A stretch of DNA of 64,000 bases, from NCBI RefSeq assembly GCF_011043775.1, contig NZ_JAAKXY010000003.1, positions 372,001 to 436,000 on the forward strand, written 5' to 3'. Positions 1-64,000 of the stretch are shown here, in pieces. The notes beneath the pieces are model-generated. The model did not search any database. It saw nothing but the letters and a program-made list of their open reading frames with translations, and was not told the origin of the DNA. The position numbers and the translations under genes are program-made. Positions within the stretch are counted from its first letter, which is position 1, and every line of letters begins with the position of its first letter. Origin of the DNA: Natronolimnobius sp. AArcel1. GTDB taxonomy: Archaea > Halobacteriota > Halobacteria > Halobacteriales > Natrialbaceae.

Positions 1-866
1 TACTCGTCGACGCGGTGATCCTCGAGTGCGTCTTCAGGGGTGTCAACCAGTCGCTCGGCGAGTTCGTCTTGGACATCCTCGGGTGTGTCCGGTTTGGCGA
101 CGATCACGTCGAACGGAATCGGATCGCTTTCGGCGATTTTGATGATGTCGTCGTCATCTGGGTGCTCGAAGTCGCCGTAGGCTGCAGCGTCGACGTGGCC
201 TTCTTCTAAGACGCGCAGAGCGGCGTCGTGGCTGCCGGCCCATTGAATATCGAAGTCTTCGGGTTCGGTCTCGAGGTCGCCCGCGTGCAGGCCGGCTTCG
301 TTTAGGCGGTGGCGTGGGAACATCCCGCCGCTTGCGGACATCGGATCGACCATTGCGATTGTTGTGCCCTCGAGGTCGTCGATGTGTTCAATGCCGGTGT
401 CTTCTCGCGTGGCGATGTAGGTGTGATACGAGTCAGAGCCGTGAGACCAGTTGATCGCGAGCGGGTGGATATCGTCTTCCTGTGCGAGGACGAAAATGAA
501 CGGCGAGAGATTCGCCAGTTCGGTGTGCCCGTTGACGACGCTTTCGACCACGCTCGCGTAACTCGTCGTCGGGACGCCTTCGACCGCATCAACGCCGTCG
601 AAGCCGTCTGCGAGCCACTCGAAGGTGCCGGCGTACTGTTCTTCGAGGTCTTCGGCGTCCTGAAACGGCGGGAGGCCGAACTCGATATGGTCGTCGACCC
701 ACTCGCCAACGGAGTCCGTTTCGGCGTCGCTGCCGTCGCTCCCGTTCTCAGTCGTGTCGTTCGAATCGTCTCCGTTGTCTGTTGGCTCATCGTCGTCGCC
801 GAGACAGCCAGCCGTGCCGGCGACCGCGGTTCCTGCGAGTACTCCGAGATACGTTCGTCTATTCAT
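1..866 (-). CDS. PhnD-like phosphate/phosphonate ABC transporter binding lipoprotein (3' end cut off)
   Basis: The minus-strand frame is open from the ATG at 866 to the left edge (288 codons), so the C-terminus is missing. It starts with a Tat/lipoprotein leader: RRTYLG at residues 3-8 and a lipobox ending AGTAGC with the anchoring Cys at about residue 21, followed by an Asp/Glu/Ser-rich linker typical of haloarchaeal surface lipoproteins. The body has the layout of PhnD-type binding proteins (PF12974): a phrase like TYIATREDTGI, then VDPMSASGG before a P-x-x-x-L helix. The expected role is capture of phosphonate or phosphate outside the membrane for an ABC importer, whose ATPase and permease would lie to the left. 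An A/T box (rc gttatccc, about 887-894) sits about 25 bases upstream. The family call is firm; the ligand is not known. Confidence 0.85.
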   Translation of the reverse strand, partial: MNRRTYLGVLAGTAVAGTAGCLGDDDEPTDNGDDSNDTTENGSDGSDAETDSVGEWVDDHIEFGLPPFQDAEDLEEQYAGTFEWLADGFDGVDAVEGVPTTSYASVVESVVNGHTELANLSPFIFVLAQEDDIHPLAINWSHGSDSYHTYIATREDTGIEHIDDLEGTTIAMVDPMSASGGMFPRHRLNEAGLHAGDLETEPEDFDIQWAGSHDAALRVLEEGHVDAAAYGDFEHPDDDDIIKIAESDPIPFDVIVAKPDTPEDVQDELAERLVDTPEDALEDHRVDE

Positions 867-985
867 ACCGTCGCTCAGAACCACCCAGGGATAACACCCT
901 CGAATATTGGTTTGATTCGGGGCGTGTGGACAAGCCACACGTCCGAGAAGATAGCTATTAACCGTCGTCGGCCGAACGCCCGGGT
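867..985. promoter_or_regulatory. Divergent promoter region between the binding-protein gene and mvk
   Basis: A 119-bp spacer separates two divergent genes. For mvk, gctattaacc (about 953-962) lies about 28 bases before the ATG at 986, the right distance for a haloarchaeal TATA box feeding a leaderless mRNA. For the minus-strand gene, the reverse complement reads gttatccc near 890, about 25 bases before its ATG. Assigned by spacing and A/T content only. Confidence 0.5.
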
Positions 986-1972
986 ATGGCAGTCTCGAGC
1001 GCTCCCGGGAAGGTCTATCTGTTCGGGGAGCACGCGGTGGTCTACGGCGAGCCTGCGGTCCCGTGTGCAATCGAGGTACGGGCGCGGGTCACCGCCGAGC
1101 AACGAACTGACAGCAAACTGCGCGTTCACGCCGATGATCTGAGTCTGGACGGCTTCACGGTAGAATACGGGGGCACGACCGGTGAACACCCCCATGTCGA
1201 CGCGCCGGAATCGCTGTTGATGGCAGCGACCCAGTACGTCGACGGCGCGATCGAGCAGGTCCGCGACGTGACCGGCGAGGACGAGATTGGCTTCGACGTG
1301 ACGATCGAGAGTGACATTCCACTCGGCGCGGGCCTTGGCTCGTCGGCGGCAGTCGTCGTCTCCGCCATCGACGCGGCGACGCGAGAACTTGGTGTGACAC
1401 TCGAGACCGACGAAATCGCAGAGCGAGCCTACCGAACCGAACACGCCGTACAGGAGGGACAGGCCTCCCGTGCGGATACGTTCTGTTCGGCGACCGGCGG
1501 CGCGGTTCGTGTCGAGGGTGACGACTGTCGGGCAATCGATGCTCCCGACCTCCCACTCGTCATTGGGTTCGACGGCGGCGCGGGCGACACCGGCGAACTG
1601 GTCGCGGGCGTTCGCGACCTGCGCGAGGAGTACGACTTCGCGGCCGACACCGTCGAAACCATCGGCGACATCGTCCGCAACGGCGAAGACGCACTCGCTG
1701 CAGGCGACCTCGAGGAACTCGGGCGGTTGATGAACTTCAATCACGGCCTCCTGTCGGCGCTTGGTGTCTCCTCGAGATCGCTCGATTCGATGGTCTGGGC
1801 GGCCCGGGACGCGAACGCCCACGGCGCGAAACTAACCGGGGCAGGCGGTGGCGGCTGTATCGTCGCGCTCGATCCGACGCCCGAAACTGAAACTGCCTTG
1901 TCCTTTACACCCGGCTGTGAGGACGCGTTCCGCGCCGAACTCGCCGAAACAGGGGTGAAGCGACTCGAATGA
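986..1972 (+). CDS. mvk: Mevalonate kinase
   Basis: A 328-residue GHMP-family kinase that phosphorylates mevalonate to mevalonate 5-phosphate with ATP in the cytosol, feeding the isoprenoid ether-lipid pathway. Visible signatures are the N-terminal APGKVYLFGEHAVVYG stretch (residues about 6-21), the GHMP ATP-binding loop PLGAGLGSSAAV (about 110-121) and the C-terminal KLTGAGGGGC loop (about 274-283). The length is normal for archaeal mevalonate kinases. The ATG at 986 is chosen because the A/T box at about 953-962 is 28 bases upstream and homology begins at once. The stop overlaps the start of ipk (ATGA), so the two are co-transcribed and probably translationally coupled. Confidence 0.95.
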   Translation: MAVSSAPGKVYLFGEHAVVYGEPAVPCAIEVRARVTAEQRTDSKLRVHADDLSLDGFTVEYGGTTGEHPHVDAPESLLMAATQYVDGAIEQVRDVTGEDEIGFDVTIESDIPLGAGLGSSAAVVVSAIDAATRELGVTLETDEIAERAYRTEHAVQEGQASRADTFCSATGGAVRVEGDDCRAIDAPDLPLVIGFDGGAGDTGELVAGVRDLREEYDFAADTVETIGDIVRNGEDALAAGDLEELGRLMNFNHGLLSALGVSSRSLDSMVWAARDANAHGAKLTGAGGGGCIVALDPTPETETALSFTPGCEDAFRAELAETGVKRLE

Positions 1973-2715
1973 TCGTCCTGAAACTCGGCGGCAGCGCGAT
2001 TACGGACAAAGACCGGCCCGAAACGCTCGACGGCAACGCCTTGAACCGGGCCGCCGCGGCAATCGCCGACGCCCGCGCGGGCGCTGCACGCGACGAAGAC
2101 CTCGTGATTGTCCACGGCGGGGGGAGTTTCGGTCACCACAACGCAAGCGAACACGGCGTGACGACGACCGACGGGAGTCACGACCCGGATGCAGTCTTTG
2201 ACATCCACGGCGCGATGACGACGCTCAACCGCTTCGTCCTCACCCGACTGGCCGACCACGATGTGCCCGCGGTCCCGGTCCATCCATTCTCGACGGCTCA
2301 CCGCGACGCCGACGGCGACCTGACGCTGCCAACTGGCCAGGTCGAAACGCTGCTCGAGGAGGGGTTCGTCCCTGTCCTTCATGGCGACCTCGTCGCTCAT
2401 GCAGGTGCGGGCGTTACCGTTATCAGTGGCGACGAACTCGTCACCGAACTGGCGACAGCACTCGAGGCAGACCGCGTTGGGCTCTGCTCAACCGTTCCCG
2501 GTGTGTTGGACGACGACGATACCGTAATCGAGCAGATCACAGCATTCGACGACGTTGCGTCCGTCCTCGGCGAAAGCGAGTCGACCGACGTGACTGGCGG
2601 CATGGCTGCAAAAGTCCAGACACTCCTCGAACTCGAGGCACCGGCGTCGATTTTCGGCCTCGCAGACGTCGGGCCGTTTCTCGAGGGCGAGGAGCCAGGG
2701 ACGACAGTCGAGTGA
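1969..2715 (+). CDS. ipk: Isopentenyl phosphate kinase
   Basis: A 248-residue amino-acid-kinase-fold enzyme that phosphorylates isopentenyl phosphate to isopentenyl diphosphate, the last step of the archaeal modified mevalonate pathway. The start KLGGSAITDK is the nucleotide-binding segment. HGGGSFGHH (about residues 49-57) carries the His that marks IPKs within this fold, and DVTGGMAAK near residue 207 is the ADP/ATP loop. It overlaps mvk by four bases (ATGA). The pairing of mvk with ipk is a recurrent archaeal arrangement and supports both assignments. Confidence 0.95.
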   Translation: MIVLKLGGSAITDKDRPETLDGNALNRAAAAIADARAGAARDEDLVIVHGGGSFGHHNASEHGVTTTDGSHDPDAVFDIHGAMTTLNRFVLTRLADHDVPAVPVHPFSTAHRDADGDLTLPTGQVETLLEEGFVPVLHGDLVAHAGAGVTVISGDELVTELATALEADRVGLCSTVPGVLDDDDTVIEQITAFDDVASVLGESESTDVTGGMAAKVQTLLELEAPASIFGLADVGPFLEGEEPGTTVE

Positions 2716-2733
2716 GAGACCGGTTGCCGGTGG

Positions 2734-3507
2734 TCAGCACACTCGCTCGAGAAAGTCGGCGACGGTGTCATTAAACGCAGTCGGTTGCTCGACCATCACG
2801 AGATGGGCTGCATCCTCGAGTTCGGCGTACTCGCCGGCCGGAATTTCGTCGGCCAGAAACTCGTGGTACCAGGGTGGCGTCAGTTGATCGTACTCACCAC
2901 AGACGGCAAGTACTGGGACCTCGATCGCCTCGAGTTGGTCACGAACGTCGAAGGTGTGGCAGGTTCGAAAGTCGCGGTTCGTCACAGCCTGCCCGCAGTC
3001 GTAAAATCGATCTTTTGAGGCTGCCTGTCGCTCCGGCGCTGGCTGGTGGAAGAACCGGTCCTCGCCGTGGAGAAACTCGACGGCTCGTTCGAAGTCGGTC
3101 GCAAGCCACGCAAGCAAATCCTCGAGGACGCCGAGTCGTGCGCCGGCTCCCGTCAGGACGACCGCATCGGGAGTATACGAGCGCTCGAGCAAAACGTGTA
3201 CTGCGACTGCACCACCGAGTGAGGAGCCGACGAGCACGTCGGCATCGGTATCGTTGACAACGGCAAGCGTGTCATCGGCGTACGCCGAGAGCGTCGAATA
3301 CCCCGCTGATGCGTCGATATCGTCGGAATCGCCATGGCCACTTAGATCGACGGCGGCCAGTGGATACCGATCAGTCAGGTGGTATTGGGACGACCAGACG
3401 TCGTGGCGACCGCCACTGCCATGAATACAACACAGCGTCGGCCCGTTCCCACCCTGGTCGACCCAGTCGTAGGCAGTCTCTCGACTGTGGTGTGATACCA
3501 TGTCCAT
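2734..3507 (-). CDS. Alpha/beta-hydrolase fold protein
   Basis: A 257-residue alpha/beta hydrolase of unknown substrate. The oxyanion-loop phrase HGSGG is at about residues 29-33, the nucleophile elbow G-S-S-L-G places the Ser near residue 96, an acidic residue follows in CGEYDQLTP, and the catalytic His is in EDAAHLVMVEQP near the C-terminus, so the triad looks intact. The frame stays open upstream to 3816, but that part is basic, unlike the rest, and overlaps the NYN gene antisense-free region, so the ATG at 3507 (MDMVSHH) or 3501 is preferred. It lies in tail-to-tail orientation to ipk with an 18-base gap. It could be an esterase, lactonase or C-C hydrolase; the sequence does not decide. 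Confidence 0.8.
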   Translation of the reverse strand: MDMVSHHSRETAYDWVDQGGNGPTLCCIHGSGGRHDVWSSQYHLTDRYPLAAVDLSGHGDSDDIDASAGYSTLSAYADDTLAVVNDTDADVLVGSSLGGAVAVHVLLERSYTPDAVVLTGAGARLGVLEDLLAWLATDFERAVEFLHGEDRFFHQPAPERQAASKDRFYDCGQAVTNRDFRTCHTFDVRDQLEAIEVPVLAVCGEYDQLTPPWYHEFLADEIPAGEYAELEDAAHLVMVEQPTAFNDTVADFLERVC

Positions 3508-3595
3508 ACCGTGTCGAACGAGAGGTGTCGGCTTAAAGACTCGAGTCGGTTCACGCGAGCGGAGGAACGAGTCTGTAGTTCGTGTACGGTAATCG

Positions 3596-4060
3596 TTACT
3601 CGTCGATTGTGACCGCCTTGTCCGCCGCGTTTCGGAGCGCATCGGAGCGGCCGTACGACCCTGGTGCAATCGCGATCGTCTCGATACCCGTGGTTCCGGC
3701 ATGCTCGAGAACTGGTTTGAAGTCCGTATCTCTCGAGACGATTGCGAGGCGGTCAATGGTGCCGGCGCTGCCCAGTGCAGTTGCGTCGACGGCGAGTTTG
3801 ACGTCGACATCGCCACTAGTGACGATCACTTCGAAACCGCGGGCTTCAGCGGCCTGAATGAGTCCCGGCGTGGCGTGTTCGTCGAGATAGAGTCGGATAA
3901 CGCCGACGCGGCCGAGATCCTGGGCTACCGTTCGGAGGTCATCGAGATCGACGTCGAACTCGTCTCGAAGAACGTTTGGCCCGTCGACGAAGAGGCCCAC
4001 TGATGGCGCCGACTGCGTCCCAGCCTCGAGGCCGAGACGGGCGCGAACCTGATCAAGCAT
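3596..4060 (-). CDS. NYN-domain (PIN-like) putative ribonuclease
   Basis: A 154-residue protein with the NYN domain: GLFVDGPN near residue 22 supplies the first conserved Asp, DVDVKLAVDA the middle acidic pair, and IVSRDTDFKPVL the last Asp cluster. NYN domains share the PIN-like nuclease fold and probably act on RNA; the substrate here is unknown. The protein matches the conserved archaeal set often named TIGR00288. The ATG at 4060 (MLDQVRAR) is chosen because the longer open frame to 4210 encodes unrelated Arg/Ser-rich residues. It lies upstream of, and in the same direction as, the hydrolase gene, with an 88-bp gap. Confidence 0.8.
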   Translation of the reverse strand: MLDQVRARLGLEAGTQSAPSVGLFVDGPNVLRDEFDVDLDDLRTVAQDLGRVGVIRLYLDEHATPGLIQAAEARGFEVIVTSGDVDVKLAVDATALGSAGTIDRLAIVSRDTDFKPVLEHAGTTGIETIAIAPGSYGRSDALRNAADKAVTIDE

Positions 4061-4420
4061 GCCAGCAGGTTGCCGGGGCCGGGAAATAGATGTGACGGAA
4101 CGCCTGTTGTCTGTCGCACTCGAGTGGTGTGTCGCGCGCCAGATCAGATGGCCGAAATCGACGGTCTGAAGCGTATTCGCCGGCCCCATGAGTTGGCTTT
4201 CCCCCGCCAAAGTGGACTGCGAGCACGTCGCATACGTCGCGGAAACTGTTGTCGGGTTGTATCGCGAAATCCTCCCTGTATAGTCACTGGCGTTTACAGA
4301 GTCACGCTTTATTACTAATTTATTTCTGGTACTAGAGATCTAGTTCGAATATTATTTCGAATAAATGAACTCGAGTTCGATAAACGTTTACTACATTCAG
4401 GATCTGATGACTGTCGTCTC
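4061..4420. other. 360-bp intergenic region before the protease gene
   Basis: No credible gene is visible. The first half has normal G+C; the second half (about 4300-4400) is A/T-rich, with tttattactaatttatttc and ataaacgtttact. The gataaacgttta stretch ends about 30 bases before the protease ATG at 4421 and could hold its TATA element. Long A/T-rich upstream regions are common before regulated secreted-protease genes of haloarchaea; the regulatory role here is inferred. Confidence 0.4.
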
Positions 4421-6862
4421 ATGGCACAGAACGATCCCCACGATGGGGAGGCTCACGACGACACTGAATACAACCGCCGCTCGTTTCTGACGGGTGCAGG
4501 ATCGGCCTCGATGGTTGGCTTACTCGCCTCGACTGGACTCGTCAGCGCAGACGACGACGGTCGCGATCCCGGCCCCAAAGAAGACGAACTACTCATTGGT
4601 GTCTCTTCATCTGTCTCGGATATCGAAGCCGAAGTCGGCCCCGAAATTCCTGGCGACGCCTGGATTGAACACACGAACGAAACGATTCACTACGCCGTCA
4701 TCTCGCTTCCCGAATCCACACCCGAATCGGCACGTGAAACGATTATCGACACACTCGAGGATATCGACCAGATTGAGTACGCTGAAGAGAACGCCACACT
4801 CGAGGCGCTCAGTCAGCCGAACGATCCCTACTATGGCCAGCAACACGCACCACAGCAGGTCAACTGCGAACAAGCGTGGGAGACGACGTATGGGAGCGAC
4901 GACGTCGTTATCTCGATTGTCGATCAGGGCATTCAGTACGACCACCCGGTGCTGGCCGACAACATGGACGACAGCGTCTCTGACCACGGCAACGTTTTCG
5001 TTGGCCGTGGCAGCGACCCATACCCAGTCTCTGGGAACGAACAACACGGCACCCACGTCGGTGGCATCGCCGCGGCCGGAACGGATAACGGCACCGGCCA
5101 CGCTGGAATCAGCAACTGTTCGATGCTCTCCGCTCGAGCCCTCGATCAAAACGGGCAAGGGTCGCTCTCTGATATCGCCGATGCGATCCAGTGGTCGGTC
5201 GACGCTGGTGCTGACATAATCAACCTCTCGCTTGGTTCCTCGAGTGGCTTCCGAACACTTGCGGCGGCCTGTCAGTATGCGGCTGACAACGATGTCTTGC
5301 TCGTTGGCGCAGCAGGAAACTCGAGTGCGTATGGCGCGATGTACCCGGCGGCGTATGACGAGGTTGTCGCGGTTTCTGCGCTGAACAGCAACGATTCGCT
5401 CGCTTCGTTTTCGAACTACGGACCCGCAATCGACCTCGCTGCACCTGGTTCGCAAGTCATCTCGGCGGTTCCCTGGGACAACTACACCAGAATGTCGGGT
5501 ACGTCGATGTCAGCGCCGGTCGTCGCCGGCGTCGCCGGATTGGTGCTATCGGCCTATCCTGACCTCACGGGTGCTGAACTGCGCGCACACCTGCAGTCGA
5601 CAGCTGTCGACGTTGGCCTCTCCTCGAATGCACAGGGCCATGGTCGCGTCGACGCGGGAGAGGCAGTGACGACCGTTCCCGAGGGATATACCGGAGAGAC
5701 GCCCTCGGATGGAACCGACGGCGATAACGAAGATGAAGAGAACGAAGGCGACGACGATGAGCAAGACGATCAGGATGAGCAAGATGACGTAGCGGGTCGA
5801 CTTCTGGCGTTCATCACCGAACCAGAGGCAAACAGCGCGGCCTATGAATTTACCGCCGAAGGCGCAGTCGAATTTGCCGACGCACCCTATGAGAGTCCGT
5901 CCGGCGGAAACATCGAGGGTGGCACCTACACCAGTGAGGACTTCATCGACGAAGACGGCGACACTGTCCATGCAGGTGGGATCACGGGCGGTGGCCACGG
6001 CGATGCCTTCGACGTTGATGGTGCAGTCACTGATATCGACCTCGAGCAATCGGATGTGATGTGGGTCGAACTCGACGGCGAGGAGATGACGCCCGAGGAA
6101 ATCATCGAGGAAACTGGCGGCAGTGACGACGATGATGATTCGAGCGACGAACCAACAGAGCGACTTCTGGCATTCATTACGGAGACAGATGCCAGTAACG
6201 CAGGCTACGAATTCACGGCAGACGGTCCCGTAGAATTCACTGAGGCACCCTACGAGAGTCCATCCGGCGGGAGCATCGAAGGTGGCACCTACACGAGCGA
6301 GGATTTCATCGACGACGATAGCGATCCCGTTCGAGCGGGCGGGATTACTGGCGGGGGCCACGGTGACGCGTTCACCGTCACCGGCCCAATCCACTCGATT
6401 GATCTCGAGCAACCCGATGTGATGTGGGTCGAACTCGAGGGAGACGAACTCTCACCTGAGGAAATCATCGACGAAACAGGTGGTGATGGCGACGACGACG
6501 AAACAGGTGGTGATGGCGACGACGACGAAACGCCCAACTGTGGGGACCAAACCGACGGTGCGAGTGCCGATGGCGAACTCGAGGGGGGCTGGCAGGGCGA
6601 CAGTGACAGATACACCTACGCGCTCCGCACCGACTCACCCTGTGGCGCGACGATTTCACTCGAGAGTTCCGGCGGTGCAGATGTGACGCTGTACCTCAAC
6701 ACGGACGGCAGCGTGCCGGATCAGCAGTCCTATGAGGAGTCAGTGGACGCAAACGGTGACCTCACCCTCGACCTCGAGGGAGACGAACATCTCGGGCTCC
6801 GAGTACACGCGAGCAACGGCAGCGCCACGTACGCATTCGAGATCGAAGAGCGCGGACGCTGA
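4421..6862 (+). CDS. Secreted subtilisin-like serine protease (halolysin type) with duplicated C-terminal module
   Basis: An 813-residue exported S8 protease. The N-terminus has a Tat signal (RRSFLTG from residue 19) and an inhibitor-I9-type propeptide. The catalytic triad is intact: Asp168 in SIVDQGIQYDHP, His209 in QHGTHVGG, Ser362 in SGTSMSAP. After an Asp/Glu/Gln-rich linker (about 428-458) come two near-identical modules (about residues 460-567 and 580-687), each running from LLAFITE through YESPSGG, GGTYTSEDFID and GGITGGGHGDAF to VMWVELEG and PEEII. Then come a short GDDDET repeat and a domain resembling the bacterial pre-peptidase C-terminal (PPC) fold. Halolysins are usually about 500-550 residues, so the long tail is unusual. 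It is followed by a T-run at 6877-6881. Confidence 0.92.
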   Translation: MAQNDPHDGEAHDDTEYNRRSFLTGAGSASMVGLLASTGLVSADDDGRDPGPKEDELLIGVSSSVSDIEAEVGPEIPGDAWIEHTNETIHYAVISLPESTPESARETIIDTLEDIDQIEYAEENATLEALSQPNDPYYGQQHAPQQVNCEQAWETTYGSDDVVISIVDQGIQYDHPVLADNMDDSVSDHGNVFVGRGSDPYPVSGNEQHGTHVGGIAAAGTDNGTGHAGISNCSMLSARALDQNGQGSLSDIADAIQWSVDAGADIINLSLGSSSGFRTLAAACQYAADNDVLLVGAAGNSSAYGAMYPAAYDEVVAVSALNSNDSLASFSNYGPAIDLAAPGSQVISAVPWDNYTRMSGTSMSAPVVAGVAGLVLSAYPDLTGAELRAHLQSTAVDVGLSSNAQGHGRVDAGEAVTTVPEGYTGETPSDGTDGDNEDEENEGDDDEQDDQDEQDDVAGRLLAFITEPEANSAAYEFTAEGAVEFADAPYESPSGGNIEGGTYTSEDFIDEDGDTVHAGGITGGGHGDAFDVDGAVTDIDLEQSDVMWVELDGEEMTPEEIIEETGGSDDDDDSSDEPTERLLAFITETDASNAGYEFTADGPVEFTEAPYESPSGGSIEGGTYTSEDFIDDDSDPVRAGGITGGGHGDAFTVTGPIHSIDLEQPDVMWVELEGDELSPEEIIDETGGDGDDDETGGDGDDDETPNCGDQTDGASADGELEGGWQGDSDRYTYALRTDSPCGATISLESSGGADVTLYLNTDGSVPDQQSYEESVDANGDLTLDLEGDEHLGLRVHASNGSATYAFEIEERGR
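5797..6480 (+). repeat. Tandem in-frame duplication of an approximately 120-codon module in the protease gene
   Basis: Copy 1 begins near 5797 (cgacttctggcgttcatc) and copy 2 near 6157 (cgacttctggcattcatt), a 360-base period. The proteins are nearly identical but many synonymous positions differ, so the duplication is not very recent or has been under selection. Directly after it, a 27-base unit coding TGGDGDDDE is repeated twice (about 6477-6530). Confidence 0.85.
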
Positions 6863-6876
6863 GACCGGGGCGGTTC

Positions 6877-6881
6877 TTTTT
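6877..6881 (+). terminator. T-run terminator after the protease gene
   Basis: A five-T run (gttctttttgt) lies 15-19 bases after the protease stop, preceded by a G/C-rich stretch. Archaeal intrinsic termination mainly needs a T-run, so this is a plausible terminator, judged by position and composition only. Confidence 0.45.
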
Positions 6882-6964
6882 GTAATACCACTCGAGTGAC
6901 AAGTCGGCGAGTACGGCGGTCGGTGACGAAAAGACATTACTATCCCGGGAGTGTCCACCCGACT

Positions 6965-8128
6965 ATGCCGCTTCAGACGCCGCCGTTACGTGGGATCCAC
7001 GACGAGCGTGGAGCGAAGTTTACGGAGTTTGGCGGCTGGGATATGCCCGTCGAGTTCGATTCGATCCGAACGGAACACGCAGCCGTTCGCGAAGACGCCG
7101 GCATCTTCGATGTCTCGCATATGGGTCAGATTCACGTCACCGGGCCCGATGCAACGGCGTTGATGCAACGGCTCACGACGAACGACGTGAGCGAACTCGC
7201 GGTCGGCGACTCCCAGTACGCTGCGATCACCGATGAGAACGGCATCATCATCGACGATACCGTCATCTACCGACTCCCGAACGAAGAAGATGGATCGCCC
7301 GTCGAGACAGGCGACTCGAATACTGTCACCGAACACGACGGCGACGACCGTGAGGGAGAGCCAACGTATCTGTTCGTGCCAAACGCTGGTACTGACGAGG
7401 CGACCCATCAGCGCTGGATCGACTACCGCAACGAGTGGGACCTCGAGGCAACCGTCGATAACCGCACTGACGAGTACGCGATGTTCGCGGTCCAGGGACC
7501 GAACGCCGCCGAACTGGTCGGTGATGTCACCGACGATCCGGTCACGGATCTCTCGCGGTTCGAGGCGATGGACGCAGCTATCGATGGCGTCGACTGCTGG
7601 GTCGCTCGTACGGGCTACACCGGCGAGGACGGGTTCGAACTGATTGTCCCCGAAAGCGAAGCCGAGTCAATCTGGTCGCAGTTTGACTGCCAGCCCTGCG
7701 GACTCGGCGCACGCGATACCTTGCGCATCGAAGCTGGCCTCATACTCGCTGGACAGGACTTCGATCACGAATCGGATCCAAGAACGCCCTACGAGGCCGG
7801 TATCGGCTTCACCGTCGACCTCGAGACGGAGTTCGTTGGCCGCGATGCCCTCGAGCGCGCCCGTGAGGACGGCCTCGAGGAGCAACTCGTGGGCTTTCAG
7901 TTGATCGACCGCGGCGTTCCGCGCCACGGCTACGACATTACGAACATGGAGAGCCGGGTCATTGGCACCGTCACCAGCGGGACGATGAGCCCGACGCTCG
8001 AGCAGGCGATTGGCTTCGGATACGTGCCGGTTGAGTACGCAGAGCCGGGAACGACCCTCCAAGTCGTTGTCCGCGGCCAGTCGAAAAAGGCAAGAGTTGA
8101 ACCAACACCGTTCATCGAGACCCAATAA
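6965..8128 (+). CDS. gcvT: Glycine cleavage system aminomethyltransferase (T protein)
   Basis: A 387-residue T protein that transfers the aminomethyl carbon from lipoyl-H protein to tetrahydrofolate and releases ammonia. The family phrases are clear: [22 protein letters not shown] at the start (the folate-pocket region), [21 protein letters not shown] and the C-terminal [12 protein letters not shown]. The ATG at 6965 is chosen because homology begins there and attactatccc (about 6935-6945) lies about 25 bases upstream; an in-frame extension to 6896 is unlikely to be used. An acidic insertion of about 27 residues (roughly 103-130, [13 protein letters not shown] and on) interrupts the usual sequence. 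It overlaps gcvH by one base (TAATG). Confidence 0.95.
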
Positions 8129-8505
8129 TGAGCTTTGACATTCCAGACGATCGACAGTATCTTGAATCGCACGAGTGGGCACACGAAACCGACGGCATCG
8201 TCCGCGTCGGGATCAGCGACTTCGCACAGGACGAACTCGGCGACGTGGTTTTCGTTGAACTCCCGGATGAAGGCGACAGCGTCACCCAAAACGAGGAGTT
8301 CGGCGTTGTCGAGTCCATCAAGGCCGTCTCCGATCTCTACGCGCCGGTCAGCGGCGACGTCGTCGCCGTCAACGAAGACCTGTTTTCGGCGCCTGAACTG
8401 GTCAACGAAGACCCCTTCGGCGAGGGCTGGATGCTCGAGATTGAGCCCGATGGCGACCTCGAGGACCTGCTTTCGGCAGAGGAGTACGAAGATCAAATTG
8501 CGTGA
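8128..8505 (+). CDS. gcvH: Glycine cleavage system H protein
   Basis: A 125-residue lipoyl carrier that shuttles the aminomethyl group between the P, T and L proteins. The lipoylation site is the Lys in [15 protein letters not shown] (about residue 65), and the N-terminal [10 protein letters not shown] is also typical. Its length matches the family. The start overlaps the gcvT stop by one base, so expression is coupled. No gcvP follows: the next gene is an unrelated membrane protein 180 bases on, so the decarboxylase subunits must be encoded elsewhere. Confidence 0.96.
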
Positions 8506-8685
8506 TTACAGGATTGCTCGTGCAGCACTCCCATGGTCGCGGTGAGCAGATGGGCGTTTCGGTGACCCGGTGCCGGAGATCGCCGCAGTCGGAGAACAGA
8601 TCGATATAGTGGCTATATAGTTCTATATACCGCAGTCCGTGCGCAAAGACGAACCGTTTTTCTCACCGGAGCAGCAACGCCCAGT

Positions 8686-9027
8686 ATGGCCGATGCGTCG
8701 TCAGATGGTGTCAGTAGGCTCGGAAAATCGGGTATTGGCGTTATCTGCGGCGGGGTACTGTTCGTCGTCGGAACGGCAATTCTTTCGTTTTCAGTCCTCT
8801 CAACGCTTGTTTTCGGATGTGGAATAATCGTTCTCCTATATAGCTCGAGCATGGCTGGGACACAAGCCGGTATCGGGCTGGCTGCAGTGGGTGGAATCGG
8901 CCTCCTCGAGTCACTGACGCCGGTTGGCGTCGGAATCGGACCCGAGTTACTTGGACTACTTGCAATCACGTTCGGCGTGTTCGACATTCTCGCGAGTGTT
9001 GTCCTGCGATTTGTTCGTCCCACGTAG
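8686..9027 (+). CDS. Small integral membrane protein, unknown function
   Basis: A 113-residue hydrophobic protein with about three or four membrane segments (for example GVICGGVLFVVGTAILSF, FGCGIIVLLYSSS, ELLGLLAITFGVFDILA). The N-terminus is short and polar, and the C-terminus ends RFVRPT. I do not recognise the family. A T-rich box (cgtttttctc, about 8657-8666) lies about 24 bases before the ATG, consistent with its own promoter. The upstream gap (8506-8685) is unusually rich in tatat/tatag motifs (8605-8632). Confidence 0.65.
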   Translation: MADASSDGVSRLGKSGIGVICGGVLFVVGTAILSFSVLSTLVFGCGIIVLLYSSSMAGTQAGIGLAAVGGIGLLESLTPVGVGIGPELLGLLAITFGVFDILASVVLRFVRPT

Positions 9028-9146
9028 CGGTGCTCGAGTCGATCATATGGCGTATTCGTCGTGTGCTGTACTGGCGTGATAATTCCCGGAGCAACGCCCG
9101 TCCTCGGGGGCTATAGAGTCGTCCATAGCGCTATAGTGCCGAACGT

Positions 9147-9212
9147 CCAAATATGGCCAAGAATATATACTTACCCACCCAAATATATAGATATTAGAAC
9201 CGTTTTTATATA
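9147..9212 (+). promoter_or_regulatory. A/T-rich pst promoter region with repeated CCAAATAT
   Basis: The stretch before pstS is strikingly A/T-rich. It contains CCAAATAT twice (9147-9154 and 9179-9186, 32 bases apart) and a strong TATA element, tttttatata (9203-9212), about 26 bases before the ATG at 9234. Phosphate-responsive haloarchaeal pst promoters are known to carry regulatory boxes just upstream of TATA. Assigning that role to these repeats is inference. Confidence 0.55.
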
Positions 9213-9233
9213 CACCGTCGGTAGCATCGGGTG

Positions 9234-10265
9234 ATGGCACCCAGCCAACAGCCAACGGGGAATAGGATGACGCGAAGAGCGGCGATTGCAACGGTCGCAA
9301 GCGTCGGTGCAGCGAGTCTGGCCGGTTGTTTCGGAAGTGACGACGGGGACGGCCTTTCGGGAGAAATTCAGGCATCAGGATCGAACACGGTCGCGCCGAT
9401 CACACAGGTCGCCGCGGAAGATTTCGAGGCGGAGTACTCGGGCGTCGGTGTCAACGTCGAACCCGAGGGGACAGGTGCCGGTTTTCAGGAGTTCACCCGT
9501 GCCAACTCGGCGTTCCAAAGTGCGAGCCGCGCGATCACCGAAGAGGAGATCGAGCTTGCCGAAGAGAACGACGTCGAGTACACGAGCTACACTGTTGGCC
9601 AGGACACCCTCGCGGTCGGGGTCAACGAGGACAACGACTGGTGTGACGAAATCACGCTTGACGAACTCAATGAGATCTGGGAGTTCGAGTCCGATATCGA
9701 GCAGTGGAGCGACGTTCGCGACGATTGGCCGGACGAAGACATCGCGCTTCACGCTCGAGACTCAGCGTCTGGGACGTTCGACTACTTCACCGAGAATATC
9801 AACGGCGAGATGGGAAACATCCGCGATGACTACTCCGCGACGAGTCAGACCGACGAGATTTGGGACGCCGTCGAGGACAACGAGTACGCGCTGGGCTGGG
9901 GTGGCGTCGGCCACCTCCGTAGCCTGCAAGACCAGGATGGAACCCTCCAGACGGTCGACGTCGAGAGCGACATGGACGGCGAGTTTTACCCACCCGAAGA
10001 GGAGTACATCGAGGGCGGCGAGTACTCCCCACTTGCCCGGCCGCTCTTTTTCTACTTCAACCACGCCTCGCTGGAGGAGGAGCCGGACCTGATCGGCTCG
10101 TTCGCCCGCTTCTACATCAACAACCAGCACGAATTCGCCGAGGAGGTCGGCTTCTACCGGGCGCCCGACGAACACATCGTGGAGAACCACGACCAACTCG
10201 AGTCGGTCCTCGCGGACATTGATTACGACCCCGATGACCTCACTGTCGAGCGACAGGACCCCTGA
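9234..10265 (+). CDS. pstS: Phosphate ABC transporter substrate-binding lipoprotein PstS
   Basis: A 343-residue phosphate-binding lipoprotein. The leader has TRRAAIA and a lipobox ending SLAGC with the anchoring Cys near residue 31, followed by an acidic linker. The PstS ligand phrases follow: QASGSNTVAPI near the mature start, GTGAGFQEF, and DSASGTFDYF in the second lobe, residues that hydrogen-bond phosphate in the family. A GTG at 9231 would add one residue; the ATG at 9234 is preferred because TATA (9203-9212) is about 26 bases away, giving a leaderless transcript. It is the first gene of a five-gene phosphate operon. Confidence 0.95.
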   Translation: MAPSQQPTGNRMTRRAAIATVASVGAASLAGCFGSDDGDGLSGEIQASGSNTVAPITQVAAEDFEAEYSGVGVNVEPEGTGAGFQEFTRANSAFQSASRAITEEEIELAEENDVEYTSYTVGQDTLAVGVNEDNDWCDEITLDELNEIWEFESDIEQWSDVRDDWPDEDIALHARDSASGTFDYFTENINGEMGNIRDDYSATSQTDEIWDAVEDNEYALGWGGVGHLRSLQDQDGTLQTVDVESDMDGEFYPPEEEYIEGGEYSPLARPLFFYFNHASLEEEPDLIGSFARFYINNQHEFAEEVGFYRAPDEHIVENHDQLESVLADIDYDPDDLTVERQDP

Positions 10266-10299
10266 ACCAACCTGCTGATCGTTCCCCCTTCAGTTATTC

Positions 10300-11376
10300 A
10301 TGAGTACAGAAACGCAACCCGGACCGGGAATCTCCGGCGACGACAGCCTCGAGGCTGCCCACGAAAAGAACCGACGCGTCAGACGGGCGCTGTTCGGCTG
10401 TGCGGCAGTCACCGTCGTGACGACGGTCGCCATCTTCCTGGTCCTGTTCGATAACGCGGCCAGTTACTTCTTTGGCGCGCGAATCAGCGAGGTACTGTTC
10501 GACGGCGACTCGTTCGCCCGAACGATTACGTTCACCGAGTTCTTTACCGGGACACGGTGGGCGCCCGACCACTCGACGCCCGCACACGGCGTCCTTCCAA
10601 TCGTCTGGGGGACGCTCGCAATCACGATCGGTGCCGCGTTCGTTTCGATTCCAATTGGGACCGCAACAGCGCTGTATCTCTCTGAGTACGCATCGACCGG
10701 GACTCGAAACAAGCTCAAACCAGTGCTTGAAGTGCTCGCAGGCGTCCCGACCATCGTGTACGGGTATTTCGCCGTCTCGTTTCTCACTCCAGTCATTGTG
10801 GATGGAATCGCCTCGAACGTAGTCAACCCAGCCGGTACGTTGCTCGACTCCATCGCGTTTCTCGCACCAGGGCTTCTCGAGCCAGCAGCGGAGGCAATGA
10901 TGGGCGTCAGCGTCGGTCGCTACAGCCTGCTTGCCGGGGTGCTCGTCGTCGGGACGATGACGATTCCGATGGTGTCTTCGATTAGTGAGGACGCGATGCA
11001 GGCCGTTCCCGATGACCTGCGCAACGGGGCTTACGCCCTCGGGGCCACGAAGTATCAGGTCTCGACGCGGATCGTCCTCCCGGCGGCGGTGTCGGGAATT
11101 TTCGCGTCGTACATCCTCGCCGTCTCGCGGGCGATCGGTGAGACGATGGCCGTTACGCTCGCTGCGGGGTTCAACGCGAATCTCACGGCGAATCCGTTCG
11201 CCGAGATCATGACGATGACTGCCTATCTGGTCTCGATGGCGCGTGGCACCTCCGCGGTGGGCACCGTCGAGTATCAAAGTCTGTTCGCGGTCGGCTTGCT
11301 GTTGTTCCTGATGACGCTCTCGATGAACTTGCTTAATGACTGGATGAAACGCCGATACCAGGAGGAGTACCGATGA
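10300..11376 (+). CDS. pstC: Phosphate ABC transporter permease PstC
   Basis: A 358-residue inner-membrane permease of the high-affinity phosphate importer, pairing with PstA. It has an N-terminal cytoplasmic stretch, a first membrane helix near residues 30-50, a long external loop, then about five more helices. The BPD-type cytoplasmic loop that contacts PstB is seen at GAYALGATKYQVSTRIVLP, followed by AIGETMAV. It lies 34 bases after pstS and overlaps pstA by four bases (ATGA). Confidence 0.94.
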   Translation: MSTETQPGPGISGDDSLEAAHEKNRRVRRALFGCAAVTVVTTVAIFLVLFDNAASYFFGARISEVLFDGDSFARTITFTEFFTGTRWAPDHSTPAHGVLPIVWGTLAITIGAAFVSIPIGTATALYLSEYASTGTRNKLKPVLEVLAGVPTIVYGYFAVSFLTPVIVDGIASNVVNPAGTLLDSIAFLAPGLLEPAAEAMMGVSVGRYSLLAGVLVVGTMTIPMVSSISEDAMQAVPDDLRNGAYALGATKYQVSTRIVLPAAVSGIFASYILAVSRAIGETMAVTLAAGFNANLTANPFAEIMTMTAYLVSMARGTSAVGTVEYQSLFAVGLLLFLMTLSMNLLNDWMKRRYQEEYR

Positions 11377-12293
11377 GTACGAAACGCGAGACGGAGTTCC
11401 TCGCTGATGTCGATCTCAGCAGGGAAAAACTGGTGAACCGGCTGTTCCACGGACTGCTCGTGATCGCCTCGCTGTTCGGGCTGGTCATGCTGGTGTTACT
11501 GATCGCCGACGTGATCTGGGAGTCCGCTCAGGCATTTTCGAACTTCGATATCGACATCGGGAACTTCCTGACCGGCACGTCGTCCTCCCGGGCTGGACAG
11601 GCTGGTTTCGGCGCGTCGATCATCGCTTCGCTCTGGCTGATGGCACTGACGGCGATCCTTGCGTTTGTCATCGCCGTCGGCTGTGCGCTCTATCTCGTCG
11701 AGTACGCCCCGGAGAACCGGACAACACGGCTGATCGAGGCTAATCTCGCGAACCTCGCGGGTGTCCCCTCGATCGTCTACGGGCTGCTCGTCCTCGCGCT
11801 GATCGTCAACGACGCCGGCATGGGATCGGTCATCCTCGCCGGAGCAATTGCGCTTGCCTTGCTCGTCGTGCCAATCATCATCGTCGCCTCAATCGAGTCG
11901 ATTCGGGCAGTGCCTGCGAGCGTCCGTGACGGCTCCTACGCCATGGGCGCGACAAAGTGGCAGACTGTCCGCCGAGTCGTCCTTCCGCAGGCAATGCCCG
12001 GCATCCTGACCGGAACGATTCTGGCGCTTGCCCGCGCAATCGGCGAGACAGCGCCGCTAATTATGGTCGGCACGATGCTTCATGCCACCCGGTACCCGGA
12101 CGGCCCGTTCGCGTCATTCAGCGCGATGCCGACCCAGATCTACAGCTGGACCTACCAGGCCGACCGGATGTTCAACGGGCTGGCGGCACTCGGCATCGTC
12201 GTCTTGCTCACGTTCTTGGTCGTGATGTACGCTCTCGCAGGCTATCTGCGCAAGCGGTATGAGGCCGATGGAGGGTCGATCAGTAATGTCTAA
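11373..12293 (+). CDS. pstA: Phosphate ABC transporter permease PstA
   Basis: A 306-residue second permease of the phosphate importer, with about six membrane helices. The coupling loop [20 protein letters not shown] and the following AIGETAPLI are the expected PstA phrases. The start overlaps the pstC stop (ATGA), and the end overlaps the pstB start by eight bases, so translation of pstC, pstA and pstB is probably coupled. Confidence 0.94.
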
Positions 12294-13170
12294 GAACACC
12301 TCGAGCACACCGACGACAGACGAATCGAGCGATCGAACGACTGAGACGACAGACGACGCGATCATCCAGACCGACATCTCCGTTGACGAACGCTCACTGT
12401 CAGCTGACGATGCGGAGACAATCGTCCGTGCAGAACAGTTGAACGTCTACTACGACGATGACCGGGCGCTCGATGACGTTACAATCGAGATCCCAAAGAA
12501 TCGAGTGACCGCGATGATCGGGCCTTCCGGCTGTGGAAAGTCGACGTTCCTGCGATCGATTAACCGTATGAACGACCGCATTCCAGCCGCGAGCGTCGAG
12601 GGCGACCTCTACTTTGGCGAAAAAAACGTCTACGACGATGACGTCGATCCCGTTGCCGTGCGCCGGACGATTGGGCAGGTGTTCCAGTCACCGAACCCGT
12701 TCCCAAAATCGATCTATGACAATGTCGCCTACGGCTTGCGCGTCCAGGGGAAAGCCGACGAAGTAGACCTTGATGCAGCAGTCGAACGGGCACTTCGTGG
12801 CGCAGCGCTGTGGGACGAAGTGAACGGGCAACTCGATGAATCGGGACTTGACCTCTCGGGCGGGCAACAACAGCGACTCTGCATTGCCCGAGCCATCGCG
12901 CCTGACCCAGAGGTGCTCCTGATGGACGAACCGACCTCGGCGCTCGACCCCGTTGCCGCCTCGAAAATCGAGGATCTGATCGACGAACTCGTCGAAGACT
13001 ATACGGTCATCATCGTCACCCACAACATGCAGCAGGCGGCTCGAATCTCCGATCAAACAGCCGTCTTCCTCACCGGCGGCGAACTCGTCGAGTTCGACGA
13101 GACGGCGACGATTTTCGAGAACCCAGCAGACGACCGCGTCGAAGACTACATCACCGGTAAATTTGGCTAA
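12286..13170 (+). CDS. pstB: Phosphate ABC transporter ATP-binding protein PstB
   Basis: A 294-residue ABC ATPase that powers phosphate import. It shows Walker [10 protein letters not shown] (about residues 79-87), Q-loop [14 protein letters not shown], signature LSGGQQQR (about 191), Walker [13 protein letters not shown] and switch His in VTHNMQQA. The first 45 residues are a Thr/Asp/Ser-rich extension not found in bacterial PstB. The ATG at 12286 (MSKNTSS) is preferred over 12259, which would extend further into pstA. Confidence 0.96.
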
Positions 13171-13172
13171 TC

Positions 13173-13826
13173 ATGCCCAGAACTGACTACCAACACCAAC
13201 TCGAGCAACTCTGTGACGCCGTCCTCGAGATGAGCGACATTGTCTGCCAACGACTCCGACGTGCACTTGAGGCGTACCAACACACCGACGCTGAACGAGC
13301 CGAGCGAGTGATCAGCGGTGATCACGAGATCAACCAGTTATACCTCGATATCGAGAGTGACTGTATCGATCTGCTGGCATTGCAGCAACCAGTCGCCAGT
13401 GATCTTCGGCTGATCGCCTCATCGTTCAAGATCATCACCGACCTCGAGCGAATCGGTGATCTCGCCGTGAATCTCGCCGAGTACGCCCCACATACGGACC
13501 GATATTCGGATATTGATATCGAACGGCTTGGCACCGAGGCGTTGGCACTCGTCGAGGACGCGATGCAGGCGTATGCGACCGGCGACAGCGAGGCCACCCA
13601 CGAAATTGACAGCCGGGATGACGAAATTGATGCCCACTGCGAGCAGGCGAGTCGACAGGTTGTCCGCGACCTCGTCGCTACCGACCGGGGTGCAGACGCC
13701 TCGCTCGAGGCCGTTTCACGAACTCTGTTGACAATCCGTGACCTCGAGCGCGTTGCCGATCACGCGGTCAACATCGCAGCGCGGACGCTGTACATGGTCG
13801 AAAACGACGACGCACTGCTGTACTAA
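13173..13826 (+). CDS. phoU: Phosphate transport/signalling regulator PhoU
   Basis: A 217-residue protein of two PhoU helical-bundle halves, each containing the family E/D-rich metal-binding phrase (ITDLERIGDLAVNLAEY near residue 90 and IRDLERVADHAVNIAARTLY near residue 188). It adjusts Pst transporter activity and intracellular phosphate; archaea lack the bacterial PhoR partner, so its output here is unknown. It starts two bases after the pstB stop and closes the operon. The next gene converges on it. Confidence 0.94.
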   Translation: MPRTDYQHQLEQLCDAVLEMSDIVCQRLRRALEAYQHTDAERAERVISGDHEINQLYLDIESDCIDLLALQQPVASDLRLIASSFKIITDLERIGDLAVNLAEYAPHTDRYSDIDIERLGTEALALVEDAMQAYATGDSEATHEIDSRDDEIDAHCEQASRQVVRDLVATDRGADASLEAVSRTLLTIRDLERVADHAVNIAARTLYMVENDDALLY

Positions 13827-13846
13827 AACACAGTACAGCGACCATA

Positions 13847-14593
13847 TCAAACTACTTCTGACAGCTCTGCGAGCGTCTCGATTTCGATATACGTCTCGAG
13901 AGCAGGCTCGAGCGCTTCGTTGTGTGGTCGGCGAACGAGCACCGGCTCAAGGCCAACCCGTTCGGCCGCGACGAGGTCAGAAGCGCGGTCGCCGACGTAG
14001 TATCCTTCGGTACTATCGAGTGCTTCGAGCGCTTCGGTGAGATAGTACGGATTTGGCTTTCGGCGGTAGAATCCGTCGACGCCTGGGCTTCGGCCTCGAG
14101 CGAACGCGAACGAATCCAGTTCGAAGTGCTCGAGGACAAACGCGACGACAGCATCGTAGTTGCTGCTGACGACGCCGGTCACACACTGGTTCTGGACTTC
14201 CGAAATCGCATCGACGTCTGCGTACAGTCCACGCGTTCCGGCCCGAATCCGATCCACGATACGGTCTGCACTGTACGCTTCCCGCCGTCGGTAGAGGTCG
14301 GCTGGATCGATCTCAATTGATTCACAGACTGTCTCGAATGCTGGCGTATACTCGTAGGCCTCGAGCGTCTCGCGGTTTTCGGCCGACAGATCCGAGAGGT
14401 GGGCGTGATCGAGGTCGATTTCCGGGTCCTCGAGGACGTCTGTGAGCGCTCGAGCGTGGACGGTCGCGTTCGATCCATCGCCTTCGACGAGGACGCCGTC
14501 CATATCGAACAGGACGACTGGGTCTGAACGGCGGTCGCGTTGGCCGTCGCCTCGAGTTGTGGTCGCCTTTGGACCGTCTGAATCGGCTGGCAT
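13847..14593 (-). CDS. HAD-superfamily phosphatase (phosphoglycolate-phosphatase-like)
   Basis: A 248-residue HAD hydrolase. Motif I is VVLFDMDGVLVEGDG near residue 27, with nucleophile and acid Asp residues. A helical cap follows. Motif II is VTGVVSSNYDA, and the motif III/IV area is RRKPNPYYLTEAL then YYVGDRASDLVAAERVG. The first 25 residues are a polar extension. It starts nine bases after the winged-helix gene stop, so the two form an operon. The substrate is open (phosphoglycolate or another small phosphate ester). Confidence 0.85.
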   Translation of the reverse strand: MPADSDGPKATTTRGDGQRDRRSDPVVLFDMDGVLVEGDGSNATVHARALTDVLEDPEIDLDHAHLSDLSAENRETLEAYEYTPAFETVCESIEIDPADLYRRREAYSADRIVDRIRAGTRGLYADVDAISEVQNQCVTGVVSSNYDAVVAFVLEHFELDSFAFARGRSPGVDGFYRRKPNPYYLTEALEALDSTEGYYVGDRASDLVAAERVGLEPVLVRRPHNEALEPALETYIEIETLAELSEVV

Positions 14594-14602
14594 ACAGTCG
14601 CG

Positions 14603-15127
14603 TCACTCAGCCGTTAGCGGTGCTTCTAACTGAACGATGTCGACAATGAGCGTGTTTGTTGTCGTATCGCTGTCGACGATAGTGCCGGCGAGGACGAGAT
14701 TCGAGACGGGCGTTGGGCCAATGATGACCTCATCACCCTTTGCAACGTCCTGAATCGACTGCTGGAAACGGACGTGTGCGCGACAGAGGTCAGGGTGGTG
14801 TACGTTAGTGAGGTTGATCGTGTCGACGGTCATATCCAGTCGATCGTAGTTCTGGGCGAGGACGACGGTCTCTGGCTCATCGAACTGGGCTCGGTTGAGA
14901 ACCTCGAACGCCGCCTCAGTCGGCTTGTACCCGCCTCGAGGGCCGGGGATTCCTTCGACGAGTTGGAGGGATTTCAACGACTGCATCTGATTCCGAAGCG
15001 TCCCCGAATCCCGATCAAGTGCGGAAGCAAGTGTGTCAGCAGTGATCGGGTCCGACGACTCCTGATACTTGTTGACCAAGGTCACGAGAGTGCGATGTTG
15101 TCGATTCGTTAACTCAATTTGACTCAT
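14603..15127 (-). CDS. Winged-helix transcriptional regulator
   Basis: A 174-residue protein. Residues about 5-75 form a winged helix (TNRQHRTLVTLVNKYQ, then ITADTLASALDRDSGTLRNQM and the wing PGPRGGYKPTEAAFEVL). The C-terminal half (about 85-174) is a compact sensor-like domain that I do not recognise. The ATG at 15127 (MSQIEL) is chosen over an open extension to 15178, which would place the start inside the operator-like region. It heads an operon with the HAD phosphatase. Repeated ACAATCA motifs upstream suggest autoregulation. Confidence 0.8.
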   Translation of the reverse strand: MSQIELTNRQHRTLVTLVNKYQESSDPITADTLASALDRDSGTLRNQMQSLKSLQLVEGIPGPRGGYKPTEAAFEVLNRAQFDEPETVVLAQNYDRLDMTVDTINLTNVHHPDLCRAHVRFQQSIQDVAKGDEVIIGPTPVSNLVLAGTIVDSDTTTNTLIVDIVQLEAPLTAE

Positions 15128-15536
15128 AGCGGTCGTTGCTGTGTGTTGGTGAGTGCCCGACAAAGTTCTATGGGACAATCAACGTGAATATTAATTATCC
15201 ACAATCAACGATGACTGATTGTGTGGGAACAACACTCATAGATGTCGGATCGTACAATCAGGCACAACCAGATCGACTCCCGAAGGCTCCTCGAGTCCAA
15301 CCCTAGTTAGCACTTTAGACCGGGCCGTGAGTGTCAGTAGTGACTCAAGTAGAAGACAAGCAGAGTTCGCTCAAGTCTGTCTATGGTGAATGTCAATGGA
15401 TAGGACACCATCATTTTGTTGCCTATTTGAATTGAGAACGCCGAGTCGTGCCAAGACAATCTGGTCGAATACACCCTCATGTGACGACACTATCGAACCA
15501 GCGGGACGACGTCCGGTAGCTGGAAAGTAACCTCTC
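15128..15536. other. 409-bp intergenic region with an ACAATCA motif array
   Basis: No convincing gene was found on either strand. The part next to the winged-helix gene (15175-15260) contains ACAATCA three times and its inverse once, plus an A/T-rich core (gaatattaattatcc, 15186-15200). The remainder (15261-15536) has mixed composition with no recognisable RNA gene, repeat or terminator. Confidence 0.6.
15175..15260. promoter_or_regulatory. Candidate operator: repeated ACAATCA motifs
   Basis: ACAATCA occurs at 15175-15181, 15201-15207 and 15254-15260, and its inverse TGATTGT at 15216-15222. Two direct copies are 26 bases apart and the third 53 further on, close to whole or half helical turns. 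The array sits just upstream of the start of the winged-helix gene (15127, minus strand), as expected for an operator. The binding protein is inferred, most simply the gene's own product. Confidence 0.5.
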
Positions 15537-15692
15537 TCACCGATTGTACCACACCATCACGCTCCCGACGAGCACCACCATCAGGGTCGCCCAGACGAGC
15601 CAAAGGACCATGCTATCAAGCGCGTACGTAATCGCGAACGTCACTAGATATCCCGCCAGCAACGCGAGGGTCCCACGATCCGTCCGATTCAT
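15537..15692 (-). CDS. 51-residue membrane protein
   Basis: A short minus-strand frame from the ATG at 15692 to TGA at 15537-15539. The protein starts MNRTDRG and has two hydrophobic stretches (TLALLAGYLVTFAITYAL and MVLWLVWATLMVVLVGSV), then ends MVWYNR, a simple two-helix hairpin. It begins four bases after the stop of the XRE-type regulator, so it is probably translated from the same mRNA. The function is unknown. Tight spacing and clean membrane topology argue that it is real. Confidence 0.65.
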   Translation of the reverse strand: MNRTDRGTLALLAGYLVTFAITYALDSMVLWLVWATLMVVLVGSVMVWYNR

Positions 15693-15695
15693 CGG

Positions 15696-16406
15696 TTACT
15701 CGAGCGAGCCAAGCCGTTCGAGGAGGTCCTCGAGCGGGACGGTCGTCGTCGCGAGCGCGTAGCCGTCGATCCGTGCGAGTTGCTGGGCGTGCTCCCAGAG
15801 TTCGTCCTCCTCGAGACCGTGTAAGATGACGGCGTTTGGCGTCGGATTGAGGACACGCAGGGCAATCCCGACACCCTCACCACGGGTGACGTTCGTAAAG
15901 ACAAGCACGCGATTTGTACTCTGGCCATACAGCCGGAAGAACTCCTCACTCGAGAGTCGCGTAATCGCTTCGATGCTGTCGACGACCGTGTGACCACTGA
16001 CGTGATCGGTCTCGCCCGTCGTGACACTCGTCGCCTCGAGTTCGTCGTGCAGCCGTGTGAGTGAGACTGAGGTCGCATACTCCCGCAAATCGAGCACAAC
16101 ATCACTATCGAAGCCGGCCGACAGAACGCGCCCGTACTGTCGGATGCGGTCGCCGCCCCGGCGTTCGTCGATCGCAAGCAGTCCTTCCACCAATCGGCCG
16201 ACGACAGCGATGCCAGGGCTCTCTCGACGACCGCTTTCGTAGTCAGAGATAACCGACGAGGAGACCTCGAGTTCTGCGGCCAGATCGGTCTGTGAGACAT
16301 CGAAATCGGTTCGCCACTTGCGCAACGTGGCTCCGGGGTCGTCACTGAGCGTGATTTCGCCCGCAATCTTCTCTGCGAGTTCGCGCTTCGGCCCACGTCC
16401 GCTCAT
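15696..16406 (-). CDS. XRE-type helix-turn-helix transcriptional regulator
   Basis: A 236-residue protein of a conserved archaeal regulator family. Residues about 26-85 form a Cro/C1-type HTH (LRKWRTDFDVSQTDLAAELEVSSSVISDYESGRRESPG). The remaining 150 residues form a conserved ligand-like domain (SFDSDVVLDLREY-like region, then RVLVFTNVTRGEGVGIALRVLNPTPNAVILHG). The ligand is unknown. The ATG at 16406 matches the usual MSGRGPKRELAEKIAGEI start. A 51-residue membrane protein follows by four bases. Confidence 0.85.
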   Translation of the reverse strand: MSGRGPKRELAEKIAGEITLSDDPGATLRKWRTDFDVSQTDLAAELEVSSSVISDYESGRRESPGIAVVGRLVEGLLAIDERRGGDRIRQYGRVLSAGFDSDVVLDLREYATSVSLTRLHDELEATSVTTGETDHVSGHTVVDSIEAITRLSSEEFFRLYGQSTNRVLVFTNVTRGEGVGIALRVLNPTPNAVILHGLEEDELWEHAQQLARIDGYALATTTVPLEDLLERLGSLE

Positions 16407-16490
16407 ATGCGTCGGTGGCCCGGTCGAGTCAAGTAGCTACCGGATACTGGCTGCAGACGCCAGGCTGGTACTACCGGGTTGTTCGAAAAG

Positions 16491-17255
16491 TCAGTTCTCA
16501 CCATCATCAAATGCAGGCGCTGCAGTTGTCTCGACGCGCTCGCGAACCCACGCCATGGCCTCCTCAACGATCTCCGGCTCAGTTCCGGAGACGCGAATCC
16601 GACCCGGCCGCGTCTCACCGCGTGGATAACTCCCGACGTCGACATCGAATCGCTCGCCCGCACCCTCGAGCACGTCGTGTAAGGAGCCTTCCGGCGCTGG
16701 CGTGTAGATCGTGCGCGAAGTGCCGTTCCCGCCAAAATCCGCCTCGACCGCATGAAACATCGCTTTCATCTCGTCCGGAATACCCGCGAGGACGTAGACA
16801 TCGTCGACGACACAGCCCGGTGCCCAGGCCTCCTCCACGACGAGCGGTGTTGCGTCCGCAGGCAGCGAGGCCGCCGCCTCGAGATCGATCTCGAGGTCGT
16901 ACTCGGCGACCAGTTCCGGGTTCTCCTCGCGGAAGGTGGCCGCCTTCTCGAGCAGGCCGTCGTGGATCGACTCATCGACAACGAGGTTGCGGTTCAAGCC
17001 GTCGGCGACGCCTTCGACGGTGACATCGTCCGGCGTGCCACCGATGCCGCCGGTGACGATGATGGCGTCGAACGCGTCATCTGCGTGCCAACGCGAGACG
17101 TAGTCGGCGATGAGGTCGCGCTCGTCAGGAATCGTCAAAATGCGCGTGACGGTGCTGCCGTGGTCGGTGAGTTGACTCGCCAGCCACGCGGCGTTCGTGT
17201 TGGTCGTCGTTCCAGCCAAGAGTTCGTCGCCGACAGTGATGATCGCGACGTTCAT
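16491..17255 (-). CDS. CinA-like / MoaB-Mog-domain protein
   Basis: A 254-residue protein with an N-terminal MoCF-biosynthesis fold: MNVAIITVGDELLAG at the start and IIVTGGIGGTPDDVT near residue 75 are the CinA/MogA binding phrases. The C-terminal part (PAPEGSLHDVLEGAGERF and on) resembles the linker found in archaeal stand-alone CinA-N proteins. Relatives bind molybdopterin or hydrolyse nucleotide pyrophosphates; which applies here is not clear. The ATG at 17255 is preferred because the longer frame adds only MTTAPTAV. It follows the M48-like gene by 24 bases on the same strand. Confidence 0.82.
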   Translation of the reverse strand: MNVAIITVGDELLAGTTTNTNAAWLASQLTDHGSTVTRILTIPDERDLIADYVSRWHADDAFDAIIVTGGIGGTPDDVTVEGVADGLNRNLVVDESIHDGLLEKAATFREENPELVAEYDLEIDLEAAASLPADATPLVVEEAWAPGCVVDDVYVLAGIPDEMKAMFHAVEADFGGNGTSRTIYTPAPEGSLHDVLEGAGERFDVDVGSYPRGETRPGRIRVSGTEPEIVEEAMAWVRERVETTAAPAFDDGEN

Positions 17256-17279
17256 GACGGCCGTTGGGGCCGTGGTCAA

Positions 17280-18401
17280 TTAGCCGTGGTGCTCGTCGCT
17301 GCCAGCCTCGAGTCCGTCGCGTTCACGGAGGCGTGCGATTCGCGCTGCAAGCGGCGGACGTGTCGACAGCCAGTTTCTATCGTCAGGATCTCCCAGATCC
17401 AGCCCGGCTGCATCGGCGATTTGTTCGAACGCATCGGCGAGTTCAGTCGCCCCGATTCGGTCTGCAGCACGGGCGTCAGTGTACCATCGCACGCGACGAG
17501 ACAACGCGGTAGCACCGATGATGAGGACGGCAGTCGTCCCCACACCGACAACGAGCGATACCGTACCGGTGACACCCGCAAGCAACGGAATAGTTGCGAC
17601 GACGAACGCAACCAGCGATACGAGCGTCTCGTAGTGTGCCGCTTGCTCGCGCCTGGCTGTGAGCGTTCCCACCAGCGTCCCATCCTCGAGCGAGGAAAGC
17701 GCGGCCTCGTCCACGAACAACACGCGGCCGCCGGGTGCACCAAGAATTTCGACGGTGATGTAGCGGTCACCGCCCTCGATGACGCGAACGCCTCGGGGCT
17801 CGAGGTCGACTCGCTCGAGGAGTGGGTCGAGTCGTACCCGTTCGTCGTCGGTCGGGGCTCGAGTGGTGGTCGTTACTGACTGGAAAATCGGACTGGCAAT
17901 CCAGAACCCGATCAGCAACGCAAACAGGAATACGGTGATGCCAACCAGTCCGGCGCTAATTGCCGGGCCAGCGAGCGTGACAGACAGCAACGCAACAGCG
18001 AACGCTCCTGCGATAAAGCGCCCGTATCGACGACCGGCACGCCACGGTGAGTCGACGTTGGGAAAATTTGGATAGCGCCGTGCGAGGCCAATAAACGTAC
18101 TTGCGCTCACGACACCCGCTGCGAGGGCGCTGAGGGGGACAGCGAAAAGACGCCCGAGTACCCTCTCATCATCAAGTGGCGTCGTCACAGCTAGCCCGGC
18201 GGGGATGAAAACCCAACTCGTGATCCCCACGACGGCCGCCAGTGATGCTGTAACGAAGAGTGCGCCTCGAGCCGCGGTTTCGTCGTCGGTACGGCGGGCG
18301 AACAGCCCGTACAGCGAGCCAACCGCGAAGGCGACTCCGGCAGCGACTACAAGCATGCCTACGAGGGAGAGCCAGAAGATGGCAGTTGCGGGGAGGGACA
18401 T
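17280..18401 (-). CDS. M48 (HtpX)-like membrane protein lacking the zinc motif
   Basis: A 373-residue membrane protein with about six or seven hydrophobic helices. The order resembles HtpX/M48 peptidases: N-terminal helices, a cytosolic segment (RGVRVIEGGDRYITVEILG), then LFVDEAALSSLEDG, the usual lead-in to HExxH, and the C-terminal WLSTRPPLAARIARLRE matching the family's S-T-H-P-P phrase. Where HExxH should be, the sequence reads GTLTARREQAAHYETL, and the downstream ExxAD site reads YTDARAADRI. With no HExxH it cannot be a standard metallopeptidase. It could be a pseudo-enzyme or regulatory partner. Confidence 0.7.
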   Translation of the reverse strand: MSLPATAIFWLSLVGMLVVAAGVAFAVGSLYGLFARRTDDETAARGALFVTASLAAVVGITSWVFIPAGLAVTTPLDDERVLGRLFAVPLSALAAGVVSASTFIGLARRYPNFPNVDSPWRAGRRYGRFIAGAFAVALLSVTLAGPAISAGLVGITVFLFALLIGFWIASPIFQSVTTTTRAPTDDERVRLDPLLERVDLEPRGVRVIEGGDRYITVEILGAPGGRVLFVDEAALSSLEDGTLVGTLTARREQAAHYETLVSLVAFVVATIPLLAGVTGTVSLVVGVGTTAVLIIGATALSRRVRWYTDARAADRIGATELADAFEQIADAAGLDLGDPDDRNWLSTRPPLAARIARLRERDGLEAGSDEHHG

Positions 18402-18454
18402 ACACGCAGTTCAGTATATCAACACAAACAACGTTTCGGTTACAGAGAGATGCC

Positions 18455-19054
18455 TCAGATAAGGAGTTGCACGTCCGACTCGGCCATATGCTGCAGTGCC
18501 GTTGCCGCGCCGACGCCCGTGGTGACGCCGTCGTAGAAGTCATCCTCGTCGTAGTCCATCAGGTCGACGGTCATCTGACAGGCCTGCAGTTCGACGCCCT
18601 GCTCGAGCGAGAGAGCAATCAGATCCTCGATAGTTGGCGTGCCGTTCTCGTCGATTCGTTTTTCCATCATGCGCGTCGCCATCCGGTCCATGCCGGGGAG
18701 TGCCGCGAGAACGTTCGGCATCGGCATATTCGGGTTGCCAACGGCGCTCAGTTTGAGGGTCGTCGATTTCTCCTCGTGGAGGATGTCCAGCCCCCAGAAC
18801 GTATGGAAGACGATGACCTCCCAGTCGAACGCCGCCGCTGTACTCGCGAGGATCAACGGCGGGTAGGCCATGTCGAACGTCCCCTTCGTGGCGACGATGG
18901 TCATCTTCTTGCCGTCGTCATCCTCTCCGGCGTCTGCGAGTGAGGCCTCGAGTTCGTCGACGCGCTCTCGCAGCGCCTGCAGTTCGGCAGGATCAACCTC
19001 GATGCTCCCGCCTGGATGTGCGTCCGTGTCGTCGGCTGGCGTCTCTGTACTCAT
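18455..19054 (-). CDS. DsrE/DsrF-like sulfur relay protein
   Basis: A 199-residue cytosolic protein. The first 50 residues are an acidic, coiled-coil-like extension (DPAELQALRERVDELEASL). The rest is a DsrE/DsrF/DrsH-like domain starting KKMTIVATKGTFDMAYPPLILA, with the conserved Cys in LQACQMTVDLMDYDEDDF near residue 165. Relatives bind persulfide sulfur and exchange it with TusA. It starts one base after the TusA-type gene, so the two are a translational pair, and a rhodanese-MBL gene lies divergently beyond. Confidence 0.88.
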   Translation of the reverse strand: MSTETPADDTDAHPGGSIEVDPAELQALRERVDELEASLADAGEDDDGKKMTIVATKGTFDMAYPPLILASTAAAFDWEVIVFHTFWGLDILHEEKSTTLKLSAVGNPNMPMPNVLAALPGMDRMATRMMEKRIDENGTPTIEDLIALSLEQGVELQACQMTVDLMDYDEDDFYDGVTTGVGAATALQHMAESDVQLLI

Positions 19055-19055
19055 G

Positions 19056-19301
19056 TTAGTCCGTCTTCTTTACGTAGTGTGTGTACAGGTCATCAGATTC
19101 GACCTGCTCGAGCAGTTCAACGCCATTGGTCCCCTCGGCCCACCCCCGGATATCGCTCATGCTCCCCGAATCCGTCGCGACGACCTCCAAGACATCACCG
19201 CTCTCGAGGTCATCGATCGCCTGTTTTGATTTGACGATTGGCATTGGGCAAGACTGTCCTTTGACGTCGAGGGTCTCTGTGATATCGTAGTCAGCACTCA
19301 T
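19056..19301 (-). CDS. TusA-family sulfurtransferase
   Basis: An 81-residue sulfur carrier with the hallmark CPMPIVKSKQAI segment (Cys at about residue 18), the site that carries a persulfide, and the C-terminal IRGWAEGTNGVELLEQ strand-helix. It is probably a partner of the adjoining DsrE-like protein in sulfane-sulfur transfer. Promoter elements on the minus strand near 19312-19321 (rc caatatagag) are only about 15-20 bases upstream, closer than usual. Confidence 0.92.
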   Translation of the reverse strand: MSADYDITETLDVKGQSCPMPIVKSKQAIDDLESGDVLEVVATDSGSMSDIRGWAEGTNGVELLEQVESDDLYTHYVKKTD

Positions 19302-19869
19302 AGTAAATCCCGCTCTATATTGGAGCTACTACACAATACAATTCCAACCCTGAAAAGGATACCGGTCATTGCACAGTAATCAAACAATTGTCGAGTATGA
19401 CAGCCACAAATATGCTTGATTTCTACCTATTTCAGACCTGTTGAGCGATTATCGATAGCTCGGCCTACTACAGTATTGTCTTCCTCATGCCGTTGTTCAC
19501 GAACAGGTATACTCTGTGTACCCCTCGTTCAATCACACCGGTTTCGAAACCCTGATTTGAGCGATAGTAGCCACTGACAGTCAGTACACACCTACTCGTA
19601 CGATGGCTGTGCGAATAGTGGCAAACAGTTTCAGTTGTTACTATAACTCCGTCGTGTGCGTCACCCGCTGCAGTTTCCAGTCATGTTCGCTCACAGTGCA
19701 TCTGCTTTCCAGTCGCTGATCGTGTATTCATACGCGCTGGGTGTTCCGGCCACTGATCGAGACGTCGCCACTCACCCTCCGATTACGTTCCGAGATGGAG
19801 TTACGTTCGCAGGTCCCAACCCGTTCAGGCAACGAATTTAAGCGTGTTCCGACAATAATCTTGTGTATT
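19302..19869. other. 568-bp intergenic region between divergent sulfur genes
   Basis: It separates the tusA-dsrE pair from the rhodanese-MBL gene. No protein or RNA gene is recognised. It holds the hairpin element at 19564-19645 and, at its right end, the promoter of the rhodanese-MBL gene (tttaag near 19837-19842, about 28 bases before the ATG at 19870). The left part (19302-19560) is A/T-richer than average. Confidence 0.6.
19564..19645. repeat. Hairpin element, copy 1 (82 bp)
   Basis: It begins atagtagccactga and ends tcagttgttactata; the two ends pair imperfectly (TAGTAGCCACTGA against TAGTAACAACTGA). The inner sequence is degenerate. Its ends and length match the copy at 33234-33317, which has a much better preserved stem. 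This looks like a small non-coding mobile or palindromic element. Confidence 0.65.
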
Positions 19870-20988
19870 ATGAGCAATAACAACCTGGAGCCATCAACCG
19901 TTGCACAGCGCCTCGAGAACGGGGAGGAACTGTTCGTTCTCGACGTCCGAAACGAAGGCGAGTACGAAGAGTGGCAGATCGAGGACAGTGCCAACATTCC
20001 CATCTACGACGAACTCCTCGAGTACGACTTCTCGACCCTCGAGTCCCGGCTCGAGGAGCTGCCACAGGAGACTGAAATCGCGACAATCTGCGTCGCCGGG
20101 ATTACCTCAACACGCGCCGCCGAGTTTCTTCGCAAGCAGGGCCTCGACGCGAAGTCAGTCGACGATGGCATGAACGGTTGGGGTCGCGTCCATCGCCAGT
20201 ACGACGTCGATGCGGCTGACGGTATCGTCCAGATCGTCCGCCCAGGAACTGGCTGCGTCTCGTATCTCGTCGCCGACAGCGGCGAGGCTGTCGTCGTCGA
20301 TCCGAGCCAATACATTGATCGGTACCTGAACGCGGCCGACGAGCGCGATCTCGAGATTACCGGCGTCATCGACACGCACGCCCACGCCGACCACGTCTCG
20401 GGGGCGCGTCAACTCGCAGGTGAACTCGATGTCCCGTACTACCTCCACGACGACGATACCGGCGACCTCGAGCGACTCACGGAGTTAGCAGACGGCAACT
20501 CGATTTCAGTCGGTGAACGGTCACTCGATGTCCATCACACGCCGGGACACACACCCGGTAGCGTCTCACTGCAGTTTGGCGATGCGCTGCTGTCCGGCGA
20601 CACGCTCTTTCTGCGCAGCGTCGGCCGTCCCGACCTCGAGGACGGCGACGAAGAGGCGATCCGAACGGCCGCGAGCAACCTCTTCGACAGTCTCGAGCAG
20701 GTGACGGAGCTGGCGGATGATACTGTCGTCCTTCCGGGGCACTTTAACGATGAGTCGGTCCGGCCGCTTGCGACTGATCTCGGCGAGTTGCGAGCGGAGG
20801 CGACCAACGAACTCCTGAGTTACGTCGCAGATGGTGACGAGGAGTCGTTCGTCGAAACTATCGTCGACAGTCTGGCCGACGAGCCAGCGAATTTCAACGA
20901 GATTAAACAGATCAACTGGGGGAAAACCCAGCCTGGCGGCGACGTCGAAGAACTCGAGTTAGGGCCGAACAACTGCGCAGCGAACTGA
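19870..20988 (+). CDS. Rhodanese-metallo-beta-lactamase fusion (persulfide dioxygenase-like)
   Basis: A 372-residue two-domain protein. Residues about 5-110 form a rhodanese domain (VLDVRNEGEYEEWQI; active-site loop with Cys in TICVAGITSTRAAEFL). Residues about 120-330 form an MBL-fold hydrolase with THAHADHVSGA, a His in HTPGHTPGSVSL, Asp in LLSGDTLF and His in LPGHFN, the glyoxalase-II/ETHE1 metal set. Relatives oxidise glutathione or CoA persulfides or pass sulfane sulfur. The ATG at 19870 is chosen: tttaag lies 28 bases upstream and the longer frame encodes unrelated residues. The adjacent TusA/DsrE genes support a sulfane-sulfur role. Confidence 0.9.
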   Translation: MSNNNLEPSTVAQRLENGEELFVLDVRNEGEYEEWQIEDSANIPIYDELLEYDFSTLESRLEELPQETEIATICVAGITSTRAAEFLRKQGLDAKSVDDGMNGWGRVHRQYDVDAADGIVQIVRPGTGCVSYLVADSGEAVVVDPSQYIDRYLNAADERDLEITGVIDTHAHADHVSGARQLAGELDVPYYLHDDDTGDLERLTELADGNSISVGERSLDVHHTPGHTPGSVSLQFGDALLSGDTLFLRSVGRPDLEDGDEEAIRTAASNLFDSLEQVTELADDTVVLPGHFNDESVRPLATDLGELRAEATNELLSYVADGDEESFVETIVDSLADEPANFNEIKQINWGKTQPGGDVEELELGPNNCAAN

Positions 20989-21072
20989 ATCAGGAGCCCG
21001 CACTCGGCAGCAGTTCATTGATCGCAGATAGCATCCCGAAGACCTATCGGCCTTGCAAGCGGAGTGTGGAGT

Positions 21073-21294
21073 ATGTCGGAGACGATGTCGCGCCGTTCGC
21101 TGTTTGGTCTCGCGGGCGCTGCGAGCCTCTGTTGTCTCGCGCCCGGTACAGCCGCCGTTGCCGGCGGTGGGACGACGGCTGCGGCGGGCGCTGGACTCGG
21201 CCAAGTCCTCGTGACCGTCGTGACACTGGCCGCAATCGGTCTCGTCGTCCGCTGGCGGACGGACTGTCCAGCCTCTACAGGATGCGAGAAGTGA
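21073..21294 (+). CDS. Small Cys-containing Tat/membrane protein
   Basis: A 73-residue protein starting MSETMSRRSLFGLAGAASLC. The RR-S-L-F-G motif looks like a Tat signal. A second hydrophobic helix (LGQVLVTVVTLAAIGLVV) is followed by a basic and Cys-bearing tail (RTDCPASTGCEK). Two adjacent Cys in the first helix (LCCLAP) resemble those of small metal or thiol membrane carriers, but I do not recognise the family. It lies 84 bases after the rhodanese-MBL gene in the same direction and before a regulator. A GTG at 21064 is an alternative start. Confidence 0.6.
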   Translation: MSETMSRRSLFGLAGAASLCCLAPGTAAVAGGGTTAAAGAGLGQVLVTVVTLAAIGLVVRWRTDCPASTGCEK

Positions 21295-21464
21295 TGACCC
21301 GAACTCTACTGTGGCGCTGCAGTTGCAGACCGTCGTGACCTGTCTCGAATAATCGCGTTCTCGAGAGAAAATCAGCAGTATGACGCGCTCGTTCGCCTGT
21401 CCAACGCAATTGCACAATATTCACATAACCCTTATATCGATGCGTCGACTACTGCGTGATACCG

Positions 21465-21869
21465 ATGGCACAATCGATGGCGGAACTGCTCCAGCAGGAT
21501 ATGGAGTGTGAAGGGCTGTTGGAGTGTATTCACGGACTAAAGCAACTCGATAAGGACTGCTTTCGCGTGATGGTTGAAAGCGACGACCCACTCACGATTG
21601 ACGAAGTCGCCGAGCGCGTCGACCGCGAGCGCTCGACGGCATATCGGTCGATTCAGCGACTGCTCCAGAGTGGCTTTATCCAGAAAGAACAGATCAACTA
21701 CGATCAGGGTGGGTACTATCACGTCTACTACCCGACAGATCCAAACCAGATCGCTGGTCAGATGCAGCGAACGCTCAACGACTGGTACGCGAAGATGGGC
21801 CAACTCATCCAGGAGTTCGAGGACAAGTACGACCACGTCGACGAAGCCCAAGCGACCGTCGAAGGATAA
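21465..21869 (+). CDS. TrmB/ArsR-like winged-helix regulator
   Basis: A 134-residue protein with a winged helix in residues about 20-85 (LKQLDKDCFRVMVESDDPLTIDEVAERVDRERSTAYRSIQRLLQSGFI) and a C-terminal helical dimerisation stretch (QIAGQMQRTLNDWYAKMGQLIQEFEDKYD). Two Cys early in the protein (MECEGLLECIHG) could sense redox or sulfur species. The ATG at 21465 is chosen because cttatat (about 21430-21437) is about 30 bases upstream; an in-frame GTG at 21456 is possible. Its position beside the sulfur-transfer genes suggests it regulates them, but that is inference. Confidence 0.82.
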   Translation: MAQSMAELLQQDMECEGLLECIHGLKQLDKDCFRVMVESDDPLTIDEVAERVDRERSTAYRSIQRLLQSGFIQKEQINYDQGGYYHVYYPTDPNQIAGQMQRTLNDWYAKMGQLIQEFEDKYDHVDEAQATVEG

Positions 21870-21958
21870 TCACATCTGTCTCGAGCAACGTGGACGGCAA
21901 ATGGGTATGCTCATAACTTGAGGGAAGATTTTTACTGATTCCCACAGTACACTGACGT

Positions 21959-22189
21959 ATGTCAGATGTAGCGCTTGATGACCGAGGACGACTCACCCTT
22001 CCAAAGGAGATCCGCGAGCGATATGGAGACCGATATCACGTCGTTCAGCTTCCTGACGGCATCAAACTAGTTCCAATCGCTGACGATCCGCTCGAGGCAC
22101 TCAGAGACGAATTTGCAGACGTCGACAAGTCGGCTGACGAGCTCCGAGACGAAGCGCGTGACGCTGCCATCGACGAGGCTGGACGGTAG
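21959..22189 (+). CDS. AbrB-type antitoxin (VapB-like)
   Basis: A 76-residue protein. The N-terminal half is a SpoVT/AbrB swapped-hairpin DNA-binding domain (LDDRGRLTLPKEIRERYG and VVQLPDGIKLVPI). The C-terminal half is acidic and helical (DPLEALRDEFADVDKSADELRDEARDAAI) and would wrap the toxin. The stop directly abuts the start of the PIN-domain gene, as in vapBC operons. A T-rich box (gatttttactg, about 21927-21937) lies about 28 bases before the ATG. Such pairs usually repress their own promoter. Confidence 0.88.
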   Translation: MSDVALDDRGRLTLPKEIRERYGDRYHVVQLPDGIKLVPIADDPLEALRDEFADVDKSADELRDEARDAAIDEAGR

Positions 22190-22564
22190 ATGTACGCTGA
22201 GACGGACTTCCTTCTTGCGCTCATCAAGGACGACGACTGGCTCGGCGAGGCCGCTGAGACAGTCTATCAAGAACACCGAGACGAGTTGTGGACATCACAC
22301 TTCACACTAATCGAACTCCTGATGGTTGCCTACCGGGAGGACCGTGACACTGAACGCGTCGTTTCGAATGCTGGCACCCTCGTCGACGTGCGCGGTGACG
22401 TGGAGACGGTCGTTACAGCGGCGACGTACGTCGAGGACCACGGATTCACACCGTTCGACGCACTGCACCTCGTCGAATCAAACGGCGACACCATCGCCTC
22501 GAGTGACGATACGTATGCAAATGTTACGTCCCGTCTTGACCTGAAAACGGTCAGCGAGGAGTGA
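22190..22564 (+). CDS. PIN-domain ribonuclease toxin (VapC-like)
   Basis: A 124-residue PIN-domain protein starting MYAETDFLLALIKDDDW with the first catalytic Asp at residue 6. Glu comes in HFTLIELLMVAY near residue 44, and Asp residues in FTPFDALHLVES near 93 and IASSDDTY near 108. It is predicted to be an RNase toxin neutralised by the preceding antitoxin. It begins immediately after that gene's stop codon. The acidic set appears complete, so the toxin should be active. Confidence 0.88.
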   Translation: MYAETDFLLALIKDDDWLGEAAETVYQEHRDELWTSHFTLIELLMVAYREDRDTERVVSNAGTLVDVRGDVETVVTAATYVEDHGFTPFDALHLVESNGDTIASSDDTYANVTSRLDLKTVSEE

Positions 22565-22606
22565 CGCTCCGCAACCACTAAACACGACTCCCACCAAGCA
22601 CAGCCA

Positions 22607-24118
22607 ATGAGCGACTGGACCGAGACGTACCGCCCGACGACGCTGTCGGAGGTACGCGGGAACAACAAAGCCCGCGACAAACTCGAGGAGTGGGCAAACA
22701 CCTGGGACGACCACGGGGAGGCAGTGATCGTCCACGGCAGTCCCGGCGTGGGGAAGACCTCAGCGGCCCACGCGCTGGCCAACGACATGGGCTGGCCGGT
22801 GATGGAACTCAACGCCAGTGACGACCGTCAGGCAGACGTCATCGAGCGCATTGCGGGTGAAGCCGCAAAGAGCGGGACGCTCACCGCGGGCGGTGCCGGA
22901 CGCCGACTCGTAATTTTGGACGAGGCGGACAACTTCCACGGCAACGCAGACTACGGTGGCTCGAGAGAGGTCACTCGAGTCGTCAAAGACGCGAACCAGC
23001 CAATCGTCCTCGTTGCGAACGAGTTCTACGATATGAGCAACTCGCTTCGCAATAGCTGCGAGACAATCGAGTTCCGCGACGTCTCCAAGCGCTCGATTGT
23101 CCCCGTTCTGCGGGATATCTGCCGACGCGAGGGCATTGAGTACGAAGACGCCGCCCTCGAGAAAATCGCAGATGCGACGAGCGGCGACCTGCGCTCGGCG
23201 GTTAACGACCTGCAAGCGGTCGCCGATGACACTGGCCGCTTGACCGTCGATGATGTCGTGACGGGCGACCGCGACACGACAGAAGGCATTTTCGAGTTCC
23301 TCGATACCGTCATCAAAAACGAGGACGCACAGGGCGCACTCCATGCATCGTACGACGTCGACGAGAATCCAGACGAGATGTTGAACTGGATCGAAGACAA
23401 CGTCCCGAAAGACTACCACGGCGCGGAGCTGGCTGACGCCTACGGCTTTCTCGCGAACGCCGACCGCTGGCTCGGCCGCGTGCGCTCGAGTCAGAACTAC
23501 TCGTTCTGGCGGTACGCAACGGACAACATGACCGCAGGTGTTGCAGCCTCCCGTCGCGAGCCAAAAGGCGGCTGGACGCGCTATGGTCCGCCGAGTTACT
23601 GGTCGAAGCTCGGCCGCAGTAAGGGCACACGGAACACGCGCGATGGCATCGCCGAGCGAATCGCCGAGCGCGAGGGGACAAGCGTCGCAACGGCTCGCCG
23701 CGAGATTCTGCCCTACCTGTCGGCGATGACTCACCACTGCAAGAATCGCGACCTCACTCTGCAAATGACTGCAACCTACGACCTCGATGAGTCAGAGGTT
23801 TCGTTCATCACCGGCAGCGGCAAAGACACGAACAAAGTCCAGTCTATCGTCGCGGACGCCGAGGAGAAACAGGCCGAACTCGCCGTCGAACACTCCGGCT
23901 CTGCCTTCTTCAATACCGGCGACACCGAGGACTCGAGCGCGGACGACGAGACTGACGAAGCCGATACCAGCGAGGATGAGGCCGACGGACAGGCAACGCT
24001 TGCAGCCTCGAGTGCGTCAACGGACGACAGGGCCGGGGATGGCTCGAGTGAGTCAAAGCAAGAGCCAGAACCGACTGAACCGGACGAGGATCAGTCGGGT
24101 CTGAGCGACTTTATGTAG
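22607..24118 (+). CDS. rfcL: Replication factor C large subunit
   Basis: A 503-residue clamp-loader subunit that, with RfcS, loads the PCNA ring on DNA. It starts WTETYRPTTLSEVRGN and has Walker A HGSPGVGKTSAAHAL (about residues 43-57), Walker B VILDEADNFHG, then helical RFC domain III. The last 100 residues are a disordered Asp/Glu/Ser-rich tail ending QSGLSDFM, which resembles a PCNA-interacting (PIP) motif. The length is normal for haloarchaeal RfcL. A ccactaaac box (about 22577-22585) is about 26 bases upstream, so it likely has its own promoter separate from vapBC. Confidence 0.96.
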   Translation: MSDWTETYRPTTLSEVRGNNKARDKLEEWANTWDDHGEAVIVHGSPGVGKTSAAHALANDMGWPVMELNASDDRQADVIERIAGEAAKSGTLTAGGAGRRLVILDEADNFHGNADYGGSREVTRVVKDANQPIVLVANEFYDMSNSLRNSCETIEFRDVSKRSIVPVLRDICRREGIEYEDAALEKIADATSGDLRSAVNDLQAVADDTGRLTVDDVVTGDRDTTEGIFEFLDTVIKNEDAQGALHASYDVDENPDEMLNWIEDNVPKDYHGAELADAYGFLANADRWLGRVRSSQNYSFWRYATDNMTAGVAASRREPKGGWTRYGPPSYWSKLGRSKGTRNTRDGIAERIAEREGTSVATARREILPYLSAMTHHCKNRDLTLQMTATYDLDESEVSFITGSGKDTNKVQSIVADAEEKQAELAVEHSGSAFFNTGDTEDSSADDETDEADTSEDEADGQATLAASSASTDDRAGDGSSESKQEPEPTEPDEDQSGLSDFM

Positions 24119-24173
24119 TCGAGCCGCACGCAAACCGCCCGGAAACCGCCCGGAAACCGACTGTTATCATCGG

Positions 24174-24380
24174 TTACCGCAGTTTTGGCTCGTAGGGACC
24201 GCTCTTTGCACTCGAGTCTCGTCTGAGGTAGCGACGGAGAAGCGAGCGCGCACCGACGTAGAGCGCACCAAGGAGGATCGGCGTCACGATCACAGCGGTG
24301 AGAACGAACGGCTCCATGAGTTCAACAAATTTTTCGTAATCGATGAGTCCGTTCAGAATCGGGGTAGCGGCTTCGATCAC
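24174..24380 (-). CDS. Small single-pass membrane protein
   Basis: A 68-residue protein with one hydrophobic helix (PFVLTAVIVTPILLGALYVGA, about residues 24-44) after an amphipathic start (MIEAATPILNGLIDYEKFVELM), and a basic C-terminal tail (RSLLRRYLRRDSS) that would lie in the cytoplasm. The family is not recognised. It lies between convergent rfcL and the end of the biotin operon with short gaps, so it is probably an independent gene. Confidence 0.6.
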   Translation of the reverse strand: MIEAATPILNGLIDYEKFVELMEPFVLTAVIVTPILLGALYVGARSLLRRYLRRDSSAKSGPYEPKLR

Positions 24381-24464
24381 ACGTACACCTGTATTGGTAA
24401 TTCATGACACGCCACTATATGGTTTTGGACTACCTGCTCCGGTCGACCAATTCGGCTATCAGTC

Positions 24465-25175
24465 TCAGTCAGAGACACTCGCGACTCGCGCGAGAAAATC
24501 ACTCGAGAGGGCCTCAATAACCCCGTCTGCGAGCGTTTCTGGATCACCTTCGAGTGGCGCCACTGTCTCAACAAAATAGCCAGTCATGCGCTCGAGTTCG
24601 TCGGGGTTCGTCCGTTCGGCGAGCGTCTCGCCGGTATACTCGTTACAGACGATGCCGACAACGTCGATGCCGCGGTGCTCGAGTGCGTCGACCGTGAGCG
24701 CGGTGTGATTGAGCGTGCCCAGTCCCGAGCGGGTGACGACGACGGCGCTGGCCTCGAGATCGGAAACGAGATCAATCACCTCGTGGTCGCCGGCGAGTGG
24801 AACGCGGAGGCCGCCGATTCCTTCGACGAACGCGCGTTCGGGCCGCTCGCATTCGGCCCGGCAGGCTGTTAGAATTGCCTCGTAGGAAAGCTGTTCGTCG
24901 GCGACCTCGGCTGCGACCCGCGGCGCGAGCGCTGGCTCGAGGTACCGTGAACACGTCGCCGCGTCGCTGTCGCCACAGGCCTCGGCGACGAACGCCGCAT
25001 CGTCGTCGGGCGGATGCCCCGTCTGGGCGGGTTTGATCGCTCGAGCGTTGATTCCCGCTTCTCGAGCGTATCGTGTAAGAGCCGCAGTTAGAACGGTTTT
25101 GCCGACGCCGGTTCCGGTGCCGACGACGGCGACCGGTGGGGTGGCGTTGCTCGAGTGCTCACTGTGCCCTGCCAT
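24465..25175 (-). CDS. bioD: Dethiobiotin synthetase
   Basis: A 236-residue ATP-dependent ligase that closes the ureido ring of 7,8-diaminononanoate with CO2 to give dethiobiotin. The P-loop is VVGTGTGVGKTVLTAAL (about residues 17-33), followed by KPAQTGHPPDDDA, FVEGIGGLRVPL and VVTRSGLGTLNHT, all typical of BioD. It begins two bases after the bioF stop and is the last gene of the biotin operon. Confidence 0.94.
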   Translation of the reverse strand: MAGHSEHSSNATPPVAVVGTGTGVGKTVLTAALTRYAREAGINARAIKPAQTGHPPDDDAAFVAEACGDSDAATCSRYLEPALAPRVAAEVADEQLSYEAILTACRAECERPERAFVEGIGGLRVPLAGDHEVIDLVSDLEASAVVVTRSGLGTLNHTALTVDALEHRGIDVVGIVCNEYTGETLAERTNPDELERMTGYFVETVAPLEGDPETLADGVIEALSSDFLARVASVSD

Positions 25176-25177
25176 CG

Positions 25178-26404
25178 TTACAGCAGTCCGAGTTCCTCAC
25201 CGACGGTACGAAATGCCTCGAGACAGGCCACGATATCGGACTGATCGTGCGTGGCAAGCGGCGTGACACGGAGTCGACTCGTCCCCTCCGGAACTGATGG
25301 CGGGCGGATCGCGGGGACAACGATATCGCGTTCTCGCAAGCCCGCGGCGAGCGCTAGTGCATCCCTTCGGTCGCCGACGATCACCGGCAGGATCTGGGAG
25401 TCTCCGGGGACGTCGAATCCCATCGTTTCGAGGCCATCCCGGAGGTGACTGACGTTCTCCCAGAGGCGCTCGCGGGCGTCAGTGTGGCGCGCAAGGTGTA
25501 ACGCCTCGCTGGCTGTTGCAGCGGCTGGCGGCGTGAGCCCCGTCGAGAAGACGAACGAGCGAGCGTCGTTTACCAGACACTCGATCAAGGCGGTGCTCCC
25601 TGCGACATAGCCGCCCTGACTGGCGAGTGCCTTCGAGAGTGTCCCCATCTGGATCTGGACACGATCATCGAGGCCCTCAGCCTGCACGACGCCGCCGCCG
25701 TCGACGTAGAGCCCAGTTGCGTGTGCTTCGTCGACCATGACCCACGCGCCGAACTCCTCGGCGAGGTCACAGATCGCAGTCAGCGGCGCGACGGTGCCGT
25801 CCATGCTGAAGACGGTATCGGTGACGATGAGCCAGGATTCGGTTTCACCGGGCGCGCGCTCGGCCCGCGCCTCGAGTTTCGAGCGCAGATCCGCCATGTC
25901 GCGGTGGTCGTAGACGACGGTTTCGGCGCCAGAGAGATGACAACCGTCGATCAGACTCGCGTGATTCAACTCGTCCGAAAAGATCACGTCGGGCTCGAGT
26001 GCGGTGAGCGTGCCGACGTTTGCAGCGTAGCCGGAGGAAAACGCCAGCGCGCGCTCGGCCGATTTCGTCTCGGCGAGCAGACGCTCGAGGTCGCGGTGAA
26101 CCATCGTATCGCCGGTGACGAGTCGACTCGCGCCCGCGCCTGTGCCGACGGTCGCGGCGGCCTGTCGGGCAGCGTCCTGGACGCGCTGGTCGGCAGCCAA
26201 TCCGAGATAGTTGTTCGAACCGAACACGAGCGCCTCGTCGGCGTCGAGCACCGGCAGATCGCTTCCTGAGGGTGCTGCGAAGTAGCCCCGCTCGGCAACC
26301 CGGTCGACGGGCGACAGCGTTCGTTTCAACTCGCGTTCCTCGAGCGTGGAGCGCCGACCCTCGAGGTCGAACCCGCGGTCTTCCATTCGCGTGAAGGGAG
26401 TCAT
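25178..26404 (-). CDS. bioF: 8-amino-7-oxononanoate synthase
   Basis: A 408-residue PLP enzyme that condenses pimeloyl thioester with alanine to make 8-amino-7-oxononanoate (KAPA). It shows FGSNNYLGLA near residue 62, FSSGYAANVGTL, FSDELNHASLIDG, VMVDEAHATG (Asp that contacts the PLP ring) and the PLP Lys in GTLSKALASQGG. The start is uncertain: ATG 26404 (MTPFTRM) or 26386 (MEDRGFDLE), the second being closer to homologs. It follows bioU by about 57 bases and precedes bioD by two. Confidence 0.94.
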   Translation of the reverse strand: MTPFTRMEDRGFDLEGRRSTLEERELKRTLSPVDRVAERGYFAAPSGSDLPVLDADEALVFGSNNYLGLAADQRVQDAARQAAATVGTGAGASRLVTGDTMVHRDLERLLAETKSAERALAFSSGYAANVGTLTALEPDVIFSDELNHASLIDGCHLSGAETVVYDHRDMADLRSKLEARAERAPGETESWLIVTDTVFSMDGTVAPLTAICDLAEEFGAWVMVDEAHATGLYVDGGGVVQAEGLDDRVQIQMGTLSKALASQGGYVAGSTALIECLVNDARSFVFSTGLTPPAAATASEALHLARHTDARERLWENVSHLRDGLETMGFDVPGDSQILPVIVGDRRDALALAAGLRERDIVVPAIRPPSVPEGTSRLRVTPLATHDQSDIVACLEAFRTVGEELGLL

Positions 26405-26461
26405 TGCCGTGGTATCACTTTCACGGTTCTCGTTTGCCGATCGCACTGAGACCTGATTCGA

Positions 26462-27526
26462 TCAGAACCGAGGAAGTAACTCCGCTGGGCCAAAGACGCC
26501 GTACTCGCCGTTTCGATGCCGTCGGACACCAGCTTTCAGGTAGCCCAGTGCGGGGCCGTTGACGTTCGCTTCCATGCTCGTCTCGTCGCCCAACTCGAAC
26601 GTGTTCGTCGCCCGCTCGCCGTCGAAGGTCGTCCCCGTCACCGACACCGTGGTCGTCGTCGGCTTTTCGTCGCGTCGGACATCGAGGATGCCGCCGACGG
26701 TGACATCCTCAGCGTCACAGATTCCCGCGCGCTCGAGGAGCACGTCGTCTGCGTGTTCCATGTCTTCGAACTCGAGGACGCCGTCGTGCTCGTCGATGAT
26801 TGCCTCAATGTCGGCGTCGGAGAGGTCGCGCGCGGTCTCGATATCGTAGCCGGGGAGGTGGGCAATGTCCTCGCGGACGGTGCCGCGGTTGTCCTCGTAG
26901 CCCGATTTCAGGCCGACGCCCCACCAGATGTCGACGGATTCGACGTCGACGAACGATTGAGCGGCGAGTGCGGCCGCGCCAGTGAGAAAGCCCGGCGTTG
27001 CGCCTGCACCGCAGATGAACGTCACGCCAGCAGCCTCGAGAGCCTCTCGGCGGTCCTCGAGCATGCCGATCACGCGCGAGCGTTTGAGCACGTCGATCAG
27101 AACGCCCGAGTAGCCGGCCTCGATGAACCGGTCTGCCGTTCGCGGGATGAAGTCGTGTTCGTAGTTCGGCAGCGCAAGCAACACCGCATCAATCTCCGCG
27201 CCCGCGTCGATGATTGCCTGAATGGGATCATCGGTTGCGGTCGCCTGTTCGGAGGCGACGACGCCGCGCTGGGTGCCGTGCTGTTTGACGTGAGCGCCCG
27301 TTGTGGCCGTCTCACCGCCATCCGTAGCCGCATCATCGGGGCCGCTGTCGATGTTTCCCTCCGTCGCCGCCAGCAACTCCTCGACTGCCAGTCCGTCAGT
27401 GTCAATTGCGACACCGTGGCGGTCGCATGCCGCGACCGGCGTCAGCGCTTCTTTGTGCTGGCTGACCTCGAGTGCTCGTCGGCCGATACCACCGGTTCCG
27501 AGTACGGCAAACGTGATTTCGTGCAT
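26462..27526 (-). CDS. bioU: BioU-type suicide enzyme of biotin synthesis
   Basis: A 354-residue protein with an N-terminal Rossmann fold (FAVLGTGGIGRRALEV) and a dihydrodipicolinate-reductase-like arrangement. It sits between bioB and bioF where bioA would be expected. BioU of cyanobacteria and haloarchaea replaces BioA by donating the amino group of its own Lys (Lys124 in Synechocystis) to KAPA. Here Lys148 in DVLKRSRVIGML is the likely counterpart; an acidic insertion of about 24 residues (roughly 57-80) accounts for the offset. The ATG at 27526 (MHEITFAV) is preferred over 27535. It follows bioB by 22 bases. Confidence 0.87.
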   Translation of the reverse strand: MHEITFAVLGTGGIGRRALEVSQHKEALTPVAACDRHGVAIDTDGLAVEELLAATEGNIDSGPDDAATDGGETATTGAHVKQHGTQRGVVASEQATATDDPIQAIIDAGAEIDAVLLALPNYEHDFIPRTADRFIEAGYSGVLIDVLKRSRVIGMLEDRREALEAAGVTFICGAGATPGFLTGAAALAAQSFVDVESVDIWWGVGLKSGYEDNRGTVREDIAHLPGYDIETARDLSDADIEAIIDEHDGVLEFEDMEHADDVLLERAGICDAEDVTVGGILDVRRDEKPTTTTVSVTGTTFDGERATNTFELGDETSMEANVNGPALGYLKAGVRRHRNGEYGVFGPAELLPRF

Positions 27527-27548
27527 GATAGTCACTATAGTAACCGTC

Positions 27549-28655
27549 TCAGTCGTCGCCCGACTCTGCGGTCGTGCTCGTCGCGACTGTCTCGTCCTGT
27601 CTCTCGTGGCGCTCTTTCACCACCGCAGGGTCGAACTCGTTGACCGACCGATTCGGCTCGAGACCCGCGCGCTCGATGATCTCGAGGTCTTCGGCGGGCG
27701 ATTGGCCTTCGGTCGTGAGATAGTCACCAGTAAGGAGGCCGTCCGCGCCGGCCTCGAGGGGCAGATGTTGTTCGTCGGGTGTGAGATTGACCTCGCGACC
27801 GCCCGTCAGGCGCACTCGAGACTCGGGATGGAGCAGTTTGTACACCGCGACGGTCTTGATAATCTCCTCGCGGGTGATCTCGACGCCCTGTTCGGCCAGC
27901 GGCGTTCCCGGGACGGGATTGAGGATGTTCACCGGCAGCGAGGAGATGCCGATCTCCTGGAGCGCAATCGCCGCCTCGACGCGATCCGTCGGTGTCTCGC
28001 CCATCCCGAGGATAACGCCGGCACAGAGGTCCATCCCGGCGTCTTTGGCTACCTCGAGCGTCTTCACTCGGTCCTCGAAACTGTGGGTGTCGACGATTTT
28101 GGGGAAGTACCGCGGCGAGGTTTCGATGTTGTGATTGTAGTGTTCGATTCCCTCTTCGGCGAGGATCTCGGCTTCCTCTTCGGTGAGGATCCCCAGCGAG
28201 GCGTCGATCTCGAGGGCACACTCATCGCGGACGAGGCGAATCGACTCGAGGACCTCCTGCCACTCCTCGGGCCGGTGTTCCTTCGAGACGCCTTTCTCGG
28301 CGACGACGATCCCGAAACGCTGTGCGCCGTCGGCTTCAGCGCGCTTTGCGGCCTCGAGAATCTTCTCAGGACCAAGAAAATCGTAGGTGTCGATGCCAGT
28401 CTCAAAGTGGACTGATTGGGCACAGAAGCCACAGTCTTCGGCGCAGTTTCCCGCCTTCGCGTTGACGATCGAACAAGCGTCAACGGTGCCATCGCCGAAT
28501 CGATCTCGAACGACACCGCCGGCTTCAGCAAGCGCGTCAACCGGTTGGGCAAGGAGCGCAACACCGTCAGTTCGATCGAGGCGATCACCAGTGAGTACGC
28601 GCTCGAGGGCGTCATCAACCGTCGTATTTCCAGTCTCGTAAACCACGCTAGTCAC
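27549..28655 (-). CDS. bioB: Biotin synthase (radical SAM)
   Basis: A 368-residue radical-SAM enzyme that inserts sulfur into dethiobiotin. The [4Fe-4S] motif is C-A-E-D-C-G-F-C near residue 70; further family phrases are VAEKGVSKEHRPEEW, EGIEHYNHNIETS, CAGVILGMGET and GADGLLTGDYLTT. The last 40 residues are a variable acidic tail. The start is a GTG at 28655 or the in-frame GTG at 28646; the second lies about 28 bases from the A/T box at 28671-28677, the expected distance for a leaderless mRNA. It is the first gene of bioB-bioU-bioF-bioD. Confidence 0.95.
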   Translation of the reverse strand: MTSVVYETGNTTVDDALERVLTGDRLDRTDGVALLAQPVDALAEAGGVVRDRFGDGTVDACSIVNAKAGNCAEDCGFCAQSVHFETGIDTYDFLGPEKILEAAKRAEADGAQRFGIVVAEKGVSKEHRPEEWQEVLESIRLVRDECALEIDASLGILTEEEAEILAEEGIEHYNHNIETSPRYFPKIVDTHSFEDRVKTLEVAKDAGMDLCAGVILGMGETPTDRVEAAIALQEIGISSLPVNILNPVPGTPLAEQGVEITREEIIKTVAVYKLLHPESRVRLTGGREVNLTPDEQHLPLEAGADGLLTGDYLTTEGQSPAEDLEIIERAGLEPNRSVNEFDPAVVKERHERQDETVATSTTAESGDD

Positions 28656-28668
28656 ACCTGTTGACGGC

Positions 28669-28680
28669 AGTATAATAGTT
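28669..28680 (-). promoter_or_regulatory. Promoter TATA element of the biotin operon
   Basis: On the minus strand the sequence reads aactattatact here. It is about 28 bases before a GTG at 28646 and about 19 before the GTG at 28655. It is the only clear A/T box in the region, and it favours the downstream start. No BirA-type operator palindrome was recognised next to it. Confidence 0.5.
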
Positions 28681-28883
28681 ACGGAGTCAACGTATTCACC
28701 GATTGGAACCTACTCGAGGGGAGAGGTTGGACAGTTCTGTGCAAGTTCACGCTGTTACACCGGTTTGTACACAGTTGGTCACCCATACGCACCGATCCGG
28801 CCGTTACGCTCATATAGAAAACTACTAATGATGCGTGAGTGATAAAATTCCAAAAGTTAATTACGTGGGATTATGTAGCTCCT

Positions 28884-29723
28884 ATGAGTGAGTCCATGAC
28901 CGACAGCACGATTGGGGAGCGTTCGACCGATGGTGGGGTCGATATCGGCGCGAGTGCCGACGACCTCTTTGGGGCAATCGCAGACGAACAACACGCTGCA
29001 GCGGCCGTTGGCCAGGGACAATCCAGTCCCTCGAACGGCGATGCCACGTCGGCGACCACGGAGAGCACTGACGGCGTCGAAGATCAAACCGCAGCGAGCG
29101 TCTTCGGCCAGCTCAAAGCCGATGCCGAGACGACCACAACCGACGACGGAAGCGATGACGTACTCGAGGGTGAGACGCCCGAGGATATCATCGCGAGCGC
29201 GGACGAGCCGGTCGACGACTCCGACTCGGACATCGATGACGCTTTGCTCGCGGACGAGGACGAACTCGAGGAACTCCTGTTGACGGGCCGCACGAAAGAC
29301 GAGGAGTTCCTCTGGGTCGATCCCGATGGCGTCGCCGACGCTGATACAGAAACGGACGAGCCAGCGCCCGCTCAGTCGGACGACGAGAACAACACGGCAG
29401 ACACTGCGGAGGCGACCACACCCGAAGCGATGACGGCCGAAATTCTCGAGGACGAGGAGTCAGAATCGGCGACTACAGCCGATTCGGCCGCAGAATCCAG
29501 CACTGAGTCGACAGAAGGTGACAATGAGACGGCCCCAATCTCGGACCGAGACGCCGACGCGGAGTCGGAGAATCCCGACGCAATCCCCTCGCTCGAGGCT
29601 ACGCGGGCTGATGAACCCGCCTCGAGTGACGCTGCGGAAGCGACAGATTCTGAGTCCGAAGACGAGCCGGACTCGAAGCCCGGCTTCATCCGGCGCGTCC
29701 TCGCTGCGCTCTCCCCGTTTTAA
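28884..29723 (+). CDS. Acidic low-complexity haloarchaeal protein
   Basis: A 279-residue, extremely acidic protein rich in Asp, Glu, Ser, Thr and Ala. Ordered-looking parts are few: SADDLFGAIADEQH near the start, ASVFGQLKADAE, LADEDELEELLLTGRTKDEEFLWVD in the middle, and a conserved-looking basic C-terminus KPGFIRRVLAALSPF. The two short motifs plus the basic tail suggest a scaffold or adaptor peptide, but no function can be given. The ATG at 28884 is chosen; an A/T box (gttaattac, about 28856-28864) is about 24 bases upstream. Alternative starts are 28839 and 28896. Confidence 0.7.
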   Translation: MSESMTDSTIGERSTDGGVDIGASADDLFGAIADEQHAAAAVGQGQSSPSNGDATSATTESTDGVEDQTAASVFGQLKADAETTTTDDGSDDVLEGETPEDIIASADEPVDDSDSDIDDALLADEDELEELLLTGRTKDEEFLWVDPDGVADADTETDEPAPAQSDDENNTADTAEATTPEAMTAEILEDEESESATTADSAAESSTESTEGDNETAPISDRDADAESENPDAIPSLEATRADEPASSDAAEATDSESEDEPDSKPGFIRRVLAALSPF

Positions 29724-29860
29724 TTGCTCGCCCACGCTGGTCATGGACATCGCGGATTCGTTTGTTTTGAGTGCTCGTCAGAACGCTCTCTGGAGATGTC
29801 TCTGTCTCGAGGACAGAAAACAGTCGAGCGAAAACGAACGCTCGCTGCGTATCGGCTGCG

Positions 29861-30733
29861 TTAGCCGAGGAACTCTTCGATGTGATCCGCGACTTCTTCT
29901 GGCGTATCGCCAACAGGGACGCCAGCGTCGTTGAGTGCTGAGATCTTGCTCTCTGCCGTCCCAGTACCGGAGCCGGAGACGATTGCGCCGGCGTGGCCCA
30001 TGCGCTTCCCTGGCGGTGCCGTTCGGCCGGCGATGAAGCCAGCGACGGGCGTGTCGACGTGCTCGTCGATGAACGCGGCAGCTTCCTCTTCGTCTTCGCC
30101 ACCGATCTCACCGCACATGACGATTGCCTCGGTTTCGTCGTCGTTCTCGAAGAGTTCGAGGGCGTCGACGAAGTCCGTTCCAATAATTGGGTCGCCACCG
30201 ATACCGATGGCGGTGGTCTGACCGATGCCGCGATTGGTCAGGTTATCGACGACCTGGTAGGTCAGCGTCCCCGAGCGGGAGACGAGACCGACGTTCCCAT
30301 CCGAAAAGATGTTTCCAGGGAGGATACCGAGTTTGGCCTCGCCAGGCGTGATGAGGCCAGGACAGTTCGGACCGATAAGTCGCGTGTCCGTCTCGGTGAG
30401 GCGCTTGTTGACGCGCGCCATGTCCTGCGTCGGAATGCCTTCCGTAATCGCGACGGCGAGGTCGAGATCCGTGTCGAGTGCCTCGAAGACCGCGTCGCCC
30501 GCGAACGCTGGCGGGACGAAAATGACCGACGTGTCGGCGTTCTCTTCTTCGACGGCTTCGTGGACCGTATCGTAGACCGGCACGCCAGCGGCTTCCTGCC
30601 CGCCTTTGCCGGGGACCGCACCGGCGACGACGTTCGTGCCGTACTCCATCATCTGTTCGGCGTGGAACTTGCCTTCCCCGCCCGTAATTCCCTGTACCAC
30701 GACGCGCGTGTCGTCGTCGACTAGTACGCTCAT
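29861..30733 (-). CDS. sucD: Succinyl-CoA synthetase alpha subunit
   Basis: A 290-residue CoA-binding subunit of succinate-CoA ligase (TCA cycle: succinyl-CoA + ADP + Pi to succinate + CoA + ATP). It shows [16 protein letters not shown] (CoA-binding Rossmann start), [30 protein letters not shown] and the phosphohistidine region [16 protein letters not shown] (His near residue 245). Its start overlaps the sucC stop by one base, so the subunits are made from one mRNA in equal amounts. Confidence 0.96.
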
Positions 30734-31884
30734 TATTCGCTCACCTCATCAGCGTATGCAACAGACCGCTGAACCGCATCCTCGAGGGTCTGTTCGACCG
30801 TCACGAGGTCCTCGTTCAGAATTTCCATCCCCTCTTCCCAGTTCGTTCCGGCCAGTCGGACAACGACCGGCTTTGGAATGTCGTCGAACTGCTCGAGTGC
30901 TTCGTTGATCCCCTTGGCGACCTCGTCGCCACGGGTGATGCCGCCGAAGATGTTGAAGACGACCGAGTCGACGTTCTCGTCGGAGAACACCATATCGAGC
31001 GCGTTCGCGATCCGGTCGGCCTTTGCACCGCCACCGACGTCGAGGAAGTTCGCTGGCTCGCCGCCGTAGTGGTCGACGAGGTCGAGCGTCGTCATGACAA
31101 GCCCGGCACCGTTGCCGATAATCCCGACGTTGCCCTCGAGGCGGACGTAGTCGAAGTTGTACTCGTCTGCCTTCTGCTCGAGATCGTCGCCGCCGCTTGC
31201 GGCTTCTTCTTCCATCTCGGCCAGTTCTGGCTGACGGAAGAGTGCGTCCTCGTCGATGTTCATCACGGCGTCGGCCGCGATGACCTCGTCGTCTGCGGTG
31301 ACCATCAGCGGGTTGATCTCGGTATCGGAGGCGTCGCGGTTGGCCCACAGTTCGTAGAGCGTCGTCAGGACACTCGAGACGTCGCGGGCGATCGACTGGT
31401 CGACGCCAGCGTCGTAGACGGCCTTCCGGGCCTGGTATGGGTGCATCCCGAAGGAGGGGTCGATGTGTTCCTGTGCGATTGCGTCAGGATCTTCCTCGGC
31501 GACTTCTTCGATGTTGACGCCACCTTTGGTCGAGACCATCGCGACGGGTTTGCCCGCGCCGCGGTCCATCGTGATCCCGACGTAGAGTTCGTCGGTGAAA
31601 TCGACTGCGCCTTCGACGAGGACCTGCTCGACGTGGTAGCCCTTGAGGTCCATGCCGAGAATGTCGTCGGCTGCCTCTCGTGCCTCGTCAGCGTCGTCGA
31701 CGAGTTTGATACCGCCGGCCTTGCCCCGGCCGCCGACCTGTACCTGCGCTTTGACTGCGACTGGATACCCGATCTCATCGGCCGCGGCAACGACGCCGTC
31801 GACGTCAGAGGCGAGCTGTGATGCCGGCGTCGGAACCCCGGCATCGGCGAAGACCTCCTTCGCCTGATACTCGTGTAATTTCAT
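30733..31884 (-). CDS. sucC: Succinyl-CoA synthetase beta subunit
   Basis: A 383-residue ATP-grasp subunit that carries the nucleotide and succinate sites. It starts [38 protein letters not shown] is the ATP-grasp lid, ALEIN-type phrase DTEINPLMV the metal site, and [14 protein letters not shown] near the C-terminus completes the fold. The ATG at 31884 is preferred over an upstream in-frame start because homology begins there and TTTAAG-type TATA (31912-31918, minus strand) lies about 28 bases away. It is the first gene of sucCD. Confidence 0.96.
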
Positions 31885-32353
31885 GCCATTCGAAGGGCCG
31901 TTCCGACCTTGCTTAAATCCTGCCAGTTTCCACTCGCGAGCGGAATCCATCGACGTGCATGAACTTCGGTGAGGAAACTGTCGAGACACCAATTCACCGA
32001 TCCATTGATTTCTGCCGAATCAAAACCATGCGACGGGTGAACGCGCCCAGTCGTGAAAGTTTGTCCACAAGGTACACTGATGAGGACTCGAATCAACAAT
32101 TTTTCTGCGAAGTCTATCGTGCCGTTTGACACCGACGCTCGCGCTAGCGCGTCGAATCACACACGAAAGACCATCCAGATTTCGAGCAGCTGTCGCCCCG
32201 ACCGAAGGGTTTGACTCGAGTGCGCCCATAGACGTGACTGAACCGCGCGATGGGGGCGACTCGAGGCCGCTCCCGTCCGGTCGGTACGCGACCGCTCGGC
32301 TCTCCCCATCCGATGTCACATCCGTCTCACCACCACTCGGAGGCTGGCCCGCG
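31885..32353. other. Region between divergent sucC and the prenyltransferase gene
   Basis: The left end holds the sucC TATA element (cttaaat, 31912-31918; atttaag on the coding strand). The frame of the prenyltransferase is open from a TTG at 32126, but residues before 32354 are Arg/Pro/Ser-rich and unlike the family. A GTG at 32234 with gtttgac about 24 bases upstream is a second candidate start. No other gene is seen. Confidence 0.45.
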
Positions 32354-33223
32354 GTGACGACCACGCACGCACAGTCACGAGCGCGGCGCTGGCGTTCGTC
32401 ACTCGAGGCGTTCTGTCGTGTGCTGGTCCACAGCAACCTCTTTATTTCGCTGGCGACGATGAGCGTCGTCGTCACGACGGTCGTGCTGGCGGACCTGCCA
32501 CTCGAGCCGATTCCGCTGTTTATCGTCTTCGCTGCGACGCTGTTCGTCTACACCGTCAACCGATTCACCGATCTCGAGGAAGACGAGGTAAATGTCCCTG
32601 ATCGGGCAGCATTCACGAAACGCTACGGGCGGCTGTTGTTGGGAATTGGCGTCTGCTGTTATCTCGGCACGATTGGCGTTGCGGTCGTCCTGGGGGTTCC
32701 AGGGGCGATCTATCTGCTGTTGCCACTCGTCGCCGCGGTGTTGTACTCCATTGGCGGCATCAAACGACTCCTGCTCGTGAAGAACCTCTTCGTCGGCGTC
32801 GCCTGGGGGCTGCTCCCCCTGGGAGCCGGCTACTACTACGACAGCCTCTGGACGCCTGAAATCCTGTTTCTCGCGGGCTACATCACCGCGATGATCACGA
32901 TTGCAGCGGTCGTTTTCGACATCAAAGACATCGAGGGCGACCGCGCGGAAGGGATTGCAACGGTGCCGAACACGGTTGGCGTCCCCCGAACGCGGCGACT
33001 CGCACAGGCTGGCACTCTCGTGGTTGCAGCGGCGGTCATCGCCGTCGTTGCACTGACGACGCTCTCGAGTGCGTTACTCGTTGTCCTCGCGATGAACGTC
33101 TACGTCGCCTGTTACATTCCCTTTGCGACCGCCGAGCGCGGGCCGCTGTTCTACGGCTTCGTTATCGACGGTGAGCACGTCTTTCTCGCGGCGGTCGTCA
33201 TCGTATTCGAGTTACTCGGGTGA
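32354..33223 (+). CDS. UbiA-family prenyltransferase
   Basis: A 289-residue membrane protein with about eight or nine helices and the two Asp-rich motifs of UbiA enzymes: NRFTDLEEDEVN near residue 62 and DIKDIEGDRAEG near residue 190, which bind Mg-prenyl diphosphate. It transfers an isoprenoid chain to an acceptor; the acceptor (quinone, haem, lipid or other) cannot be told. The GTG at 32354 (MTTTHAQSRARRWRSSLEAF) is chosen because the family usually begins shortly before the first helix; 32234 is an alternative. Confidence 0.82.
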   Translation: MTTTHAQSRARRWRSSLEAFCRVLVHSNLFISLATMSVVVTTVVLADLPLEPIPLFIVFAATLFVYTVNRFTDLEEDEVNVPDRAAFTKRYGRLLLGIGVCCYLGTIGVAVVLGVPGAIYLLLPLVAAVLYSIGGIKRLLLVKNLFVGVAWGLLPLGAGYYYDSLWTPEILFLAGYITAMITIAAVVFDIKDIEGDRAEGIATVPNTVGVPRTRRLAQAGTLVVAAAVIAVVALTTLSSALLVVLAMNVYVACYIPFATAERGPLFYGFVIDGEHVFLAAVVIVFELLG

Positions 33224-33233
33224 GAACAGCAGT

Positions 33234-33317
33234 TATAGTAGCCACTGCAAGTCATTGCACACCTGATCGCCAGACAGGTCGGCGATCAGTGTGTAAATAG
33301 GTGCAGTTGTTACTATA
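33234..33317. repeat. Hairpin element, copy 2 (84 bp, well-paired)
   Basis: The ends are tatagtagccactgca and tgcagttgttactata. The reverse complement of the right arm matches the left arm across about 37 positions with few mismatches, including the inner cores CACACCTGATCGCC / GGCGATCAGTGTG flanking a short loop (agacaggtc). It lies ten bases after the prenyltransferase stop and before a convergent gene. The ends and length match copy 1 at 19564-19645. Confidence 0.8.
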
Positions 33318-33327
33318 GTGGTACCTC

Positions 33328-33555
33328 TTAGTCTCGGTCCGTCTCGGCCCAGTCACACTCCTGGCACTTCCAGCCAGTGACTAACTCCGTGACTGAGGGC
33401 ATGTACGTGACCTCGAGGATATCGCCCCCACAGTCGGGACAGTCCCGATTGGGTTCGCTGATCGAGTCGACTTCCATGATGCTGTCGCCTTCGATCAGTT
33501 CCGCGAGTTTCTGTGCTGTGACCATTCGCCCCTGAACGACGCGATTCTCGCTCAC
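33328..33555 (-). CDS. Small zinc-ribbon protein (DUF5795-like)
   Basis: A 75-residue protein: an N-terminal part MSENRVVQGRMVTAQKLAELIEGD, then a treble-clef zinc ribbon with CPDCGGD (about residues 46-52) and WKCQECDWAE (about 65-74). Such proteins are conserved in haloarchaea and probably bind zinc and nucleic acid or protein; no function is known. The GTG at 33555 is chosen because the family begins with this segment and an A/T box (rc aatagttag, about 33580-33588) lies about 28 bases upstream. Confidence 0.78.
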   Translation of the reverse strand: MSENRVVQGRMVTAQKLAELIEGDSIMEVDSISEPNRDCPDCGGDILEVTYMPSVTELVTGWKCQECDWAETDRD

Positions 33556-33703
33556 GCGTCTCTCTCCGGCCGCAAGCACCCTAACTATTGTGAGGGCAGA
33601 AATACTCACGCGTCAAATGGCAACTCTTGGGTACCCACAAACTATCGGTCCGGCCTGTAGCTGCGGGCACAATGGTATAGGGTATCTCGTACGTACGTCA
33701 TGT

Positions 33704-34021
33704 ATGGAAACCCGTTGGGTCACCGTTGACGGCGTCCGGGTCGAACTGCCAGCCGACTGTACGGCTGGTCAGTTGCGGGACGCCCTGTACAAGCCCTCCA
33801 ATTCGACAGTGGTCGCGGTGACCGGTGATCTTGTTTCGGTCGTCCACGACGACGACAAACAATTCTCAGAAATGGTCGCCGGTTGCGCTGAAACATACTA
33901 CTTCACTCACATCGACGAGCCGCATCGAAATGCAATTCTCGAGACACCGGAGATTGAACAAGCGATCGCCGAGCCAGTCGGCGACGAAACGACGTTCCAG
34001 CGCCCAGAAATCGATCACTAA
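33704..34021 (+). CDS. Small protein of unknown function (beta-grasp-like start)
   Basis: A 105-residue acidic protein. The first half (WVTVDGVRVELPADCTAGQL, then TVVAVTGDLVSVVHDD) reads as strand-strand-helix-strand, vaguely like a ubiquitin-like beta-grasp fold; the second half (AGCAETYYFTHIDEPHRN, then EQAIAEPVGDETTF) is polar. I do not recognise the family and the fold idea is weak. The ATG at 33704 is chosen because the frame upstream codes for a different, Cys-bearing composition. Confidence 0.55.
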   Translation: METRWVTVDGVRVELPADCTAGQLRDALYKPSNSTVVAVTGDLVSVVHDDDKQFSEMVAGCAETYYFTHIDEPHRNAILETPEIEQAIAEPVGDETTFQRPEIDH

Positions 34022-34142
34022 TTGCTCTCGCAGTCACCACACCGAAGTGGCGATACGGAATGTACAGGACAGCTAGCGGCCGATTGCGATACTGATCCAC
34101 GCCTAGGGTCCCACCCCCGTCCACTCGAGACGGAGTCGTTGA

Positions 34143-34394
34143 TCAGTTAATCGAAAGCGCTGGGCCGTCTTCGGTGAAGACGATCTCAATGTCGTGGCCC
34201 GCATACGAGAACTCAACGCGCCCGGTCCGTACCGTGCCGGTTGCAGTTGGGCTAAAGACTGCTGACAGTGCGTCGGGGTCAACCGCATCGAACAGTGGTG
34301 GAAGCGCAGTCGGGTCTGTGTCGCGTTTCGCCGCGACCTCGGTAATGATCTGTTCGTGGACTCGGTCCGTCTCCATCTCGAGGGTCCGTGTCAT
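34143..34394 (-). CDS. HalOD1-type output domain protein
   Basis: An 83-residue protein matching the small haloarchaeal HalOD1 output domain: VHEQIITEVAAKRDTDPTALPPLFDAVDPDAL, then GRVEFSYAGHDIEIVFTEDG. These domains occur alone or at the end of response-regulator-like signalling proteins and are thought to be signal outputs; the partner is unknown. The ATG at 34394 (MTRTLEMETD) is preferred over 34412. Confidence 0.8.
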   Translation of the reverse strand: MTRTLEMETDRVHEQIITEVAAKRDTDPTALPPLFDAVDPDALSAVFSPTATGTVRTGRVEFSYAGHDIEIVFTEDGPALSIN

Positions 34395-34773
34395 TGCTAC
34401 GTAGGGCCACACTCCGCGGTTAATAAGTTTCGGAACTCGAGTGGATATAGTAAAGAACAGACACTGAGAATACTGTCAGTGTAGTTTGTTCTATTGTACC
34501 ACGGATGAGCAATTCATAGACGACCTATCCACTCACAACCTGGCCGTATGTCCAGCAATCACTTGTTGAATCCGTGGTGTTGTTTTCGTTCGTTTCGATT
34601 GATCGGATAGAAACGAGGAATTGGCAATGATCGTGATAACGAGCGCGTCTCACACTCACCTTGTCGCTGCACGCTCAGAGTGACTGCTTACAGACAGCAA
34701 CAGCGACAGAAAAATCACTCGTGGATATCTGCAACCCCAACTGCTTTTCGCGTGCCTCGACATTGTCCGTCAC
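34395..34773. other. 379-bp intergenic region with an inverted repeat
   Basis: No gene is recognised. It contains the inverted repeat at 34446-34498. The rest is moderately A/T-rich without a clear RNA fold or repeat. The promoter of the aldo-keto reductase should lie in the last 40 bases, but no strong TATA box is evident there. Confidence 0.5.
34446..34498. repeat. 53-bp inverted repeat
   Basis: It starts tatagtaaagaacagacactga and ends with tcagtgtagtttgttct followed by attgta. The inner arms (AGAACA..ACACTGA and TCAGTGT..TGTTCT) pair around an 8-base loop. The TATAGTA beginning recalls the hairpin elements at 19564 and 33234, but the inner sequence is different, so membership of the same family is uncertain. 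Confidence 0.55.
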
Positions 34774-35613
34774 ATGACGCCCGATGACGTCGATTCGATC
34801 GATTCGACGATGTGTCCAACCGCGAGTACCATACCGATGCTCGGACTCGGAACGTGGCAAGCCAGCAACGACGACTGTACTGCAGCCGTCCAGACCGCCC
34901 TCGAGTGTGGCTATCGACACATCGACACGGCACAGGGGTACGACAACGAGGACGCCGTTGGCGAGGGAATCGCCGCCTCCGACGTCGACCGCGACGACAT
35001 CTTCCTTGCAACGAAAGTCTCGAGTTCGAATCTCGCACACGAGGACATCCTCGAGACGGCACGCGAAAGCGTCGATCGCCTCGGTGTGGAGTCAGTCGAC
35101 CTACTGTACGTCCATTGGCCGTCCCGTGCGTACGATCCCGAGGGGACGCTGTCGGCGTTCGATCAGCTATACGACGAGGGGTTGATCGAAAACGTTGGCA
35201 TCAGTAACTTCGAACCTGAACAGATCGAGCAGGCAGTTGCTCTCTGTGATGCGCCGATTCTGGCGAATCAGGTCGAGTGTCATCCGTTGTTGCCACAGGA
35301 ACACATCCGCGACGCCTGTGCGAACTACGATATTGAGGTCGTGGCCTACAGCCCGCTTGCCCGCGGGTCGATCGTCGACCAGCCTGAGATTCAAGAGATC
35401 GCGGCCAAACACAACGTCACCGAAACGCAGGTCAGTCTCGCCTGGCTGCACGAGAAGGGAGTGACTGCCATCCCAAAGTCGGTCACGCCGGAGCACATCC
35501 GAGACAACTGGCGATCCCTGACGCTCGACCTCGAGCAAGATGACATCAACCGGATCGACGCGATTGATGAGACCAGCCGCGAAGTCGACCCGTCGTTTGC
35601 TCCCTGGAACTGA
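34774..35613 (+). CDS. Aldo-keto reductase
   Basis: A 279-residue TIM-barrel NAD(P)H oxidoreductase. The catalytic tetrad is visible: Asp and Tyr in YRHIDTAQGYDNED, Lys in FLATKVSSS, His in LLYVHWPSRAYD. The phrases GISNFEPEQIEQ, NQVECHPLLPQ and AIPKSVTPEHIRDN complete the family profile, close to 2,5-diketo-gluconate reductase-like enzymes. The carbonyl substrate is unknown. A second possible ATG lies at 34810 (MCPTASTIPMLGLGTW). Confidence 0.9.
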   Translation: MTPDDVDSIDSTMCPTASTIPMLGLGTWQASNDDCTAAVQTALECGYRHIDTAQGYDNEDAVGEGIAASDVDRDDIFLATKVSSSNLAHEDILETARESVDRLGVESVDLLYVHWPSRAYDPEGTLSAFDQLYDEGLIENVGISNFEPEQIEQAVALCDAPILANQVECHPLLPQEHIRDACANYDIEVVAYSPLARGSIVDQPEIQEIAAKHNVTETQVSLAWLHEKGVTAIPKSVTPEHIRDNWRSLTLDLEQDDINRIDAIDETSREVDPSFAPWN

Positions 35614-35733
35614 ACTACCCCCTGAATCAGCCGCTAATCCCTGATTACTCGGTTCTCGAGATCGATTCGTCAACGTGTTGTCGGTGCTGAAAGAGAAGGA
35701 AAGTTTACGGTACACCGGCAGTTTGGCTTGCGT

Positions 35734-36504
35734 ATGTCCACCCGCACACGGAATCGTGGCGGTGGTGGGATCGTCGGCGCGGTTAAGACCGACTTACAGC
35801 GGTTACACGGTGCTTGGATGGAGATCGTCTTCCCCAGGCAACGCGGCCGCGGCCACTCCGTCATGGGCAAATGGGAGCCTGAGACGCTTCCACAGAAAAT
35901 CGGTTACCGTCTCTGGAGTATCCTTGGAACGATTGGACTGCTACTCATGTATCCCCTGACCGTCGTCGGGCTGGGAACGCGTTACTACGCATCGAAACTC
36001 GATTCGACGCGGACGCGACTCGGTATCGCCGGCGTCACTGGCATGGCACTGGTTGGCTGGGGGCTGCTCACGCTTATCTGGGGCGCGATGGCCTACATAG
36101 AGCAAGTCGATATTCCGATCGAATCCGTCATCGCCGTCGCCGCCGCAAGCGGTGTCGCAACACTGTCGGCCGCCATCGCCTCCATGTTCGCCAAAGTCGG
36201 CGGGCGCATCACGACCGTCGTCTTTGCGTACCCATTCGGGATGACCGCGCTGTTCCTCCCGCCGGTCGTCGCCGCGCTCGTCACGCCCGCTCTCGAGCCC
36301 TACGTCTTAGAGCCGAGCTATCAGTTCGCCGCCTGGCTGCTTGCGAACCCGCTCGCCATTGGTGGTATCAACGAATTCCTCTGGGCAAACTTCGAACTCG
36401 AGGGCGCAGCGTACGCAGCGATGTGGCTCGGCTTCTCGTTCGCGCTGGGCTGGTTCCTCGGTATCCTCGTCTCGCTGGCGAATCTGGTTCGCCCGTCGAA
36501 CTAA
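35734..36504 (+). CDS. Multi-pass membrane protein, unknown function
   Basis: A 256-residue protein. A basic N-terminal cytoplasmic region (STRTRNRGGGG, RLHGAWMEIVFPRQRGRG) precedes about six hydrophobic helices (for example ILGTIGLLLMYPLTVVG, VTGMALVGWGLLTLIWGAM, VVFAYPFGMTALFLPPVVAALV). The end (MWLGFSFALGWFLGILVSLANLV) is also membrane. The family is not recognised. The ATG at 35734 is chosen, with gtttacgg (about 35702-35709) about 29 bases upstream. Confidence 0.7.
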   Translation: MSTRTRNRGGGGIVGAVKTDLQRLHGAWMEIVFPRQRGRGHSVMGKWEPETLPQKIGYRLWSILGTIGLLLMYPLTVVGLGTRYYASKLDSTRTRLGIAGVTGMALVGWGLLTLIWGAMAYIEQVDIPIESVIAVAAASGVATLSAAIASMFAKVGGRITTVVFAYPFGMTALFLPPVVAALVTPALEPYVLEPSYQFAAWLLANPLAIGGINEFLWANFELEGAAYAAMWLGFSFALGWFLGILVSLANLVRPSN

Positions 36505-36574
36505 CCGAAGACGTTCGGTCTCGAGAGCGTCTGTTTTCCGAACATAATTACTCGAGGACGCCCAAGCGTCTGCT

Positions 36575-36784
36575 ATGGCACTTGACCTCCCGAAAACGAT
36601 CGCGGCGTTCGTTGCAGTACTGGTCGTCGGCGTCGGCACGTTGTTTGCGCTGCCGGAACTGACGCCGATGGCACCGATGACGACGGACACGATCATGATG
36701 ATGGTCCTGCCGTCGATGGCAATCTTCGGTGCGATCATGCTCGCAATCGGCGTCAAACACGGCGAGTACCGCGCGACGAACTAG
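36575..36784 (+). CDS. Small two-helix membrane protein
   Basis: A 69-residue protein with two hydrophobic helices (TIAAFVAVLVVGVGTLFAL and MMMVLPSMAIFGAIMLAIGV) joined by a Met/Thr/Pro-rich loop (PELTPMAPMTTDTI), and a polar C-terminus KHGEYRATN. Proteins of this kind are common and unnamed in haloarchaea. It is followed by a T-run (36797-36801). Confidence 0.68.
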   Translation: MALDLPKTIAAFVAVLVVGVGTLFALPELTPMAPMTTDTIMMMVLPSMAIFGAIMLAIGVKHGEYRATN

Positions 36785-36796
36785 CGACTGCGATTC

Positions 36797-36801
36797 TTTT
36801 T
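36797..36801 (+). terminator. T-run terminator
   Basis: A TTTTT run in gattctttttgtgg, 13 bases after the stop of the small membrane protein, has the same look as the run after the protease gene. It also lies just beyond the 3' end of the convergent minus-strand gene at 36820. Confidence 0.4.
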
Positions 36802-36819
36802 GTGGCGTGGGCTAGCGTG

Positions 36820-37407
36820 TTACTGTGGGCTCGAGTCGACGGTTCTGCTGTGACGTTGCAGCCCGGCAAGCCCGAGCAGGTACGAACTCAAGAGGATGAA
36901 AAACCAGGCGTCAGCCCACGTTCCGTAGCCGTACTCGGACATCGTTGCCGCCGCCACGATGAACATGAGAACGCCAGCGCTGGTTAGAAGGCGTGCATTG
37001 ACGACGTGGTCGCCGTTCATGACGTTGCGAGCAGTTACGCCAGCCATTCCGCCGAACAGAACGTACAACCCGAGGAATACACCGGTAATCAGTGCTCCAA
37101 CCGGCGTCAGCGCTCCCTCGAGACCCACACCAATGAGCAGCGCTGAACCGACACCGTAGCCGATGATTGGCCCGCCGATGAACGCACCGATGAAAACGAG
37201 AGCAGTCCGTCGGCCCGCCTCGAGGTCGATCCGATCCCCGACACAATAGCACCCGACACCCACGGAGCCGACGCCGATCCAGGCGACGGTCCAACTGGCC
37301 TCGAGCCAGTGCCAGACCGGGTGGCCCGAGCCGAGCGCAACAGCGGCTTCACCGAGACGCACGACAAACGCGAGCAGCGCCGTCGCCACGAACAACCTTC
37401 GGTACAC
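36820..37407 (-). CDS. Membrane protein, tandem paralog B
   Basis: A 195-residue protein with about five or six hydrophobic helices, starting MYRRLFVATALLAFVVRLGE. It is clearly paralogous to the next gene upstream (37505-38098): both share MYRRLFVAT, WLEASWTVAW, FIGA, IGYGVGSALLIG and GMAGVTA. The family is not recognised. Mixed Gly/Ala-rich helices without charged residues give no hint of transport or catalysis. The 97-base gap to its paralog also resembles the sequence upstream of that paralog. Confidence 0.72.
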   Translation of the reverse strand: MYRRLFVATALLAFVVRLGEAAVALGSGHPVWHWLEASWTVAWIGVGSVGVGCYCVGDRIDLEAGRRTALVFIGAFIGGPIIGYGVGSALLIGVGLEGALTPVGALITGVFLGLYVLFGGMAGVTARNVMNGDHVVNARLLTSAGVLMFIVAAATMSEYGYGTWADAWFFILLSSYLLGLAGLQRHSRTVDSSPQ

Positions 37408-37504
37408 GCACGAACTGTCGGAACGTAATGTATAGTAGCTGTCGATTCGTGAAACGGCTGGCGCTGACTACCAGTGTGAACGCAAAAACGCAAACCTGCG
37501 TGAG

Positions 37505-38098
37505 TCAATCACTGAGGCGCTGACGCCTCGAGTCGCTGGATTCACTCTGTCGTTGCAGCCGGACGAGACTGAACATGTACACACTGAAAAGGAGTGTCGA
37601 CCAGGTGTCTGACCACCCCTGCCCGTAGCCAAACACCGTCGAGATCGCCGCAATGAGCGCGAGAATGCCGCTGAAGGTTAGAAACCGAGAACCAATAAAA
37701 GGGACATCGTTCGCCACAGCGTGGGCGGTCACGCCAGCCATGCCAGCAAGTGTGATGTACCCGCCGAGAAATGCACCCGTAATCACCTCACCGACAGGTA
37801 TCAGCCCTTCGAAGCCCAAACCAATGAGCAGCGCCGCACCGACGCTGTAGCCAATAGTTGTTCCACAGAAGAGTGCACCGATAAATGTAGATCGCGTGCG
37901 AATGCCCCCATCGAACGTGATCCGATCATCGGCTCGATAACACCAGAGGCCCACGACAAGAACACTGAGCCAAGCAACGGTCCAACTGGCCTCGAGCCAG
38001 TTCCAGAACGGGTTCGACGGACCGAGCGCGACGATAACCTCGCCGAGACGCACGAAAAAGCCAAGTAGTATCGTCGCCACGAACAGTCTTCGGTACAC
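37505..38098 (-). CDS. Membrane protein, tandem paralog A
   Basis: A 197-residue relative of the gene at 36820-37407, starting MYRRLFVATILLGFFVRLGE. The two align over their whole length without large gaps; they have diverged well below identity, so the duplication is old. The C-terminus (LQRQSESSDSRRQRLSD) is polar. Upstream (38099-38225) is sequence resembling the inter-paralog spacer and the 3' end of such a gene. Confidence 0.72.
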   Translation of the reverse strand: MYRRLFVATILLGFFVRLGEVIVALGPSNPFWNWLEASWTVAWLSVLVVGLWCYRADDRITFDGGIRTRSTFIGALFCGTTIGYSVGAALLIGLGFEGLIPVGEVITGAFLGGYITLAGMAGVTAHAVANDVPFIGSRFLTFSGILALIAAISTVFGYGQGWSDTWSTLLFSVYMFSLVRLQRQSESSDSRRQRLSD

Positions 38099-38225
38099 AC
38101 GAAATGTGTCTGAACGGAATGCGTAATAGCTGTCGGTAATCGTCCATCAGAAACGCTTGCTACCTGTGCTGGCGCGAAAATCAAACCCTGTCGAGGTACT
38201 CAGTGAGGCCGTACCGCCTCGAGTC
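38099..38225 (-). pseudogene. Remnant of a third copy's 3' end and spacer
   Basis: The stretch near 38199-38225 (tactcagtgaggccgtaccgc and on) resembles the 3' end of paralog A around 37503-37530 (tcactgaggcgctgacgcctc). The following spacer (38110-38195) shares blocks with 37430-37500, such as tagctgtcg and a gcg-rich/aaa/caaacc stretch. The arrangement suggests a third tandem copy lost except for its end. The match was made by eye only. Confidence 0.45.
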
Positions 38226-39196
38226 TACATGTAGCCGAGGTCGCGCAGACGCTCCATCAGGTCCTCTTTGTCCTGGGCGCGGCCTGCGCGCTCGGTCGTC
38301 TCCTCGAGGTTCTGCAACCATGCAGGGTCTTCTTCGGTCTTTTCGGTACTGATCTCGCTGCCGAGCGAGCGGAAGCCTTCCCAGTACTTCGGCGAGACTG
38401 GGGTGTCCGCAGGCTCGAGGTCATCCGGCAGGTCGTCTTTGCCTTCGGGGACGTAGCCCTCGTCTGGGAACTCGTCGACGGTGTCCGGGACGACGAAGTC
38501 CCAGAAGGCCTCCCAGACCGCAGCCTCGTCGAACTGCAGGATGGGCTGGACACGGTCGTGTGGCGGGTAGATGTCCGGGTCGTGGCGCTCCGAGAAGAAC
38601 GTCTCGTCGGCGCGAGCCTCCTGTTCATCCCAGCGGACGCCCGAGAGAATGCCGTCGATGTCGTGCTCCTCGAGTGCGTCGTTGAGCGCGACGGTCTTCA
38701 GCAGGTGGTTGCCCGCGTAGGTGTCGAGCAGGAACGGGAACGTGTCCTCTTCGTACTCGAGGATGTTCTCGACGTGGTGCTGGTTGTGGTCGGAGAGTTC
38801 GTCGATTGGGATGTCGTCGCCCGGCTCTAAGTCGTTGGCCTCGACGTACTGGCCGATGTCCTCGTTGCGCGCGTAGACGACCTCGAGACCCCATTCGTCA
38901 GCCCAGGAGTCGACGAAGTCGTGAATGTCGTCGAAGTGCTGGTAGTGGTCGATGAAGATTGCGGGCGGAACCTCGAGATCGAAGCGCTCGGCGACCTGCG
39001 TCACGAAGTACAGCACGAGCGTCGAGTCCTTCCCGCCGGTCCACATCACGGCCGGGTTCTCGTACTGCTCGAGACCCTGGCGGGTGACCTCGATCGCCTT
39101 CTCGATTTTATCGTTGATATGCGGATAGTCCGCGGGATCTTCGCCGGTGCCATCGTCGTAGTCGACGTCGACGTAGTCGGGGAAGTTCTCGGTCAT
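38225..39196 (-). CDS. PAPS-reductase/CysD-like PP-loop protein
   Basis: A 323-residue protein with a PP-loop ATP-pyrophosphatase fold: MWTGGKDSTLVLYFV near residue 50 is the P-loop variant, and GILSGVRWDEQEARADETFF followed by RVQPILQFDEAAVWEAFWDFV matches the ATP-sulfurylase small subunit (CysD)/PAPS reductase layout. It may reduce or make an activated sulfate, or act in another adenylation-type thiolation. A large acidic C-terminal part is haloarchaeal. It has a TTTAAG-type TATA element at 39224-39230 (minus strand), about 28 bases upstream. Confidence 0.8.
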   Translation of the reverse strand: MTENFPDYVDVDYDDGTGEDPADYPHINDKIEKAIEVTRQGLEQYENPAVMWTGGKDSTLVLYFVTQVAERFDLEVPPAIFIDHYQHFDDIHDFVDSWADEWGLEVVYARNEDIGQYVEANDLEPGDDIPIDELSDHNQHHVENILEYEEDTFPFLLDTYAGNHLLKTVALNDALEEHDIDGILSGVRWDEQEARADETFFSERHDPDIYPPHDRVQPILQFDEAAVWEAFWDFVVPDTVDEFPDEGYVPEGKDDLPDDLEPADTPVSPKYWEGFRSLGSEISTEKTEEDPAWLQNLEETTERAGRAQDKEDLMERLRDLGYM

Positions 39197-39532
39197 TTCG
39201 TGTAATTAGATATAATTACCACACTTAAACCGTTTGGGGGAGCGGAAACCTCTGACGGAATTTGAGACGGGACGAAAACGGTGGTGGTTGTTCTCACTCG
39301 GCGAAAGACGTACCCTGAATCGCGAACTCGAGTTCATTCCTTTTGCACTACAGCGGGTTCTCTGGTGCCTAATCGAGCGTTCGTGTGTGACGATAGTGTA
39401 TAACACAGCGAACAGAGACTCGCGTCACTGTCGAGGGACTCACCGTTCTCACGCGGACAACAGAGGCGGCAATATTGGGGCACACCACAACTTCATGGCT
39501 GCCAATGATGGGGCGACCTGACTCGAGTTTCC
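39197..39532. other. 336-bp intergenic region
   Basis: The left end holds the promoter of the PP-loop gene (rc gtttaag, 39224-39230, and A/T-rich taattatatc next to the start). Beyond that no gene is supported. Weak open frames on both strands have poor composition and no family resemblance. Confidence 0.5.
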
Positions 39533-40642
39533 TCAATCGAGCGACGGGGCTTCGATCTGCTGGTCTGCGTCGTCAGTCTCGAGTGCCTCCTGCAGCAGGG
39601 CCACGATGCGCTCGCTGGCGGACCCGTCGCCGTAGGGCTGTGGGCGCGCGTCGAGTTTCCAGTCAGTCACGAGTGCCTCACGGATCAGGTCTGCATTCGG
39701 GCCAACAAGCTGGTTCCAGCCACAGTCAACCGTTTCAGTCCACTCGGTTTCCTCGCGCATCGTGACACAGCGCGTCTCCAGGAAGAAGGCTTCCTTCTGG
39801 ACGCCGCCGGAGTCGGTCACGATCCGTTCAGCCCCATCGAGCAGGCGCACGAAGTCGAGATACCCCTGTGGCTCGATAATCTCGAGGTCCTCGTTCGCGC
39901 GCTCCCAGAGGCCGTAGGTCTCAAGCCGGTCAACCGTTCGCGGGTGTGCCGGGAACACGACCGGGACGGGTGCGCTCGCAAGCCCGTCCAGAATCGCCTC
40001 GAGATTGCCCCGGTCGTCCGTGTTGCTCGCCCGGTGGACTGTCGTTAGGATGAACTCGTCCTCCTCGAGGCCGAGATCCTCGAGAATGGAGGAACTATCA
40101 CGGGCGCGCTCGCGTGCGGCGAGGATTGCATCGTACATCACGTCACCCGTCCAGTGGACGCCATCGACGATCCCCTCGTTTGCGAGCGTCCCGACAGCGT
40201 CCTCGCTCGGCGCGAAGCACATGTCGGAGGCATGGTCCGTCAGAATCCGGTTGATCTCCTCGGGCATATCGCGGTTACCGCTTCGCAGTCCTGCCTCGAC
40301 GTGAGCGACTGCGACATCGCGTTTCGAGCCGACGATTGCCCCGGCGAGCGTCGAGTTGGTGTCGCCGTACAGCAAGATAGCGTCGGGATCGGTTTCTTCA
40401 ATCACCGGCTCGAGTTCGGCGATCATCCGCGCCGTCTGTCGGCCGTGGGTGTCGGATTCGACGCCGAGGTTGTACTCTGGTTCGGGGATGTCGAGTTCGT
40501 CGAAGAAGACGTCGGACATCTCCTTGTCGTAGTGCTGGCCGGTGTGAACCAGCACCTCCTCACCGACGTCGCGGATCTTTCGAGACACTGTGGCGGCCTT
40601 GATGAACTGCGGGCGCGCGCCGACGACCGAACAGACCCGCAT
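39533..40642 (-). CDS. wecB: UDP-N-acetylglucosamine 2-epimerase
   Basis: A 369-residue GT-B-fold epimerase converting UDP-GlcNAc to UDP-ManNAc for surface glycan synthesis. The family phrases are VVGARPQFIKAATVSR at the start, LVHTGQHYDKEMSDVFF, YGDTNSTLAGAI, HVEAGLRSG, PEEINRILTDH and the C-terminal RIVTDSGGVQKEAFFL. The start overlaps the DUF354 gene stop by one base, so the two are co-translated. Confidence 0.95.
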   Translation of the reverse strand: MRVCSVVGARPQFIKAATVSRKIRDVGEEVLVHTGQHYDKEMSDVFFDELDIPEPEYNLGVESDTHGRQTARMIAELEPVIEETDPDAILLYGDTNSTLAGAIVGSKRDVAVAHVEAGLRSGNRDMPEEINRILTDHASDMCFAPSEDAVGTLANEGIVDGVHWTGDVMYDAILAARERARDSSSILEDLGLEEDEFILTTVHRASNTDDRGNLEAILDGLASAPVPVVFPAHPRTVDRLETYGLWERANEDLEIIEPQGYLDFVRLLDGAERIVTDSGGVQKEAFFLETRCVTMREETEWTETVDCGWNQLVGPNADLIREALVTDWKLDARPQPYGDGSASERIVALLQEALETDDADQQIEAPSLD

Positions 40643-41724
40643 CAGTTGACCCCCCGTGGTGAGAGGTTGACTTGAACCGGCTCAGTGTTCGTGTCGCTGT
40701 ACGCCAGTGCAACGTCCGAAATAACGTCCGTGAGATTCACCATGTCTTCGACGTAGTCGTTTCGCCGCTGCTCCCACCGCTCGGGAGCTGACTCATCCGC
40801 AAGCAGTTCCTGTGAGCGCTCGAGGACCGCCTCGAACTCACCGATATTTTCGACGAGCCCCTGCTTCTCGAGTTCGAGGAAATTGCCCATATCGTCCTCG
40901 CCGACGAAAGAGTTCGACCGGAGCGCGGGCGTCCCAAGGAGCGCCGCCTCCGTGATCATCGTCTGCGTATCCGCGACCAGCAGAGCGGCCTCGTTGAGCG
41001 CGTCGTGCATCCGCGCCGGGTGGAGATCGAATTTCCGCGCCGGCAAGTCCTCGAACTCGAGGTCACCGCCTTCATCGGAGACGAAAATCGTGGCGTGGTC
41101 GGCAAGTTCCGAGAGCAACTCACGGCGCTGTTCGATCGAAAAGCCCTGTCGCCCAACGTCGTGGTGGCCGTTGAAGGCGTTGAATCGGACGATAGCGTAG
41201 GATTCGTCTTGATCGACGCCCAGATCGTCACGGACCGACTTGTCCGCCTCGAACACGTCAGGGTGGAGATACGCGGATTCTTTGAACCCCTCGAACTCGT
41301 AGTGTTTCGCCCCGAGATCCTTCTGGAACGCAGCCGGCGTCAGAAACGCCTGGACGAACGGCCGGGAGACGACGTGATCAAGCGAGGGCTCGGAGTCGAG
41401 CACGGCAATCGCCGGCGTTCGCGTGATCGTCCCCGTGTAGGCCGCATACGGGCCGATTCCAAAGATCACGTCCGGATCGAACTGGCGGGCTTGCGTGCCG
41501 ATTGTGGCCAGATGCGCCGGCAGTTCCCAGGCCAGCGAGTGCAGCGACTCCGAGCGATCACCGTAGGTCTCGTAGGGCACGTCGTGATACGAGAGCAGGG
41601 TTTCGGTGAACTCGTCGTTACGCGCGAGAACGAGTACATCGTGTCCATCATCCTCGAGTTGAGTGACCGTGTGTTTGTACAGATGGACGTGTGCCGGCGT
41701 GTTATTAAAGAAGAGACAGCGCAC
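40642..41724 (-). CDS. DUF354-family glycosyltransferase-like protein
   Basis: A 360-residue protein of the DUF354 family, a GT-B-like fold often found beside wecB in archaeal surface-sugar loci. It starts MRCLFFNNTPAHVHLYKHTV, with IFGIGPYAAYTGTI, LDSEPSLDHV and the C-terminal VADTQTMITEAALLGTPALRSNSFVGEDD, a donor-binding type segment. It probably handles a UDP-sugar or transfers one in cell-surface glycan assembly; the exact reaction is unknown. It is the first gene of the pair and overlaps wecB by one base. Confidence 0.88.
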   Translation of the reverse strand: MRCLFFNNTPAHVHLYKHTVTQLEDDGHDVLVLARNDEFTETLLSYHDVPYETYGDRSESLHSLAWELPAHLATIGTQARQFDPDVIFGIGPYAAYTGTITRTPAIAVLDSEPSLDHVVSRPFVQAFLTPAAFQKDLGAKHYEFEGFKESAYLHPDVFEADKSVRDDLGVDQDESYAIVRFNAFNGHHDVGRQGFSIEQRRELLSELADHATIFVSDEGGDLEFEDLPARKFDLHPARMHDALNEAALLVADTQTMITEAALLGTPALRSNSFVGEDDMGNFLELEKQGLVENIGEFEAVLERSQELLADESAPERWEQRRNDYVEDMVNLTDVISDVALAYSDTNTEPVQVNLSPRGVN

Positions 41725-42045
41725 GTCGTATCACCTCGTAGCTCATGACATCTATCCCTTCCAAAACGCGCTATATCGTTATCAGCGTGCTACTGCTATC
41801 GGGGGCAGCATACCGCTCGAGAGCGGACAACGGCGGCCAGTTTTTCGCTACGTAACGGTCGGATTGTCGCGGTAGTTCACTCCCTAAATACCGCGTTGGG
41901 TCAGCTTACAGTCGAAAGAGACTGCTACCTCCCTGTTGCAACTCACTACTCTCGCTTGCCCAGTTGTAGTACAGACGTACGACACTGCTGTGATCGATAG
42001 ACGACAGCGAAACGCACATTACACCGGGCTGATGAGTCAGTGGTG
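41725..42045. other. 321-bp intergenic region between divergent genes
   Basis: It separates the minus-strand DUF354 gene from a plus-strand exported protein. A 36-codon open frame at 41744-41854 (hydrophobic start) was considered and not accepted. No repeat, RNA gene or strong TATA box stands out; the spacing suggests both promoters are here. Confidence 0.5.
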
Positions 42046-43359
42046 ATGGTCCCCACTCCTCCCTCACCAACTCGCCGACAACTTCTCGGCGGCGTTGCCG
42101 GTGCCGGCATCCTCGGCAGCGGTGGTACCGTCGCCGTTGGCCTCCTGCGCCCGACTGCCCTCCCAAATGTGGTTGCTGACTGGGCAACAAACGCATACCC
42201 AACGCCGCCACCGGCGAATTCACATTGGCACCCCCCAGTAACCGACGACCATGCTCGTGACGCGATTTCGCTGCTCGAGGAGACCGTCGAGGAAACGACG
42301 ACGCTTCGCGAGGGAATCGATAGCGACGAGTACCACCTCCGCGGCATCGGCGCCGGCGTCGAGCGCGCCACCGAGTCACTCGAGGATGGAAACGCCCACG
42401 ACGCCCTGTCCGAGGTCACCTACAGCATGCAGTTCGCCGCTGAGGAACTGGGGAAAGCACGAGCAATACGCGACGAAGCGGACCTCGAGGCACTCGCGGA
42501 ACGCTCGTTCGCCGTGTACGATCGGATCGACGCCGTCTTCGAGGCGCTCGAGCCCTACCCTGTCGTCGACCCCGAACGCGATCTGGCGTGGTACGCCGAA
42601 ATCGAAGCGGAACTGCAGTTGAGCGAGCATCACGTCAGTTGGGCCGACCTCGAGGCGTTTCGTGATGATGAAGATGCAGATCCACCAGACAGTACAGCGT
42701 ACGAGCCGCGCGAAATTGGTGATATTACGGCTGGGGTACGACAGGCAGAACTCGCCATCGAAACCGCCGAGCGCTACCACGACCTGCTGGCAGACGAGAT
42801 TGGCGATGCCGGCAGCGAGTACGGCGATCACCTGCGGACGCTCGCCGCCGATCTCGAGGCCGACGTCGAGTCGCGGTACGTTGATGACGATATCGAGACG
42901 TACGGCCCCTATGAATACGCACACAGTGAGCTTGCACACTGGTCTTTTCCGAGCGTCTCCCCACCATGGGAGCGACTCCGTTCAGAATCCCGAACGCTCA
43001 TCACACTCGAACTGGCACAGGCGCTCGTCAACTGGCGTGCCCACGAGTTCGCAGCCGACGATCTCGTGATCGAGCCGGGGCAATCGTCGTTCGATCCTGG
43101 CCACGTCTTCGACGGAAAACGCCGTGCGCGGTCGACCTACCAATCGGAGATCGGGTCAGATCCCAGCCCACTTCTCGCTGAACTGGCCGAGCGGGGAATC
43201 ATGGATCTACGGGTCGCGACGATTCGTCGCGACTCCTGGGACAGCGACAACTGGAGTGCGTGGCGCGAGCGAGTGCAAGCATACTGCTACGTACTCATCA
43301 GTCACGCACGACTCCGCGAGTATCCGGCCGTTTACGACCGTATTCTCGAGCCGATGTGA
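42046..43359 (+). CDS. Tat-exported protein of unknown function
   Basis: A 437-residue protein with a Tat signal (TRRQLLGGVAGAGILG, about residues 9-24) and no lipobox. The mature part is highly acidic and predominantly helical (for example LLEETVEETTTLREGID, DALSEVTYSMQFAAEELGKARA, LAYLAELE-like stretches). I do not recognise a domain. The ATG at 42046 is used; two GTG codons directly before it (42040, 42043) are possible starts. No neighbour in the same direction gives a hint to its job. Confidence 0.65.
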   Translation: MVPTPPSPTRRQLLGGVAGAGILGSGGTVAVGLLRPTALPNVVADWATNAYPTPPPANSHWHPPVTDDHARDAISLLEETVEETTTLREGIDSDEYHLRGIGAGVERATESLEDGNAHDALSEVTYSMQFAAEELGKARAIRDEADLEALAERSFAVYDRIDAVFEALEPYPVVDPERDLAWYAEIEAELQLSEHHVSWADLEAFRDDEDADPPDSTAYEPREIGDITAGVRQAELAIETAERYHDLLADEIGDAGSEYGDHLRTLAADLEADVESRYVDDDIETYGPYEYAHSELAHWSFPSVSPPWERLRSESRTLITLELAQALVNWRAHEFAADDLVIEPGQSSFDPGHVFDGKRRARSTYQSEIGSDPSPLLAELAERGIMDLRVATIRRDSWDSDNWSAWRERVQAYCYVLISHARLREYPAVYDRILEPM

Positions 43360-43454
43360 GCTCTCTTCAGGCCGGTGATCAAGAATTAGTGTTGTGACTC
43401 GAAATACGAAGTAGTGTGGTGTCCGGAGAGACACCAGAACCGGTCTATGCGGTG

Positions 43455-44036
43455 TTAGTCGCTGATGAACTTGTTGTCGCGCCAGTTGACACCGCCGTCT
43501 CCTGAGCCGTGGTCGCGTGGCCCCTCGACGACCTCGATGTCTGCCGGGCGCGGTTCGCCGTCGACGATTCGGGTCGCCTCGAGCGTGCCGCCGTGTTCCG
43601 AAATGGCGGTCAGCGTGCCCTTTTCAGCGGCCTCCGCGATGGTACAGAGCACGAGGAACATCTCGTACTGGAGCAAGGAGTTCTGGAGGACGGTCTCGCG
43701 GTCGCCTTTGAACGCGGCGAACTCGACGAGTTCGGACTCGATTTCCTCTTCTTCCTCTTCATCCCAGCTAAAGGACTGGCGTCGCTCGTCTGGGTCTTCC
43801 TCATAGACCCGGTTTTCGGTGACGCTAGCCTTCAGCTGTGCCGTTGGTGTGTACTTGCTAACCGATTGGTCTTCGGCGACGGCTTTCAAGATGAGGGTGT
43901 TGTTTCGCCGCGTGAGTTCCACGTCGTCGATTCCCTCTGGATAACTCGCCTCGTCGATATGCTCTCGAAGGTCTTCGAGGGGCAGTTCGAGCGTCGAATG
44001 CAGCCGATAAACGTGTCTGGATTCCTCTGTTGACAT
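43455..44036 (-). CDS. Conserved haloarchaeal protein of unknown function
   Basis: A 193-residue cytosolic, acidic protein, starting MSTEESRHVYRLHSTLELPLEDL. The N-terminal 60 residues read as a compact alpha/beta unit (VELTRRNNTLILKAVAED), the middle is charged (SFSWDEEEEEEIESELVEFAAFKGDRE), then comes a helical part with LLQYEMFLVLCTIAEAAEKG. No known family is recognised. An A/T box (cttatatg, 44087-44094) is about 50 bases upstream on the coding strand, suggesting a short leader. Confidence 0.7.
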   Translation of the reverse strand: MSTEESRHVYRLHSTLELPLEDLREHIDEASYPEGIDDVELTRRNNTLILKAVAEDQSVSKYTPTAQLKASVTENRVYEEDPDERRQSFSWDEEEEEEIESELVEFAAFKGDRETVLQNSLLQYEMFLVLCTIAEAAEKGTLTAISEHGGTLEATRIVDGEPRPADIEVVEGPRDHGSGDGGVNWRDNKFISD

Positions 44037-44270
44037 AGTGGGAAGGTTGCGGCGACGGTCGCTTGGTTCTGAATACGTGGGCGTGACTTATATGATCTGC
44101 TATTAAATGCGTTGCCCTCCACCCCGGATAAATTTAAGTCACTAATTAGAGTGCGTTTTCCTCTCGAGGCGGAATACCAGCTACGCAAGCGATATTGGGG
44201 TCATTGAAATCCAGGATCGAACCGACCGTGTGACTGTATAATCGCGAGAAACCGTTCAATTGCGCGCGGG

Positions 44271-44621
44271 CTACTCCGCGTTCAGCGTCGCCGCGAGTTC
44301 GTCTCGCTCCTCGAGTTCCTCGAGAATGTCAGACCCCCCGACGAACTCGCCGTCGACGTAGGTCTGTGGAATCGTCTCCCAGCCGCTGTGTTCGTTGAGT
44401 GCCGTTCGATACTCATCGAGCGACTCGAGGACGTCGACCGTCTCGTAGTCGTCGCGGTGGTGATCGATCAGGCCGAGTGCCTTGCGCGAGTAGCCACACT
44501 GAGGCATCAGCGCAGTGCCTTTCATGAAGAGGACAACGTCGTTCTCCTCGAGAACCTGTTCGACTTCTTCGGTGACTTCGTCCTGGTCGAGACCCTGATT
44601 CGGTGGGAAGTCCATGCCCAT
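44271..44621 (-). CDS. Monothiol glutaredoxin (Grx4/GrxD-like)
   Basis: A 116-residue thioredoxin-fold protein. The active-site motif CGYS (in MPQCGYSRKALG, near residue 44) is a variant of the CGFS of monothiol glutaredoxins; VVLFMKGTA precedes it, and WETIPQTYVDGEFVGGSDILEELEE gives the cis-Pro and GG glutathione/cluster site. Relatives carry [2Fe-2S] clusters between proteins. It is probably a cluster carrier; haloarchaea use gamma-glutamylcysteine rather than glutathione. The neighbouring gene is an unrelated methyltransferase. Confidence 0.9.
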   Translation of the reverse strand: MGMDFPPNQGLDQDEVTEEVEQVLEENDVVLFMKGTALMPQCGYSRKALGLIDHHRDDYETVDVLESLDEYRTALNEHSGWETIPQTYVDGEFVGGSDILEELEERDELAATLNAE

Positions 44622-44695
44622 CTGTATGGACGTCAGAGGGATAGACTTTGCGTCGTCTCACCATCGGGTGTCTCGCATCGGTACGCGTGAGCCAG

Positions 44696-45328
44696 TCAGG
44701 AGTCCTCGAGTCGCGCGAGAAACACCGTCCAGTTTGCGTCCTCGTCGGCGAGTTCGTCACCGACGAGCCACTCATCACGGATCTCGAACCCGGCGTTCCG
44801 TAGCTGCTCGCGCGTCCGCTCCGCACCAGCGATATGCCACTGCATTTCGACGCCGCTTGCGAGCCAGTCCGGATTCGAGCCCTGCCAGTCGTTGGTTCCC
44901 TCGGTCAGCAGCAGGAATCCGCCGGGGCGCAACACGCGCGCGAACTCGTCGATCACCGCTTGATGGTCGTCCTCCGGGACGTGTATCACCGAGTGGAAGG
45001 CCGTCACGGCATCGAACGCGTTTGGTTGGACCGGCAGCGCTGTCATGTCGCCACGCGAGAGCGCCACGGTGGGCGCACCGTCGCGTGCGAATCGTAACTG
45101 TTCGCGTGACAGATCGATCCCAACCGTCTCGAGATCTGGCTCACTGTTTACCCGACGGAGTACCGGATCACCCTGTCCGCAGCCAACGTCGAGAAGCCGA
45201 GCAGCGTCAGGGAGGCGCTCGAGGAGGGTCTCGAGTAGCTCGCCTTCTCGGTCATCGGGATCGCGCTCGGTGGCGTAGGTTTCCGCCAGACCGTCGTAAC
45301 CCCGACGGACGACGTTTTTGTCGACCAT
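44696..45328 (-). CDS. Class I SAM-dependent methyltransferase
   Basis: A 210-residue methyltransferase with motif I LLDVGCGQGDPVL (about residues 44-56), acidic motif II VGIDLSREQL, motif IV DAVTAFHSVIHV and post-motif RVLRPGGFLLLTEG. The substrate is unknown. It lies 74 bases upstream of the glutaredoxin gene on the same strand. It starts MVDKNVVRRGYDGLAETYA, typical of small-molecule methyltransferases of the UbiE/COQ5 type. Confidence 0.88.
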   Translation of the reverse strand: MVDKNVVRRGYDGLAETYATERDPDDREGELLETLLERLPDAARLLDVGCGQGDPVLRRVNSEPDLETVGIDLSREQLRFARDGAPTVALSRGDMTALPVQPNAFDAVTAFHSVIHVPEDDHQAVIDEFARVLRPGGFLLLTEGTNDWQGSNPDWLASGVEMQWHIAGAERTREQLRNAGFEIRDEWLVGDELADEDANWTVFLARLEDS

Positions 45329-45495
45329 ACGATCTGTTCGGGAACCAGCCTGTTAGGAGTTTATGCCGTGTGTGTACTAGTATAATGTGCAAACTGAATG
45401 CACAGCACGCGAACGAGCCATTCGTTCACTTGATCTGTGAGTAGTCCATCAGCGATCCAGTGGATTTAGATTCTATCTTATTGATGTTTGGGGTG

Positions 45496-46173
45496 ATGGG
45501 CGATATTAAGGCCGTCTGTTTCGACCTCGATGGAACGCTTTGTGTGAGAGACCAGTCCGATGAAGAGGTCTATAAAGCAGTATTTGACCGGGTAGAGGCT
45601 CCAGCGTTTTTTGATTTAGATGATGTTTATGCAGTCGATTACAGCTCACTTCCAAAAGCTAACTCCGATAGAGAACAGTATGAACATGTCTATCGCGCTA
45701 TTTGTCGGAACATCAGTGCTGATCCGAGTTATGCGCCCACACTTGCTGAGGCGACGCTCGAGGTACTTGATCCGACCGCTGTCTCGTTCCGAGACGGTGC
45801 AAACAAGGTATTGGAGTATGTCCAAGAAACGTATGCTGTTGGACTCATCACTGCCGGTTCCGAAGAGACACAACTCGCAAAAGTAGAGACGCTTGGTATC
45901 CAGGATGCCTTTGACGTTACTGTCTGCTGCGGGCCCGGGACTGGAATCAAATCGAAGCCTGATCCAGAACCATTCGAGATTGCTCTAGACGAACTCGGAA
46001 TTTCCTTTGAACGATCTATCTACGTGGGGAATCAGCATGATCGTGATGTTGTTGGTCCCCAACGTGCCGGGATGCAGACTGCATGGGTGCCGGAGAAAGA
46101 TGTGTCTTCGAATCCGAACCCAGAACCGACATTTCGTCTTTCATCGATGCGCGAAATCACCGACATTCTCTAA
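45496..46173 (+). CDS. HAD-superfamily hydrolase with low G+C
   Basis: A 225-residue HAD phosphatase: motif I AVCFDLDGTLCVRD near residue 10, motif II GLITAGSEETQL, motif III KSKPDPEPFEIAL, motif IV YVGNQHDRDVVG. The substrate is unknown. The ATG at 45496 (MGDIKAV) is preferred over upstream in-frame starts; an A/T box (atttag, about 45463) is about 30 bases away. Its codon usage and composition differ from its surroundings: hand counts give 23 and 26 G+C per 60 bases in two stretches (45601-45720), against 37 in 44701-44760, suggesting transfer from another source. Confidence 0.8.
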   Translation: MGDIKAVCFDLDGTLCVRDQSDEEVYKAVFDRVEAPAFFDLDDVYAVDYSSLPKANSDREQYEHVYRAICRNISADPSYAPTLAEATLEVLDPTAVSFRDGANKVLEYVQETYAVGLITAGSEETQLAKVETLGIQDAFDVTVCCGPGTGIKSKPDPEPFEIALDELGISFERSIYVGNQHDRDVVGPQRAGMQTAWVPEKDVSSNPNPEPTFRLSSMREITDIL

Positions 46174-46310
46174 CTATTCGTTTGATCTACACCTCTAGCG
46201 TTTCCGCATGGAGGCAGAGAGAACTTCTATATGTCAACATGTATTACTTGGCGAGTATCGCGAATAATACTGAACAACGACCTGTGCACTGATCTACTGT
46301 AGACTCAGCG

Positions 46311-46538
46311 CTATGACCGGAGCCATCGATACAGCCCAACTGCACCGATACCGGCGATGACGAGCCAGCCCGCGACCGTCAGGGCCGCCAGCACTGGTGC
46401 ACCGGCCCCAGGACCCGGTAAACGCGATCCCGTTCCCTCGAGCAGCCCAAGCCAGCGAGCACCGACGATGGCGACGGCTAGCAGGCAAAGAAGGAGGACT
46501 CGAGTGCGGAGGTGTTTCTTGTACGTCTCGAAGTCCAT
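46311..46538 (-). CDS. Small two-helix membrane protein
   Basis: A 75-residue protein: a basic start (MDFETYKKHLRTR), a first helix (VLLLCLLAVAIVGARWLGLL), a Gly/Pro-rich loop (GTGSRLPGPGAGAP) and a second helix (VLAALTVAGWLVIAGIGAVGLYRW). The family is not known. It follows the YeeE/YedE pair by 39 bases on the same strand, so it may be the last gene of that transcript. Confidence 0.68.
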   Translation of the reverse strand: MDFETYKKHLRTRVLLLCLLAVAIVGARWLGLLEGTGSRLPGPGAGAPVLAALTVAGWLVIAGIGAVGLYRWLRS

Positions 46539-46577
46539 TCACCAGTTGATTATCAGTCGCAGCAAAAAGCCGTCCGG

Positions 46578-47045
46578 TCAGTCGGCTGCCGTCGCCGGGG
46601 CCTCGTCATCGGCTCGAGTCGAGCGGACGAACCCTTGGATGTACGCGCCGACGAACATGCCGGCGATGCCATAGAGGATGAAGATGTTTCCGACGCCGAG
46701 GCTCGCGTAGGCTGCGCCGGGGCAGATGCCCGACAGGCCCCAGCCAACGCCGAAGATGCCGCCGCCGAGGACGACGTTCCTGTCGAGGGTCTTCAGCCGA
46801 CGGGCGTAGGTGCTGCCGGTCAGCGGGGCCGTACCCCGGACAAATCCGATGCCGAAGAAAGTAATTCCCGTGATGACCGCCGCGCCGCCCATGACGAACA
46901 GCAGGCCGAAGTCCTCGAACTGCAGGAAGTTGAGCACGACCTCGGGTTGGGCCATGTGACTAAAGCCGAGACCGAAGCCGAAGATCAAGCCGCCGACGAA
47001 CACCAGCGGCATGAACAGCGGATGCTGCTCGTGCTCGGCGCTCAT
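46578..47045 (-). CDS. YeeE/YedE-family transporter half, C-terminal type
   Basis: A 155-residue membrane protein with about four helices, carrying the conserved Cys motif GLSGICPGAAYA (near residue 107) and the family's GGLIFGFGLGFSHMAQPEVVL start. YeeE/YedE proteins (TsuA type) import thiosulfate or related sulfur compounds. This is one half of a split pair with the gene at 47155-47721. A 109-bp spacer with a 7-bp-arm hairpin (47128-47152) separates them. Confidence 0.88.
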   Translation of the reverse strand: MSAEHEQHPLFMPLVFVGGLIFGFGLGFSHMAQPEVVLNFLQFEDFGLLFVMGGAAVITGITFFGIGFVRGTAPLTGSTYARRLKTLDRNVVLGGGIFGVGWGLSGICPGAAYASLGVGNIFILYGIAGMFVGAYIQGFVRSTRADDEAPATAAD

Positions 47046-47127
47046 CGCTCACGCCTCCGTTCCTGTCGGTGTTCGCGGCTCGCGGGTCGCTCGCTCATTC
47101 TCGCGTTCACTCCCCGCTCGCTGTGCC

Positions 47128-47152
47128 GGGATTCTCGCGCGGCTCGAATCCC
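47128..47152. repeat. Small hairpin between the YeeE/YedE genes
   Basis: GGGATTC and GAATCCC (47128-47134 and 47146-47152) form a perfect 7-bp stem around an 11-base loop, in a G/C-rich spacer. It could be a transcription attenuator or a small palindromic insertion. The left part of the spacer (47046-47120) is very rich in cgc/gag motifs. Confidence 0.4.
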
Positions 47153-47154
47153 GC

Positions 47155-47721
47155 TCATGGACTCACCCCCAGTGCTGCAACCAGTTGGGCGACGCCGATT
47201 GCCACCAACAGGAAGGTCGCAACGCCGACGAACGACGCACTCGAGGCCGAGCCGACGCCACAGACGCCGTGGCCGGAGGTACAGCCCTTCCCGACGCGGG
47301 TGCCGATTCCGATCAGAATTCCGCCGAGGAACAGCCGCCAGGGATCGACGTCGGTCAACCAGAGCGTGATTCCGCCGACATCGTACAGTTGCCCCGTCGT
47401 GGCGGACTGGTGGAGTCCGCTCGAGACAAGTCCAGACTGGAAGGTCAGCGCATAGACGGCCGCACCGGCGACGATGCCGAGCGTAAAGACGACGCGCCAG
47501 TCACGCGAGGGACGATACTGTTGGAAGCGCGAAAGACTCGAGCCGTACGAGAGTGTCGACTCGAGGAACGTACTTGCGCCAGCGGCGATACCTGTGCCGA
47601 AATAGATAACGGCGGTTCCCAGTCCAACCAGCAGGCCACCGATCGCGTAGTGGCTCACCCCATTGGGGAACAGCTCCGCCACCATTCCGACGAACAGTGA
47701 GAGCTGCAGTGTTGCAGTCAT
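47155..47721 (-). CDS. YeeE/YedE-family transporter half, N-terminal type
   Basis: A 188-residue membrane protein with about five or six helices. It carries the family's first Cys motif, RVGKGCTSGHGVCGVGS (near residue 143), which in TsuA-type proteins relays thiosulfate. The N-terminal phrase YAIGGLLVGLGTAVIYFGTGIAAG is a repeat unit of the fold. It is the upstream member of the pair with 46578-47045. Alternative start: ATG at 47685 (MVAELFPN). Confidence 0.88.
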   Translation of the reverse strand: MTATLQLSLFVGMVAELFPNGVSHYAIGGLLVGLGTAVIYFGTGIAAGASTFLESTLSYGSSLSRFQQYRPSRDWRVVFTLGIVAGAAVYALTFQSGLVSSGLHQSATTGQLYDVGGITLWLTDVDPWRLFLGGILIGIGTRVGKGCTSGHGVCGVGSASSASFVGVATFLLVAIGVAQLVAALGVSP

Positions 47722-47807
47722 TATACACGAGAAGGAATCGTCTGCCTATCAATGCTCCCCACGCGGGGAAACTTGTGCGTATCTCGGAGACAAATTAGTG
47801 GGTCAGC

Positions 47808-48605
47808 TCAGTCAGCCGCTGTTGGCGACGTCAGAACCTCGAGTTTCTCGGCGGCATAGCCAAAGACCTCGCTGTAGCCGTGTGAGGACATGAGAATGGG
47901 GTAAAACGCCTCCTGGGCGACCTGTTTCTCGCCGTCGGCTGCAGCGAACGGATCGCCGGGGGCGACCTTAGCGAAGTTGTCAACGAACACTTCGTACGTG
48001 TCAGCGTCGGCTTTGCGGATCACATCGGTCAGCCGAAACACGGGCAGATCGCGCCGCATCGTATCACCGGGAAGTGCACCGACCGCCGTCAGGAACGCTC
48101 GAGTGAGTCGGTCCGCGTTCTGGGCGGCCGTCTCCGAGCCTTGCAAGCCACACTCGACTTCGATGGTGTTGATTTCAGTGAAGAGTCGGCCTTCGGCGAA
48201 GTCACTGGTTTCGACCATCGCCGCAACCGGAAGCTGCGGGACGATCCGTTTCGCAGTCTGGCTGACCCCGTTGACGATGGCAAAGGGCTCGGCGTGACTC
48301 TGCGTTGAGTGCATCGAAAACGTGTGACAGCCCTCGAGTTCTTCGACGAGTCGATGTGCAAGCTCACCTTCGTGTGTCTGTGCAGTGGGATCGCCCGGGA
48401 ACGCACGATTCAAGTCTTCGTCGACGAACCGGACCTGTCGCTCGAGGGCTTTCTCGTTTGCAATGACGAGTTTGACCGGTCGTTCGACAGTTGGCCGTTC
48501 GTCTAACAGCCGCTTGACGGCGCGAACGCCACAGGGTTCGTCGCCGTGAATGCCAGCGACGACCGCGAGTTCCGGCGTTCCTGACCCGAGCTGTGCAACT
48601 TTCAT
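47808..48605 (-). CDS. Aspartoacylase/succinylglutamate-desuccinylase-like protein
   Basis: A 265-residue M14-type zinc hydrolase. The zinc motif is AGIHGDEPCGV (His and Glu near residues 21 and 24), the third ligand is the His in FSMHSTQSH near residue 98, and the substrate-binding DLNRAFPG lies between; the catalytic Glu is probably in TIEVECGLQGSE. It deacylates an N-acyl amino acid or similar substrate. The ATG at 48605 (MKVAQLG) is chosen over 48614. Confidence 0.86.
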   Translation of the reverse strand: MKVAQLGSGTPELAVVAGIHGDEPCGVRAVKRLLDERPTVERPVKLVIANEKALERQVRFVDEDLNRAFPGDPTAQTHEGELAHRLVEELEGCHTFSMHSTQSHAEPFAIVNGVSQTAKRIVPQLPVAAMVETSDFAEGRLFTEINTIEVECGLQGSETAAQNADRLTRAFLTAVGALPGDTMRRDLPVFRLTDVIRKADADTYEVFVDNFAKVAPGDPFAAADGEKQVAQEAFYPILMSSHGYSEVFGYAAEKLEVLTSPTAAD

Positions 48606-48705
48606 AGACAGCACAACGGCCTGCGACGCAAAAGGCCGTTCGGTTTCTCACACCGTCAGGAAAGGTTGTGTGTTGATGTCTCGCACGAATTGGGCAGCGA
48701 GATGC

Positions 48706-49251
48706 TCACTCCTCGAGTGCGTGAATGTAGTCGTAGTCGACTGAGCGAGCTGTGGGGCGCTCGCCATCGAGTGGAATCTGCCACCCGTCGACGCGTTCGG
48801 GTTCTTCGAGGGCGTTCGTGAGTGTCGTGCGAACCTCGAGAACGTCGACGCCGTAGTAGTCCGTGGGTACGCCCTGAAAGTACTGCAAGGCTGTTTCGAA
48901 CAGCGAGCGCATGCCGGCGTCGTCTCCTCGCGGGCGTTGCCCGCTCGGACGGTCCGCGGAACTTCGTTCCGCGCTATTCTCGAAGTCGACCCGTTTGTAC
49001 GCGCCCGCGGCGACCTGGACCATGCCATGGAGGAAGGCGCTTTCCTCGCTGCCGCGGCCATAATTGTACCACTCGAGTTCGAAGCAGTCGTGGCTCTCGT
49101 GGTATGCGCCGTCGTTAAACAGCCTGACGCCGTGGACGATTGCCTGTCGGAGTGTTGCGTGTGTCCAGCGCTCGTCAGCCTCGAGCCACCCTGCGGGCGT
49201 CTGCCCCCGCGGTGGTGGGTTGACGCTTGGGTCGCTGGTGTGGTCGTCCAT
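48706..49251 (-). CDS. DUF309-family protein with a palindromic insertion
   Basis: A 181-residue helical protein of the DUF309 family: [17 protein letters not shown] (residues about 49-65, the HESHD-type signature) and [15 protein letters not shown]. Between that and [22 protein letters not shown] lies a polar insert of about 25 residues ([22 protein letters not shown]) that matches two palindromes in the DNA (48930-48944 and 48956-48972). The function of DUF309 is unknown. An A/T box (rc gtatac near 49277-49282) is about 27 bases upstream of the ATG at 49251. Confidence 0.82.
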
Positions 49252-49388
49252 ACCTGACCGTTGTGGTGCCTGACGGGTATACTGTTCGCTGTCTGGCCGA
49301 ATCGTGGCGCTCGCCGCTTGAGGAGTATATAACGCGAGCACCAGTGCAGGGCAACCACTACGCCAGCGCGCACTCGGTCCTCGAGTGA

Positions 49389-49535
49389 ATGCACCATCCC
49401 GACGGCAACTGTCGAACGTGTGGCGAGCGCCTGTACGAACACATCGCGGGCGACTATCAGTGTCTCAACTGTGACCGGCGCTACGAGCGCACAGGACTCG
49501 AGTGTGGCAGCGTGTTTCGTCGGCGTAACCGGTGA
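49389..49535 (+). CDS. 48-residue zinc-ribbon protein
   Basis: A short frame from ATG 49389 to TGA 49533-49535. The protein reads [18 protein letters not shown], then [18 protein letters not shown] and a basic tail SVFRRRNR. Two CxxC pairs (CRTC and CLNC) form a probable zinc ribbon. A tatataac box at 49325-49332 is about 60 bases upstream, which would give a leader of about 35 bases. The clean Cys pattern and basic tail suggest a nucleic-acid- or protein-binding role. Confidence 0.68.
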
Positions 49536-49593
49536 CGGACCCGACGGAAAATCGCAGAGTATTCAAGCAATTACCTCCAATCACTACTCGCGT

Positions 49594-49676
49594 GCGAGGG
49601 TAGCCAAGCGGCCAACGGCGGCGGACTCAAGATCCGCTCGTGTAGACGTTCGTGGGTTCGATTCCCTCCCCTCGCA
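49594..49676 (+). tRNA. tRNA-Leu (anticodon CAA)
   Basis: The acceptor arms GCGAGGG (49594-49600) and CCCTCGC (49669-49675) pair fully, with discriminator A at 49676. The D-arm region is tagccaagcggccaacggc. The anticodon stem GCGGA/TCCGC encloses the loop CTCAAGA, giving anticodon CAA (Leu, UUG codons). A long variable arm (class II) precedes the T-arm gtgggttcgattccctc. CCA is not encoded. No intron is seen. Confidence 0.93.
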
Positions 49677-49677
49677 T
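49656..49677 (+). repeat. Direct repeat, copy in tRNA 3' end (attachment-like)
   Basis: A 22-base stretch covering the T-loop and acceptor 3' half of tRNA-Leu (gttcgattccctcccctcgc and two more bases). The same 22 bases occur at 49768-49789, 112 bases downstream. A shorter degenerate third copy is near 49840-49853. Confidence 0.85.
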
Positions 49678-49731
49678 TGCAGTGAGGCGCATACCGCGCC
49701 GAACGAAAATGCACGGAGGGATCGAATGACG

Positions 49732-49762
49732 CCGGGGTTCTGCGCTTCGCGCAGGTTCCCGG
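49732..49762. repeat. G/C-rich hairpin after tRNA-Leu
   Basis: CCGGG-gtt-CTGCG and CGCAG-gtt-CCCGG form two 5-bp stems separated by a symmetrical gtt/gtt internal loop, with a short cttcg-type loop. It lies between the two copies of the tRNA 3' end and is followed directly by the second copy. Confidence 0.6.
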
Positions 49763-49767
49763 AGGTA

Positions 49768-49789
49768 GTTCGATTCCCTCCCCTCGCAT
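49768..49789 (+). repeat. Direct repeat, second copy of the tRNA-Leu 3' end
   Basis: Identical over 22 bases to 49656-49677, but not part of any tRNA. Integrases of haloarchaeal plasmids, proviruses and islands use tRNA 3' ends as attachment sites and leave such duplications. Only about 110 bases separate the copies, so any integrated element has been lost. Confidence 0.8.
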
Positions 49790-49821
49790 CGTATACGGCG
49801 AAACCACGCCGTCAAAGATGC

Positions 49822-49847
49822 GGAAGATCAGCACGATGCGATCTTCC
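49822..49847. repeat. Second hairpin downstream of tRNA-Leu
   Basis: GGAAGATC (49822-49829) and GATCTTCC (49840-49847) form a perfect 8-bp stem around a 10-base loop, running into ccctcgca, a third partial copy of the tRNA end. No protein frame is convincing between here and the HTTM gene at 49964. Confidence 0.55.
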
Positions 49848-49963
49848 CTCGCAAATTCTCACAGCACAACCCCATAGTCAGAGGCTCGCCACTCGAGGAG
49901 AAAACATATACTCAGACAGTGAGAACGCCGCCAGCAACGCGAATACGCTGGACGTAGGTTCAC

Positions 49964-51490
49964 ATGACGGCTGGGCAAGCAGACACTGCAAATGAAACAC
50001 CGCCGACTCCCGCTCGAGCGGCGGCTCACTCACTCCGGTCTGCCGTCCGCGCCCGTCTCGGAATCGACCTGCGCGCCCTCGCTGCGTTCCGCATTGCACT
50101 CGGGGCAATCGTCCTCGCGGATTTACTGTTGATTCGACTGCCCGGACTGCGGACGTTCTACACTGATCAGGGAACGTTGCCTCGAGATGCGCTCGCGCAG
50201 TCGTTTCCGACGTTCGAGGCGCTGTCACTGCACGCGCTGTCGGGGTCGCTCTGGGTGCAAGGGCTGCTAATCGGAATAGCCGCAGTCGCGGCTGGCTGTT
50301 TGCTGGTGGGGTATCGAACCCGCCTCGCGACGGCAATTTCTGCGGTCTTGCTCGCGTCGGTGTTCGCGCGCAACCCGTACGTGCTCAACGGCGGCGATAC
50401 GATCATGCTCTCTGTGTTGCTGCTGGGCCTTTTCCTTCCGCTTGGGGCTCGTTGGTCGGTGGACGCCTGTCGGCGCGGAGACCGGCAAACCGAGCCTGAG
50501 AGTAGCCGCATCTGTACCGTCGCAACCGCAGTCATCCTCGTCCATTTCGTCGGCATCTACGCAGTAAATGGGATTCTCAAGTTCCGCAGTGAGGCGTGGA
50601 TGACCGGCACCGCTGTCCAGCGGATTTTCCATCTCGAGCAGTACGTTGTCCTCCTCGGTCCGTTCCTCACAGACTTCTCGGCGCTGCTCACGGCGGCAAA
50701 CTGGGCCTGGGTCGCGCTTTTAACTGTCTCACCGCTGCTGCTACTGACCACAGGGCGGCTTCGCCTCGCGCTCGCGGGCGCGTTCATCGGTGCCCAACTC
50801 GGGCTCGGCGTGACGATGCGTCTCGGCGCGTTCCCGTTCGTGATGGTCGCCATCCTGCTGTTGTATCTTCCACCGGACGTCTGGGACCGCTTCGAGGACA
50901 CACTCGAGGCACACGTTCCGGCGCGCTATCGCGCGCTCGAGTCCACACCGACGACGGCGAAACCGACGATTGCAGAGCACGTGCCAGCAACACTCCGTCG
51001 CACCGGGCGTATCGCTGTGGCCATGGCGCTCGTCTGTGGACTCGTCGCCGTGGTGGGCTGGCAGGCAATTGCGCTTGGCTTTCTCGAGACGCCGGAACCT
51101 GTTACGGCAGCAATCGACGACGATATCGAGGGCGCAAGCTGGGCGTTTTTCGCGCCGAATCCACCGGAGGGCTACTGGTGGTACGCCTGGGAGGCAGACC
51201 TCGAATCCGGCGAGACGGTTGGAACACTCACCGACGAGTCGGGTGCGATCGATCGACCACCGGACGCCGCCGACCGGGACCCGTCCGTGCTCTGGAAACG
51301 CTACGGCTCGGAACTGCGCTATGCGCCCGCATCACAGTACGAGCCATTGGCTGCGTACTATTGCGAGCAGGTGGCGGCGGACGGCGAGTCAGCCGAATCA
51401 GTGACCGTCTACAAACTCGAGCAGCCGGTCGACGCCGACGGGCCGACTGGCGACCTCGAGCATGATGCGCGTCTCGAGTATGCGTGCTAA
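49964..51490 (+). CDS. HTTM-domain membrane protein
   Basis: A 508-residue membrane protein of the HTTM (horizontally transferred transmembrane; vitamin-K gamma-carboxylase-like) group. It starts with a Pro/Ala-rich cytoplasmic stretch, then LRALAAFRIALGAIVLADLL and LPGLRTFYTDQGTLPRDAL, the typical HTTM opening, and has about ten helices. The last 140 residues (PEPVTAAIDDDIEGASWAFF and on) form an outside domain. Relatives are membrane enzymes or transporters of unknown reaction. A clear TATA box is not evident. Confidence 0.8.
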   Translation: MTAGQADTANETPPTPARAAAHSLRSAVRARLGIDLRALAAFRIALGAIVLADLLLIRLPGLRTFYTDQGTLPRDALAQSFPTFEALSLHALSGSLWVQGLLIGIAAVAAGCLLVGYRTRLATAISAVLLASVFARNPYVLNGGDTIMLSVLLLGLFLPLGARWSVDACRRGDRQTEPESSRICTVATAVILVHFVGIYAVNGILKFRSEAWMTGTAVQRIFHLEQYVVLLGPFLTDFSALLTAANWAWVALLTVSPLLLLTTGRLRLALAGAFIGAQLGLGVTMRLGAFPFVMVAILLLYLPPDVWDRFEDTLEAHVPARYRALESTPTTAKPTIAEHVPATLRRTGRIAVAMALVCGLVAVVGWQAIALGFLETPEPVTAAIDDDIEGASWAFFAPNPPEGYWWYAWEADLESGETVGTLTDESGAIDRPPDAADRDPSVLWKRYGSELRYAPASQYEPLAAYYCEQVAADGESAESVTVYKLEQPVDADGPTGDLEHDARLEYAC

Positions 51491-51543
51491 CCGTTCACAT
51501 CGCGAATCGCTAGGTCTTTTCGCCCCGGACTCGCAGTTGTGCC

Positions 51544-52353
51544 ATGAGCGAACACGACGACGCGACGCGACGGGCGACCGTCGCACTCGAGGCGGCCGAA
51601 GCGGGTGCCGAAATCGCACTCGACTCATTCCGGGGCGAGTTGGATATCGACTACAAAGACGGGAAAACGGACGTCGTCACCCAGAGCGACCGGGATGCAC
51701 AGGAGCGCGTCATCGAGATTCTCGGCGAGACGTTCCCGGACGATCCGGTCGTCGGTGAGGAAGAAGATGCACTGAAGCAGGTGCCCGCAGAGGGACCGGC
51801 CTGGATCGTCGACCCCATCGACGGCACGAACAACTACGTCGACGGCGTGCGAGCGTTTGGAACGGCCGTCGCAGCCGTCGTCGACGCCGAACCGGTCGCG
51901 GCGGCGACGGTCTGTCCGGCGCTGTCCGATACGTATCGAGTGGGTCCCGAAGGCGTGTTCCGAAACGGTGACTCGCTTGCAGTGAGTGACTGTACGGACC
52001 CGGAGGCTGCCCACGTCTGTCCGACCTTCTGGTGGAACTTCGACGACCGCGACGAGTACGCCGCCGCAACGCGCGCGCTCGTCGAACGCTTCGGCGATAT
52101 CCGGCGCTACGGCTGTGCCCAACTCGAGCTTGGCCTCCTCGCGGCGGGCGCACTCGAAGGCGTCGTCACGAACAAGCAGGCGAACCCGTGGGATACGGTC
52201 GCAGGCGTGGCCTTGATTCGGGAAGCGGGCGGCCGCGTGACCGATCTCGAGGGCGAGCGCTGGCAACACGATAGCCACGGCTTAGTGGCCTCGAACGGCG
52301 CGATTCACGAGGACGTACTCGAAGCAGCGCAGGAAATCGAATCGACAACGTAG
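51544..52353 (+). CDS. Inositol-monophosphatase-family phosphatase
   Basis: A 269-residue Mg-dependent sugar phosphatase. The metal-site motifs are GEEEDAL near residue 72, WIVDPIDGTNNYVDGV (about 88-103) and NPWDTVAGVALIREAGG near residue 218. The family hydrolyses inositol-1-phosphate, fructose-1,6-bisphosphate or NADP; the archaeal ones are often dual FBPase/IMPase, so the exact substrate is open. The ATG at 51544 follows gtcttttcg (51513-51521) by about 27 bases. Confidence 0.92.
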   Translation: MSEHDDATRRATVALEAAEAGAEIALDSFRGELDIDYKDGKTDVVTQSDRDAQERVIEILGETFPDDPVVGEEEDALKQVPAEGPAWIVDPIDGTNNYVDGVRAFGTAVAAVVDAEPVAAATVCPALSDTYRVGPEGVFRNGDSLAVSDCTDPEAAHVCPTFWWNFDDRDEYAAATRALVERFGDIRRYGCAQLELGLLAAGALEGVVTNKQANPWDTVAGVALIREAGGRVTDLEGERWQHDSHGLVASNGAIHEDVLEAAQEIESTT

Positions 52354-52410
52354 TCTCGAAAACTGCAGGAAACCGGAAACGGTAAGCAGCCACCGTTCCG
52401 CCTATCGATC

Positions 52411-53538
52411 ATGTACGAGTATATCGAGCGGTACGGCCCGGAGCGTGTCTGGGCCGCCGCCGTCCTCGTGCTCGTTGTGGGAGTAACGCTTGCAGCGGCT
52501 GCATTCCCAGATCGAGTGTACGTCGATCTCATCTGGCAGTATTACTGGGGACCGGTCGTCGCAGACGCCCATGGCTGGGGCGAAGTCGCCTGGGCTGGCG
52601 GCGAACAGATCAACGCCGCCGAGGCCGGTCCCGACGACGGACCGTTCGCCGAGCCCGGCTACACGTTTGTCTCCTATGCGGGGTACATCCCGACGCTGAT
52701 CCTCGGTGTTATCGGGATCATCTTCCTCATCAAGCGTCTCGGAATCGAGCGCTACCGTGCCGGCTTCTACGGGCTGTTCCCGTTCATGCTCTTTGGCGGA
52801 GCACTCCGCGTCGTCGAAGATGCAAACGTCGCGGCCTACCGTGCCACAGGTGATCTCGCAATCGAACTCCCGTGGTCTGGCTTCCTGATCAGCCCGCTGA
52901 TCTACTTCGTCGTCTTCATCATCGCGGCAATCGCCGTCACCGTCTCGGTCTGGCTCGAGCGCGAGGAGTACGTCTCTGGCTATGAGTACCCGCTGTTTGG
53001 GATTGGCACAGTGTTGCTCACAGTGACGGTTGGCTACCTCGGCTACCTCGCTGCCGTCCACGAGTACGCAACCTTCTACCCGTACCTGCTGTTGACGACA
53101 CTCGTCGGGGCGACGCTCTCGACGGTGATCGTCTGGTACCTAATCGTCACATTCGCGCCCGGCCTCAACCGCGGGACGCAGTTCATGGGATTCGTCGTTA
53201 TCTGGGCACACGCCGTCGACGGGGTCGCGAACGTGATTGGCCTCGATTGGGCAGTTGCGTTCGGACATGCGAACAACCTCGTTCCCAAGCATCCGGTCAA
53301 CGCGGCAATCGTCGACATTACGGGCTCGGCTCTGCCACCGGAAATCGTCGACATCACCGGTGAAGCGTGGCCGTTCCTGTTCGTCAAGCTCGCGGCTGCT
53401 GTCGTCGTCATCTGGATCTTCAACGAGGAGGTCTTCGAGGATAGCCCGCGATATGCAATCTTGCTCATGATTACCGTCGTCGCCGTCGGGCTCGGCCCCG
53501 GAACGCGGGATATGCTTCGGGCCACGTTCGGCGTCTAA
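52411..53538 (+). CDS. DUF63-family membrane protein
   Basis: A 375-residue integral membrane protein with about eight or nine helices, matching the archaeal DUF63 family: [29 protein letters not shown] near residue 50, then [17 protein letters not shown] and [14 protein letters not shown]. The function is unknown. It lies 57 bases after the phosphatase gene in the same direction, a neighbour pair seen in other haloarchaea; the link is undemonstrated. A T-run (53564-53568) follows it. Confidence 0.88.
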
Positions 53539-53563
53539 CTGCGACTCGAGCGATTCAACTCTC

Positions 53564-53568
53564 TTTTT
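53564..53568 (+). terminator. T-run terminator after the DUF63 gene
   Basis: A TTTTT run in ctctttttgg, about 26 bases after the stop, lies in the gap to the convergent trkH gene and is preceded by a short G/C-rich stretch. Assigned by position only. Confidence 0.4.
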
Positions 53569-53617
53569 GGCACTTGGTCGGACGACAGTTTGGTGAAACG
53601 AGCGACGAAGACGGCAC

Positions 53618-55153
53618 TCAGTCCGTCCAGTAGGCTTTTGTCAGCAACACGAGCACCGGGAAGAGTTCGAGCCGGCCAATCCACATGAGACCAATCATGA
53701 GAAGCTTTGAGGTCACCGGGAACTCACCGTAGCCACCCATCGGACCGGTGACTTCACCGAGTCCCGGTCCGATATTTCCAAGTGTCGCAATCGATGCGCT
53801 GATCACGTCCAGTAACTCGAGGTCGAGTCCGACCCGTGCGGCGTCCGCAGCGAATAGTCCAACGCCAACGAAGAAGATCACGAAGTACAACAGCGTGAAC
53901 GCGTAAATTCCACGAATTGCATCTTCATCGAGGACGTGTCCGTTCATCCGAACCGGTCGAACTGCCTCGGGATGAATCGACGTAAACATCTCACGCCGGA
54001 GTGACTTGAGGATCACCAGCCAGCGGAGGATCTTGATCCCGCCGCCGGTCGATCCCGCCGAGCCGCCGATAAACATCGCAAACAACAACAGCCCCTTCGC
54101 AGGGCCACTCCAGGCATCGAAGTCCATGTTTGCGTACCCTGTCGAGTTGATCAGCGACGCGATCTGAAACGCCGCGTATCGTGCAGACCGCTCGAGGTTG
54201 CCGCCAATCTGTCCAGTCTCAGGCGTCTCGAGAGCGGAGACAAACAGGACAACGGTCGTGATGATGGTCAGCACGGAGGTCGCTCCGAGATAGAGTCGGA
54301 ACTCGTTGTCTCGCAAGAGCGTTCGCGCATCGCCGGAGATGACGTGCCACCAGAGAACGAAGTTGACGCCCGCGGCGAACATGAACGGAATCACGAGCCA
54401 CTGCACTATCGGTGAGAACGCTTCCATGCTGCGTGCCTCCGGCGAGAACCCGCCTGTTGGAAGGGTTGTAAAGCCGTGCGCGATGGCGTTGTAGAGGTCC
54501 ATATTCGGCGCGTAGCCAAGCAGATGGAGACCGTACAGCAACGCCATGTATATCACCGTCAGCGCGAGGTAGGCGATCCAGAGCACGCGAGCGGTTTCGG
54601 CGATATGCGGCGTGAGTTTCGAGACGCCCGGTCCCGGCGTTTCAGCTTCCATCAACTGCGCCCCACCGACGGCCATCTGCGAGAGAATCGCGACTGCGAG
54701 GACAATGATCCCCATGCCGCCGAGCCACTGGGTGAGCTGGCGCCACATCATAATCGACCGCGAGTGGGTGTCGAAGGAAATGTCATCCATCACAGTCGCG
54801 CCAGTCGTCGTAAAGCCGCTCATACTCTCGAAGAGCGCATTGATGGGATGAGCGATAGCCCCATTTCCCGCGAGGATATACGGCAGTGCGCCGAAAATGG
54901 CTGCAAACAGCCAGGTCAGCGCCACGACGAGAAACGCTTCTCGAGCACCCGGGTTCGGTTCCGAATCGAGTTGCCGAAGGAGGAGACCGAATCCGGCAGT
55001 GACGGCCATCGAACTGATGAACACCCACAGATCCGCTTCACCATAGATGAGCGCAACCAGAATCGGAACGACGAACGCGAGCGAGAGCAACGCCAGTAGC
55101 GTTCCGACGAGGCTCAGCCCGGCCCGCCAGTCGACGTGTAAGTGTCGTCGCAC
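53618..55153 (-). CDS. trkH: Potassium uptake channel subunit TrkH
   Basis: A 511-residue K+ channel-like membrane protein that, gated by TrkA, brings in K+ for the salt-in osmotic strategy. It has about eleven or twelve hydrophobic segments in four MPM repeats with selectivity-filter-like phrases (SGFTTTGATV, FTTLPTGGFSPEA, NSTGYANMDF, ATLGNIGPGLG). The start is a GTG at 55153, directly after the trkA stop codon, so the two are coupled. Confidence 0.93.
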   Translation of the reverse strand: MRRHLHVDWRAGLSLVGTLLALLSLAFVVPILVALIYGEADLWVFISSMAVTAGFGLLLRQLDSEPNPGAREAFLVVALTWLFAAIFGALPYILAGNGAIAHPINALFESMSGFTTTGATVMDDISFDTHSRSIMMWRQLTQWLGGMGIIVLAVAILSQMAVGGAQLMEAETPGPGVSKLTPHIAETARVLWIAYLALTVIYMALLYGLHLLGYAPNMDLYNAIAHGFTTLPTGGFSPEARSMEAFSPIVQWLVIPFMFAAGVNFVLWWHVISGDARTLLRDNEFRLYLGATSVLTIITTVVLFVSALETPETGQIGGNLERSARYAAFQIASLINSTGYANMDFDAWSGPAKGLLLFAMFIGGSAGSTGGGIKILRWLVILKSLRREMFTSIHPEAVRPVRMNGHVLDEDAIRGIYAFTLLYFVIFFVGVGLFAADAARVGLDLELLDVISASIATLGNIGPGLGEVTGPMGGYGEFPVTSKLLMIGLMWIGRLELFPVLVLLTKAYWTD

Positions 55154-56488
55154 TCAGATCGCCTCAATGACGTCCTCGAGAACGGCTGCATCAACGAAGA
55201 CGACAATGTGGTCGCCTGGCTGAACCACGGTTCCCCCACGAGGCGTGATGAGTTTCCCTCGTCGAGAAATCGCCCCGATGACGACGCCGTCCGGAAGGTC
55301 AGTCACGGCCTCAACAATCGGCGTTCCAGCAAGCACGCTCTCGTTGTGCACTTCGAACTCGATGACCTCTGCCCGGTCGTGCTCGAGCATGGCGACTTTC
55401 TCCGTGTGGTCGGCACGCGTAAACCGAACGATCTCTTCGGCAGTTTCCTCTCGTGGGTTGATCGCCACGTCGACGCCGACGGTTTCGAACAGTTCCGCAT
55501 ACTCGAGGTTCTCGATAACGGCGACGGTTCGACCGACACCGAGTCGGCGTGCGAGCAACGACACCAACAAATTCTTCTCGTCGCCGTCGAGTGCCGAAAT
55601 GACCAGATCGGCCTCATCGATGTGCTCTCGAGCGAGAAACTCGACATCGGTCGCGTCACTCTCGAGTACCATCGTATTCGGGAGTTTCTCTGCGACCGTT
55701 CTGGCACGGTCGGAGTCTTGCTCGATGAGCCGTGGCTGGTACCCGTGTTCTTCGAACTCGCGGGCCGCCTGAAAGCCGATTTCGCTGGCACCGACGATGA
55801 CGATCTCGTTTCCGTTGTCTGCCGTCGCCGGGACGATATCTCTGGCAAACTCGGTCACGGCACTCGCACTTCCGATGACAACGACGCGATCTCCCGGTTG
55901 GAGGACGGTATCGCCAGTCGCGACGATCATCTCCTCCCCGCGGAAGACGCCGGCGAATGTCAACGAGTCGTACTGGTCGGCTTCGTGGACTGTCGACCCT
56001 GCAACCGGGCTCTCGGCGTCGATTTCGAACTCCGCCATTCGGACGAGTCCGCCGACAAACGTATCGACATCCTGTGTTGCCGGCAAGTCCGTAATCCGTG
56101 TAATCGCTCGAGCGGTCAGCAGATCCGTACAGACCATGAAGTCGACACCGAACGCCCCCTGTGAACCTTCCCAGGTCTCGAGCAGCGTTCGTTGCCTGAC
56201 GCGAGCGATCGTAAACGCGTCGCTGATCGTTTTTGCGGTTCCACAGACGACGACGTTTGCCTCGTCGTGGTCCGTACAGGCGATAACGAGGTCCGCACGG
56301 TCGACGCCTGCCTCCTCGAGTGTTTCGCGTTCGGTTCCATCGCCCTGAAGGGCAAGGACGTCGAGCGAGTAGGTGAGGTCCTCGACGAGAGTCGAGTCGC
56401 GGTCAATGACGACGACATCGTGGGCCTCCTCGAGGTTATGTGCAATTGCGCGCCCGACTTCGCCTGCCCCGACGATGACTACACGCAT
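55154..56488 (-). CDS. trkA: Potassium uptake regulator TrkA
   Basis: A 444-residue protein with two RCK units: Rossmann NAD-binding starts VVIVGAGEVGRAIAHNL (near residue 1) and IVIVGASEIGFQAAREFE (near residue 228), each followed by a TrkA-C domain. It forms a ring that gates TrkH in response to NAD(H), ATP or similar ligands. The ATG at 56488 is chosen over 56512 because the fold starts there. It lies directly before trkH (stop TGA, then GTG). Confidence 0.93.
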   Translation of the reverse strand: MRVVIVGAGEVGRAIAHNLEEAHDVVVIDRDSTLVEDLTYSLDVLALQGDGTERETLEEAGVDRADLVIACTDHDEANVVVCGTAKTISDAFTIARVRQRTLLETWEGSQGAFGVDFMVCTDLLTARAITRITDLPATQDVDTFVGGLVRMAEFEIDAESPVAGSTVHEADQYDSLTFAGVFRGEEMIVATGDTVLQPGDRVVVIGSASAVTEFARDIVPATADNGNEIVIVGASEIGFQAAREFEEHGYQPRLIEQDSDRARTVAEKLPNTMVLESDATDVEFLAREHIDEADLVISALDGDEKNLLVSLLARRLGVGRTVAVIENLEYAELFETVGVDVAINPREETAEEIVRFTRADHTEKVAMLEHDRAEVIEFEVHNESVLAGTPIVEAVTDLPDGVVIGAISRRGKLITPRGGTVVQPGDHIVVFVDAAVLEDVIEAI

Positions 56489-56542
56489 CGTTTGTTCTTC
56501 ACGGGTTGCCACCTTGTAAGTCTACAATATTTGTCCATCAAC

Positions 56543-58834
56543 TTACCCCTCTAAACGCGCGACGACGGCCTGTCGGAGCGTCCGCGGCGAACGGTGTTCG
56601 CCACGAGCCATCAACACTGTCCCGTCGCTCGCATCAACGATTCGTTCTGGAATCGTTCCGTACAGCGCCTGTGCAACGGGGCTGGTCCCCGTCGCCCCGA
56701 CACAGACCGTATCGTAGGATGCAGCCTCGCTAATCAGTCGCTCGCGGACATCTTCACCATCGCCAGCGATGATTACGCGCGGCTCGTAGTCTCCAGCCTC
56801 AAGTCCCGCGTTGTCTGCGACGGCCTCAATTGCTTGCTCGCCGATAGCCGCTGGATCGATCCCGTCGTCGTCCGGCGGGGCCTGAACGTTCAACAGCGTA
56901 AGCGTACTCTCGGGGAACGCCCGAGACAGTTCTCGAGCGCGTCGTGCAGAGAGTGGCGCGTTCGGTCCGCTGCCGGCGAGCGTGACGATGTCCCCCGGCG
57001 ATTCCGTTGGTTGTTTGACCAACGTCACGTCGCAGGGAGCCCGCTCGAGCAGCGGATCAATCGTCGACCCAAAGAGCACGTCGCGACGGCGACGTTCGCC
57101 GGCCCACCCGAGCAACGCGTGATCGGCATCCTCCTCTTCGAGAACGGACAGCAGCGTGTCGCCGGCGTCCCGACCGACGATAGCGCGAGTCCGCACACCG
57201 ACATCAAGATCCGTGGCCACGTCGCGGGCGTTCTCCAACAACGTCTGCTGATTGTCGACGCGTTCCTCCTCGAGTTCGATCTGGGCAGGTGAGGTCTGGG
57301 GCGGCACCTCGAGGACGTTGACGGCGACGATTTCGCCGGGTCGATTCTGGCTCGCAGCGCTCGCCGCGGCGTACCTGATCAGCGTTCGTTCGGTTTCGGG
57401 ATTCGAAACGGGAACGACGACACGGTAGACGTTGTTCTCGGGGATGTCGGATTCAATGGGCGCAACGGCCTCGCCGATGAGCGTCGTTGAGATAGCTCTG
57501 TCCTTCGCGTAGAACTGGTACCAGCCCGCGCCGACGAGAACGACGCCGGCGCCGATTACCTGGACCGTCAGCGTCATCTGGGTCATGACCGCCAGGCAGG
57601 CGATAAAGCCGAGGATCGGCACGATTGGGTAGAGGACAGACGGGATCCGAAAGTCGGGTTCGTACTCGTCGGGATCCGCACGCCGTAGAACGACAACGGC
57701 GACATGGACGAGTGCGTACGTAATGAGGAACATGAAACTCGCCACATCAGCGAGCGTGTCGATCGGCAGCGGACTCGCGATGAGCACGAGGATGACGACG
57801 CCTGTCGTGAGGATCGCCCGATACGGCGTCCGATACCGCTCGTGGATCTGATTGAGCCAGTTCGCCAGGATCTTGTCCCGACCCATCGCGAAGTTGACCC
57901 GGGCCGCCGAGAGGATGGACGCGTTCGCTGACGAGATTGTCGCCAGAATCGCGCCGGTGATCATAACGACCGAGCCGACGGTAGCGAACTCGACAGTGTA
58001 GTTGGCGACCGTCAGCGATCCAAACGCGCTCGCTGCCGTCGCGGCGACGTCGGCAACCGGGACGTCCGAGGCGGCCAGCTCTGGTACTGGAAGGGTTCCA
58101 GTACTTACGAGCATGACGAGCACGTAGAGGATCGTCGGCGTAACGACCGCGGCGATCATCGACAGCGGGAGGTTGCGACCGGGATTTTTGATCTCCTCGG
58201 CGCTGGTCGCGATCACTTCGAAGCCGATGAACGTGACGAAGACGGTGCCGGCAGTCGCAGCAACGACGGGCCATCCTTCACCCTCGCGGACGAACGGATC
58301 GAGCAGACTGGTGTCGATGTTCAGAAGCCCGATGAGGATGAACGCGAGAATGAGCCCGACGAGGACGATCACGATAACGTTCTGGAGCGATCCCGTCTCC
58401 TTGACTCCGCGGTAGTTGATGGCGACAAGCAGCGACGCCATCACCAGTCCAGCGAGCACGACCGCGAGCGCGTCCGAAGGCTGGTCCAGCAGGTATTGGC
58501 CGAATCCGAGCATGTAGAACGCCGTTGCGAACATCAGGCCAGCCCACATACCCCAGCCGACGATCGTTCCGAAGAAACTGCCCAGTGCGTGGTTGATGTA
58601 ATAATAACTGCCGCCGGCTCGAGGCATTCCTGTCGCCAGCTCCGACAACGAGAGCGCCGCAAGCAGGGCAACGACGCCGCCGATCATGAACGAAACCATA
58701 CTCGCCGGGCCGGCGCTCTCGGCGACGATACCCGGAAGCACAAAGATTCCCGCCCCGATCATCGTTCCCAGCCCGAGCGTGTACGCCTCGAGAAAACCAA
58801 GGTCTCGAGCGAGTTCCTGATCAGACACGTTCAC
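56543..58834 (-). CDS. Amino-acid permease (APC) fused to universal-stress domains, copy 1
   Basis: A 763-residue fusion. Residues about 1-450 are an APC-family amino-acid/polyamine permease with twelve helices: LGLGTMIGAGIFVLPG near the start and GFEVIATSAEEIKNPGRNLP in helix 6. Residues about 480-763 are two universal-stress-protein (USP) units (YRVVVPVSNPETERTL and on; the second ends VCVGATGTSPVAQALYGTI). USP domains bind ATP and probably tune transport to energy or stress. The substrate is unknown. It is paralogous to the gene at 60191-62536 across both parts. Confidence 0.92.
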   Translation of the reverse strand: MNVSDQELARDLGFLEAYTLGLGTMIGAGIFVLPGIVAESAGPASMVSFMIGGVVALLAALSLSELATGMPRAGGSYYYINHALGSFFGTIVGWGMWAGLMFATAFYMLGFGQYLLDQPSDALAVVLAGLVMASLLVAINYRGVKETGSLQNVIVIVLVGLILAFILIGLLNIDTSLLDPFVREGEGWPVVAATAGTVFVTFIGFEVIATSAEEIKNPGRNLPLSMIAAVVTPTILYVLVMLVSTGTLPVPELAASDVPVADVAATAASAFGSLTVANYTVEFATVGSVVMITGAILATISSANASILSAARVNFAMGRDKILANWLNQIHERYRTPYRAILTTGVVILVLIASPLPIDTLADVASFMFLITYALVHVAVVVLRRADPDEYEPDFRIPSVLYPIVPILGFIACLAVMTQMTLTVQVIGAGVVLVGAGWYQFYAKDRAISTTLIGEAVAPIESDIPENNVYRVVVPVSNPETERTLIRYAAASAASQNRPGEIVAVNVLEVPPQTSPAQIELEEERVDNQQTLLENARDVATDLDVGVRTRAIVGRDAGDTLLSVLEEEDADHALLGWAGERRRRDVLFGSTIDPLLERAPCDVTLVKQPTESPGDIVTLAGSGPNAPLSARRARELSRAFPESTLTLLNVQAPPDDDGIDPAAIGEQAIEAVADNAGLEAGDYEPRVIIAGDGEDVRERLISEAASYDTVCVGATGTSPVAQALYGTIPERIVDASDGTVLMARGEHRSPRTLRQAVVARLEG

Positions 58835-59207
58835 TCACCCCAGGACAAGGGATCGAACAGAACCGTAAATAACACGATTCTAATTTCGATTTCGAAAGAG
58901 CGTTCATATACTCTCTTACTGACCTAGGCTCTAATTTAAATCTGTTGACTCTCATGTGAGAGAGTCGAATCGTTCGTACGCTTGCTCTAACTGGCGCTCC
59001 TCCACTGGCTGCTATCGATCTTTCCATAGGGTTTCAAAATTCATCTCAACTATATTTTTTGATTTCGAAATTTGCAAACCTATTTATTGCATTATCCCAT
59101 ATACTATCATATGGACTATAATAACTTCGGCAAGGAGCATCGAATCGAACAATCCGTACTACCTCGAGCACCGAACCGTTCGCAAACGGAGCAGACTGGG
59201 TGATTGG
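58835..59207. promoter_or_regulatory. A/T-rich divergent promoter region between permease and USP genes
   Basis: This 373-bp spacer is strikingly A/T-rich in its right part (about 59030-59130, with ctatattttttgatttcg and cctatttattgcat). An inverted repeat GACTCTC/GAGAGTC (58947-58966) lies in the middle, with tactctc near 58908-58915. The permease gene has gttatttacgg (about 58863-58873, minus) about 35 bases upstream. No gene is recognised here. Confidence 0.5.
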
Positions 59208-59657
59208 ATGCCCGCTTCGCTGCTCCACCGAGTGATCGTCCCAGTCGCAAACGAAGACGACGCCCGCGCTACCTGCGGCGCGATCTGTTCGCACTTTGAC
59301 GACGACGCGACAACGCTCTACGTCGTCCACATCATTGAGAAGGGCAGCGGTGCACCCGACAAGGCACCGCTCGAGGCGCGGCAAGAGCAGGCCCAGCAAA
59401 TCTTCGCAATCGCCGAAGACACATTCGAAGAAACTGAGTACGACCTGGTGACTGACCTTCGCTACGCGACGAACATCACTGACGAAATCATCGCCGCCGT
59501 CGAGGAACGGGATGCGACGGCGATCACGTTCATCCCGCGGCCAAGCGGGACCTTCACGCGGCTCTTGACCGGAAACAAGACGAAGAAACTCGTCTCAACG
59601 AACAGCGTTCCGGTCATCGTGCTCCCGCGACCGACCGACCAGTCTAATACGACTTAA
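59208..59657 (+). CDS. Universal stress protein (single domain)
   Basis: A 149-residue USP: SLLHRVIVPVANEDDARATC near the start and the ATP-binding tail (ITFIPRPSGTFTRLLTGNKTKKLVSTNSVPVIVLP). It resembles the USP units fused to the flanking permeases, so it could be a free partner. The ATG at 59208 is chosen; the upstream extension from 58956 reads as non-family sequence. The function is inferred as stress or nucleotide sensing. Confidence 0.88.
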   Translation: MPASLLHRVIVPVANEDDARATCGAICSHFDDDATTLYVVHIIEKGSGAPDKAPLEARQEQAQQIFAIAEDTFEETEYDLVTDLRYATNITDEIIAAVEERDATAITFIPRPSGTFTRLLTGNKTKKLVSTNSVPVIVLPRPTDQSNTT

Positions 59658-60190
59658 CATTAAACACCTAGAAAGCGTTATCGAGGTCTTCTTCCTCGAC
59701 AACCCCGAGAGATTGGTCCTTCCGTGAATGGTGTACTCAACGGATTGGGATCGCCCCGGAAGCCGTTCTCCACGTCACGATAGCAGCCACGGATCTCTTG
59801 CCCTCTCGCTGTTTGCTGTTCCGATAGGCCACGAGACACTCGAGGTAGAACCACCGAGTGTGGTGGTGAGTTGGTGATCAATCTCGGCCCAGCATCTGAA
59901 ATCCGGGAGGATGACATCTTTATCATCTCGGGAAGCGGCGATGCGACTAAACGGTTCCTCGAATTCGTTCACTAACACCGACAGGAACCAATCCTATCTC
60001 CTACACCAGACATTCGAATTGAAACCTGTCGTGGAGAAGAATACTCTCTCGAGCGATAAACAAACCAGTTAAGGGGGAGGTCCCGTTTCGGTTTGATATA
60101 CAGACCGAACCGTGAGTCAATCGTCTACCATATTAGTATGAAAGGGACACAAGTGTCAGTAATAGGTCAGCAGACGGGATGGAGAACAGT
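59658..60190. other. Intergenic region with a gene remnant
   Basis: It contains the TrkA-C-like remnant at 59845-59975. The rest shows no intact gene. The permease promoter should lie near 60130-60165 (accatattagtatg) at the right end; ggag eight to ten bases before the ATG at 60191 could be a ribosome-binding site. Confidence 0.5.
59845..59975 (+). pseudogene. Remnant of a TrkA-C domain gene
   Basis: In one frame the end of this stretch reads GELVINLGPASEIREDDIFI, then ISGSGDATKRFLEFVH and a stop (59973-59975). This matches the C-terminal half of TrkA-C/RCK regulatory domains, as found at the end of some permeases or antiporters. No start or upstream coding sequence in frame is convincing, so this is most likely a decayed end of a lost transporter gene. 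Confidence 0.55.
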
Positions 60191-62536
60191 ATGAGCGACG
60201 AAGACCTCGCCAAAGACCTTGGATTGGTTTCGGCGCTCGCGATTGGTATCGGGACGATGATCGGGGCGGGTATTTTCGTCTTGCCCGGTATCGCTGCCCA
60301 AGAGGCCGGACCAGTCGTCGTCATTTCGTTCATTATCGGCGGCATGATCGCCATGATCAACGCCTTCTCGGTGAGCGAACTCGGGACGGCAATGCCGAAA
60401 GCCGGCGGCGCGTACTACTACATCAATCGAGCGCTCGGACCACTATTTGGTTCGATTTCCGGAATGGGCGACTGGATCGGACTCGCGTTCGCCTCGGCGT
60501 TCTACTGCATCGGATTCGGTGGCTACCTCGCCGACATGCTAGACGGCGTCGTGGTCTCGGTTCCTGGGATCGGCGAACTCGCATTGCTCCCAACGATTGC
60601 ACTCGGTCCGTTCGCACTCACCGAAATCCAGATTGGCGCCATCATCGCAGGCACCGTGTTCGTCGGCGTCAACTACATCGGCGCGAAAGAGACCGGCGGA
60701 ATCCAAACCGCGATTGTGACTATCCTGCTCGGCCTGCTCACGATCTTCGCCATCGTTGGCTTCTTCTCGTTCGACTGGGCCACCGTTGCCGCCGAGGACG
60801 GCTACGCACCTGAAGGCGTCGGCGAGATTCTCCCCGGCGCGGCCCTCGTGTTCGTCTCCTATCTGGGCTATGCAAAAATCGCAACAATCGGCGAGGAACT
60901 CAAAAACCCCGGCCGCAACCTCCCAATCGCCATCATCGGCAGCGTCGCTATCGTGATGGCCATCTACGCGATTCTCGTCACCATCCTGCTCGGCCTGATT
61001 CCCCACGAGGACTTCTTCCTCGATACCGTCGAAGACGCGCCGATGTCCTACGCTGCGGAGATCGTCTTCGACTACCAGCTCCCGATCTTTGGGTTCGAAC
61101 TCCCACTGCTTGGCGTTGGGGTTACCTCGATCACGCTCGCCGCGCTTCTTGCGACCGCCTCGAGTGCGAACGCCTCGATTCTGGCATCAGCCCGGATCAA
61201 CTTCGCGATGGGCCGGGACAAGATCGTCACGGATTCGCTCAACGAGATTCACCCGAAATTCGCGACGCCGTACCGCTCGATTGCGGTCACCGGTGCCATG
61301 ATCATCGTCTTCATCATCGGCCTCGGCGAAACCGTCGAAATTCTCTCGAGTGCGGCGAGCGTGTTACATCTGGTCGTCTACGCGCTGATCAACGCCTCGC
61401 TGATCGTCTTCCGGGAGACGAATCCGCCGGAGTACGACCCTGATTTCGAGGTGCCGTTCTATCCGTATCTGCCGATTGCGGGATTCATCCTCTCGCTTGC
61501 GCTGATCTACTTCATGGACAACACCCCGACGCTCATCGCCGGCGCGTTCGTCGTCTTTGCAGTCATCTGGTACTTCGCGTACGCACGCTCCGAAACCGAA
61601 CTGTCGGGAATCCTCGGCACCTACATTCTGGATCGCTCGGAAGAGATGCCGGATGTTGCCGTATCGGCGGCAAGCGCCGTCAAACCCGAGGGGAACGACG
61701 AGTACACGGTCGTCGTTCCCGTTTCGAACCCGCGAACTGAGTCAACGCTGCTCTCGCTTGCAAGCGTCCTCGCGAAAGCCAACGACGGCCGCGTACAGGC
61801 AGTCCACATCGTGGAAGTCCCCGACCAGACGCCGCTACAGGAAGGCTCTGAACACATCCAGCGCATCGACGCCGAGTCCCAGAAACTGATGTCGCAAGTC
61901 CAAGAGAGCACGGAAACGATGGACGTACCGGTCGACATTCGAACGGTCGTCTCACACCGCTCCGTCGAGGAAGTGTTCGACGTTGCACGCCGTGAGAACG
62001 CAGACACCGTTGTCATGGGCTGGGGACCAGGCCGTTCGTGGTCCGCCGGCCGCGTCGAAGGTGCGTTCGACGAACTCGCACACGACCTGCCGTGTGACTT
62101 CCTCGTGTTCAACGACCGCGGCCTCGAGACCGAGCGCGTGCTGGTTCCGACTGCGGGCGGTCCCGACTCCGATCTGAGCGCCGAACTGGCGCGCCACCTG
62201 CGCGATCAGGTCGGCTCCGAGATTACGCTCTTGCACGTCGTCGACACCGACGCCGATGGCGAGGCAGGGCGAGCGTTCCTCGAGGAATGGGCTGACGAGC
62301 ACGACCTCGAGGATGCGTCGATCCGGATCGACACCTCCGGCGACGTAGAGGATGCAATCGCCGCCGCCGCCGAGGAGCACACACTGCTCGTTATCGGTGC
62401 GACCGAACGCGGACTGCTCTCGCGGCTGTTCCGCGGCACGCTCGCCTACGACGTGGTCAACGAGGTCGATAGTTCGGTGATTATGGCCGAGCGCCCGACC
62501 TCGCGGTCCCTCTGGGAGCGCCTGTTCGGTCGCTGA
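60191..62536 (+). CDS. Amino-acid permease (APC) fused to universal-stress domains, copy 2
   Basis: A 781-residue fusion parallel to the gene at 56543-58834: an APC permease with about twelve helices (AIGIGTMIGAGIFVLPG at the start and GYAKIATIGEELKNPGRNLP in helix 6) and two C-terminal USP units (YTVVVPVSNPRTESTLL and the last one with RVLVPTAGGPDSDLS and LLVIGATERGLLSRLFRGT). The start is taken as ATG 60191 (MSDEDLAKDLG) because ggag precedes it by a suitable distance and the fold begins here; ATG 60179 is a four-residue longer alternative. Confidence 0.92.
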   Translation: MSDEDLAKDLGLVSALAIGIGTMIGAGIFVLPGIAAQEAGPVVVISFIIGGMIAMINAFSVSELGTAMPKAGGAYYYINRALGPLFGSISGMGDWIGLAFASAFYCIGFGGYLADMLDGVVVSVPGIGELALLPTIALGPFALTEIQIGAIIAGTVFVGVNYIGAKETGGIQTAIVTILLGLLTIFAIVGFFSFDWATVAAEDGYAPEGVGEILPGAALVFVSYLGYAKIATIGEELKNPGRNLPIAIIGSVAIVMAIYAILVTILLGLIPHEDFFLDTVEDAPMSYAAEIVFDYQLPIFGFELPLLGVGVTSITLAALLATASSANASILASARINFAMGRDKIVTDSLNEIHPKFATPYRSIAVTGAMIIVFIIGLGETVEILSSAASVLHLVVYALINASLIVFRETNPPEYDPDFEVPFYPYLPIAGFILSLALIYFMDNTPTLIAGAFVVFAVIWYFAYARSETELSGILGTYILDRSEEMPDVAVSAASAVKPEGNDEYTVVVPVSNPRTESTLLSLASVLAKANDGRVQAVHIVEVPDQTPLQEGSEHIQRIDAESQKLMSQVQESTETMDVPVDIRTVVSHRSVEEVFDVARRENADTVVMGWGPGRSWSAGRVEGAFDELAHDLPCDFLVFNDRGLETERVLVPTAGGPDSDLSAELARHLRDQVGSEITLLHVVDTDADGEAGRAFLEEWADEHDLEDASIRIDTSGDVEDAIAAAAEEHTLLVIGATERGLLSRLFRGTLAYDVVNEVDSSVIMAERPTSRSLWERLFGR

Positions 62537-62605
62537 CCCACCCATCGACACGACCGCTTCTCCGTTCGGGAACGCATATACCAGCCGGGTGACTACACCC
62601 GAGGT

Positions 62606-63502
62606 ATGACCAAGCAGACGCCCGCCGATGCGGGCTGGTTCGCAGCGATTGATGGCGATCCCTCGAGCGACAGTGCCCGAGATGCCGCCGCGATGGCGGT
62701 CCGAGATGGCTCGAGTCCGAGCCCCGAGAACTGGCCCGCACACGCCCTCGAGTCGGGTGTTGCAGCCGACGAGGACGAGTACTACGAGCAGTTGAAAGCG
62801 GCGACAACGGCAGCAACGCGCGCTACTGTTCGCGAGCGCGAAGGGGCGGACGACCGCCAGATCGTCCACGCGGTCCGAACGATGGACGACTGCGAGCGCA
62901 CCGCGAACGAACTCGCCGAGCGCCTCGCCGAGTGGGGCGGCAGCGTCGACAGCGAGGCCGGAACGGGTATCGAGTACGCCCGGGAACTGGCCGCTCGAGA
63001 CGACGTTCCGCCCGAACAGGCGCGACTCGTCTCGCTGGCCGAGCGCATCGTTGCTCTCGCAGACGAAGCCGACGACGTTCGCGAGTACGTCGAACAACAG
63101 ATGCCAAGCGTCGCGCCGAATCTCACCGCGCTCGCGGATCCCGTACTTGGCGCGCGACTCCTCTCGCTGGCCGGCGGCCTCGAAGAACTCGCGAAGAAGC
63201 CAAGCGGGACGGTGCAGGTGCTTGGCGCGGAAGACGCACTGTTCGCGCATCTTCGAGGGCACGCACCCTCGCCGAAACACGGGATTATCTACATGCACGA
63301 CGCCGTTCGGGGCACTCACCCCGAAAACCGTGGCTCGGCGGCGCGAGCGGTCGCGGGCAAACTCACCATCGCCGCCCGCGTCGACCACTACTCAGGCGAG
63401 TTGAAGCCCGAAATCGAGGGCGAACTCATCGACCGAATCGAGACGATTCAGGCCCGAACAGTAGGTGAAAGCGGTGCCGAGGGAGGTGAGTCCGATGAGT
63501 GA
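62606..63502 (+). CDS. Nop5/Nop56-type C/D-box sRNP core protein
   Basis: A 298-residue Nop-domain protein of the archaeal C/D-box small ribonucleoprotein, which guides fibrillarin to 2'-O-methylate rRNA and tRNA. The N-terminal third binds fibrillarin, a coiled coil follows (about 85-150), and the Nop domain has PNLTALADPVLGARLLSLAGGLEELAKKPSGTVQVLGAE and HGIIYMHDAV. The ATG at 62606 follows gcatatacc (62572-62581) by about 28 bases. Its stop overlaps the fibrillarin gene by eight bases, so both are co-translated. Confidence 0.94.
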   Translation: MTKQTPADAGWFAAIDGDPSSDSARDAAAMAVRDGSSPSPENWPAHALESGVAADEDEYYEQLKAATTAATRATVREREGADDRQIVHAVRTMDDCERTANELAERLAEWGGSVDSEAGTGIEYARELAARDDVPPEQARLVSLAERIVALADEADDVREYVEQQMPSVAPNLTALADPVLGARLLSLAGGLEELAKKPSGTVQVLGAEDALFAHLRGHAPSPKHGIIYMHDAVRGTHPENRGSAARAVAGKLTIAARVDHYSGELKPEIEGELIDRIETIQARTVGESGAEGGESDE

Positions 63503-64000
63503 GCCTGTACTTCCCGAGGGTGTCGAACGCCGCGATATCGACGGCAGGGAACGACTCGCAACCCGCGGGGAACCAGTGTATGGCGAGCCGACCGATGGCG
63601 AGTGGCGCGCCTGGAATCCGAACCGCTCCAAACTCGGCGCGATGCTCGAGTTGGGGATGGACACCGGACTCGAGGGTGGCGACGAAGAGACAGTCCTCTA
63701 CCTCGGTGCGGCCAGCGGCACGACAGTGAGCCACGTCGCGGACTTCGCCGGCCCGACGTACGCCGTCGAGTTCGCTGCCCGGCCCGCACGGGACTTGCTC
63801 GAGGCGGCTGACTCACGCCCACGGCTCTTCCCGCTGCTCAAAGACGCCCGGAAACCCGAGAGCTACGCGCACGTCGTCGAATCCGACGTCGACGTCCTCA
63901 TCCAGGACGTCGCGACCCGCGGACAGGCACGCGTCGCCCTCGAGAACAAGCAGTTCCTGGCCGAGGATGGCCGACTCCTGCTCGCCGTCAAAGCCCGCAG
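63495..64000 (+). CDS. flpA: Fibrillarin-like rRNA/tRNA 2'-O-methyltransferase (3' end cut off)
   Basis: The first 168 codons of a SAM-dependent RNA methyltransferase; the right edge cuts the C-terminus. The fibrillarin phrases are VYGEPTDGEWRAWNPNRSKLGAML, the SAM site VLYLGAASGTTVSHVAD (about residues 66-82), YAVEFAARPARDLL and VLIQDVATRGQARV. It acts in the cytosol with Nop5, L7Ae and C/D guide RNAs. The start overlaps nop5 by eight bases. Confidence 0.95.
   Translation, partial: MSEPVLPEGVERRDIDGRERLATRGEPVYGEPTDGEWRAWNPNRSKLGAMLELGMDTGLEGGDEETVLYLGAASGTTVSHVADFAGPTYAVEFAARPARDLLEAADSRPRLFPLLKDARKPESYAHVVESDVDVLIQDVATRGQARVALENKQFLAEDGRLLLAVKAR

Follow-up and report, generated by a model that had tools for sequence, protein, structure and literature searches.

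The question raised by this locus is what an 84-bp hairpin is doing between two convergent genes. Within the window, the 64,000-nucleotide stretch of DNA that was analysed, the hairpin occupies positions 33234 to 33317 of the forward strand, exactly where the preliminary description had placed it. It begins 10 bases past the stop codon (33221-33223) of a UbiA-family prenyltransferase gene taken from the ORF list (32342-33223, forward strand; Pfam PF01040, E 1.3e-20), which may instead start at an in-frame TTG further upstream, at 32126, and it is followed by a convergent DUF5795 gene (33328-33609, reverse strand; Pfam PF19108, E 1.4e-41), so the gene context first reported is also correct. The sequence runs from TATAGTAGCCACTG to CAGTTGTTACTATA and is self-complementary across almost the whole 84 bp. 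Its RNA fold is one long stem of -43.4 kcal/mol, compared with -19.9 +/- 2.9 kcal/mol for shuffled versions (z -8.1), and none of 200 shuffles folded as well as the native sequence. The left terminal inverted repeat, TATAGTAGCCACTG (33234-33247, forward strand), is a G-type end and the right one, which reads inward as TATAGTAACAACTG (33304-33317, reverse strand), is an A-type end; the outermost TA of each is presumed to be one of the two duplicates of a TA target. A search of the region against Rfam gave no match.

The guess that two copies in the window meant many in the genome was borne out. With the hairpin as query, BLAST found at least 50 copies in the host genome, that of a Natrialbaceae haloarchaeon (50 matches were listed), and a pattern made from the 30-base head had 15 exact matches there, against none for the reversed control; 61 candidate spans were extracted, including some overlapping or neighbouring pairs. 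The second copy in the window, announced at 19564 with the same ends and length, does exist, but it is an 83-bp copy with one base deleted (19563-19645, forward strand, same orientation as the first), whose left end has decayed to GATAGTA instead of beginning with TATAGTA. By chance, 0.36 matches to the terminal 13-mer would be expected in the window, against the two copies seen. The predominant form has a length of exactly 84 bp, too short to hold a transposase gene, and is non-coding; the 83-bp form is rarer, and some copies are longer (151, 158, 214 and 220 bp), with additional GC-rich DNA in the apical loop and both outer arms intact. Three genomes (the host, the sister species G001 and Natrialba magadii pNMAG01) supplied 71 distinct copies of 84 bp. 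These, among them the copy at 33234, which is full length and belongs to the TG subfamily, could be aligned without gaps over 84 columns, and their terminal inverted repeats have fixed, near-invariant ends.

The search asked for in related genomes was positive as well. The repeat was found in 27 of 61 relatives, chiefly of the same family; a sample of 242 Halobacteria genomes had it in 68, covering four families of the order. Among haloarchaeal plasmids, 44 records hold 162 places that match it, and the named plasmids bearing copies include those of Natrialba magadii, Natronorubrum, Natrinema, Halomontanus, Haloarcula hispanica and Halomicrobium; the phages and viral contigs searched had zero copies. 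In the host genome three copies lie within about 1 kb (G000:C2:153000-155200; L016, L189), and in the sister species a mere 90 bp correspond to the segment of about 2.9 kb that holds this triple. On pNMAG01, a lone TATAGTAGCCACTG end at L239:6935, with an unrelated interior and no partner nearby, is possibly the end of another element.

We then asked whether the copies had been inserted where they now stand. The sister species is collinear with the host on both sides of the 33234 copy and has a short unrelated gap instead of the element. In all 45 haloarchaeal prenyltransferase loci compared, the element was absent at the equivalent position; Halobiforma, Salinadaptatus and three species of Natrialba have the prenyltransferase gene immediately next to the DUF5795 gene. 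The clearest case is the host copy at G000:C1:767570, which splits an aminotransferase class V gene (G000:C1:766745-767942). The two halves read through only after removal of 82 bp, which restores a 372-amino-acid protein (PF00266, E 1.3e-48) that aligns without gaps to the G001 protein, and the gene is uninterrupted at the insertion point in 11 of 11 relatives aligned. For a further copy, at G000:C1:799625, the gap differs by about 82 bp from that of G001, with flanks too diverged for a base-exact reading; excision tests on other copies yielded no second clear interrupted gene. Other genes related to the disrupted aminotransferase are intact in the host genome. The 84-bp element is thus real and mobile, and its insertion is directly demonstrated. 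The preliminary description had named two outcomes that would speak against a mobile element, namely the lack of further copies and the conservation of this one in place as a plain terminator, and neither occurred.

The flanks of 89 copies reveal the preferred target. A purine stands at -2 in 68 of them, C at -1 in 48, G at +1 in 65 and a pyrimidine at +2 in 54, giving the consensus RC-[TA]-GY, which is palindromic about its central TA; there is a slight asymmetry in that G at +1 is commoner than C at -1. C and G together on the two sides occur in 29 of the 89 copies, compared with 1.6-2.5% of background TA dinucleotides (p about 1e-24 or less). No direct repeats outside the element were found beyond the terminal TA/TATA. 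These flanks, together with the net gain of 82 bp, fit the duplication of a TA by the MITE, as is usual in IS630/Tc1-mariner transposition. The check on target duplications that had been proposed is favourable in length and in flanks, but it is ambiguous as to the bases present before insertion in the interrupted gene: a plain TA duplication implies TTA, and the relatives carry TGG at that place, which leaves the ancestral bases in doubt.

A search for the DDE_3 domain across the family returned many IS630-type loci, from which we took the subgroup with matching ends. This is a 1,059-bp IS630-family element with ends TATAGTAACCGTTAGAA and TATAGTAGTCGTTAGAA, to be compared with TATAGTAACAACTG and TATAGTAGCCACTG in the MITE; the outer 8-9 bases are common to both at both ends. 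At position 8, 9 of 18 copies of the IS have A at one end and G at the other, as does the MITE, and 13 of the 18 matching-end copies have C...G flanks, that is, the same CTAG target. Two reading frames encode its HTH and DDE_3 domains, and in G001 PF13358 (E 5.9e-37) and HTH_33/HTH_32 lie between the shared ends, the domains of an IS630 element. In N. magadii, RefSeq annotates the product as 'IS630-like element ISNamo16 family transposase'. The only DDE_3 gene assembled in the host genome (contig C10, L111) was tried as the helper and rejected on its ends, CTCAGTGTAGCTTCAAG; other haloarchaeal plasmid IS630 elements, with ends CTAGTGTTGCTTCAAG, did not match either.

The IS is nevertheless resident in the host. 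Its end pattern occurs there six times, in every case with a contig end about 125 bases away (G000:C6:484666, C7:141375, C11:111, C1:112, C9:104778 and C16:3459). The left part of the IS (A-type) terminates three contigs and its right part (G-type) three others, at 92-94% identity to the relatives; therefore, at least three ISNamo16-like copies are present, and they broke the assembly. Because the contigs stop inside the IS, the assembly lacks the transposase gene, and searches for genes overlook it. On pNMAG02 of N. magadii, an ISNamo16-like element lies inside an 84-bp MITE, at a CTAG target, and once the IS and a single TA are removed, the remaining 84 bp match the copy at pNMAG01:28420 with 0 mismatches. 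This nested case fixes the register of the TATAGTA end and the TA duplication directly for the IS, and for the MITE by way of the shared ends.

Of the readings first offered for the hairpin, that of a miniature transposable element brings together the multiple copies, the identical termini, the empty orthologous sites, the interrupted gene, the palindromic TA-centred target and the resident IS630 element with matching ends. We consider it very probable that the 84-bp unit is a non-autonomous MITE of the IS630/Tc1-mariner kind, mobilised by the ISNamo16-like transposase. As the two share their ends and the CTAG target, the IS is resident and the nested case exists, the transposase acting in trans is the likely mover, as judged from sequence. 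A full-length ISNamo16-like element (about 1,059 bp) would make the transposase, which would recognise the common ends TATAGTAG.../TATAGTAAC..., excise the 84-bp unit and insert it at a TA, preferably within RCTAGY, with duplication of the TA. The stem is long because almost the entire unit consists of inverted repeat, its pairing presumably maintained by compensatory changes.

The most serious alternative keeps the MITE and changes the helper: the main mobiliser would be another, unseen transposase, belonging either to a divergent subgroup of IS630 or to some other family that targets TA, with ends that match TATAGTAGCCACTG in full, and the outermost bases of the ISNamo16-like elements would be alike through convergence or distant kinship. 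We give this perhaps a minor chance. It draws on the fact that the identity between MITE and IS does not extend past the outer 8-9 bases: further in, where the transposase binds, the ends differ (GTTAGAA in the IS, ACTGCAA in the MITE). MITEs are also common in genomes without ISNamo16-type ends: among 36 Natrialbaceae genomes no association between IS ends and MITE was seen (both in 11, MITE only in 14, IS only in 4, neither in 7), and some MITE-bearing genomes, such as G006 and G036, are without any DDE_3 transposase match. On the other hand, no element with a fuller match appeared among the loci examined, the MITE and the ISNamo16-like elements have the same CTAG target and the same contrast of a G-type with an A-type end, and a lost or unassembled helper would account for the absences. 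Genomes with the MITE and without the IS could hold old copies that persist, could have lost their helper or have it unassembled, or could use another helper.

It seems improbable that the hairpin is instead a bidirectional terminator or 3'-end processing signal retained at gene ends and spreading only incidentally, another of the readings first offered. The strength of the RNA hairpin and the place of the 33234 copy between convergent genes would suit such a role, but 18 copies on pNMAG01 are spread about equally over the types of gap, with 5 between convergent, 7 between tandem and 6 between divergent genes, counted from the PLSDB gene table, which is incomplete; only 3 of the 18 overlap a gene, by 3-33 bases at the gene end. 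Presence in all three types of gap fits a mobile element tolerated between genes and argues against a dedicated terminator, as do the relatives that lack the element at the 33234 site, the empty Rfam search and the copy that disrupts a gene; nor is a TA-centred target a terminator trait.

The compensatory changes in the stem, which would also favour a terminator, deserve attention of their own. Under a structure of 33 pairs, 91.3% of the cells in the alignment pair, compared with 86.6% in shuffles, and double-sided changes number 128 cells against 54 +/- 5 in shuffles and at most 33 in slid controls. The two subfamilies are set apart by base pairs that compensate for each other, TGATCGC/GCGATCA in one and CAATCGC/GCGATTG in the other. 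Since relatedness among copies inflates covariation counts, we read the pairing as kept or copied from arm to arm and not as proof of RNA function, while granting that individual copies may conceivably have a role at the RNA level. Some copies have both ends of the GCCACTG type (L006:1501-1584 and L017:1501-1584) and others have inverted loops, which suggests arm-to-arm copying within a folded strand. We regard as doubtful, although somewhat less so than a terminator, the broader idea that the length and pairing of the hairpin are under selection across genera, either as folded RNA or extruded DNA needed for transposition of the palindrome or for a function at host transcript ends, with the loop hosting other repeats and the stem unbroken.

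That the unit is a REP- or PATE-like palindrome moved by a Y1 (IS200/IS605-type) transposase is very hard to sustain: it is short and palindromic, and PATEs are abundant in Haloquadratum (PMC3119063), but both its ends are inverted repeats matching an IS630 and not an IS605 element, its target is symmetric about TA, and PATEs are without terminal inverted repeats and duplications (PMC3119063).

As an IS630-type MITE family widespread in haloarchaea, the repeat is of an ordinary, well-known kind. The ISNamo16-like IS630 of haloarchaea resembles it in its outer ends, including the G/A difference, in the TA within CTAG and in its presence in the same genome; it differs in being 1,059 bp long, with a two-frame DDE transposase and no interior hairpin. 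Correia elements (Neisseria) and RUP (Streptococcus pneumoniae) have a TA-type target and IS630-related ends. These are short intergenic multicopy MITEs (PMC10969869) of bacteria, differing in lengths and unrelated in sequence, and for Correia elements promoter and RNase III roles are documented, unlike for the 84-bp MITE. Among haloarchaea, SMR-A and the MITEs of Haloquadratum walsbyi are likewise short, transposase-free repeats of about 100 bp, in tens of copies, with prominent terminal inverted repeats (PMC3119063). SMR-A is described as about 110 bp long, with ends unrelated to any known transposon, no target duplication and a preference for PATE palindromes as targets (PMC3119063). This description sets it apart from the present element, which is 84 bp long, has ends matching IS630 and probably duplicates a TA. 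No published description of the 84-bp family was found in the literature searched.

Reading the hairpin as a MITE explains a structure found in tens of copies across the Natrialbaceae and neighbouring haloarchaeal families, copies which in annotations otherwise resemble a terminator or an RNA. In such genomes the helper IS goes unseen where the contigs break off. The link between the repeat and a specific transposase makes the mobilisation of an archaeal MITE testable in a tractable host.

Finally, in the longer forms the outer stem is unbroken and the apical loop holds 67-204 bp of GC-rich DNA with multiple hairpins. They are represented by L050 (G000:C3:185753-185972), L027, L045, L057, L090 and L094, and on pNMAG01 by 176119-176366 and 183703-183990. 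The loop DNA runs CGCGGTTCGGA...GAACCGCG or GCGAAGCGAACGGG...CCCGTGAG, and related DNA also stands alone at L191:6556-6691, downstream of the end of a Gly-Met-rich gene; it appears to be a second family of repeats, which inserts itself into hairpin loops.
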